Shown here piece by piece: positions 1-35,697 of a stretch of DNA of 35,697 bases; position 1 is the first letter of the stretch; the number at the start of each line of letters is the position of its first letter. The notes beneath the pieces are model-generated. The model was given only the letters and a program-made list of their open reading frames with translations. It had not been told where the DNA came from and did no database searches. This DNA comes from Candidatus Faecivivens stercorigallinarum (GTDB taxonomy: Bacteria; Bacillota; Clostridia; Oscillospirales; Ruminococcaceae): the NCBI GenBank assembly GCA_018715465.1, contig DVLN01000050.1:1-35697 (forward strand). The letters run 5' to 3'. Made by a program: the position numbers and the translations under genes.

Positions 1-165
1 CAATTGAATCTAACCTTCTGCCGACTCCGTTTCCTTTTTTCCCAGTCCATATGTTCCGCCAAAAAAAGCCGATCGGATGAAAAAAAATTCCTATTCAGCT
101 TCCTTTTTTTATGGTAAAATATCGTTAAGAATACCGCCGCTCTGCGGCAGAAGGAAGGAACTGTC

Positions 166-1017
166 ATGCTCACCCTTGACGCAATCAAACAATCTGCCTA
201 TTCGCTTGGGGTCATTCCGGTCATCCGAATTGAAGATGCCGCGCTCGCCCGTCCCCTTGCTGAGGCTCTGACAGCCGGTGGCCTGCCCGCAGCGGAAGTC
301 ACCTTCCGCACCGCCGCTGCGGCGGATGCCATTGCAGCGATGCGGGAAGCCTTCCCCGACATGCTGATCTGTGCCGGCACCGTCCTGACAAAACAGCAGG
401 CCGACGACGCCGTCAGAAGCGGCGCAAGCTTTGTTGTCTCTCCCGGCCTCAACCCGGAGGTCGTCACCCACTGTCTCGAACACGACATCCCGATTATCCC
501 CGGATGCGCAACTCCTTCTGATATTGAACGGGCACTCTCACTGGGACTGGACACCGTCAAATTCTTCCCAGCCGAAGCAAATGGCGGCATCGCTGCAATC
601 AAAGCGATTGCAGCCCCCTACGGTCAGGTAAGCTTTATGCCGACCGGCGGGATCAATGCCGTCAATCTGAGCAGCTATCTTGCGTTTAAGAAGGTGCTTT
701 GCTGCGGCGGCAGCTTTATGGTACCTGGTTCGGCACTTGCGGCCGCGGATTTTGCCACCATTACGGCGCTGACCCGTCAGGCGGTTGTCTCGGTCCACCA
801 GCTGAAGCTGACCAGCCTTTCCCGCCCCGGTGATGAGGACACCCTTTCGATGCTGCTGGGGATGGATGGCCGCTATCCGGTCTATACAACGGCAAATCTG
901 CAACGTCTCAAAGGCTATCTGACGCTGACAGGCATCCCGTTTACCCCCGGCGAAGATGCAATTCTTGCGCAGGCGGGCGGTCAGACGGTCATCATCCGGC
1001 AGCAGACTGCGGATTAA
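166..1017 (+). CDS. eda: 2-dehydro-3-deoxyphosphogluconate (KDPG) aldolase with C-terminal extension
   Basis: ORF with SD (gaaggaagga); motifs GVIPVIRIED, EVTFRT, AGTVLT, SPGLNPEVV, KFFPAEANGG, PTGGIN typical of KDPG/KHG aldolases; ~70 extra residues at the C-terminus. Confidence 0.93.
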   Translation: MLTLDAIKQSAYSLGVIPVIRIEDAALARPLAEALTAGGLPAAEVTFRTAAAADAIAAMREAFPDMLICAGTVLTKQQADDAVRSGASFVVSPGLNPEVVTHCLEHDIPIIPGCATPSDIERALSLGLDTVKFFPAEANGGIAAIKAIAAPYGQVSFMPTGGINAVNLSSYLAFKKVLCCGGSFMVPGSALAAADFATITALTRQAVVSVHQLKLTSLSRPGDEDTLSMLLGMDGRYPVYTTANLQRLKGYLTLTGIPFTPGEDAILAQAGGQTVIIRQQTAD

Positions 1018-1032
1018 GGAGGAATCAACATC

Positions 1033-2052
1033 ATGAAAACTGTAGCATTTGGAGAAATCATGCTGCGGCTCTCACCGCCCGGCTACAGCCGATTTGTACA
1101 GGCTTCCCAGTTTGACGTCGTCTATGGCGGCGGCGAGGCAAATGTCGCGGTAATGCTGGCCCAGTGCGGGCTGGAATCGGAATTTGTCACCGCATTGCCG
1201 GCGCATGAACTGGGACAGTGTGCGGTCAATGCCCTGCGGCGGTACGGGGCCGGTACCGGCCACATTCTCCGTCAGGGACCGCGCCTGGGTATCTATTATA
1301 TTGAAACCGGCGCTTCCCAGCGGGCGTCAAAGGTCATCTACGACCGTGCCGGTTCGTCGATTGCCGTAGCGCAGGCTTCTGATTTTGACTGGGACATCAT
1401 CCTGTCCGGCGCCAGCTGGTTCCATTTTTCCGGCATCACCCCCGCAATCAGCCCCGAGATGGCAAAAGCGGTGCAGAACGCCTGTCAGGCAGCTAAACGG
1501 CTTGGAGTCAAAGTCAGCTGCGACCTCAACTACCGCAGTAAGATGTGGACGGTCGAACAGGCCCGCGCGGTCATGCAGCCGCTGATGGAATCGGTTGACC
1601 TGTTGATCGCCAACGAGGAGCACATCCGCACGATCCTGGAAATCGACACCCATTCGCTGCCGGTCGAGGACACCAACCTGACCCGTGAAGGCTGTCTGCA
1701 AGCCGCCGAAATGGTCAACAGCCGGTATCATATCCCGGCCATTGCGCTGACTCAGCGGCGGAGCCTGTCGGCGAGTGACAACCGTTTCAAGGGGATGCTC
1801 TGGAAAGAGGGGGAAGCCGCTTTCTCTCCCCAGCACACGATGCACATTGTCGACCGCGTCGGCAGCGGCGATTCTTTCTCGGCCGGAATCCTGAACGGGC
1901 TGCAAAAGGGCTGGAGTGTACAGCAGACGGTGGACTTTGCAGCTGCAGCCTGCTGTCTGAAACACAGCGTTCCCGGCGACTTCAATCTCTGTGACGAAGC
2001 GGAAATTCTGGCGCTGGCGGGCGGTGACGGCTCGGGAAGCGTCCAGCGGTAA
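1033..2052 (+). CDS. kdgK: 2-keto-3-deoxygluconate kinase (PfkB family)
   Basis: SD taaggagg; PfkB motifs (GGGEANVAVMLAQ, DRVGSGDSFSAGIL); directly downstream of eda. Confidence 0.9.
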   Translation: MKTVAFGEIMLRLSPPGYSRFVQASQFDVVYGGGEANVAVMLAQCGLESEFVTALPAHELGQCAVNALRRYGAGTGHILRQGPRLGIYYIETGASQRASKVIYDRAGSSIAVAQASDFDWDIILSGASWFHFSGITPAISPEMAKAVQNACQAAKRLGVKVSCDLNYRSKMWTVEQARAVMQPLMESVDLLIANEEHIRTILEIDTHSLPVEDTNLTREGCLQAAEMVNSRYHIPAIALTQRRSLSASDNRFKGMLWKEGEAAFSPQHTMHIVDRVGSGDSFSAGILNGLQKGWSVQQTVDFAAAACCLKHSVPGDFNLCDEAEILALAGGDGSGSVQR

Positions 2053-2068
2053 AACATCAACAGATATA

Positions 2069-2106
2069 GAAAATGCCTGTACGGAAAAGACCGCACAGGC
2101 ATTTTC
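2069..2106. terminator. intrinsic (bidirectional) terminator between convergent genes
   Basis: perfect 12-bp inverted repeat gaaaatgcctgt / acaggcattttc at 2069-2080 and 2095-2106. Confidence 0.85.
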
Positions 2107-2119
2107 ATTTACCGGGAAA

Positions 2120-2992
2120 TTACCCGTTTTTATGCTGAATATCGTAGTCGACGTCATAATAAGGACGGTTATCCTGATATTCCGGGTTGGTCGCACTGAT
2201 GATGTTGTTGACAAAGTCCAGCGCCCGGTCCAGTTCTGCCCGGTTTTCCTCATTATCCTTTGCCGAATTTCCGAGGTAGCGTACGCAGATGAAGTACCGG
2301 CGTTCGGAATAGCCTTCTACCTCAACCGAAGCCAGCGACGGCAGATGCCAGGTTTCGCCCAGCGGATGGTCGGTGATATCAATTTTATCACCGCTGACAT
2401 AGTCGACATCCGGGTAGAGTTCGCCGAAGTCGATAAACATGCTTTCTCCTTCGGTACCGCCCATCACGATATCATAGGTATAGTCATCCAGAATATAGAC
2501 CAGCTGGGAACCGGCCGACAGTTCGGCAATGAACTTCTGATAATAAGCGTTGGCCATCTCGATATCTTCCATGCTGAAATAGGATTCACTCGCCGAAATA
2601 TTGATCTCGCCATCGCCGTTATAGTCGGCAGCATACGCTGCGAGGTCGCCGTCCAGCGCATCGGTAAAATAGCTGACGCCGGTATAGGTTGCAATTCCGA
2701 TCGAGAGATCCGGTTTGGGGGCAAAAAAAACATCCTTGATAAACCAGACTGCCAGAACACCAAACAGAACGGTCATCCAGGTACGCATCTTATAATGGTA
2801 CCAATAGTTTTTCCATTTCTGCTTGAAGGTCTTGGGACGGAGCTCCTCTTCTTGTTCAAAGGTAAGCCCTTCTCCTTCGGCAAGCTGTCTCCCTTCCTGT
2901 GCCGCCTGGCGCATTTTTTTGAGTTCGATCAGTTCCTGCATTTCCTTGCGGCGCTGTTCCTGTTCCGTCAGACGTCTTTTCTTTTTAGCCAT
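2120..2992 (-). CDS. membrane-anchored hypothetical protein with basic coiled N-terminus, one TM helix and an extracellular domain
   Basis: SD aaaggatg upstream of ATG at 2992; KKKRR/QEQRRKEMQELIELKK cytoplasmic segment, TM MTVLFGVLAVWFIKDVFF, acidic ectodomain with DYNGDGEIN loop. Confidence 0.75.
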   Translation of the reverse strand: MAKKKRRLTEQEQRRKEMQELIELKKMRQAAQEGRQLAEGEGLTFEQEEELRPKTFKQKWKNYWYHYKMRTWMTVLFGVLAVWFIKDVFFAPKPDLSIGIATYTGVSYFTDALDGDLAAYAADYNGDGEINISASESYFSMEDIEMANAYYQKFIAELSAGSQLVYILDDYTYDIVMGGTEGESMFIDFGELYPDVDYVSGDKIDITDHPLGETWHLPSLASVEVEGYSERRYFICVRYLGNSAKDNEENRAELDRALDFVNNIISATNPEYQDNRPYYDVDYDIQHKNG

Positions 2993-3196
2993 CACCGTCA
3001 TCCTTTCACTGTCGCCGGCAACCGCCGCCGACAGCTGTTGTCCTGAACCTGAAGCAACCTTCCACCCGCAGAGGGGCAGAAGGCTTTTTCTCAGCTGTTT
3101 CTGAACATTATACCAGCATCCGATGCAAAAATCAACCGACCAGCGCCATTATTCAGAAAAAATTCCCAATGAGCAAACTAACCATCCAAAATTCGC

Positions 3197-4051
3197 TCAT
3201 AGTTTCCGATCTGTCCCGCTGTCTTTTCGGTAGTCGCGCGGAGAGCAGCCGCAAGCATTTTTAAAAACCCGGTTAAACGTCTTGGCATTCTGAAAGCCTG
3301 ACTGAACGATCACCTCAGTGACCGGCAGGCCGGTCGTCAGCAGCAGCTGACAGGCCTTCCGCAGCCGAAGTTCGGTCAGATACTGGTGAAAATGAATACC
3401 AGTATGACTGCGGAAAAAGCGGGAGAAGTAGTTCATGTTAAAACCAATCACATCCGCACATTCCTTGAGCGAGATATCCTGTGTATAGTTATCCACCAAA
3501 AATGCCAGTGCCTTTTTAAGAAGGTCATCCCGGCTGTCCCGCCTGGCCATATTCTCCTCACAGGCAGGCAATTCCCGCAAGACCAGCAGAGACAGCTGGT
3601 ACAGCACACCGCGAACCGCAGTCTGCCAGCCATGTGACCGGACTTCAGTTTCCTCCACCAGCTGTCTTACCAGTGACCGAAATTGCTGTGCAGTCTGCTC
3701 TTGCCACTGTCGGGAACAGCGCTGTATCTCCCGCGGCCAGAGCTCCCTGCCCTGTGCCGGACCACCGTCCACCAGCAGCGGCTGCACCATCCGCGGCGCA
3801 AACCGCACAGAAACCCAGCATGCCCCAGCTTCGGAAGTCAGGCAGTGAACCTCTCCGCTGCCGATCAGCAGCAGGTCGTCTTCCGCGAGCTGGTATTCCC
3901 TGCCCGGCATTGTAACACAAATCGTCCCCTGACCGACCAGCAGCAGTTCCACCGCATCATGCCAATGATAAAGACGGCTGCTTTCCGTCTGGACCTCCGC
4001 TTCAAACGGAAAATCCGGGCGGAGCAGCTGTCCTTGAAAAATCGTATCCAT
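3197..4051 (-). CDS. AraC family transcriptional regulator (cupin sensor + HTH)
   Basis: SD ggagtggg before ATG at 4051 (ORF track start is too long); C-terminal AraC HTH motifs ISLKECADVIGFNMNYFSRFFRSHTGIHFHQYL...GFQNAKTFNRVFKNACGCSPRDYRK. Confidence 0.9.
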   Translation of the reverse strand: MDTIFQGQLLRPDFPFEAEVQTESSRLYHWHDAVELLLVGQGTICVTMPGREYQLAEDDLLLIGSGEVHCLTSEAGACWVSVRFAPRMVQPLLVDGGPAQGRELWPREIQRCSRQWQEQTAQQFRSLVRQLVEETEVRSHGWQTAVRGVLYQLSLLVLRELPACEENMARRDSRDDLLKKALAFLVDNYTQDISLKECADVIGFNMNYFSRFFRSHTGIHFHQYLTELRLRKACQLLLTTGLPVTEVIVQSGFQNAKTFNRVFKNACGCSPRDYRKDSGTDRKL

Positions 4052-4183
4052 ATTCCCACTCCTTTTCCGCCGTCCCAAAAGGACGCCGGAATACGGCACC
4101 AGCGCCGGCCTTTTCGGCTCTTTTCGCCAGTCCCGCATCATCTGAAGGCGGTGACAGATCCCGCCTGTTCAATCCCAAAATAC

Positions 4184-6070
4184 TTACAGTTCGCCGGCGA
4201 GAATTCTCTTTTTCGTCTCTTCCGCGTCGGCAACATACAGCCGGTACCATGTGATAAAAACGAGGATCGACCACAGTTTGCGGTAGTTGTCCGCTTTGCC
4301 GCTGCGGTGGTCTTCCAGCATCCTGAGAGCCGCCTGTTTGTCGATATATTCATCCGCCTTGGAATTGAGGATGATATCCCTTGCCCATTCATACAGCTCA
4401 TTTTTCAGCCATACCCGGACAGGAACCGGATATCCCAGCTTGGGACGCATGAAGGTTTCAGGGTTGACATAATCTTTAAAAGCGTACCGCAGCAGGTATT
4501 TGGTGGTACCCTCCCGCAGTTTTTCATCCACCGACAGGTTGGACGCAAACTTCCAGACCTCACGGTCAAGGAACGGCACCCTGACTTCCAGTGAATGCGC
4601 CATCGACAACCGGTCGCCCTTAACCAGAATATCGCCTCTGAGCCAGGTCATCAGGTCACAGTACTGCATCCTGATCATCGGGTGTTCCCCTTTGGTCTGG
4701 GCGAAGATATCACGGGTCAGTTCGGTATAGCTCTGAGAGGGGTTATAGGTCTTAAGGAACGGCTTTTTCTCCTTCTCATCAAACAGAAAAGCGTTGCCGA
4801 CATACCGGTCTTCCAGCCGGGTACCGGCACGATGGAAGAATGCCTTGCCCTTGACCCCATCCGGCCAGATCGCCGAGATGCCGCGGCAGGCAGCCTTGAA
4901 AATAGCCGGCGCATTCTCAAACCGCCCCGACAGCTGGGAATCTTTATAGAACTTGTATCCACCGAACAGCTCGTCCGAACCTTCGCCCGAAAGAATCGTC
5001 TTGACATACCGTGCAGCCTCTCCCGCAATCATATAGATTGCGACGGTTGACGGGTCAGCGACAGGGCTGTCCAGGCTCCAGACCACCCGTTCAAAGGCAT
5101 CCCGGAACTGTTCACAGTTGCCCTTGAGTTTGATATGTTCGACATTGAGGTGTTTTGCGATCTCGCTCGCGTCGTCGATCTCGGAATAGGAGGCGACGTC
5201 AAAGCCGACAGTCAACGCCTTGATACCGGGATTGATACGGCTGGAAATTGCGGTTATGATCGCAGAGTCGATGCCCGACGACAGGAAGGTACCGACCTCG
5301 ACGTCGGAGATCATATGATACTCGACCGACTCGGTCAGCACCTTGCGCAGCCGCTCTGCCTTGCTCTCAAAGCTCTCGCGGGTCGGAGTCTGGAAACGGT
5401 AATCCTCATACTGGACGATCTTTTCAATCCCGTCCTTGTTCAGCAGCATATAATGAGAAGCCTCCAGCACCGAAACCTTACCGCTGATGGTATGCGGCTC
5501 GGGGACATACTGGAAGGTAAAATAATGCTGCAGCATCTTCGGGTCAACGGTAAATCCGCCCATCTTTTCATCAAAGATAAACGCCTTCATCTCCGACGCA
5601 AAGATGACACCCGACTCGGTCTCACGATAGTACATCGGCTTGATACCAAACGGGTCACGGCCGACAAAACAGTTTTTCTGTTCGCCGTCATAAATCATAA
5701 TCGCGAACATACCCCGCAGCATTTTAATAAAGTCCGGGCCATGTTTCCGATAGAGCGCGACCAGTACCTCAATTTCCGAGTTGGTATGGAACTCCACACC
5801 CTCTTCCAGCAGCGGCTTACGCAGATCGCGATAGTTATAAATCTCTCCATTGAAAACGGCGGTAAACCGTCCGTCAGGAGAGGTATACGGCTGAGAGCCG
5901 GTGTCCAGGTCGATGATCGACAACCGTCTGAAAGCGACACAGAAATTATCCCTCACAATAAAATCGCTCTCATCCGGTCCGCGATGGCGGATGGTATGAG
6001 ACATCGTCGTCAGCAGTTTCTCATCATTCAGCGAAGCATCCCGGTTAAACATTCCGACAAATCCGCACAC
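4184..6070 (-). CDS. asnB: asparagine synthase (glutamine-hydrolysing), GTG start
   Basis: N-terminal (V/M)CGFVG class II glutaminase nucleophile Cys; RHRGPDES, FNGEIYNYRDLR, SGIDSAIITA PP-loop; GTG at 6068-6070 preceded by SD ggaaagggg. Confidence 0.95.
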   Translation of the reverse strand: MCGFVGMFNRDASLNDEKLLTTMSHTIRHRGPDESDFIVRDNFCVAFRRLSIIDLDTGSQPYTSPDGRFTAVFNGEIYNYRDLRKPLLEEGVEFHTNSEIEVLVALYRKHGPDFIKMLRGMFAIMIYDGEQKNCFVGRDPFGIKPMYYRETESGVIFASEMKAFIFDEKMGGFTVDPKMLQHYFTFQYVPEPHTISGKVSVLEASHYMLLNKDGIEKIVQYEDYRFQTPTRESFESKAERLRKVLTESVEYHMISDVEVGTFLSSGIDSAIITAISSRINPGIKALTVGFDVASYSEIDDASEIAKHLNVEHIKLKGNCEQFRDAFERVVWSLDSPVADPSTVAIYMIAGEAARYVKTILSGEGSDELFGGYKFYKDSQLSGRFENAPAIFKAACRGISAIWPDGVKGKAFFHRAGTRLEDRYVGNAFLFDEKEKKPFLKTYNPSQSYTELTRDIFAQTKGEHPMIRMQYCDLMTWLRGDILVKGDRLSMAHSLEVRVPFLDREVWKFASNLSVDEKLREGTTKYLLRYAFKDYVNPETFMRPKLGYPVPVRVWLKNELYEWARDIILNSKADEYIDKQAALRMLEDHRSGKADNYRKLWSILVFITWYRLYVADAEETKKRILAGEL

Positions 6071-6199
6071 AAGCAAAAACCCCTTTCCAGTTTCCCCGCC
6101 CAAACCGGCACCTTTCCCCCGCGCCGGCGGGCCATCATACAAATATCCTTCCCCGCACTGTAAACAGGGAAGGATATACGTCATCGTACTATATGCAGT

Positions 6200-7396
6200 T
6201 TATTTATTGAAGATCGACAGCAACGAATCAAAATCCAGATCGTCGACATTGTTCGAGCTGGATACGGGTGTTTCCTTTACCGTCTCCTTGCGGACAGGCG
6301 TCTCAAAAGGAGAAGTCTTGGAAACAGTCGATTCTTCCGACTTGACAGACTTGGTGCCAGCAGCGGCAGTGCTGCCGGTAGAATTGGGTGCAGGTTTTGC
6401 AGCCGCTTCAGATACCGAAACAGAACCCGGTTCACGGTCAAATCCGGTCGCAATTACAGTAACGCGCATCTCATTTTCCAGCGTTTCGTCGTAAACGATA
6501 CCCCAGAAGATGATCGCCTCTTCGTCGACTGCCTGCTGGATCATCTGGGAGACATGGTCTGCATCCGAGAACAGCATGTCAGGCGACGCGGTGATATTGA
6601 CGATGACCGCCTTTGCACCCTCGATCGAGGTATCCAGCAGCGGGCTGGAAATTGCCATTGCGGCAGCCTTTTCCGCCATATCCTCGCCGGAAGCAGCACC
6701 CATACCCATATGCGCCAGGCCAGCGTTACGGATAACGCTGCACAGGTCTTCAAAGTCAAGGTTGACATAACCGCTGGTGGAAATCAGGTTGGAGATGGAA
6801 GAAATACCCTGTTTCAGAACATTGTCCGCCTCTTCAAATGCCTGTTTCATGCTCGCCTTTTTCAGGTCGATAACCTCACGGATACGGTCATTGGGGATAA
6901 CGACCAGCGAATCAACCTGCTCTTTGAGCATTTCAATGCCCTGAAGGGCATAGTTCATTCTTCTACGGCCCTCATAGCCAAACGGCTTGGTTACAACCGC
7001 AATCGTCAGGATATTCATTTCCCGGGCGATCTGTGCGACAACAGGAGCAGCACCGGTACCGGTTCCGCCGCCCATACCTGCGGTGATAAACAGCAGGTCG
7101 GTTCCCTGCAGTGCAGCAGCGATCTCCTCACGGTTTTCCTCAGCGGCCTTCATACCCATTTCCGGGTTGCCGCCGGCACCATGCCCCTGCGAGCTCTTAA
7201 TGCCGATCTGGATGGTCAGATCAGCCTTGGAGATATTCAGAACCTGTTTATCGGTGTTCACGGCGATAAATTCGACGCCTTCGACCCCATCCTCGACCAT
7301 GCGGTTAACCGCATTGCCGCCGGCGCCGCCAACACCGACTACCTTAATGTTTGTAGTTCTCTCGTCTTCGGTTTCCAGAGTAAATTTCACGTTCAT
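6200..7396 (-). CDS. ftsZ: cell division protein FtsZ
   Basis: [30 protein letters not shown] aggagg before ATG 7396. Confidence 0.98.
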
Positions 7397-7736
7397 TTCC
7401 TCCTATGGAAAGAGCGGAGCAAAAGCCCACTTTTTCTCAGTCCGCTCCCTAATTTGACTTCCGGCTTTTATGGGCCATACGCTTTTATTTCCCAGAAAAG
7501 CGACTCACCGCACAGTTTGCGGCGCAGGGCCGGTGCATGACAGCCAGAGCGACCGTTTCCCTGTTCACTGTTCCAGGCATACCTGTCCGCTCTGAACCCA
7601 TGTTATAGCTATTATGGTAACAGATTTATCAGAAAAGTGCAAGGGAAAAAATGCAAAATTCATCTTCGACGGCAAATTTTTTCTTGAATTGCTAACAAAT
7701 CACCTTTAATTTCCCCGAAAACAGATGAATTTACCA

Positions 7737-9137
7737 TCACCCTGAAATTCCAGGCACACTTGGTGCCGGTACGCTCGGTGCATCCGTCCCGACACCTGAA
7801 CCAGTGCTTCCCGAGCCGGACAGCCCGCTGCCTGCCACACCGACCTGCGGCTGGGAACTCTGCTGAGAGGATTCACTGGAAGTCTGGGACTGAGATGCAC
7901 TGTCCGAAGACGTCTGTGAAGCCGTATCCGAACTTGCAGCCGAAGAAGCAGTGTCTCCCTGCTGGCCCGGCATCAGAGGCAACATTACACCATCAGAAGT
8001 TGCGTAGGATTCCCCGGAGGTCTCAGAAGAGTCTTGTCCGTCCGAACTTTCCGTACCAGAAGATGTTTCGTCTGAACCGTCCTCTGTACCAGCAGTTTCT
8101 TGGCCGTCCGCTGTCTCCCCATCCGCCGTAGTTTCCTCCTCTGTGGTCTGATAGAGACTTTCTTCCAGCGTTTCCGAATAGGGATCCTGCCAGTTCCAGC
8201 CGGGCTGCGCTGCTCCGTCCGGCACCGTACAAGCTGCCTGGTTATTAAAGTATATCCGGTCGGGGTTGATCATATTAATCACACCGGTTTCGTCGACACC
8301 GACCGCGCCTGAATCATACAGAATTGCTTTCAGGGTGGCAGTTTTGACATCCATATCGGTCAGCGTCCCGAAGATAATCTCAATCCGGTTCTGATAATAA
8401 ATCCGCAGCTGCATTGGGTCAGACAGCTCCATCGCTGAAATATCCTGAATCGAATAGTTGTACAGTTCGTCCCGGATGGTCCGCCAGATCGAAAACGACT
8501 CCTGCTGTTCCGCTTCCATCTGAGACATATACTGTCCGACTTCCAGCCCGGTCGGGTCCGGCCCCACAACGACCTGTCCATCGACCGCAGCGGTTTCAGT
8601 CACCCCGATCAGCCGTCCGCTCTCAGTAAACTGATAAAACATTCCTTCGAAGCTGACCTGCAGTACCGGTTCACCGTCCGTCACGACGATGTCCAGCTGA
8701 TCAGGGAAATGTCGCTTGATCTCGACCGACTCAGCGGATGTCAGCGTCTCCAGCGCCTGACTTTCCAGCCTGCCGACATTGAGCCGCAGCAGGTTGTCCC
8801 CTTTGCGCGCATTGACCGCTGCGAGGATCTGTTCGGATGAGTAGACGCTGCTGCCGCTCGGGTTGAGCTTTGCAATGTTAAAAAAAACAGTCAGGGACAG
8901 GGTGATACAGACAATCGTCATAATCGTCCCCAGCAGGATATAATAAATAATATAATTCCGATGGCGCCGCCTTCTGCGGACATTCTGAACCTGTCCGATC
9001 TGCTGTTCGCGGTGAAGCTGCTGACGGCGTTCATATTGCCGGGCACGCTGCTGGGCGTTTTTGACATCCGCAAAGGAATGTCCCGAGATATTCTCCTGCT
9101 GCCTGCCGGTACTGGCGTCCTCCATTTTTTTATCCAT
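7737..9137 (-). CDS. ftsQ: FtsQ/DivIB-type division protein with POTRA region and long Ser/Gln/Thr-rich C-terminal tail
   Basis: basic N-terminus, single TM (IIYYILLGTIMTIVCITLSLTVFF), VYSSEQILAAVNARKGDNLLRLN POTRA motif, position between murA and ftsZ. Confidence 0.88.
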   Translation of the reverse strand: MDKKMEDASTGRQQENISGHSFADVKNAQQRARQYERRQQLHREQQIGQVQNVRRRRRHRNYIIYYILLGTIMTIVCITLSLTVFFNIAKLNPSGSSVYSSEQILAAVNARKGDNLLRLNVGRLESQALETLTSAESVEIKRHFPDQLDIVVTDGEPVLQVSFEGMFYQFTESGRLIGVTETAAVDGQVVVGPDPTGLEVGQYMSQMEAEQQESFSIWRTIRDELYNYSIQDISAMELSDPMQLRIYYQNRIEIIFGTLTDMDVKTATLKAILYDSGAVGVDETGVINMINPDRIYFNNQAACTVPDGAAQPGWNWQDPYSETLEESLYQTTEEETTADGETADGQETAGTEDGSDETSSGTESSDGQDSSETSGESYATSDGVMLPLMPGQQGDTASSAASSDTASQTSSDSASQSQTSSESSQQSSQPQVGVAGSGLSGSGSTGSGVGTDAPSVPAPSVPGISG

Positions 9138-9190
9138 ATCCTGTTTTATGCCCCTCTCCCAGGCTGTTTTTATGAGTTTTCCTGCCTGTC

Positions 9191-9234
9191 AAAAAACCCG
9201 GGTCTGTTGCAAAATATCCGTTTTGCAACAGACC
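9191..9234 (-). terminator. intrinsic terminator between murA and ftsQ
   Basis: perfect 14-bp inverted repeat ggtctgttgcaaaa / ttttgcaacagacc (9201-9214, 9221-9234), 6-nt loop, followed on the minus strand by cgggTTTTTT. Confidence 0.85.
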
Positions 9235-9241
9235 TGTCGTT

Positions 9242-10750
9242 TTATCTAATTCTCTCGATATCGGCGCCAAGCAGTCCCAGCGTCTTTTCCAACCGCTCGT
9301 ATCCCCGGTCGATGTGGGAAAGCCCGTAGATTCTGCTTTCCCCCTCCGCCGCGAGCGCCGCTGTCACCAACGCCGCTCCGCCCCGCAGATCACGGGCGTA
9401 CAGTGTCGCGCCATGCAGCGGACTTCCGCCGCGGATGACCGCTTCCCGTCCGCAGATGTCGATATCAGCGCCCATCCGTATCAATTCGGGCAGATGCTTG
9501 AACCGGCTTTCAAACACCGTCTCACGCACCCGTGTTTCTCCGGCGGCAACGCATCCCATCGCAGTCAAAACCGGCTGGGCGTCGGTCGGAAACCCCGGAA
9601 AAGGTGCGGTCTCGACCAGCCCCGCGCCATTGAGCCGCGCGGGAGACACCAGCCGAACGCTGGAACGGAAGATTTCCAGCCTACATCCCATCCGCCGCAT
9701 CACTGCCATCAGACTGCCGATTGCCTCGGGCGCGCAGTCATCCAGCTCCAGCTTTCCGCCGGTCACCGCCGCGCATCCGAGCAGCGTCGCTGCCTCAATA
9801 CGGTCAGGCATGATCGTATATTCTGTCCCATGCAGGGATTTTACCCCTTCGATGTAAATGACCGGGCTGCCCTCGCCAACGATTTTTGCACCGCACCGGC
9901 GCAAAAATGAGCAGAGATCGACAATCTCCGGTTCTCTTGCAGCCCCGCGCAGCACTGTTTTTCCGTCGGCACAGACCGCCGCCAGCAAAATATTTTCCGT
10001 CGCCCCGACACTCGGAAACGGCAGGGTAATTTCAGCCCCCCGCAGGCCATGATGGGTCGCGTAGAGCTTTTCACCCCGCTCACGTATCTCCATTCCCAGC
10101 GCCCGAAGCCCCATCAGATGCAGGTCAACCGGCCTTGCCCCCAGTTCGCATCCGCCCGGCAGACAGAGGCTTGCTTCCCCTGCCCTGGCCGCGACCGACC
10201 CCAGAAAGATGACCGACGAACGCATCTCCCGGACCAGCCGGTCAGGAATTCTCGTCTCACACAACCCGGAAGCGTCGACTACAGCCTCCGAACCGGACAG
10301 AGCAGATGTACACCCCAGGCTGTCCAGAATCCGCAGCGACACTCCGGTATCCGACAGCCGCGGGACCCGTTTCAGGTGGACCGGGCTATCACAGAGTACG
10401 CAGGCTGCCAGTATCGGCAAAACGCTGTTTTTTGCGCCATGGACCCGGACCCTGCCGGAAATCTTCCGCATACCGCCTACCTTAAAGCAGGGTGAAGTGT
10501 CTGATTCCGCCTCAATTTTCTGCCGTTGTTTACATCCCACCGCGCGGCAGATATCGCACAGCCCGTTGCCGCAGGGTTCCCGCTCTGCCGAAACAGCAGC
10601 CGGCTGTTCATGATTTTCCGGCTTGTAGCTGGACGCCTGCAGCCCGAAGGGACCCGGACCAAAACGATAAAATGGTACCCGTCCATCCTCTGTCAGAGAA
10701 AGGATGTCTTTTCCGATAGATTCAATTTTTTGCTGCACATTATGCTGCAC
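9242..10750 (-). CDS. murA: UDP-N-acetylglucosamine 1-carboxyvinyltransferase with ~90-aa N-terminal extension
   Basis: ISGRVRVHGAKNSVLPILAA, LPGGCELGARPVDLHLMGLRALG (catalytic Cys kept), FPTDAQPVLTA; likely GTG start at 10750 (SD agagg; ORF track uses a TTG at 10759). Confidence 0.92.
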   Translation of the reverse strand: MQHNVQQKIESIGKDILSLTEDGRVPFYRFGPGPFGLQASSYKPENHEQPAAVSAEREPCGNGLCDICRAVGCKQRQKIEAESDTSPCFKVGGMRKISGRVRVHGAKNSVLPILAACVLCDSPVHLKRVPRLSDTGVSLRILDSLGCTSALSGSEAVVDASGLCETRIPDRLVREMRSSVIFLGSVAARAGEASLCLPGGCELGARPVDLHLMGLRALGMEIRERGEKLYATHHGLRGAEITLPFPSVGATENILLAAVCADGKTVLRGAAREPEIVDLCSFLRRCGAKIVGEGSPVIYIEGVKSLHGTEYTIMPDRIEAATLLGCAAVTGGKLELDDCAPEAIGSLMAVMRRMGCRLEIFRSSVRLVSPARLNGAGLVETAPFPGFPTDAQPVLTAMGCVAAGETRVRETVFESRFKHLPELIRMGADIDICGREAVIRGGSPLHGATLYARDLRGGAALVTAALAAEGESRIYGLSHIDRGYERLEKTLGLLGADIERIR

Positions 10751-10762
10751 CGCAGTCAACTC

Positions 10763-10807
10763 CTCTCACAGTCGCCATCCTTTTCATTATATGCAGGACT
10801 GTGAGAG
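10763..10807 (-). promoter_or_regulatory. 11-bp inverted repeat in murG-murA junction, 3' arm overlapping the murA SD
   Basis: ctctcacagtc (10763-10773) / gactgtgagag (10797-10807), perfect complement; on the minus strand gactgtgagAGGAG. Confidence 0.5.
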
Positions 10808-10820
10808 AATGTGCCTTGAC

Positions 10821-11957
10821 TCAGCCGGTGATTCCCTTTTCGGCGAGGGTTGCCTGAATCGACGCACCGATGCGGGAACAGGTATCGGTCACCGCGAGCC
10901 TGCGGGCGTTTTCCGAAAAACTGCGCACCCGCTGTGGGCTGGCAACAAACTTTTCGACCTCGCCGATCAGCCAGTCGCGTTTATAATCCTTTTCCTCAAT
11001 GACCAGCGCGGCACCGGCATTCTGCAGCACCATACCATTGTGATACTGGTGATTTTCAGCGGCATACGGATACGGCACCAGTATCGACGGCGCACCAACC
11101 GTCTCCAGCTCACTGATGGTGATTGCCCCGGCGCGGGAGATGACCAGATCGGCGGCGGCAAGATAGAGATGCATCTGGTCGATAAACTCCATTGCATGGA
11201 TACGGGGATATTTTGATAAATCAAGTCCCCGTTCCTTGAGCATCTTGGGGAAACGTTCCCGGCCATTTTTGCCAAAGCCGTGGATGTGATTGATTTCACC
11301 CTTTTCGGCATGCCACGCCATCAGGTCGGCAGCCATCCGGTTGATCGCGGTCGCGCCAAGACTGCCGCCAACAGATACAATGGTAAAATGATCATCCAGT
11401 CCGAGCTTTGCCCGGGCCTGCTGCTTGTCGATGCCGATAAAACTGTGCCGGACAGGATTGCCGACCACCTCGAACCGTTTTGCATCCGGGATGCGCGCCC
11501 TTGCCTCCTCAAATGCAAGGAAGACCGTCTCAGCGCGGGGGGCAAGCATTTTGGTCGTCATACCGGGATAGGCGTTCTGCTCATGCAGAAAGACCGGTAT
11601 CCCCATCTGTTCCGCCTTGCGGATGATCGGGCCGGAAACATAGCCGCCGGTACCGATTGCAAAATCCGGCTGAAACTCCTTGATAATCTGTTCAGCGCGA
11701 TGCCCCGACCCCGCCAGCCAGACGGCAGCCTTGATATTGTGCGCGATATCCCACGGCAAAAAACTGCGGTAAAATCCGGCGACATGGATGTGGGCGACCG
11801 GATACCCCTGTTTGGGGATCATCGTGTCCTCCATATTGCCCGGAACCGCCGCAAACAAAAACTCCGCGCCAGGATAGATTTTCGCCAGTTCGCCTGCGAT
11901 GGCGACCGCCGGGTTGATATGCCCGCCGGTGCCGCCGCCCGCCAGAAGTATTCTCAT
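10821..11957 (-). CDS. murG: UDP-N-acetylglucosamine--N-acetylmuramyl-(pentapeptide) pyrophosphoryl-undecaprenol N-acetylglucosamine transferase
   Basis: MRILLAGGGTGGHINPAVAIA, GTGGYVSGP, HEQNAYPG, SRAGAITISEL; SD aaagga before ATG 11957. Confidence 0.97.
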   Translation of the reverse strand: MRILLAGGGTGGHINPAVAIAGELAKIYPGAEFLFAAVPGNMEDTMIPKQGYPVAHIHVAGFYRSFLPWDIAHNIKAAVWLAGSGHRAEQIIKEFQPDFAIGTGGYVSGPIIRKAEQMGIPVFLHEQNAYPGMTTKMLAPRAETVFLAFEEARARIPDAKRFEVVGNPVRHSFIGIDKQQARAKLGLDDHFTIVSVGGSLGATAINRMAADLMAWHAEKGEINHIHGFGKNGRERFPKMLKERGLDLSKYPRIHAMEFIDQMHLYLAAADLVISRAGAITISELETVGAPSILVPYPYAAENHQYHNGMVLQNAGAALVIEEKDYKRDWLIGEVEKFVASPQRVRSFSENARRLAVTDTCSRIGASIQATLAEKGITG

Positions 11958-11983
11958 CGCTAACATCCTTTCACCAGAAGCCG

Positions 11984-13366
11984 TTACAGCTCTCTGGAAC
12001 TGATAATCTTGATTTCAGGCTTCTCTTTATCGCCGTCGCCCGCCGCCGGGTCCTTTTTGCGGGAGATCGCAGGCCGGCAGGAACGCGAGATATTCAGCAC
12101 AACTCCGATCTGCGCCAGCTGCATCAGTGTCGCACTTCCGCCAGCCGAGAAGAAGGGCAGCGGGATACCGGTCGTCGGCATTGCGTTGGAGACAACCGCG
12201 ATATTGAGCAGTGCCTGGATGCCGAACTGGAAGACAACGCCGATAACGACCATCGAACTGAATTTATCCGGTGCCCGCATCGCAATGGAAAAACCGCTGG
12301 CGACAAACAGGATAAACAGCAGAATGATCGCCAGCGCACCCACCAGCCCCAGTTCTTCGCAGACAATCGCAAAGATAAAGTCGTTCTGCGGCTCCGAAAC
12401 CCACAAAAACTTCTGAGTTGAATTGCCCAGCCCGACTCCGAACAGGCCGCCGCTGCCGATTGCATAGATCGACTGAACGACCTGCCAGGTACTGTTGGAG
12501 ACATCGCTGAACGGGTCCAGCCAGGTGTCGATACGGGTACTGATATAGCTGAACCCCATCAATTGCAGGATCACCAGACCGATCAGGCCGACCGGAATCA
12601 GCCCCGCCAGATAATAGATCTTGGAACCGGCGACAAACATCATCACGCCACAAATCAGGATCATCAGCATAATACAGGACATATGCCGCTGCAGCCCGAT
12701 GACCAGCATAACCGGAAGCAGATAAAGAAAAAACGGCACTATACCCTTTTTAACAGTACCCATCTGCCGGTAGTTCATCGAAATCAGTGCCGCAAAAACA
12801 ACGATCAGACCAAATTTCATCAGCTCAGACGGCTGAAAAGTCCCCAGCGGCCCCAACTGAATCCACCGTCTGGCACCACGTCTGCCGGAATCTTCGAAAA
12901 ACAGTGCTGCTATACACAACACAAGACTAACTAAATAGACCAGCTTGAACAGCCGCAGGTACAGTTGGTAGGGAATATAGGACAGCAGATACATCGCAAC
13001 CAGTCCCATTCCGACAAACAGACACTGTTTTCTGACCAGCGTCAGGCCGGAATTTGTTTCGTTCAAGGAGGTTGCATAACTAGCAGAAAAGACCATAATT
13101 AGTCCTATCGTGACCAACGTAACGACCAGAAAGAAAAAGGAAATATCAATCCTTCCCAGTTTATTTTTCTTCACACGCGCCGGTTTATTGGCGATCTGAG
13201 AACGCATGGATCTACTGCTGCGGGCAGTCCGTCCCGTCGTCCGCCCGGCAGCGGATGCACGAGCAGAAGCCTGTCGAACAGCCGTATTTTTACGGGCCGC
13301 GGAATTCCGGCGGGCCCTGGTATTGCGGCCGGACATTGCGTCATGGCCGGTTCTGGTTGGGGTCAT
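11984..13366 (-). CDS. ftsW: FtsW/SpoVE-type SEDS glycosyltransferase with basic Arg/Ala/Ser-rich N-terminal extension
   Basis: VFSASYATS, RRWIQLGPLGTFQPSELMKFG, PTTGIPLPFFSAGGSATL SEDS signatures. Confidence 0.95.
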   Translation of the reverse strand: MTPTRTGHDAMSGRNTRARRNSAARKNTAVRQASARASAAGRTTGRTARSSRSMRSQIANKPARVKKNKLGRIDISFFFLVVTLVTIGLIMVFSASYATSLNETNSGLTLVRKQCLFVGMGLVAMYLLSYIPYQLYLRLFKLVYLVSLVLCIAALFFEDSGRRGARRWIQLGPLGTFQPSELMKFGLIVVFAALISMNYRQMGTVKKGIVPFFLYLLPVMLVIGLQRHMSCIMLMILICGVMMFVAGSKIYYLAGLIPVGLIGLVILQLMGFSYISTRIDTWLDPFSDVSNSTWQVVQSIYAIGSGGLFGVGLGNSTQKFLWVSEPQNDFIFAIVCEELGLVGALAIILLFILFVASGFSIAMRAPDKFSSMVVIGVVFQFGIQALLNIAVVSNAMPTTGIPLPFFSAGGSATLMQLAQIGVVLNISRSCRPAISRKKDPAAGDGDKEKPEIKIISSREL

Positions 13367-13384
13367 CCAGTCACTCCTTTACAT

Positions 13385-13434
13385 CTAGCATATTTTGCTA
13401 GCATATTTTGCTTGCATATTTGCTTGCATACTTG
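13385..13434. repeat. four tandem 12-13-bp repeats in the ftsW leader
   Basis: ctagcatattttg x2 (13385-13397, 13398-13410), cttgcatatttg (13411-13422), cttgcatacttg (13423-13434). Confidence 0.85.
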
Positions 13435-13470
13435 TATCCGGCAGCTGGCCGCCCCGGGACAGCGCCTGCA

Positions 13471-14466
13471 TTACAGATAAAAATATCCACCCATGACCGC
13501 CGCGATTGAGCCAGCCAGCGACAAAAGGGCATAGATACCCGTCACCATTTTTCTGCTCAGACCGCGCCCGATCAGCCAGTCACCCAGGCTCGGACTGCTG
13601 GTCTGGCGTCCGGCCGCCTGTAAGGCAACATTTATGATAGCATAGATTCCTTCAAAAAGAAAGGGGATCATCGCCGGAAGAATAAAAAGCGGTGCACCGC
13701 CTGCAATCGCGGCCATCACCGGCAGCACGCTTCCAGCCATCGCCCCGCCGCTTCCTTCCCGCATCCGTTCGGGAGGAAATACCGACAGCATCATTCCCAG
13801 CAGTGCCCCTGCTCCGGCAAATGCCAGCGAACAGGCCCCCATCCGGGAAAATACCGCAAACACTCCACCGCACCCAAGCGCACAGACAAGCGAAACACTT
13901 GCGCTCTGGCCGCTGACTGCCCGCATCCGATCGCCGCCCAGAGCCGCGCCAATCAGCATCACCAGCATAATTATCGTCCAGCCCTGCCCTGCATCCAGCT
14001 GACCACCCGCAAACGGGAGCAGCAGGATGCTGGATCGGTCACCCGACAGCCGCACCCCGACCAGGAACGCGAAACTGATGACAAACACCATCACCAGCCG
14101 CAGCAGCGGCGGCATCGTTCCCAGCCGTTTTGCCCTTCTCCAGTCATCCATCAGCCCGACCGTACCAATCAGTGCGGTACAGACTACCACCGCCAGCATC
14201 TTTCCGGCCTCCGCCCGGATGGAAAAAGCCTCATCCGTCTCCAGCAGCAAAACTGCCGTCAAAACCAGTATTCCGACAGGAATCATCGCAAGCAGAAAAA
14301 GCAGCCCGCCAAACTCCGGTACTGCCCGGATTCCCGGGCTAAATCCTTCTCCATGTTTTTCAAATTCTGTCCGCGACAGCCCTTTTTTGTCCAGCCATCC
14401 GGCCAGCGGTTTGCCCGCGACAGCCGTGATAATAAATGCGGCCACCGCCGCCGCCATTGCAGTCAA
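13471..14466 (-). CDS. divergent MraY-like membrane protein, probable catalytic-motif loss
   Basis: position between murF and ftsW; polytopic; AVPEFGG aligns to GTPTMGG, VGLMDDWRR to LGFLDDYIK; other MraY motifs absent (see findings). Confidence 0.75.
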   Translation of the reverse strand: MTAMAAAVAAFIITAVAGKPLAGWLDKKGLSRTEFEKHGEGFSPGIRAVPEFGGLLFLLAMIPVGILVLTAVLLLETDEAFSIRAEAGKMLAVVVCTALIGTVGLMDDWRRAKRLGTMPPLLRLVMVFVISFAFLVGVRLSGDRSSILLLPFAGGQLDAGQGWTIIMLVMLIGAALGGDRMRAVSGQSASVSLVCALGCGGVFAVFSRMGACSLAFAGAGALLGMMLSVFPPERMREGSGGAMAGSVLPVMAAIAGGAPLFILPAMIPFLFEGIYAIINVALQAAGRQTSSPSLGDWLIGRGLSRKMVTGIYALLSLAGSIAAVMGGYFYL

Positions 14467-14486
14467 GCCAACCCTTCCTTTCAGCC

Positions 14487-15869
14487 TCAGCCGTTTGTCT
14501 CCGCCCGGCGGAGATCCCGGTCATGATAGACATACCGGATAACTGTTTCCAGCCTCGATTTTCTGCCGCCCTTGAACAGCAGCACATCCCCGTTGCGCCG
14601 GTCGGTGCGCAGATACTGCGCAATCTCCTCCGGCGACTGGAAAACCTGTACCCGGGTACGGGAATAAGGAGCGGCCCCTTCGGCCACCTCAGCGGCATGC
14701 TCTCCGCAGACCAGAATAATATCTGCGCCTGCCTGGGCGATCCTGCGCCCGGCTGCCCGATGGGCGGAAGCGGCGGTATTGCCGAGGTCTTCCATCTCGC
14801 CCAGAACCGCGATCTTGCGTTTCCCGTCAAATTTAGCGAAATAATCCGCCGCTTCCCGCACCGATTCCGGTGTCGAAGTCCAGCTGTCGTCGATGATTGT
14901 GACCCCCATCGAGGTCGTCATCAGACTAAGCCGCCCGGGCAGCGGGCGAAACCGTTCCAGCACCCGCTGGATGGTCGTCTCGGGTACCCCCATCAGCACT
15001 GCCGCTGCAAAGGCTGCCAACGCATTATAACAGTTTCCAATTCCTGGCATCTGCAGCCGGATACGGGTCGTTTTGCCGTAACAGCTGACATCCATCACGG
15101 TTGCATCCCGTTCGCTGCTGATGATTTTTCCATTGACATCGCATGGGGTCTCAATTCCATAGTACAGCACATCCCCTGAGACGTCCCCTGCCAGATTATA
15201 CAGCATTGGATCGTCGGCGCAGAGAATCACCGGATCATTGCTGCTCATCGCACGGGTCAGCGACATCCGTTCTTTCAAAATCGTCTCCTTGTTGCCGAAC
15301 GACCCGAGGTGCGCGCTGCCGATACCGGTTATGATTGCCGCTGACGGGCGGCAGATCTTTCCCAGCCGTTCAAAGCTGCCGGGCGTCGTGAATCCCATCT
15401 CGACCACTGCGCAGCGGTCATCGGCATCCAGTCCCAGCAGCGTCTCCGGCACGCCGAGATCGCCGGTCAGTTCCCAGCGGGTGCGGCTGGTTTTCTGTTC
15501 TTCCGACAGGATGCGGTAGAGCATCTCGCGAACAGTTGTTTTGCCGTCCGCACCGGCGATTGTGATAATACGGGTATGGAACTGACGGCGGTACCACGAC
15601 GCGATCCTGCAAAGGGTATCGTAAGGCGCTCCGTCCGAAACAGCGCAGGGAACGCCCAGTCCGTCGCATGGACGGTCGGAAATCACCGCAGTCGCTCCCT
15701 TCGCAACTGCTTCAGCAGCTGAATCTGGCATCAGCTCCAGATAGAGACAGCCAGGGCGCACCTCACCAAGGTCAGACGCAATCCAGCTGACCTCCATCTC
15801 TTTTTCCGGTTTTACGATCCAGCGGGCATCCGCTGCCTTTACAATCCAGTCAAGATTCATTCTTTGCAT
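14487..15869 (-). CDS. murF: UDP-N-acetylmuramoyl-tripeptide--D-alanyl-D-alanine ligase
   Basis: ITIAGADGKTTVREM (P-loop), GFTTPGSFERLGKICRPSAAIITGIGSAHLGSFG, IIDDSWTSTPESVREA. Confidence 0.92.
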   Translation of the reverse strand: MQRMNLDWIVKAADARWIVKPEKEMEVSWIASDLGEVRPGCLYLELMPDSAAEAVAKGATAVISDRPCDGLGVPCAVSDGAPYDTLCRIASWYRRQFHTRIITIAGADGKTTVREMLYRILSEEQKTSRTRWELTGDLGVPETLLGLDADDRCAVVEMGFTTPGSFERLGKICRPSAAIITGIGSAHLGSFGNKETILKERMSLTRAMSSNDPVILCADDPMLYNLAGDVSGDVLYYGIETPCDVNGKIISSERDATVMDVSCYGKTTRIRLQMPGIGNCYNALAAFAAAVLMGVPETTIQRVLERFRPLPGRLSLMTTSMGVTIIDDSWTSTPESVREAADYFAKFDGKRKIAVLGEMEDLGNTAASAHRAAGRRIAQAGADIILVCGEHAAEVAEGAAPYSRTRVQVFQSPEEIAQYLRTDRRNGDVLLFKGGRKSRLETVIRYVYHDRDLRRAETNG

Positions 15870-15921
15870 ATCCTTGCCCCTTTTCAGCAGTATCGCCGCA
15901 TTTTCCGTCAATCATGCGGTC

Positions 15922-17400
15922 TTATCGCGCTTCTGTTTCTGCCAGCGCTTCTGCCACAACCTCCCGTTCGTCAAAGTGGAATTTTTCATGTCCGATAATC
16001 TGATAGTCTTCATGCCCCTTACCGGCGAGGACGATGGTGTCTCCCGGCTGGGCGTTGGCGACCGCATAATAAATTGCTTCCCTCCGGTTGACAATCGTCA
16101 CATGAGGGGTATCGAACCCTTCCAGCCCCGGCAGGATCTCATCAATAATCGCCTGTGGGTCCTCAGTACGGGGATTATCCGATGTCACGATTACAAAATC
16201 CGCGTATTTTGCAGCAGCGGCCGCCATCAGTGGACGCTTGGTGCGGTCACGGTCACCGCCGCATCCGAACAGGCAGACCAGCCGTCCCCTGACCGTCTCT
16301 TTCAGCGATGAGAGAACATTTTCCAGCGGGTCAGGTGCATGGGCATAGTCGGTGATAACGGTAAAATCCCGTCCGGTCGGAATGATCTCGATTCTTCCCT
16401 TGACCCCGGTCACCTGACCAAGCGAACGGACGATCTGTTCGATCCCAAGCCCCAGCTGGAGGCAGGCGCCCGCCGCTGCCAGCGCGTTGCGGACCGAAAA
16501 CAGCCCCGGCATCGCAAATTTGATCGGATAATCTTTTCCTTTATATACCAGTATAAACTGTACGCTTTCCGGGTGGCAGACGATATCTTTTGCCCAAAGA
16601 TCCGCCTCTCTTTCCGCCGAAAAGGTCAGCACCGGGATTTCCCGGCCTGCAATCCCAGGCAGCTGTTCCAGCAATGTCCGCCCATGCGGGTCATCAATAC
16701 CGATGACCGCACTGTCACAGCGTGCAAACAGCTTTTTCTTGGCGGCAAAATAGCTTTCCATATCCCCGTGATAATCCAGATGTTCATGGGAAAGATTGGT
16801 AAACACAGCAGTCTGATACCAGCTGTCGCCAATCCGCTGCTGTTCCAGCGCATGGGAGGAAACCTCCATCACACAGTATCCGCACCCGGCATCCCGCATC
16901 TGTGCGTAGAGGGATTCCAGTTCCATCGCCTCAGGGGTGGTATTTTCCGCGTGAATGACCTTTTCGCCAATCTCATTCTGAATCGTACCGATCAGGCCGA
17001 CCATATTGCCGGCATCGGTCAGAATCCTTTTCATCAGATTGGTGACAGTCGTTTTTCCTTTGGTCCCGGTGACACCCGCCAGCCTAAATGCGCGGGCAGG
17101 GTGCCCAAAAAAGGCGGATGCCGCCCGACCGTAAAAATCATGGGTATCGCTGACGGTAATCTCCCGTTCCAGCCCCAGTTTACGCTCGGTAACAATGCAG
17201 GCTGCGCCTTTTTCCAGTGCGGCGGCCGCAAAGGTATGCCCGTCGACGTTGCCGCCTCGGATACAGACAAAGATACTACCCTTCACCGCCTGTCTCGAAT
17301 CGCAGGTGATCGCGGTAATTTCACAGTCAAATCCGGGCTTTTCCCCGAGTGACAGGCCATCCGAGCAATCTATTCCGTTCAAAATTTCTGAAAGCAGCAT
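15922..17400 (-). CDS. murE: UDP-N-acetylmuramoyl-L-alanyl-D-glutamate ligase, meso-DAP type
   Basis: GVTGTKGKTTVTNLM, TTPEAMEL, SHEHLDYHGDMESYFAAK, DNPRTEDP (DNPR meso-DAP specificity motif). Confidence 0.96.
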   Translation of the reverse strand: MLLSEILNGIDCSDGLSLGEKPGFDCEITAITCDSRQAVKGSIFVCIRGGNVDGHTFAAAALEKGAACIVTERKLGLEREITVSDTHDFYGRAASAFFGHPARAFRLAGVTGTKGKTTVTNLMKRILTDAGNMVGLIGTIQNEIGEKVIHAENTTPEAMELESLYAQMRDAGCGYCVMEVSSHALEQQRIGDSWYQTAVFTNLSHEHLDYHGDMESYFAAKKKLFARCDSAVIGIDDPHGRTLLEQLPGIAGREIPVLTFSAEREADLWAKDIVCHPESVQFILVYKGKDYPIKFAMPGLFSVRNALAAAGACLQLGLGIEQIVRSLGQVTGVKGRIEIIPTGRDFTVITDYAHAPDPLENVLSSLKETVRGRLVCLFGCGGDRDRTKRPLMAAAAAKYADFVIVTSDNPRTEDPQAIIDEILPGLEGFDTPHVTIVNRREAIYYAVANAQPGDTIVLAGKGHEDYQIIGHEKFHFDEREVVAEALAETEAR

Positions 17401-17472
17401 CCTGTTTCTTCCTTTCTAAGCCATCTTTTGCAAAGCCGCGCCGGACATCGGCAGCCGGTCTTCGGCTTCCGA

Positions 17473-19764
17473 TCAGGCACCGTCCTCGCCCGAAACAACA
17501 CATTCAATTTCAACGATGGTTCCGCGTTCAAGCAAATCCCCCGCCTCATATTCCTGTGAAACGACCCTTGCCTTAGAGTTGTTGGCAGCGCCGCCGGTCA
17601 CCTGAACATTGAGGCCATAATTGCCCAATGTCTGACTCGCCTGAGTCGGAGACAGCCCAATGACGTTGGGCATCGTCACCATCGAGATTTCCGTACTTTC
17701 GGTGTACAATACGATGGTAGACTCATTTGGTACACGGCTGCTCTCATCCGGGAATACGTCGATGACCGAATCACCATTCCCGATCACGTAAGCATCCAGC
17801 CCCTGAGCCGACAGTTTGGATTTTGCAGTTGCGACATCCAATCCGACCAGAGTGGACGGAACCGAAACATCCTGATCCTCCAGCTCCTCATCGGTAAAGG
17901 TGGTGGTCACGCCGAGATACGGCAGAATATCCTGCATGATGCTGGAGGCGAGCGGACCGACGACTGTGTTCGCGTAAGAGGTATCACCCTGAGTCGGACT
18001 GTCAATCAAAACGATTGCCGCGACCTGCGGGTCATCCGCCGGCGCAAAGACAAAATAGGAGAAGACGTACATCTCCTCTTCGCCTTCTTCCAGCTTATTG
18101 GAGAGGATCTGTGCAGTACCCGACTTGCCGCCGATGCTGTAGCCTTTAACATAGGCATTAGTACCACCGTTCGCCGAAACAACCTGTTCCAGAGCGTCCC
18201 GCATGATTGCGGAGTTTTCTTCTGAAATCACCTGACGTTTGACTGTCGTGCCAAATTCCTGAACGGTATTGCCGTCAGCGTCGATAATTCGGTCGACAAT
18301 GCGGGGAACCAGCAGGTTGCCGCCGTTGATCGCCGCAACAGCCGCCGTCAGCATCTGCAAGGGGGTCATCGTGTTGGACTGACCAAACGAACAGGACGCC
18401 AGTGAGATGTTGTTCATCGTATCGTCGTAATAAACGCCGATTCTCTCCGCCGGCAGGTCGATGCCGGTCTTTTCGGTCAAACCGAACGCCTGATAGTATT
18501 CAAAGAAGCGTTCCTGTCCAAGGTCCAGGCCGATCTGCATGAAAGCCGGGTTACAGGAGTTGACCAGCGCCTGGGTAAAGGTCTCGGCACCATGACCGGT
18601 ACGGTTGTGGCAATGGATAGACAGGGTGGAACTGCCGTCCTGGAAGTTGACGACACCGTTGCAGTAGTAGGTAGAAGCGAGACTCGCAGTCCCCTCCTCC
18701 AGTGCAGCGGATGCGGTAACAACCTTGAAAACGGAACCGGGCTCATAGGTATCGGTGATTGCCTTATTCTGCCACTGAGCCTCGCGGGCCTCCTGTCTGG
18801 CCTCGGTCTTCTCCTCTTCGGTTTCCAGTTCTTCAATCTGATCGAGCGTGTACTGATAGGTCAGCGTATACGGATCGTTGCAGTCATAATGCGGATAGTC
18901 AGCCATGCCGAGGATTGCGCCGGTATTGGTATCCATGACCATGATCAGCGCGCCGCCCTCCGGCTGGTACTGATCAACCGCACTTTGCAGCTCCTTTTCG
19001 ATATACTGTTGGATAACGGTATCAATCGTCGTAACAATCGAATAGCCGTCCACCGCATCAAAGGTTTTCTCATAAGTAGTCGGCAGATTGTCGCCGAGTG
19101 CGTCCTTAGCGGTGATGACCCGGCCGTCAACCCCCGACAGCACACTATTGTACTGTGCTTCCAGTCCGTATACACCGGTATTTTCGCTGTTGCAAAAACC
19201 GATTACGCTGGATGCCAGGGTGGAATAGGGGTAATACCGCTTGGTGGAAACCTCAGTCGAAACGCCGACATAATCGTATTCCGCCAGCATTTCCTGCAAG
19301 GCAGTGACCGTGTTTTTATCCACACGGTCGGCAACCTTGCGGTAGTTTTTAGTGGTATAGGACATCTGTTCGAGGATATAGTCGACATCCTTGCCCAGAA
19401 CTTCCGCCAGACGGGTCGCGAACCGTTCCAGGTCTCCCTCTTTGTCGATCAGATTGCCTTCCTCATCCTTTTTGGGGATATTCTCATCAATCGTATTCGG
19501 GTCGATGATGATATTCCAGGCGGTCGCACTCTGAGCCAGCACGTTCATATTGGTATCATAGATGGTGCCGCGGTTGGCGGTGATGGTCATATCCGACAGC
19601 TGCTGGCGGGCAGCACGTCCTTCCATCTCCTCCCCACGGACAATCGACCAGTTGAACAGGTTGGCGACCACCCACACCAGAACAATCGTCATGACCGGGC
19701 AGACCACAAAAACCAGCCGCTGCATCGACGTAAATTTATCCAGTCTTTTGAAAAAGCGAAACAT
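17473..19764 (-). CDS. class B penicillin-binding protein with C-terminal PASTA domains (FtsI/SpoVD type)
   Basis: SxxK EPGSVFKVV, SCN (VNSCNPAFM), GKSGTAQ; two PASTA-like repeats at C-terminus (VPSTLVGLDVATAKSKL, MPNVIGLSPTQASQTL); SD gggaggg before ATG 19764. Confidence 0.95.
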   Translation of the reverse strand: MFRFFKRLDKFTSMQRLVFVVCPVMTIVLVWVVANLFNWSIVRGEEMEGRAARQQLSDMTITANRGTIYDTNMNVLAQSATAWNIIIDPNTIDENIPKKDEEGNLIDKEGDLERFATRLAEVLGKDVDYILEQMSYTTKNYRKVADRVDKNTVTALQEMLAEYDYVGVSTEVSTKRYYPYSTLASSVIGFCNSENTGVYGLEAQYNSVLSGVDGRVITAKDALGDNLPTTYEKTFDAVDGYSIVTTIDTVIQQYIEKELQSAVDQYQPEGGALIMVMDTNTGAILGMADYPHYDCNDPYTLTYQYTLDQIEELETEEEKTEARQEAREAQWQNKAITDTYEPGSVFKVVTASAALEEGTASLASTYYCNGVVNFQDGSSTLSIHCHNRTGHGAETFTQALVNSCNPAFMQIGLDLGQERFFEYYQAFGLTEKTGIDLPAERIGVYYDDTMNNISLASCSFGQSNTMTPLQMLTAAVAAINGGNLLVPRIVDRIIDADGNTVQEFGTTVKRQVISEENSAIMRDALEQVVSANGGTNAYVKGYSIGGKSGTAQILSNKLEEGEEEMYVFSYFVFAPADDPQVAAIVLIDSPTQGDTSYANTVVGPLASSIMQDILPYLGVTTTFTDEELEDQDVSVPSTLVGLDVATAKSKLSAQGLDAYVIGNGDSVIDVFPDESSRVPNESTIVLYTESTEISMVTMPNVIGLSPTQASQTLGNYGLNVQVTGGAANNSKARVVSQEYEAGDLLERGTIVEIECVVSGEDGA

Positions 19765-19898
19765 AAAACCCTCCCATAGTATAACGGGTGCACAGGCAGC
19801 TGCATCTGACTGCATGCAGTTTCAGCGGTTACAGGCAGTTTTCGTACTGGTTTACCGTCCGGCAAAAAATAGACACAGTGCAAAACATCTGTAAACAT

Positions 19899-19943
19899 TT
19901 ACGAAAAATGCCTATATATGAACAGAAGGTCAAGATAAACCAT
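19899..19943 (-). CDS. candidate 14-aa leader peptide MVYLDLLFIYRHFS
   Basis: ATG at 19943 preceded by aggaggttgag (perfect SD), stop TAA at 19899-19901; between ftsL-like gene and PBP gene. Confidence 0.35.
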   Translation of the reverse strand: MVYLDLLFIYRHFS

Positions 19944-19989
19944 CTCAACCTCCTATTATTTCCTATTCAGTTATAACCGCGAATATGTA

Positions 19990-20445
19990 TCAGATGTCAA
20001 TGCCCAATCCTTCCAGAAACTCTACCAGAATATCCACCAGTGTCTTACTCTTTTCCGGTGTCTGGATCACATTTTCCTGCTCAACCTTCAGGTAGGTGAC
20101 CTGCGAGTTGTCAGGTTTGACCATTCCCAGCTCTTCGGTCGCGATTTCCTCGACCTGAGCCAGCGACATCTGGCCGTCCAGCTCCGCCTCCATTCTGACC
20201 TTTTCACTGGTCAGTTCGGACAGGTAATCGGTTGCCTCATTGATACCGACATTCAGCTGAGCGATCTGCACCCGTCCGTACAGAGCGGCAAATACGATCG
20301 CGAGAATGACCAGCGCCGACGACAGAATCCGTGCCGGATGGACGACTCGTTCCCGTTTGGGCAGCCGTTCAATCGCCGGCGCATGTGAAGGTCCTGAAAA
20401 CTGTTCAAAATTATAGTCTCTTTTTGATGCGAGATTGCTTTGCAT
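19990..20445 (-). CDS. ftsL: FtsL/DivIC-like septum protein
   Basis: short bitopic protein, TM ILSSALVILAIVFAALYGRV followed by coiled coil; located between rsmH and PBP gene. Confidence 0.75.
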   Translation of the reverse strand: MQSNLASKRDYNFEQFSGPSHAPAIERLPKRERVVHPARILSSALVILAIVFAALYGRVQIAQLNVGINEATDYLSELTSEKVRMEAELDGQMSLAQVEEIATEELGMVKPDNSQVTYLKVEQENVIQTPEKSKTLVDILVEFLEGLGIDI

Positions 20446-20468
20446 GGAAGCATTACTCCTTTGAGGAA

Positions 20469-21407
20469 TTAGTCATTGCGGGCATGGATCTTCTCCAATA
20501 TCCGCAGCTTGGCACTGGCTGAACGGTGGTTTTCGGCCAGCTCACTGCTACTGGGCAGGATCGGCTTTTTATTGACCAGCACGGCCGCCGGCGTCCGTCC
20601 GCAGACGCATACCGGAAATTCCGGCGGGCAGATACAGCCCGTCGCCAGCTGGGCAAACTTCTGCTTGACCATCCGGTCTTCCAGCGAATGGAAGGTGATG
20701 ATCACCAGCCTGCCGCCCTCCGAGAGGCAGTCAAATGCGGCGTCAATTCCCTGGGACAGCACGTCCAGTTCGGAATTGACCGCTATTCTCAGTGCCTGAA
20801 AAGTGCGCTTGCAGGGATTCTTGTCCCTTTTAGCAGCCGCCGGCATCGACGCCTTGACGATCTCGACCAGCTGCAATGTTGTTTCGACCGGAGCCTTTTC
20901 CCTGGCCCGGACGATATTACGGGCGATCGAACGGGCATATCGTTCTTCCCCGTATTCCCATAAAATTCTTGCGATTTCCCATTCCGGCAGGCTGGCAAGC
21001 AAATCAGCCGCCGTTGTCCCTGTCTGAGACATCCGCATGTCCAGCAGTGCATCCTCCCGATAGGAGAAGCCGCGGGACGGGTTGTCCAGCTGCCAGGACG
21101 ATACTCCCAGATCCAAAAGGACCCCATCAACCGGAAGCGCCTGACGCGCCTCCAGCACCTCTTTCATCCGGCAGAAGTTGGTCTGAATGACCTCCGCCTG
21201 CGGAAATCCTGCCAGCCGCTCGGCTGCGACCTTCACCGCATCCGGGTCCTGGTCAAGTGCATAGAGCCTGCCGCCGGTCAGCCGTGCGGCAATCTCCCTG
21301 CTGTGGCCGGCGCCGCCCGCGGTCCCGTCGACATATCTGCCGTCCGGGCGGATGCGGAGACCTTCCAGGCATTCCCGGAGCAGCACGCTGTAATGTGTAA
21401 ACTCCAT
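20469..21407 (-). CDS. rsmH: 16S rRNA (cytosine(1402)-N(4))-methyltransferase
   Basis: HYSVLLRECLEGL, YVDGTAGGAGHS, DLGVSSWQLDNPSRGFSYR, TFHSLEDRMVKQKF; SD ggagggg before ATG 21407. Confidence 0.97.
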   Translation of the reverse strand: MEFTHYSVLLRECLEGLRIRPDGRYVDGTAGGAGHSREIAARLTGGRLYALDQDPDAVKVAAERLAGFPQAEVIQTNFCRMKEVLEARQALPVDGVLLDLGVSSWQLDNPSRGFSYREDALLDMRMSQTGTTAADLLASLPEWEIARILWEYGEERYARSIARNIVRAREKAPVETTLQLVEIVKASMPAAAKRDKNPCKRTFQALRIAVNSELDVLSQGIDAAFDCLSEGGRLVIITFHSLEDRMVKQKFAQLATGCICPPEFPVCVCGRTPAAVLVNKKPILPSSSELAENHRSASAKLRILEKIHARND

Positions 21408-21478
21408 CAATACCCCTCCACAGTCAGTTTGAAATGGAATCGGCTGCAACAGGGTACACCAATCCCATTGATATCATT

Positions 21479-21507
21479 ATTATACCGTCTTTTCAAAGAT
21501 TTTGCAA
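21479..21507 (-). promoter_or_regulatory. sigma-A-type promoter for the rsmH/dcw cluster
   Basis: minus strand TTGCAA-17-TATAAT (-35 at 21502-21507, -10 at 21479-21484). Confidence 0.7.
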
Positions 21508-21556
21508 CAGTTTTTTAAAAACGGGTGATTCTTTTTCCATGAAAAAAAAGAATAAT

Positions 21557-23059
21557 TCAACTAAATTCATCCGAAAACTCCTCTTCCGGCAACACATTTA
21601 CTGCGGCGCAGGCCTCTTCAAACGCCGACAGAAATGCATTTATATCTTCCGGCGAGAGGTTAGGTACCCGGATGCAGGTGTGTTTTTCCGACCGCAGCCA
21701 GACAATCAGGTCGGCGCACCGGCTTTTTCTCTGAAAGATACTGCGGGTCACGGTGATCTTAGCGACTTTATCGGCACGACAGACGACGGTAAACAGCCGG
21801 TAACCTCTGGCTGCGCGAAAGGTAAAGGTATTCTGCCGCTGTCCGACACCGTTGTGAAAAAAGGACCATAGCCTGACCGCCAGATGCCATCCGGCGGGCA
21901 GCACCATCATTCCCCCGACAAACACCACCAGTTCCCGGATACTCGGCAGCCACCGCCATGCCGCCCGCCATCCCAACAGCAAAAGCCCACACAGCAAAAT
22001 ATCCGGCCAGACTGTCCGCCACAGTGTCCGCAGCGGCGGGCGCCAGCGGTTGGGAGCGGGGCGCAGTTCGGGAAGAATCAGCGACAGGCTCCTGCGCAGA
22101 TCATCCCGACCGACCGCAGGAAGGAGAACCGACTGTTCATTCTTTTCCTTGCCGTACCCTGTGCAGCTGACCATTCCGGCATAATATCCGAAAATCTTTG
22201 TCAGAATACTCTGCCGCAGCTGCAAAAAATTGACCCTGCCCGCGGAAAGCAGATACTCTCTGACCGTCACAATCCCGCAGCGGATATACAACTCCCCGCC
22301 CCGTCTCACCGCCTGAAACCCAAGGTGACGGATCAGATTGAGGACAAAGTCGATCAGCCATCCTCCCAGCAGAACCCCCGCGATCACCGCCGCGACCGGC
22401 GGCAGCCAGAATGCCACCAATTGCATCAGCTGGGTCAATGAGGTAATCAGCCGGTCCTCGGCTTCCTGTCCCAGCAGCTTGCCGCTCTGGGAGATCAGTG
22501 TTGCTGCGAAGACCGCGCCGCCGATTGAGTCAGAGGTAATCAGCGACAGAATTCCAACATACCATCCTCTAGGCTCATATCTTCTGACCATGACCGGACC
22601 ACCGTCCAGCTGGCTGGAAAAGCGGCTGCACAGTTTTTCTGCATCCTCCCGGCGCAGCAACATACGAACATCCGGGGTATGTTTATTGCCGGCGTCGGTT
22701 TCAATCCGCACCCGCACCGCCCGCAGCGGCTTGAAATACCAGGTATGCTCGACCGATACCGATGAAATGTTGCACAACAGGATCTGTCTTTTTTTAGGCA
22801 GCAGCAGCCCTGAGCAGCTTTCCACCCGATCTTCTCCGACTGCCAATCCGGTAAACATCCACCGTACGACTCCTGCCGCCACAATTGCCAACAGCACCAA
22901 CACGTCCAGCCAGACGCCCCGCAGCCAGCTGTACGGGTCGCCGGTAAACAGCATAAGCGAACGGACCAGCGGAAGCAGCAGCAGCGCAATATACCGCTTA
23001 AAGCCGTCGATGATTGCAATTGGGTGCTGACGGGAATACTCTTTCCGTTCAGACAACAT
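21557..23059 (-). CDS. bacterial PH (bPH2) domain membrane protein, YdbT-like
   Basis: repeated TM pairs followed by bPH2-like segments (GLLLPKKRQILLCNISSVSVEHTW, GGELYIRCGIVTVREYLLSAGRVNFLQLRQSILTKIFG); start M at 23059 overlapping upstream gene. Confidence 0.75.
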   Translation of the reverse strand: MLSERKEYSRQHPIAIIDGFKRYIALLLLPLVRSLMLFTGDPYSWLRGVWLDVLVLLAIVAAGVVRWMFTGLAVGEDRVESCSGLLLPKKRQILLCNISSVSVEHTWYFKPLRAVRVRIETDAGNKHTPDVRMLLRREDAEKLCSRFSSQLDGGPVMVRRYEPRGWYVGILSLITSDSIGGAVFAATLISQSGKLLGQEAEDRLITSLTQLMQLVAFWLPPVAAVIAGVLLGGWLIDFVLNLIRHLGFQAVRRGGELYIRCGIVTVREYLLSAGRVNFLQLRQSILTKIFGYYAGMVSCTGYGKEKNEQSVLLPAVGRDDLRRSLSLILPELRPAPNRWRPPLRTLWRTVWPDILLCGLLLLGWRAAWRWLPSIRELVVFVGGMMVLPAGWHLAVRLWSFFHNGVGQRQNTFTFRAARGYRLFTVVCRADKVAKITVTRSIFQRKSRCADLIVWLRSEKHTCIRVPNLSPEDINAFLSAFEEACAAVNVLPEEEFSDEFS

Positions 23060-23525
23060 TCCCGGCATCATCCATCCCTTCTGTTTTTTCTGCATTTTCC
23101 GTATTCTCAGACGGGAGCAGCAATGCAAGCAGCTTTTCCGCGTCCTTTTTATCCAGCAGCGGCAGCAGCATACTTCCTCCCATCGCCGAAACCAGCAAGC
23201 TGGCAATCTCCGGCTTCGGAAAGGGGCATTTTACCACAGTCACAGCCATAATGGAAGAAAGACGGATCCGGCGATTGATCTGATACAGAATACCGCTCCG
23301 GTATTCAATATATTGATTAGTCAGCGTAAAATGGCAGCTCCGCCAGAAAAAACCGGCATATACGGCTCCTGCCGCTGCCGCCAGAGAACTTCCCGCCAGC
23401 AGCCAGCCGCGCAACACCGTAAACGGTTGGGTAAAAAAGAGTGTCAGCGCCACCGCTCCACACCATACCAGCACCACCGCCAACGAAACCATCAGCTGCA
23501 ACCAACGGGAAACTCCGCCCTCCAT
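23049..23525 (-). CDS. bPH2 domain membrane protein, YdbS-like
   Basis: two TM segments then YIEYRSGILYQINRRIRLSSIMAVTVVKCP; SD aggaggtg before ATG 23525. Confidence 0.75.
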   Translation of the reverse strand: MEGGVSRWLQLMVSLAVVLVWCGAVALTLFFTQPFTVLRGWLLAGSSLAAAAGAVYAGFFWRSCHFTLTNQYIEYRSGILYQINRRIRLSSIMAVTVVKCPFPKPEIASLLVSAMGGSMLLPLLDKKDAEKLLALLLPSENTENAEKTEGMDDAGNVV

Positions 23526-23544
23526 CCACGACACCTCCTGTAAT

Positions 23545-23580
23545 AGATATATCTTTATCTAGATATATTTTTATATTATA
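23545..23580 (-). promoter_or_regulatory. AT-rich direct/inverted repeats beside the -10 of the bPH2 operon
   Basis: agatatatctttatct (23545-23560) / agatatatttttatat (23561-23576); palindromes agatatatct and tatctagata (23556-23565); -10 TATAAT on minus strand at 23575-23580. Confidence 0.45.
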
Positions 23581-23656
23581 CCAGAATGACTATTCCCCCG
23601 CAACCCATCTCCGTATACTTTATAAAACCACCACTATAAATTTACCAACGCTTCAT

Positions 23657-23684
23657 TTGCTTTTAACAGTAAATGTGCTATACT
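23657..23684 (+). promoter_or_regulatory. extended -10 promoter for yfhO-like gene
   Basis: TTGCTT-16-TATACT with TGc upstream of the -10. Confidence 0.55.
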
Positions 23685-23743
23685 GGGAATGTATGTAAAA
23701 TCAGCCGGGACTCTGATTTTCGGCGGTTTTAAGGAGGTTTACC

Positions 23744-26302
23744 GTGAAGCATCAATCAACCGACCCGCGCCCTGCCGGATCAGCAGGCTATGCCTTTCAG
23801 GCTGCCGGTATCCGACAGGAATCTGCTGTGCGGCAGTATATCCGCGTCTTCCTGCTGGCGTTGGCGCTGGGGTTTATCATTTACCTGCCCTTTTTGATTA
23901 TGGACAGTGGTATGTTCGTCTATTACGGCGATTATAATGTCCAGCAGATTCCATTTTATCAGATGTGCCATGACATGATCCGTTCGGGAGAGACCGGATG
24001 GAACTGGTACACCGATCTCGGGTCCAATTTTATCGGCTCATACGCTTTTTATCTGATGGGCAGTCCCTTTTTCTGGCTGACAATTCCGTTCCCGAGCGAG
24101 GCGGTACCCTATCTGCTGGCACCGCTGATGATGCTCAAGCTGGCGACGGCGGCGGTCACCTCATTCGGCTATCTCAAACGGTTTGTCAAAAACCCGGGAT
24201 ATGCGATGCTGGGCGGACTGATGTACGCCTTTTCCGGCTACAGCATTTACAACATCTTCTTTAACCATTTTCATGAGGTAATCGCCTTTTTCCCGCTGCT
24301 GCTGATCGCGATGGAAGAATTCTTCATTGAAGAACGGCGCGGAACCTTTGCGCTGGCGGTCGGGCTGCTGGCGGTGGTCAACTATTATTTCTTTTTTGGC
24401 GAGGTCATCTTCGCGGTTCTTTATTTCACCGTCTGTGCCTTCACCCGCAAGGAATACCGGGTCACGGTCAAAAAATTCCTGCTGCTGGGAGTGGAGGCGG
24501 TCATCGGGCTGCTGATGGCGGGCTGCCTGCTGCTGCCGTCGATCATGATGGTGCTGTCCAATCCGCGGCTGGACAACTGGCTGCTGGGCTGGAGCGGACT
24601 GTTTTACGGCAACGAACAGCGTTACGGACTGATTCTGTCCAGTCTCTTTTTCCCGCCGGACGTGCCCGCCTATCCGAATATGTTCCCCGACTCCAACGCA
24701 AAATGGTCAAGTGTATCCCTGTATCTGCCGATGTTCTCGACGGTTGGAGTAATCGCCTGGTTCAAGATGAAAAAGAAAGACTGGCTCAAAAAACTGTTGC
24801 TGATCTCACTTTTCATCGCCTTGATTCCGATTCTGAACAGTGCTTTCTCGCTGTTTAACTCAGCTTATTACGCCAGATGGTTCTTTATGCCGCTGCTGCT
24901 GATGGCAGCCGCAACCGTACAGGCGCTGGAGCAGGCCGAACCGAATACACTGCGCAGCGGCATTCGCTGGACGTTGCTGGCGGTGCTCGGCTTCTCGGTC
25001 ATTGCGATCTTCCCGAAGAGCGGCGAAGAGGGAGAGATTGTCTTTGGTCAGCTGATGGAATATCCTGAGCGGTTTATCGCTTATCTGGCAATCGTACTGG
25101 CGGGACTATTGATGGTCACTCTGCTGGTGCGGATGCCCAAACGTCAGATGATTCGCCCGGCCACCGGCTGTCTGGCGCTGCTGATCTGCACCACCTCCAT
25201 CGTGATGCTGGCGATCGGAAAAGGCAACGCAACCACCGTCCACCGGGTCATCGACATGGGCCTGAACGGCAGTTTTGAGACGATTGCCGCCGATACGGAT
25301 GACGTTTATCGGATTGATATGTACAATTCCGGCGACAACCGCTGCATGGACAACTTCCCGATGTACTGGAAAATCCCGACCATCCAGTCATTCCATTCGG
25401 TTGTTTCCGGGTCGATCTTCACCTTCTATGATCTGCTGGGAATTGAGCGGAATGTCGCTTCCCGGCCGGACATTTCCTATTCCGGGCTGCGGATTCTGAC
25501 CTCCTGCAAATACCTGTTGACCTATGTCAATGAGGAAAAGTACGAGGATATCCCCGGTCATACCTATCTGACCACCGAAAACGATCTGGATATCTACACC
25601 AACGACAACTATGTCCCGATGGGATTTGCCTATAGTTTTTATCTGACCGATGAGGATATCGAACAGGCGGGCGACGATGTCGATTGCCTGCTGCTCAACG
25701 GTGTCTACCTCTCGGACGAGCAGATTGAAAAATACAGCGACATCCTCTTCCAACTGCCCGACGCCCTCCCCATCCCGACCACCGAAGAACAGCTCTCCCA
25801 GGCTGCAAACCGGTTGCGGGACAACAGCTGTGACAGCTTTATCCGGGACAAAACCGGCTTTACCGCCTCCTTTACCGATGATACTGACCGGCTGGTTTTC
25901 TTCTCAGTACCGTGGGATGCCGGATGGAGCGCAACGGTCAATGGAGAACCTGTCGAAATCGAAAATGTCAGCGGTGGAATGATGGCGGTACGGGTTCCGG
26001 CCGGCACAAGCGAAATCCGGTTTGATTATCGGACGCCCGGTCTGACGGCTGGTTTCCTGATCACATTGGGGGCATTTGTCATCTGGGGAATATATCTGTG
26101 GCTGGTACGGCGGTTTAGCCCCCGTTCGGCGCTGCTGTTTGTCCGGCGCAACCGACATGGCGCGCTCTGCTGCAAAATTGAGGAGATCCCGCTGGAAGGC
26201 GCCTATATCCGCACTATTTTATCAGAAGCACACCAGCTTCGCACCCGTCCCCGTACTTTGCACCGGAAAAAGGAGTCTCCGCCTGAGGACGATACCACCT
26301 GA
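23744..26302 (+). CDS. YfhO family polytopic membrane protein
   Basis: GTG start with SD aaggagg; many TM segments, N-terminal YGDYNVQQIPFYQMCHDMI and YAFSGYSIYNIFFNHFHEV typical of YfhO family, C-terminal soluble domain ending in WDAGWSATVNGEPVEIENVSGGMMAVRVPAGTSEIRFDYRTPG. Confidence 0.9.
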   Translation: MKHQSTDPRPAGSAGYAFQAAGIRQESAVRQYIRVFLLALALGFIIYLPFLIMDSGMFVYYGDYNVQQIPFYQMCHDMIRSGETGWNWYTDLGSNFIGSYAFYLMGSPFFWLTIPFPSEAVPYLLAPLMMLKLATAAVTSFGYLKRFVKNPGYAMLGGLMYAFSGYSIYNIFFNHFHEVIAFFPLLLIAMEEFFIEERRGTFALAVGLLAVVNYYFFFGEVIFAVLYFTVCAFTRKEYRVTVKKFLLLGVEAVIGLLMAGCLLLPSIMMVLSNPRLDNWLLGWSGLFYGNEQRYGLILSSLFFPPDVPAYPNMFPDSNAKWSSVSLYLPMFSTVGVIAWFKMKKKDWLKKLLLISLFIALIPILNSAFSLFNSAYYARWFFMPLLLMAAATVQALEQAEPNTLRSGIRWTLLAVLGFSVIAIFPKSGEEGEIVFGQLMEYPERFIAYLAIVLAGLLMVTLLVRMPKRQMIRPATGCLALLICTTSIVMLAIGKGNATTVHRVIDMGLNGSFETIAADTDDVYRIDMYNSGDNRCMDNFPMYWKIPTIQSFHSVVSGSIFTFYDLLGIERNVASRPDISYSGLRILTSCKYLLTYVNEEKYEDIPGHTYLTTENDLDIYTNDNYVPMGFAYSFYLTDEDIEQAGDDVDCLLLNGVYLSDEQIEKYSDILFQLPDALPIPTTEEQLSQAANRLRDNSCDSFIRDKTGFTASFTDDTDRLVFFSVPWDAGWSATVNGEPVEIENVSGGMMAVRVPAGTSEIRFDYRTPGLTAGFLITLGAFVIWGIYLWLVRRFSPRSALLFVRRNRHGALCCKIEEIPLEGAYIRTILSEAHQLRTRPRTLHRKKESPPEDDTT

Positions 26303-26324
26303 AAGAAAGGACGTTGACCAATCA

Positions 26325-27365
26325 ATGGATCTGATCAAACAAAACCGCGACTGCCCGGTGCTGTATGTGGTAGTCCCCTGTTATAATGAAGAAGAAGTCC
26401 TCCCCGAAACGGCCAAACGGATGCGTTCTAAACTCCGCGCCCTGATCGCTGACAAGAAAATCTCTCCCCGCAGCCGGATTATGTTTGTCAATGACGGCAG
26501 CCGTGACCGTACCTGGGAAATGATTGAAACACTGACTCATGCTGACCCATTGTTTGCCGGAGTCAAACTGTCCCGCAACCGCGGGCACCAAAATGCAGTG
26601 CTGGCCGGGCTGATGACGGCGCGGGAACTGTGCGACTGCGCAATCTCGATAGACGCCGACCTTCAGGACGATATCAACGCGATTGACGGGATGGTCGCCG
26701 ACTTTACCGCCGGAAGTGATATCGTATATGGTGTCCGTTCCTCCCGCGATACCGACACCTTTTTCAAGCGGTTCACCGCCGAAGGATATTATCATGTTAT
26801 GCAGAAAATGGGGGTCGATCTGGTCTTCAACCATGCCGACTACCGGTTGATGAGCGCGCGGGCACTGGAAGCACTTTCTTCCTACCGGGAAGTCAATCTC
26901 TTTTTACGGGGCATCGTCCCGCAGATCGGGTATAAAACCTCAACGGTTACCTATGCCAGGACTGAACGGTTTGCAGGCGAAAGCAAGTACCCGCTTAAAA
27001 AGATGCTGGCGCTTGCCTGGGATGGGATTACCTCCTTTTCCCTGCGCCCGGTCTCTATGCTGATCGGACTGGGATTGATTATCACTGGCGGCAGTCTTGC
27101 GGCTGGTCTGGCGCTGCTGATCATCCAGCTGGTGACCAGCGCACTGACCGGAACCGCTGCCATCCTCTTTTCGATCTGGCTGGCATGCGGGCTGATTCTC
27201 TGCGGGCTGGGTCTGACCGGCGAGTATATCGGCAAGATCTATGAGGAAGTCAAGGACCGTCCCCGCTACTTTATCGAAGCGGTCTCCCTCGACCCGGGCG
27301 AAGTGCCTTCGCGCTCTGATTCCCAACCTGATACCATGTCTCAGGAGTCCAGCGACCCCACCTGA
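26325..27365 (+). CDS. GT2 polyprenyl-phosphate glycosyltransferase (DPM1/CsbB/GtrB-like) with two C-terminal TM helices
   Basis: VVVPCYNEEEVLPET, FVNDGSRDRTWEMIE, LSRNRGHQNAVLAGL, IDADLQDD; C-terminal TM pair; ORF track start 26076 overlaps yfhO, ATG at 26325 preferred. Confidence 0.9.
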   Translation: MDLIKQNRDCPVLYVVVPCYNEEEVLPETAKRMRSKLRALIADKKISPRSRIMFVNDGSRDRTWEMIETLTHADPLFAGVKLSRNRGHQNAVLAGLMTARELCDCAISIDADLQDDINAIDGMVADFTAGSDIVYGVRSSRDTDTFFKRFTAEGYYHVMQKMGVDLVFNHADYRLMSARALEALSSYREVNLFLRGIVPQIGYKTSTVTYARTERFAGESKYPLKKMLALAWDGITSFSLRPVSMLIGLGLIITGGSLAAGLALLIIQLVTSALTGTAAILFSIWLACGLILCGLGLTGEYIGKIYEEVKDRPRYFIEAVSLDPGEVPSRSDSQPDTMSQESSDPT

Positions 27366-27400
27366 CTTCCTGCCGATTACAATATATAAATCATAAACAC

Positions 27401-27448
27401 AAAAAGGCTGCTGACACGGTCAAATGACCGCATCAACAGCCCTTTTTA
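27401..27448. terminator. bidirectional terminator between convergent GT2 and XRE genes
   Basis: aaaaaggctgctga-cacggtca/tgaccg-catcaacagcccttttta stem with A and T flanks. Confidence 0.8.
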
Positions 27449-27451
27449 CTG

Positions 27452-28078
27452 TCAGAGTTTCTTTGCCAGTACCAGATCCGCCGCACCGCAGATCACCAGA
27501 TATCCGATCCAGCAAAGGACATACGCCGGGATGGAATTTCCAATCATCGGCACCGGTGCGATCAATCCGGTGTAGCCTCCTGCCAATCCGTCCAGCACAT
27601 TAAAGGCGCAGGAAAACGGAATAAACGACAAAATCCATATATTCGGCAGGATAAACAGCCGCTTTGCCCGTGTCCGTTTCTGCCCGCCGATCACCTGTCC
27701 GGCCAGGAATATCCCGGTCCCCAGCAGCATCAGGATCAGCCCGATGCCGACTGACAATTCTGTCTGCCATTCCTTCCAAACCATAATGGCAGCAATCAGC
27801 CCGGCAGCGTTGATGATGGTACCGGCTCCTGCACAGAGAAGCGCACTGTCAAGACTTTTTTCCGCAGTATCCGGCTGCGGCTGTGTCCCCTTGAGCAGAT
27901 AGTCGGTCGTCGTCTCGAACAGCTCGCTCAGTGCGATAATTTTATCAACATCGGGGATACTCTGCCCGCTCTCCCATTTGGAAACAGCCTGGCGGGAGAC
28001 ATCCAGCCGTTCGGCGAGCTGTTCCTGGGAAAGGCCGCTTTGTTTTCTCAGTGTTTGGATTCTGTCAGCAATTGTCAT
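27452..28078 (-). CDS. XRE family HTH regulator with C-terminal membrane domain
   Basis: MTIADRIQTLRKQSGLSQEQLAERLDVSRQAVSKWESGQSIPDVDKIIALSELF; 4 hydrophobic segments; SD aaggaggg before ATG 28078. Confidence 0.9.
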   Translation of the reverse strand: MTIADRIQTLRKQSGLSQEQLAERLDVSRQAVSKWESGQSIPDVDKIIALSELFETTTDYLLKGTQPQPDTAEKSLDSALLCAGAGTIINAAGLIAAIMVWKEWQTELSVGIGLILMLLGTGIFLAGQVIGGQKRTRAKRLFILPNIWILSFIPFSCAFNVLDGLAGGYTGLIAPVPMIGNSIPAYVLCWIGYLVICGAADLVLAKKL

Positions 28079-28109
28079 GATAAAGCCCTCCTTTGTTTGG
28101 TTCGGCTTG

Positions 28110-28175
28110 AGTATATCAAAAAAGGCGGTTGCGCTGCAACCACCTGTCCTGTACATTCTGTCAACCGTAGGTTGC
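28110..28175 (-). promoter_or_regulatory. XRE gene promoter with two inverted-repeat operators
   Basis: GGTTGC-GCT-GCAACC (28127-28141) over candidate -35, CAACC-GTA-GGTTG (28162-28174); -10 TATACT on minus strand (28110-28115). Confidence 0.5.
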
Positions 28176-28191
28176 GTGAGTCAAAATATCT

Positions 28192-28229
28192 AAAAAGCGA
28201 AGTGACACGATCCTCCACTTCGCTTTTTT
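28192..28229 (-). terminator. intrinsic terminator downstream of DUF1622 gene
   Basis: aaaaagcgaagtg / cacttcgctttttt perfect stem. Confidence 0.85.
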
Positions 28230-28233
28230 CACA

Positions 28234-28605
28234 TTAACCTTTATGATGTTCAGAAGGCGCTTTTGACACAAGATTGACTTCGTTATCCCCTTCCTCGTTT
28301 TTAATCTCCCAGTGAATTAAAAAGGTCAGCGCCGCCCGCAACAGGATAATCGCGCCGACAATCATGATTTCCGAAAGGTCACGCACCACGACGGTACGCA
28401 AAATCTCGCCGCCCAGCTTGAATTCAAGTCCCATCGCCATACTTTTTGCGAGCTTAAGCCGAGTCAGTGGATCACGGCGGATATAATTCACAACCCCCAA
28501 TACACCAGCGACCGCAATAACGATTACGCCGACCACCTCAAACAGGATGATCGAATATTCCGCCATCCATTTGACAAGGTTTTCCAGCGTCTGATACAAT
28601 TCCAT
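28234..28605 (-). CDS. DUF1622 family membrane protein
   Basis: FEVVGVIVIAVAGVLGVVNYI, LAKSMAMGLEFKLGGEILRTVVVRDLSEIMIVGAIILLRAALTFLIHWEI. Confidence 0.85.
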   Translation of the reverse strand: MELYQTLENLVKWMAEYSIILFEVVGVIVIAVAGVLGVVNYIRRDPLTRLKLAKSMAMGLEFKLGGEILRTVVVRDLSEIMIVGAIILLRAALTFLIHWEIKNEEGDNEVNLVSKAPSEHHKG

Positions 28606-28692
28606 AACCAGTCCTTTCCGGGAGAGCTTCTCCCTGTGTGATCAGGTCTATTGTACCATAACCTGTCCGGTCAGGCAAGCACTTTGTCCCGT

Positions 28693-29106
28693 TTACAACA
28701 CCATGACCAGTGTCCCGATCGAAATAAGCAGCCCGCCGATAATTGACTTGGCCGAAGCGGTCTCCCGCAGGAATACAAAAGCAAAAATCAGCGTAAAGAC
28801 AATGCTCAGCTTGTCGATTGGAGCGACTTTCGAAACCTCCCCGATTTCCAGTGCCCTATAATAACACAGCCAGGACGCGCCGGTCGCAAGTCCTGACAGA
28901 ACCAGAAATGCCCAGCTTTTCCCAGTGATCCCGGAAATCCCGCTCTGTGTCCCGGTGATAAACACCATCCCCCACGCCATCACCAGTACAACAGCGGTAC
29001 GGATCGCAGTCGCAAGATTGGAATTGACGCCATCAATGCCAACCTTTGCGAGAATCGAAGTCAGCGCGGCAAAAACCGCTGACAGCAGTGCATAAACCAC
29101 CCACAT
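28693..29106 (-). CDS. EamA/DMT single-domain transporter
   Basis: ~137 aa with 5 TM-like segments, MWVVYALLSAVFAALTSILAKVGIDGVNSNLATAIRT; SD aaagggg before ATG 29106. Confidence 0.85.
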   Translation of the reverse strand: MWVVYALLSAVFAALTSILAKVGIDGVNSNLATAIRTAVVLVMAWGMVFITGTQSGISGITGKSWAFLVLSGLATGASWLCYYRALEIGEVSKVAPIDKLSIVFTLIFAFVFLRETASAKSIIGGLLISIGTLVMVL

Positions 29107-29110
29107 ATTT

Positions 29111-29614
29111 TTAACCCCTTTCATCTGTTTCATTCCTTTCCATCTCTTCGGCATTCAGCCGCTCGATCAGCGGACGGTTTTCTTCCCGCCTTGCCTGTTT
29201 GGAGCGGGCATACAGCGTCTCCAGCACCTCCAGAAAAACTTCTCTTTTTTCCGGTTCCACCTCTTCAAGCAGCCAGCCATAATAAAACGCCTCCAAAGCA
29301 GCCCGACTGTTTTTGAGTGCATCGGCCTGATCTGTCGGAAACAGCCGGCGTCTCCGTTTGTCCCGTGGATCAACCTCCCGCCGGATAAAGCCCTTTCTTT
29401 CCAGACTGGCGGTCAGATGGGCGACCGCACTTTTTTCCAGATACAGCTGCCGTCCGATCTCGTCGGGAGAGATGCCGGGTGATTTGCGGATACAATGGAT
29501 TACTTCGTATTCACTTCCGCCCAGGCCCTGATCTTTCGCTCTTGACTGGACAAAATGAGCAGCATTGCGGGCAATCTTGGTGATCTTACGTCTGCTTGGG
29601 TCCAACTGTGACAC
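29111..29614 (-). CDS. MarR family transcriptional regulator
   Basis: winged helix: HCIRKSPGISPDEIGRQLYLEKSAVAHLTASLERKGFIRREVDPRDKRRRRLFPT; start GTG 29614 or TTG 29605. Confidence 0.9.
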   Translation of the reverse strand: MSQLDPSRRKITKIARNAAHFVQSRAKDQGLGGSEYEVIHCIRKSPGISPDEIGRQLYLEKSAVAHLTASLERKGFIRREVDPRDKRRRRLFPTDQADALKNSRAALEAFYYGWLLEEVEPEKREVFLEVLETLYARSKQARREENRPLIERLNAEEMERNETDERG

Positions 29615-29624
29615 TTCCCTTCCA

Positions 29625-29679
29625 AAATAGTTGTGCTCTCAACTATTTATAAAATACATCTTTTTTCCTCTTTTGTCAA
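29625..29679 (-). promoter_or_regulatory. promoter and palindromic operator of the MarR/EamA operon
   Basis: minus strand TTGACA (29674-29679)-17-TATTTT (29651-29656); perfect 9-bp inverted repeat AAATAGTTG-N6-CAACTATTT at 29625-29648. Confidence 0.65.
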
Positions 29680-29692
29680 CAACTATCCATGC

Positions 29693-29726
29693 AAAAAAGG
29701 GCATCCCACCCAGAGATACCCTTTTG
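29693..29726 (-). terminator. intrinsic terminator downstream of whiA
   Basis: aaaaaagggcatc / gatacccttttg stem; T-run on minus strand. Confidence 0.75.
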
Positions 29727-29728
29727 AT

Positions 29729-30661
29729 TCAATCCTGTTTGTCTCCTCTTGGAGAAACACCGCTTTCCCGCAACGCCTGTGCCTTTTCACAGATACGCCG
29801 CAGCCGGTGGTTGACCCCGCTCCTCGAGATCGGAACAGTCAGCATCTCCGCCAGTTCCCTCAGCGACATCGCTTCATTTTCCAGCCGCAGCTGGGCCAGC
29901 TCCCGCAAATCCTCATCCAGCCAGGAAAGCCCGACGGTATCCCGGATAAAGCGGATATCCTGCACCTGTGCGGCCGCCGCCGAGACGGTTTTGTTCAGAT
30001 TAGCAGTCTCACAGTTGGTCGTTCGGTTGACATGGTTTCGGACTGTCTTAACCACCTTAATTTCCATCAGCTTCATACTCGAACCGGTCGCGCCGGTCAG
30101 CGTCAGAAAATCCTCGATCTGCTCGCTTTCTTTCAGATACAGGATTTCACAGCCTTTCCGCCGTGCAACCTTAAAGCGGATTCCGACGCCTGCCGCCACC
30201 TCGTGAATTTCCTCAGCAAAAAGTGGGATCAGCGCGTTGATTTCCAGGTGGTACTCTTTTTCGGGGTTGGTCATCGACCCATACGCCAGAAATAATCCCC
30301 GTAAAAACGCCGCGGCGCATCCTTCAGGCTGGAGCAGCTCCTGATTGAGCGGGCTTCGGCCGAGGTGGTAATATTCCCGCAGCAGCTCTCTGGTGTGTTC
30401 ATGTTCGATACAGACGGTATAGACCTCAACATCTCCCTTAAGCCGATGCAGATCCCGCCGAATATCGATGATCGCCCCCAGTTCGGCCAGCATCGAAGCG
30501 ACCTCCTGGGCAAGTTCCCGGTTCTCGGTGGTAAAGATGGTTGGCTGCTGAGGGAAAGATTTGCTCAGCTTGAGAATCCCATATACCAGCGCATTACGAT
30601 GGTTAAAGCTTCGGAGGGGACTTTGCAGCAGTTCCAGCTTGACATCCTGACAAAATGACAC
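29729..30661 (-). CDS. whiA: DNA-binding protein WhiA (LAGLIDADG-like + HTH), GTG start
   Basis: AAFLRGLFLAYGSMTNPEKEYHLE, C-terminal LRLENEAMSLRELAEMLTVPISRSGVNHRLRRI. Confidence 0.95.
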   Translation of the reverse strand: MSFCQDVKLELLQSPLRSFNHRNALVYGILKLSKSFPQQPTIFTTENRELAQEVASMLAELGAIIDIRRDLHRLKGDVEVYTVCIEHEHTRELLREYYHLGRSPLNQELLQPEGCAAAFLRGLFLAYGSMTNPEKEYHLEINALIPLFAEEIHEVAAGVGIRFKVARRKGCEILYLKESEQIEDFLTLTGATGSSMKLMEIKVVKTVRNHVNRTTNCETANLNKTVSAAAAQVQDIRFIRDTVGLSWLDEDLRELAQLRLENEAMSLRELAEMLTVPISRSGVNHRLRRICEKAQALRESGVSPRGDKQD

Positions 30662-30671
30662 GCGCTACCCC

Positions 30672-31529
30672 TCATTTCTCAATATCACGATGGCTGATGC
30701 GGACATTGGCTCCTTTTGCAGCCAGATCATCATACAGATATCCGGCAATGGTCACGCTTCGGTGATGACCGCCGGTACAACCGACTGCAATGGTCAATTG
30801 GGTTTTGCCTTCCTTCTGGTAAAGCGGCAGAAGAAACCCGACCAGGTCCTTAAGTTTGGCCAGCAGTTCAACCGACTCGGGCGCATTCATCACATAATCC
30901 CGCACCGGCTGTTCCAGACCGGTATGTTCTTTCAGGGAAGGGATGTAAAAGGGGTTGGGCAGACAGCGGACGTCAAACACCAGATCAGCCTCGCTCGGCA
31001 GCCCATGCTTAAACCCAAAGGACATCACATTGACCAGCATTCCGTTTTTGAGATCAGTCGCAAAAATTGCGCACAACCGTTTCCGAAGCTGGGATGCCGA
31101 AATCCGGGTGGTATCAATCAGATAATCCGCCCGTCTTCTGGCCTCAGCCATTGCCTTGCGTTCAGCGGCGATCTGTGCCGCGAGGCCGCCGCCCACGATA
31201 TCCGCCATCGGATGGCGGCGGCGGGTTTCCTTATAACGGCGGATCAGTTCCTCATCCGAAGCGTCGAGGAACAGCATCTTGTATCCATGCCCTTCCTCCT
31301 TCATTTTGTCCAGTTCCTGACAAAGCCCGTAAAACATATTGCCGCCCCGCATATCGGTGACGACCGCGATCCGGTCAAGTGCGCCGCCCGACGCGACCGA
31401 CAGCCCGGCAATTTTGCCGATCAGCTGCGGCGGCATATTGTCCACACAGTAAAATCCGATATCCTCCAGCGTATCCATCGCACGGGATTTACCGGCACCG
31501 GACATGCCCGTTACAATCAGAAAATCCAT
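30672..31529 (-). CDS. rapZ: RNase adapter protein RapZ / YvcJ nucleotide-binding protein
   Basis: VTGMSGAGKSRAMDTLEDIGFYCVDNMPP, SFGFKHGLPSEADLVFDVRCLPNPFY, IAVGCTGGHHRSV; SD aaggggg before ATG 31529. Confidence 0.95.
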   Translation of the reverse strand: MDFLIVTGMSGAGKSRAMDTLEDIGFYCVDNMPPQLIGKIAGLSVASGGALDRIAVVTDMRGGNMFYGLCQELDKMKEEGHGYKMLFLDASDEELIRRYKETRRRHPMADIVGGGLAAQIAAERKAMAEARRRADYLIDTTRISASQLRKRLCAIFATDLKNGMLVNVMSFGFKHGLPSEADLVFDVRCLPNPFYIPSLKEHTGLEQPVRDYVMNAPESVELLAKLKDLVGFLLPLYQKEGKTQLTIAVGCTGGHHRSVTIAGYLYDDLAAKGANVRISHRDIEK

Positions 31530-31560
31530 AGCCGTTCCCCCTTTCCCACTTATCCGCCGG

Positions 31561-32475
31561 TCACTTTCCCAGCCGGCGTACCTCCGGTTCCAACTGATAA
31601 CCGGTTCTTTCAAAGACCGTCTGCTGCACCTTTTCAATCAGTTCATTGATTTGTGCGCAGGTTGCGCCGCCCAGATTGATGATAAATCCGGCGTGTTTTT
31701 CGCTGACCTGTGCGTTGCCGACCCGCGTTCCCTTGAGGCCGCACTGTTCAATCAAAGACCCTGCAAACGCTCCCTCAGGACGCTTGAAAGTAGAGCCGGC
31801 ACTGGGATATTCCAGCGGCTGTTTTTCCCGTCTTCTGGCCATCAGTTCGGACATTTTGTCGCCGATCTGCTGTCTGTCTCCCTGTTCCAGCCGGAAAGCC
31901 GCCCGCAAAATACACCACTGGGGATGAGTAGAAAAAACACTGCGGCGGTAAGACAGTTCCAGCTTTTCTTTGGGGAGCCGCTTGACCTCACCCGTCTCGT
32001 CCAGATATTCCACCCATTCCAGCACATCACGCATCTCGCCGCCGTATGCGCCAGCGTTCATAAACACGCCGCCGCCGACCGTCCCGGGAATACCATAGGC
32101 AAATTCCAGTCCGGTCAGGCCTTCACTCTGTGCCATCCGGCAGAGGGCATTCATACCGACCCCGGCATCGGCAATCACTGTCTGTTCCTCCCGCTTGAGT
32201 TCTGACAGTCCCCAGGTAAAGACGACCACGCCGTCCAGCCCTTCATCCGATACCAGCAGATTGGACCCCCGCCCGACAAACCATACCGGCTCAGCCCCGA
32301 TCCGCCGCAGTTCCCTGACCAGCAGGGTGAGTTCCTCCGCCGACGAGGGCAGCGCCGAAAATGTGGCGTTTCCCCCCACCTTAAAGGTCGTATACTCCCG
32401 CATCGGCGTATCGGTGCGGCAGGAAATGCTGTTCTGCTGACAAAAACGGGTCAACCCATCCAGATCTATCTTCAA
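31561..32475 (-). CDS. murB: UDP-N-acetylenolpyruvoylglucosamine reductase
   Basis: YTTFKVGGNA, FVGRGSNLLVSDEGLDGVVV, GIPGTVGGGVFMNAGAYGGEM, YPSAGSTFKRPEG; likely TTG start near 32475 after SD aaggaagg. Confidence 0.95.
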   Translation of the reverse strand: MKIDLDGLTRFCQQNSISCRTDTPMREYTTFKVGGNATFSALPSSAEELTLLVRELRRIGAEPVWFVGRGSNLLVSDEGLDGVVVFTWGLSELKREEQTVIADAGVGMNALCRMAQSEGLTGLEFAYGIPGTVGGGVFMNAGAYGGEMRDVLEWVEYLDETGEVKRLPKEKLELSYRRSVFSTHPQWCILRAAFRLEQGDRQQIGDKMSELMARRREKQPLEYPSAGSTFKRPEGAFAGSLIEQCGLKGTRVGNAQVSEKHAGFIINLGGATCAQINELIEKVQQTVFERTGYQLEPEVRRLGK

Positions 32476-32495
32476 AATGTTCCTTCCTTTCAAAA

Positions 32496-32535
32496 GACTG
32501 CTGCAAAAGGGTTGTTTCACCACTTTGCAGCAGTC
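32496..32535 (-). terminator. intrinsic terminator-like stem between glucokinase and murB
   Basis: perfect 12-bp inverted repeat gactgctgcaaa / tttgcagcagtc with TTTT on the minus strand. Confidence 0.65.
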
Positions 32536-32572
32536 CTTCCTTCAAACTATTCCCAGACCGTTATTCCAGGAA

Positions 32573-33529
32573 TTATTCATGCAGTTTCCAGAGCATCGCG
32601 GCACCAATGGTACCGGCGTCGTTGCCCAGCTTGCAGACCCGCAGCTGGCAAGTCGGCTGACCCTTGATAGAGTAGGCTTCCCGTTCGATAAACTCACGCA
32701 GAGGAGCGAGCAGGGTTTCGCCTTCCTTGCAGATGCCGCCGCCAATCAACAGGACTTCCGGCTGGAAGATGTTGATATAGTTGGTCAGGCCGGCACCGAG
32801 GTAGTTCTGGTATGTATTGACAACTTCGGTTGCGACAGGGTCTCCCATCCGCATACCGTCATAAGCGGTCTTGCCGTTGACATCATCCAGCGTCGGCGCA
32901 ACCTTCCAGAGGGCGGAATCAGGATGTGCCTGCATCGCTTCCTTGGTCATATTGATCAGGCCGGTTGCCGAAGCATATGCTTCAATGCAGCCCTTGCGTC
33001 CACATGTGCAGGGACGGCCGCCGTATTCAACGACCATATGGCCCAGCTCACCGGCAAAGCCGTTAAAACCGGTATAGATCTTGCCGTCGATGATGATACC
33101 GCCGCCGACACCGGTACCCAATGTGATGACGACAACGTCATTGTATCCGGCAGCAGCGCCCGCCAGCGTCTCGCCATAAGCGGCAACGTTGGCATCATTT
33201 TCCAGATAAACAGAGGTATGCAGACGGTCTTCCAGATATTTGCCGAGAGGAGTATTGCGAAAACCGAGGTTATTGGCATATACGACCACGCCGTTTTTAG
33301 AATCGACCGCGCCAGGAGTTCCGACACCGACCGAGCTGATATCCGAAATAGAGAGGCCGAGATCTTCCATCGCCATCGTTGCGGCCTTTGCGATCCGGTC
33401 TGCGAGTCCTTCATCATTACCGTCGACCTCAGAGGGGACGCTTGCTTTTGCGAGGATGTTATAATTTTCATCCACAACGCCGGCCTTGATAAATGTTCCG
33501 CCCAGGTCAATTCCTACATAATATTTCAT
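32573..33529 (-). CDS. glcK: ROK family glucokinase
   Basis: YYVGIDLGGTFIKAGVVD, ENDANVAAYGE, GELGHMVVEYGGRPCTCGRKGCIEAYAS (ROK Zn motif). Confidence 0.95.
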   Translation of the reverse strand: MKYYVGIDLGGTFIKAGVVDENYNILAKASVPSEVDGNDEGLADRIAKAATMAMEDLGLSISDISSVGVGTPGAVDSKNGVVVYANNLGFRNTPLGKYLEDRLHTSVYLENDANVAAYGETLAGAAAGYNDVVVITLGTGVGGGIIIDGKIYTGFNGFAGELGHMVVEYGGRPCTCGRKGCIEAYASATGLINMTKEAMQAHPDSALWKVAPTLDDVNGKTAYDGMRMGDPVATEVVNTYQNYLGAGLTNYINIFQPEVLLIGGGICKEGETLLAPLREFIEREAYSIKGQPTCQLRVCKLGNDAGTIGAAMLWKLHE

Positions 33530-33632
33530 AATCTCCGTTCCTTTCTACGTGTCCCAGCCGCCAGAGCTGAGCCGTTGCTGCATGCGAGGCTGCGCAGATG
33601 CCGCCACCTGTGCATTCAGCTCGTTTTTTTAT

Positions 33633-33661
33633 AGTATATCACAGTACGCCACTCTTTTCAA
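33633..33661 (-). promoter_or_regulatory. sigma-A promoter for glucokinase gene
   Basis: minus strand TTGAAA-17-TATACT with TGa extended -10. Confidence 0.75.
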
Positions 33662-33750
33662 CCACTAACTTTTGTGAAAATTTCTATTGTAACACCCCGC
33701 GCCGCCGCCGCATACTATGGCGTACATCAATCAAAAGGAGGTTGCTCAAT

Positions 33751-33915
33751 ATGTGTGGCAACAATTGCAGTTGGATTCTGATTATCATTCTTCTCCTGGT
33801 ATGCTGCGGTGGCTGGAGCTTTGGTTCCAATAACTCGAACGGCGGTTGCTGCTGTGGTGGCTGCGGCGGCTGTGGCGGTTGCGGCTGCGACAATAACAAC
33901 AACGGCTGCTGCTAA
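33751..33915 (+). CDS. 54-aa Cys/Gly/Asn-rich single-TM peptide
   Basis: SD aaaggagg 8 nt before ATG 33751; MCGNNCSWILIIILLLVCCGGWSFGSNNSNGGCCCGGCGGCGGCGCDNNNNGCC; 13 Cys. Confidence 0.75.
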   Translation: MCGNNCSWILIIILLLVCCGGWSFGSNNSNGGCCCGGCGGCGGCGCDNNNNGCC

Positions 33916-33933
33916 TTTTCCCACTTCCTTAGC

Positions 33934-33955
33934 CTCCCTGCCTTCGGGCAGGGAG
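33934..33955. terminator. hairpin with TTCG tetraloop (possible terminator without T-run)
   Basis: ctccctgcc-ttcg-ggcagggag, perfect 9-bp stem between convergent genes. Confidence 0.5.
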
Positions 33956-33972
33956 TACATAACGACACGCCA

Positions 33973-34707
33973 TCATCCGCCCGACCATCCGGCGAACCGT
34001 CCGTCTTCCAGCAGGAGGACGGCGGCCGCCGTCATATCCGGGCGGTATTCATTTCCCAGCACATCCCCTTCCCAGCCGTCCGGCGGATAAAGCTGCATCC
34101 GGTAAACAGAGCGATTATCCTCTTGTTCGACTGACTCGGAAACGGCGGCGCTTTTGGGAATGCAGACGCCAGCAGTCAGAATAAAAGCATCCTGTTCCCG
34201 GTCATACGTCGCCAGCGTGCAGTCTTCCGGCTCATCCGGCTGTACGCCGAACAGTTCTCCAGCCAGTTGCCAGACTTCCGCAGCGGGCAGCAATACCTGC
34301 CCATCCACTGCTTCAGGCATCCCGCCGGTCTCCATCAGATACCAGAGAACCACCTCTTCCAATTGAGGTGCTGTCAACTGGGAAGGATTGTCAAAATATG
34401 GTGTTCCGGCTGCTGCCAGTGCCTGCCCGAGTGCGAGAGCCTGCGTATCAGAAAGCTGCTGTATTTCAGACGGTGCTTCCACCCCTGTGTCTGAATCTGC
34501 GGCAGCAGACTTTTGGCCAGCCACGTCTTGAGCAGCAGAAAAATCTGCTGTCATTTGTGTTGTCTCTTTCTGTGCCAGAGAAGCCCCGTCCGTCTGGTAG
34601 GCCAGCCCCTCCGACTGTCCCGCGCTCCAGACCGATGTCCCCCAGCAAAAGAGAGATAATGCGATAAAGACGGCCGCCATCGCGGTCAATCTGGTCTTTT
34701 CCCCCAT
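33973..34707 (-). CDS. hypothetical secreted or membrane-anchored protein
   Basis: SD gggagg before ATG 34707; N-terminal signal/TM LTAMAAVFIALSLFCWGTSVWS; no family recognised. Confidence 0.65.
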   Translation of the reverse strand: MGEKTRLTAMAAVFIALSLFCWGTSVWSAGQSEGLAYQTDGASLAQKETTQMTADFSAAQDVAGQKSAAADSDTGVEAPSEIQQLSDTQALALGQALAAAGTPYFDNPSQLTAPQLEEVVLWYLMETGGMPEAVDGQVLLPAAEVWQLAGELFGVQPDEPEDCTLATYDREQDAFILTAGVCIPKSAAVSESVEQEDNRSVYRMQLYPPDGWEGDVLGNEYRPDMTAAAVLLLEDGRFAGWSGG

Positions 34708-34800
34708 CCAAAACCTCCCTGCGCCGTATAGCTTTTCCATATATATGCAGAGATGGGCGGGGTTATCCACTGATATCATTGTAATTTCTAAAAAAAGGTC

Positions 34801-34829
34801 TTTACAAAACGTTGTCGGTATGATATAAT
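34801..34829 (+). promoter_or_regulatory. sigma-A promoter of tRNA-Thr
   Basis: TTTACA-17-TATAAT with TGa extended -10, 27 nt upstream of the tRNA. Confidence 0.85.
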
Positions 34830-34855
34830 GTTTAGGCAACAGAAAAGTTGCACTT

Positions 34856-34931
34856 GCTACTGTGGCTCAGCTGGCAGAGCAGCTCACTCGTAATGAGCAG
34901 GTCGTCCGTTCGAATCGGATCAGTAGCTCCA
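34856..34931 (+). tRNA. tRNA-Thr (anticodon CGT)
   Basis: acceptor GCTACTG/CAGTAGC, anticodon stem GCTCA/TGAGC with loop CTCGTAA, T-loop TTCGAAT, encoded CCA. Confidence 0.95.
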
Positions 34932-34935
34932 AGAC

Positions 34936-34973
34936 AAACCCCGTAACCATCGAAGGTTGCGGGGTTTTTGGTT
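34936..34973 (+). terminator. intrinsic terminator after tRNA-Thr
   Basis: aaaccccgtaacc-atcgaa-ggttgcggggttttt. Confidence 0.85.
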
Positions 34974-34987
34974 TGTTTATTGAGTTT

Positions 34988-35697
34988 TTATAAATTCATT
35001 GCCAGCATCCTGCCAAGCTCATCGGCAAATCCCAATGACTGATACATATTCACATCACCAGCCGAGCAGCCGACCAGTATACTTGCGCATCCCTGCTGCG
35101 TACACCAATTTCTTACCTGAGATACCAATAAACGAGCGATTCCCTGCTTTCGAAACGCAGGTTCAACATAAAAATCATCAAAAATGCCGCAGCATTTACA
35201 GGCAAATGTGGAGAAACACGGGCTGACAGAGCAGATGCCAACCGGACGATTGAGGCGTTTGGCGACAAAGAAAACGATTTGTTTTTCTTCTATTGCGCGA
35301 ACCAGCCGTTCTTTTTTTTCTGCATCCAGAGGCGGTTCACCAACTTCCTGCAAAAATCCGCTCTCCAAATTCCACAGATCCTGCACATCTGTCAGTATTT
35401 CTACCACCGGCACAATCTTTTCCTGCGGCGGCAGCAGCATCAGTGGCTCTCCCCACTGGTCCCTTCCATTTGGAACAAAGCCCAAATATTTCCAAAAGCG
35501 TTGCCTGGCGTCTGTATCAGCGTTTAATTCAGCAAATTTTGCTCCGTTCTCTCTGCCCCAGTTGAGCAGGGCAGCAGCACATCGCTTTCCTGTTCCACCA
35601 CCGCGAAACTCAGGGAAAACACAAAACTCAAGTATAAATTGCTTACTGTCCTCGGTTTGATACACTACCGTAAGGGCAAAGCCGATCTCCTGTCCAT
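34988..35697 (-). CDS. tandem GNAT-domain acetyltransferase, 5' end beyond window
   Basis: reading frame stays open to the window edge (GQEIGFALTVVYQTEDS...); first GNAT core ILEFCVFPEFRGGGTGKRCAAALL, second IFDDFYVEPAFRKQGIARLLVSQV. Confidence 0.85.
   Translation of the reverse strand, partial: GQEIGFALTVVYQTEDSKQFILEFCVFPEFRGGGTGKRCAAALLNWGRENGAKFAELNADTDARQRFWKYLGFVPNGRDQWGEPLMLLPPQEKIVPVVEILTDVQDLWNLESGFLQEVGEPPLDAEKKERLVRAIEEKQIVFFVAKRLNRPVGICSVSPCFSTFACKCCGIFDDFYVEPAFRKQGIARLLVSQVRNWCTQQGCASILVGCSAGDVNMYQSLGFADELGRMLAMNL

Follow-up and report, generated by a model that had tools for sequence, protein, structure and literature searches.

A catalytically degenerate MraY homologue in the dcw cluster of Candidatus Faecivivens stercorigallinarum and a second MraY outside the cluster

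The enzyme MraY is essential, nearly universal and a target of antibiotics. Eight residues are highly conserved in the Bacillus subtilis protein (D98, D99, K116, N171, D174, D231, H289 and H290), and loop E carries an HHH motif (PMC5039524). The DDD motif of Aquifex MraY consists of D117, D118 and D265, the last coordinating Mg2+ (PMC6606608; for this role see also PMC5039524). MraY is dimeric, and C55-P binds at the dimer interface, at a distance from the catalytic site (PMC9046198). Our search of the open-access literature yielded no account of an MraY pseudoenzyme, nor of a second MraY matching the one reported below.

We analysed a 35,697-nucleotide stretch of DNA from Candidatus Faecivivens stercorigallinarum (the window), whose dcw cluster has a standard order: murE, murF, an MraY homologue, ftsW, murG, murA and, farther along, ftsZ (Table 1). 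The original prediction, made from the DNA letters, had placed an intact 331-aa frame at the mraY position. This was borne out: the ORF lies on the minus strand, starts with TTG and has murF upstream and ftsW downstream, and the plus-strand frame of the same interval is interrupted by stops. Resemblance to MraY along the protein, also claimed, was recovered over most of its length, with canonical dcw MraYs from the family matching at E values between ~1e-20 and 1e-23 and the MraY of 5JNQ as the sole PDB match (E 2.4e-6). The proposed profile alignment gave a split answer, detecting homology to PF00953 (20.7 bits, E 4e-4) at a score below the curated cut-off of 27 bits; no NCBIfam model matched the protein (TIGR00445 cut-off, 192 bits). 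AlphaFold2, given the window protein and two close relatives as alignment, returned a model too poor to judge whether the protein has the MraY fold with its ten transmembrane helices (pLDDT 42, pTM 0.33). Judged by its sequence matches, the protein is a true MraY homologue, though curated models barely detect it.

Table 1 Features of the dcw cluster in the window, with the segments of the MraY homologue discussed in the text
Feature	Position	Strand	Description
dcw-encoded MraY homologue, catalytically degenerate (pseudo-MraY)	13471..14466	-	331 aa
murF, upstream neighbour	14487..15911	-	Mur ligase M and C domains
murE	15922..17400	-	Mur ligase domains; name taken from dcw order
ftsW, downstream neighbour	11984..13366	-	PF01098, 304 bits
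murG	10821..11966	-	TIGR01133, 254.5 bits, above cut-off
Retained Asp-Asp pair D107 D108, loop B	14143..14148	-	Multiple alignments
Loop C, GGDRMRAVSGQ replacing NAVNLTDGxDGL	13906..13938	-	Asn and Asp residues lost
Loop D, VFPPERMREGSGGA replacing 14-residue canonical segment	13741..13782	-	Mg2+-coordinating Asp replaced by Ser
Loop E, SSPSLGDWLIGRGLSRKMV replacing HHH segment	13543..13599	-	Multiple alignments
GDRSSILLLPFAGGQLDAG, predicted extracytoplasmic TM4-TM5 segment	13987..14043	-	Well kept within genus

Two other parts of the window drew our attention by eye. An ORF directly beside ftsZ (4184-6184, minus strand) resembles a glutamine-dependent asparagine synthase; enzymes of this type can amidate peptidoglycan diaminopimelate. 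Upstream of rsmH (21557-23534, minus strand), two adjacent membrane-type ORFs of 549 and 161 aa look like a pair of bacterial PH-domain proteins.

We used the eight B. subtilis residues (PMC5039524), mapped through multiple alignments, as a diagnostic set. Canonical dcw copies read DDKNDDHH at these positions (n = 28 aligned, with one exception, Asn at D231), whereas the window protein reads DDRDRSGD: six of the eight are lost and only the Asp-Asp pair is retained. The invariant Lys that follows the pair is Arg; N171 and D174 of loop C are Asp and Arg, with DRMRAVSGQ in place of LTDGxDGL; MGDTGS has become REGSGGA, so that of the DDD motif the first two Asp remain and the Mg2+ Asp is Ser; and in loop E the H289 and H290 positions of HHH are Gly-Asp, within SSPSLGDWL. 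The original prediction had described the pair as kept and the LTDGLDGL Asp residues, the MGDTGS Asp and the HHH motif as gone, all of which the multiple alignments reproduce. It had also reported the NAHP segment as lost, which is true of the Asn in this segment (NFHPAK), but the Pro is still there. No profile or multiple alignment places intact versions of the lost motifs in the protein. Because the residues for Mg2+ and substrate are missing, the dcw protein would not be expected to make lipid I by the known route. The same motifs are missing from the dcw copies of all 14 sampled genomes of the genus, each of which is degenerate: none keeps D174, D231, H289 or H290, while among 12 aligned copies the second Asp of the pair is present in every one and the first in 10.

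The window genome encodes one other PNPT, a protein of 315 aa (G000:C148:81-1025) that we call MraY2. Orthologues lie outside dcw in 14 of 14 genus genomes. The best NCBIfam model of MraY2 is TIGR00445, at 101.5 bits against a cut-off of 192, and its PDB matches are MraYs only. At the diagnostic positions all 33 copies read DDKNDDHD, with seven of the eight residues present and Asp at the eighth (H290). Across 26 aligned orthologues there is no variation in the Asp-Asp pair, the loop C Asn and Asp residues, MGDAGS or the first loop E His; this His is followed by Asp and a nearly invariant His, giving HDH rather than HHH. A profile of the family searched across the order scored MraY2s at 399-514 bits and other MraYs at no more than 115 bits among the matches listed. 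We found no conserved MraY2 neighbours that hint at a role, and the neighbours differ between genera. The trees of MraY2 and of the dcw genes agree only in part, which may, tentatively, reflect old coexistence with differential loss. Because no PNPT other than MraY2 has an intact residue set in genomes whose dcw copy is degenerate, we infer from sequence that it is the working lipid I synthase. One option in the original prediction, that another MraY elsewhere performs the step, thereby gains support from a protein with an MraY-like catalytic set throughout the genus.

To survey the family we used 149 genomes, 22 with MraY2 and 119 with a PNPT but without MraY2. Of the 22 with MraY2, 15 have a degenerate dcw copy and 2 have none; the remaining 5, G042 (described below) among them, carry a canonical or near-canonical one. 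A degenerate or absent dcw copy thus accompanies MraY2 in 17 of 22 genomes, compared with 1 of 119 genomes without it (Fisher p 1e-16, relatives not being independent). The single degenerate genome lacking MraY2 is G065; the other MraY2-negative genomes score as canonical, apart from three (G122, G096 and G124) with fragments or copies containing unread bases. Residues were read directly in a subset of these genomes, among them many of those with the lowest scores, and each complete copy gave DDKNDDHH. Two genomes of 95-99% completeness (G099 and G259) yielded no PNPT of any kind in searches with PF00953 and the MraY2 profile.

Every inspected dcw locus that retains the degenerate gene has it between murF and ftsW. 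In G063 and G074, murF adjoins ftsW with no MraY between them, and MraY2 is the only PNPT above the family cut-off. Candidate dcw regions of G237 and G279 contained no MraY and no mur or ftsW match, absence of the gene in genus g63 being read from G063 only. Three further genomes of genus g82 also have degenerate copies. On a tree of murE, murF, ftsW and murG from 44 genomes (a quick tree of dcw genes only, from hand-chosen genomes), the degenerate state needs seven changes, and a single clade for it is rejected (p-AU 0.00085). Of seven independent pairs on well-supported branches, a median of 6.5 showed the state and MraY2 presence in agreement.

Individual loci show further variation. The dcw MraY of G042 (L093, G042:C68:17000-24000) departs from the canonical form only in having MGNLGS for MGDTGS, a change of the Mg2+ Asp to Asn that is possibly a first step of inactivation; MraY2 is also present in this genome. 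The dcw MraY of G065 (L110, G065:C3:33000-41000) is partly degenerate, reading EDKTDEHE at the eight positions, and in this 99% complete genome we found neither MraY2 nor any other PNPT. The assembly may lack MraY2, or the copy may still be active with Glu for Asp. In G119 (L104, G119:C17:30500-38000), murE and murF share one open frame of ~986 aa, an apparent MurE-MurF fusion.

The conservation and dN/dS comparisons suggested with the original prediction show a gene that is maintained, with orthologues in all 14 genus genomes. None of the genus dcw copies has an internal stop, down to 26% identity to the window protein (the copy of G154 is cut by a contig end). Pairwise dN/dS of the dcw copy is 0.13-0.22 against three named relatives and 0.11-0.26 over other pairs of the genus, and nonsynonymous change is depleted (p 1e-16 or less). 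Loss of catalytic residues combined with purifying selection, a signature expected of a pseudoenzyme, was found in the window protein. For murE and murF the values are 0.04-0.09, so that selection on the dcw protein is weaker; values for ftsW and murG against UBA1448 are unreliable, their frames being broken in that assembly. At the UBA1448 loci (L057 and L115), each of ftsW and murG is broken up over several frames and there is an unread base within the MraY homologue, probably through assembly errors.

Weaker selection, at two to four times the murE and murF ratios, is what might be seen if the frame were kept merely for operon translation or for coupling of murF to ftsW, the protein itself being an idle, slowly eroding relic. 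Loss of the gene in two MraY2 lineages and the unvarying position of the copies that remain also speak for such an explanation. However, there is a strong deficit of amino-acid changes relative to synonymous ones, and copies only 26-35% identical to the window protein are still full length with common invariant residues. Moreover, the stop codon in the window lies ~100 bases before ftsW, making direct stop-start coupling unlikely. We therefore give the idle relic only a small share of the probability.

Canonical MraYs conserve their cytoplasmic loops far more strongly than the rest of the protein. This contrast is gone in the genus copies, in which loop D and the TM4-TM5 segment (presumably so placed, on established MraY topology) are best kept; such a pattern would be expected if the active site had been lost and the scaffold kept. 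We also considered the TM4-TM5 extracytoplasmic segment as a universally preserved feature and rejected it, since it holds in the genus and only partly in other lineages. The conservation of loop D, together with the largely kept Asp-Asp pair, could instead point to a working enzyme whose chemistry or substrate has changed, akin to the strongly altered enzyme of the original prediction. We consider this very unlikely, because most catalytic-site replacements vary even within the genus and are mostly non-catalytic residues: the Mg2+ Asp position is Ser, Lys, Arg or Asn, the loop C Asp is Arg, Gly, Ala or Ser, and the loop E His is Gly or Ala. Degenerate copies in other genera carry yet other residues. 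An assembly or sequencing artefact, or a recent pseudogene of one MAG, could be imagined for a fragmented draft (220 contigs, 90% complete) in a genus known from drafts, the named ones MAGs, but is refuted for practical purposes by stop-free orthologues under amino-acid constraint in three named MAG records (70-93% identity to the window protein) and 13 further genus genomes, MraY2 likewise being present in all 14.

The explanation that we consider highly probable on this comparative evidence is that the dcw mraY of the genus encodes a pseudoenzyme of MraY fold that has been retained in a non-catalytic role and that lipid I is made by MraY2. Replacement of the dcw MraY by MraY2 is well supported; for the dcw protein itself we infer a non-catalytic role, which could take the regulatory or scaffold form proposed in the original prediction. 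Under this model, MraY2, a divergent MraY at an unlinked locus, would supply lipid I, and in several MraY2-carrying lineages the dcw copy would have lost catalysis with selection retaining the protein. The likeliest function for such a protein would be as a structural MraY-type subunit, in a membrane assembly with MraY2 or with MurF, MurG or FtsW, or as a C55-P-binding partner. Since the dimer interface of MraY binds C55-P (PMC9046198), a dead protomer could still serve as a partner or lipid-binding subunit, or offer a docking site to membrane machinery encoded in dcw. G063 and G074 lack the gene, so the dcw protein is not indispensable everywhere. We put forward more tentatively, with somewhat less than even confidence, that the pseudoenzyme functions as a non-catalytic subunit in the assembly for lipid I and lipid II (perhaps as an MraY2 partner, a C55-P-binding protein or a docking protein for MurG or FtsW), and that such conversion took place about seven times in one family, in lineages where a second MraY can supply catalysis. 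Against our preferred explanation stand the sub-threshold TIGR00445 score and HDH motif of MraY2, the case of G065, the weaker selection than on murE and murF, and the two lineages without the gene.

A textbook gene at its textbook place thus appears catalytically dead, repeatedly. With the dcw copy apparently dead, annotation by position would assign lipid I synthesis, and the drug target, to the wrong gene. Each stage can be seen within the family, from a canonical copy beside MraY2 through an apparent first step (the MGNLGS of G042) and deep degeneration to clean absence, which makes it a natural experiment for asking whether MraY does structural work beyond its chemistry. If the subunit proposal is true, MraY would normally have a structural role separable from its chemistry.

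Compared with canonical MraY (PF00953 and TIGR00445; structures 4J72 and 5JNQ), the window protein shares the family, the murF-ftsW place, a similar length and the Asp-Asp pair, but it lacks six of the eight diagnostic residues, the Mg2+ Asp and the His motif among them, and falls below curated cut-offs. MraY2 is an MraY homologue of the same genome, but differs from the window protein in lying outside dcw, in its invariant catalytic set and HDH motif, and in forming a distinct family. The FtsW/FtsI-type synthases of the Clostridioides difficile dcw cluster are a further case of a wall gene in a Clostridia dcw cluster departing from its standard role, although they are sporulation-specialised synthases and not a degenerate MraY (PMC10693644). 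Planctopirus limnophila resembles the present genomes in having two mraY genes, mraY1 and mraY2, but both are dispensable there, and the portion of the report that we consulted describes no inactive copy (PMC10632474).
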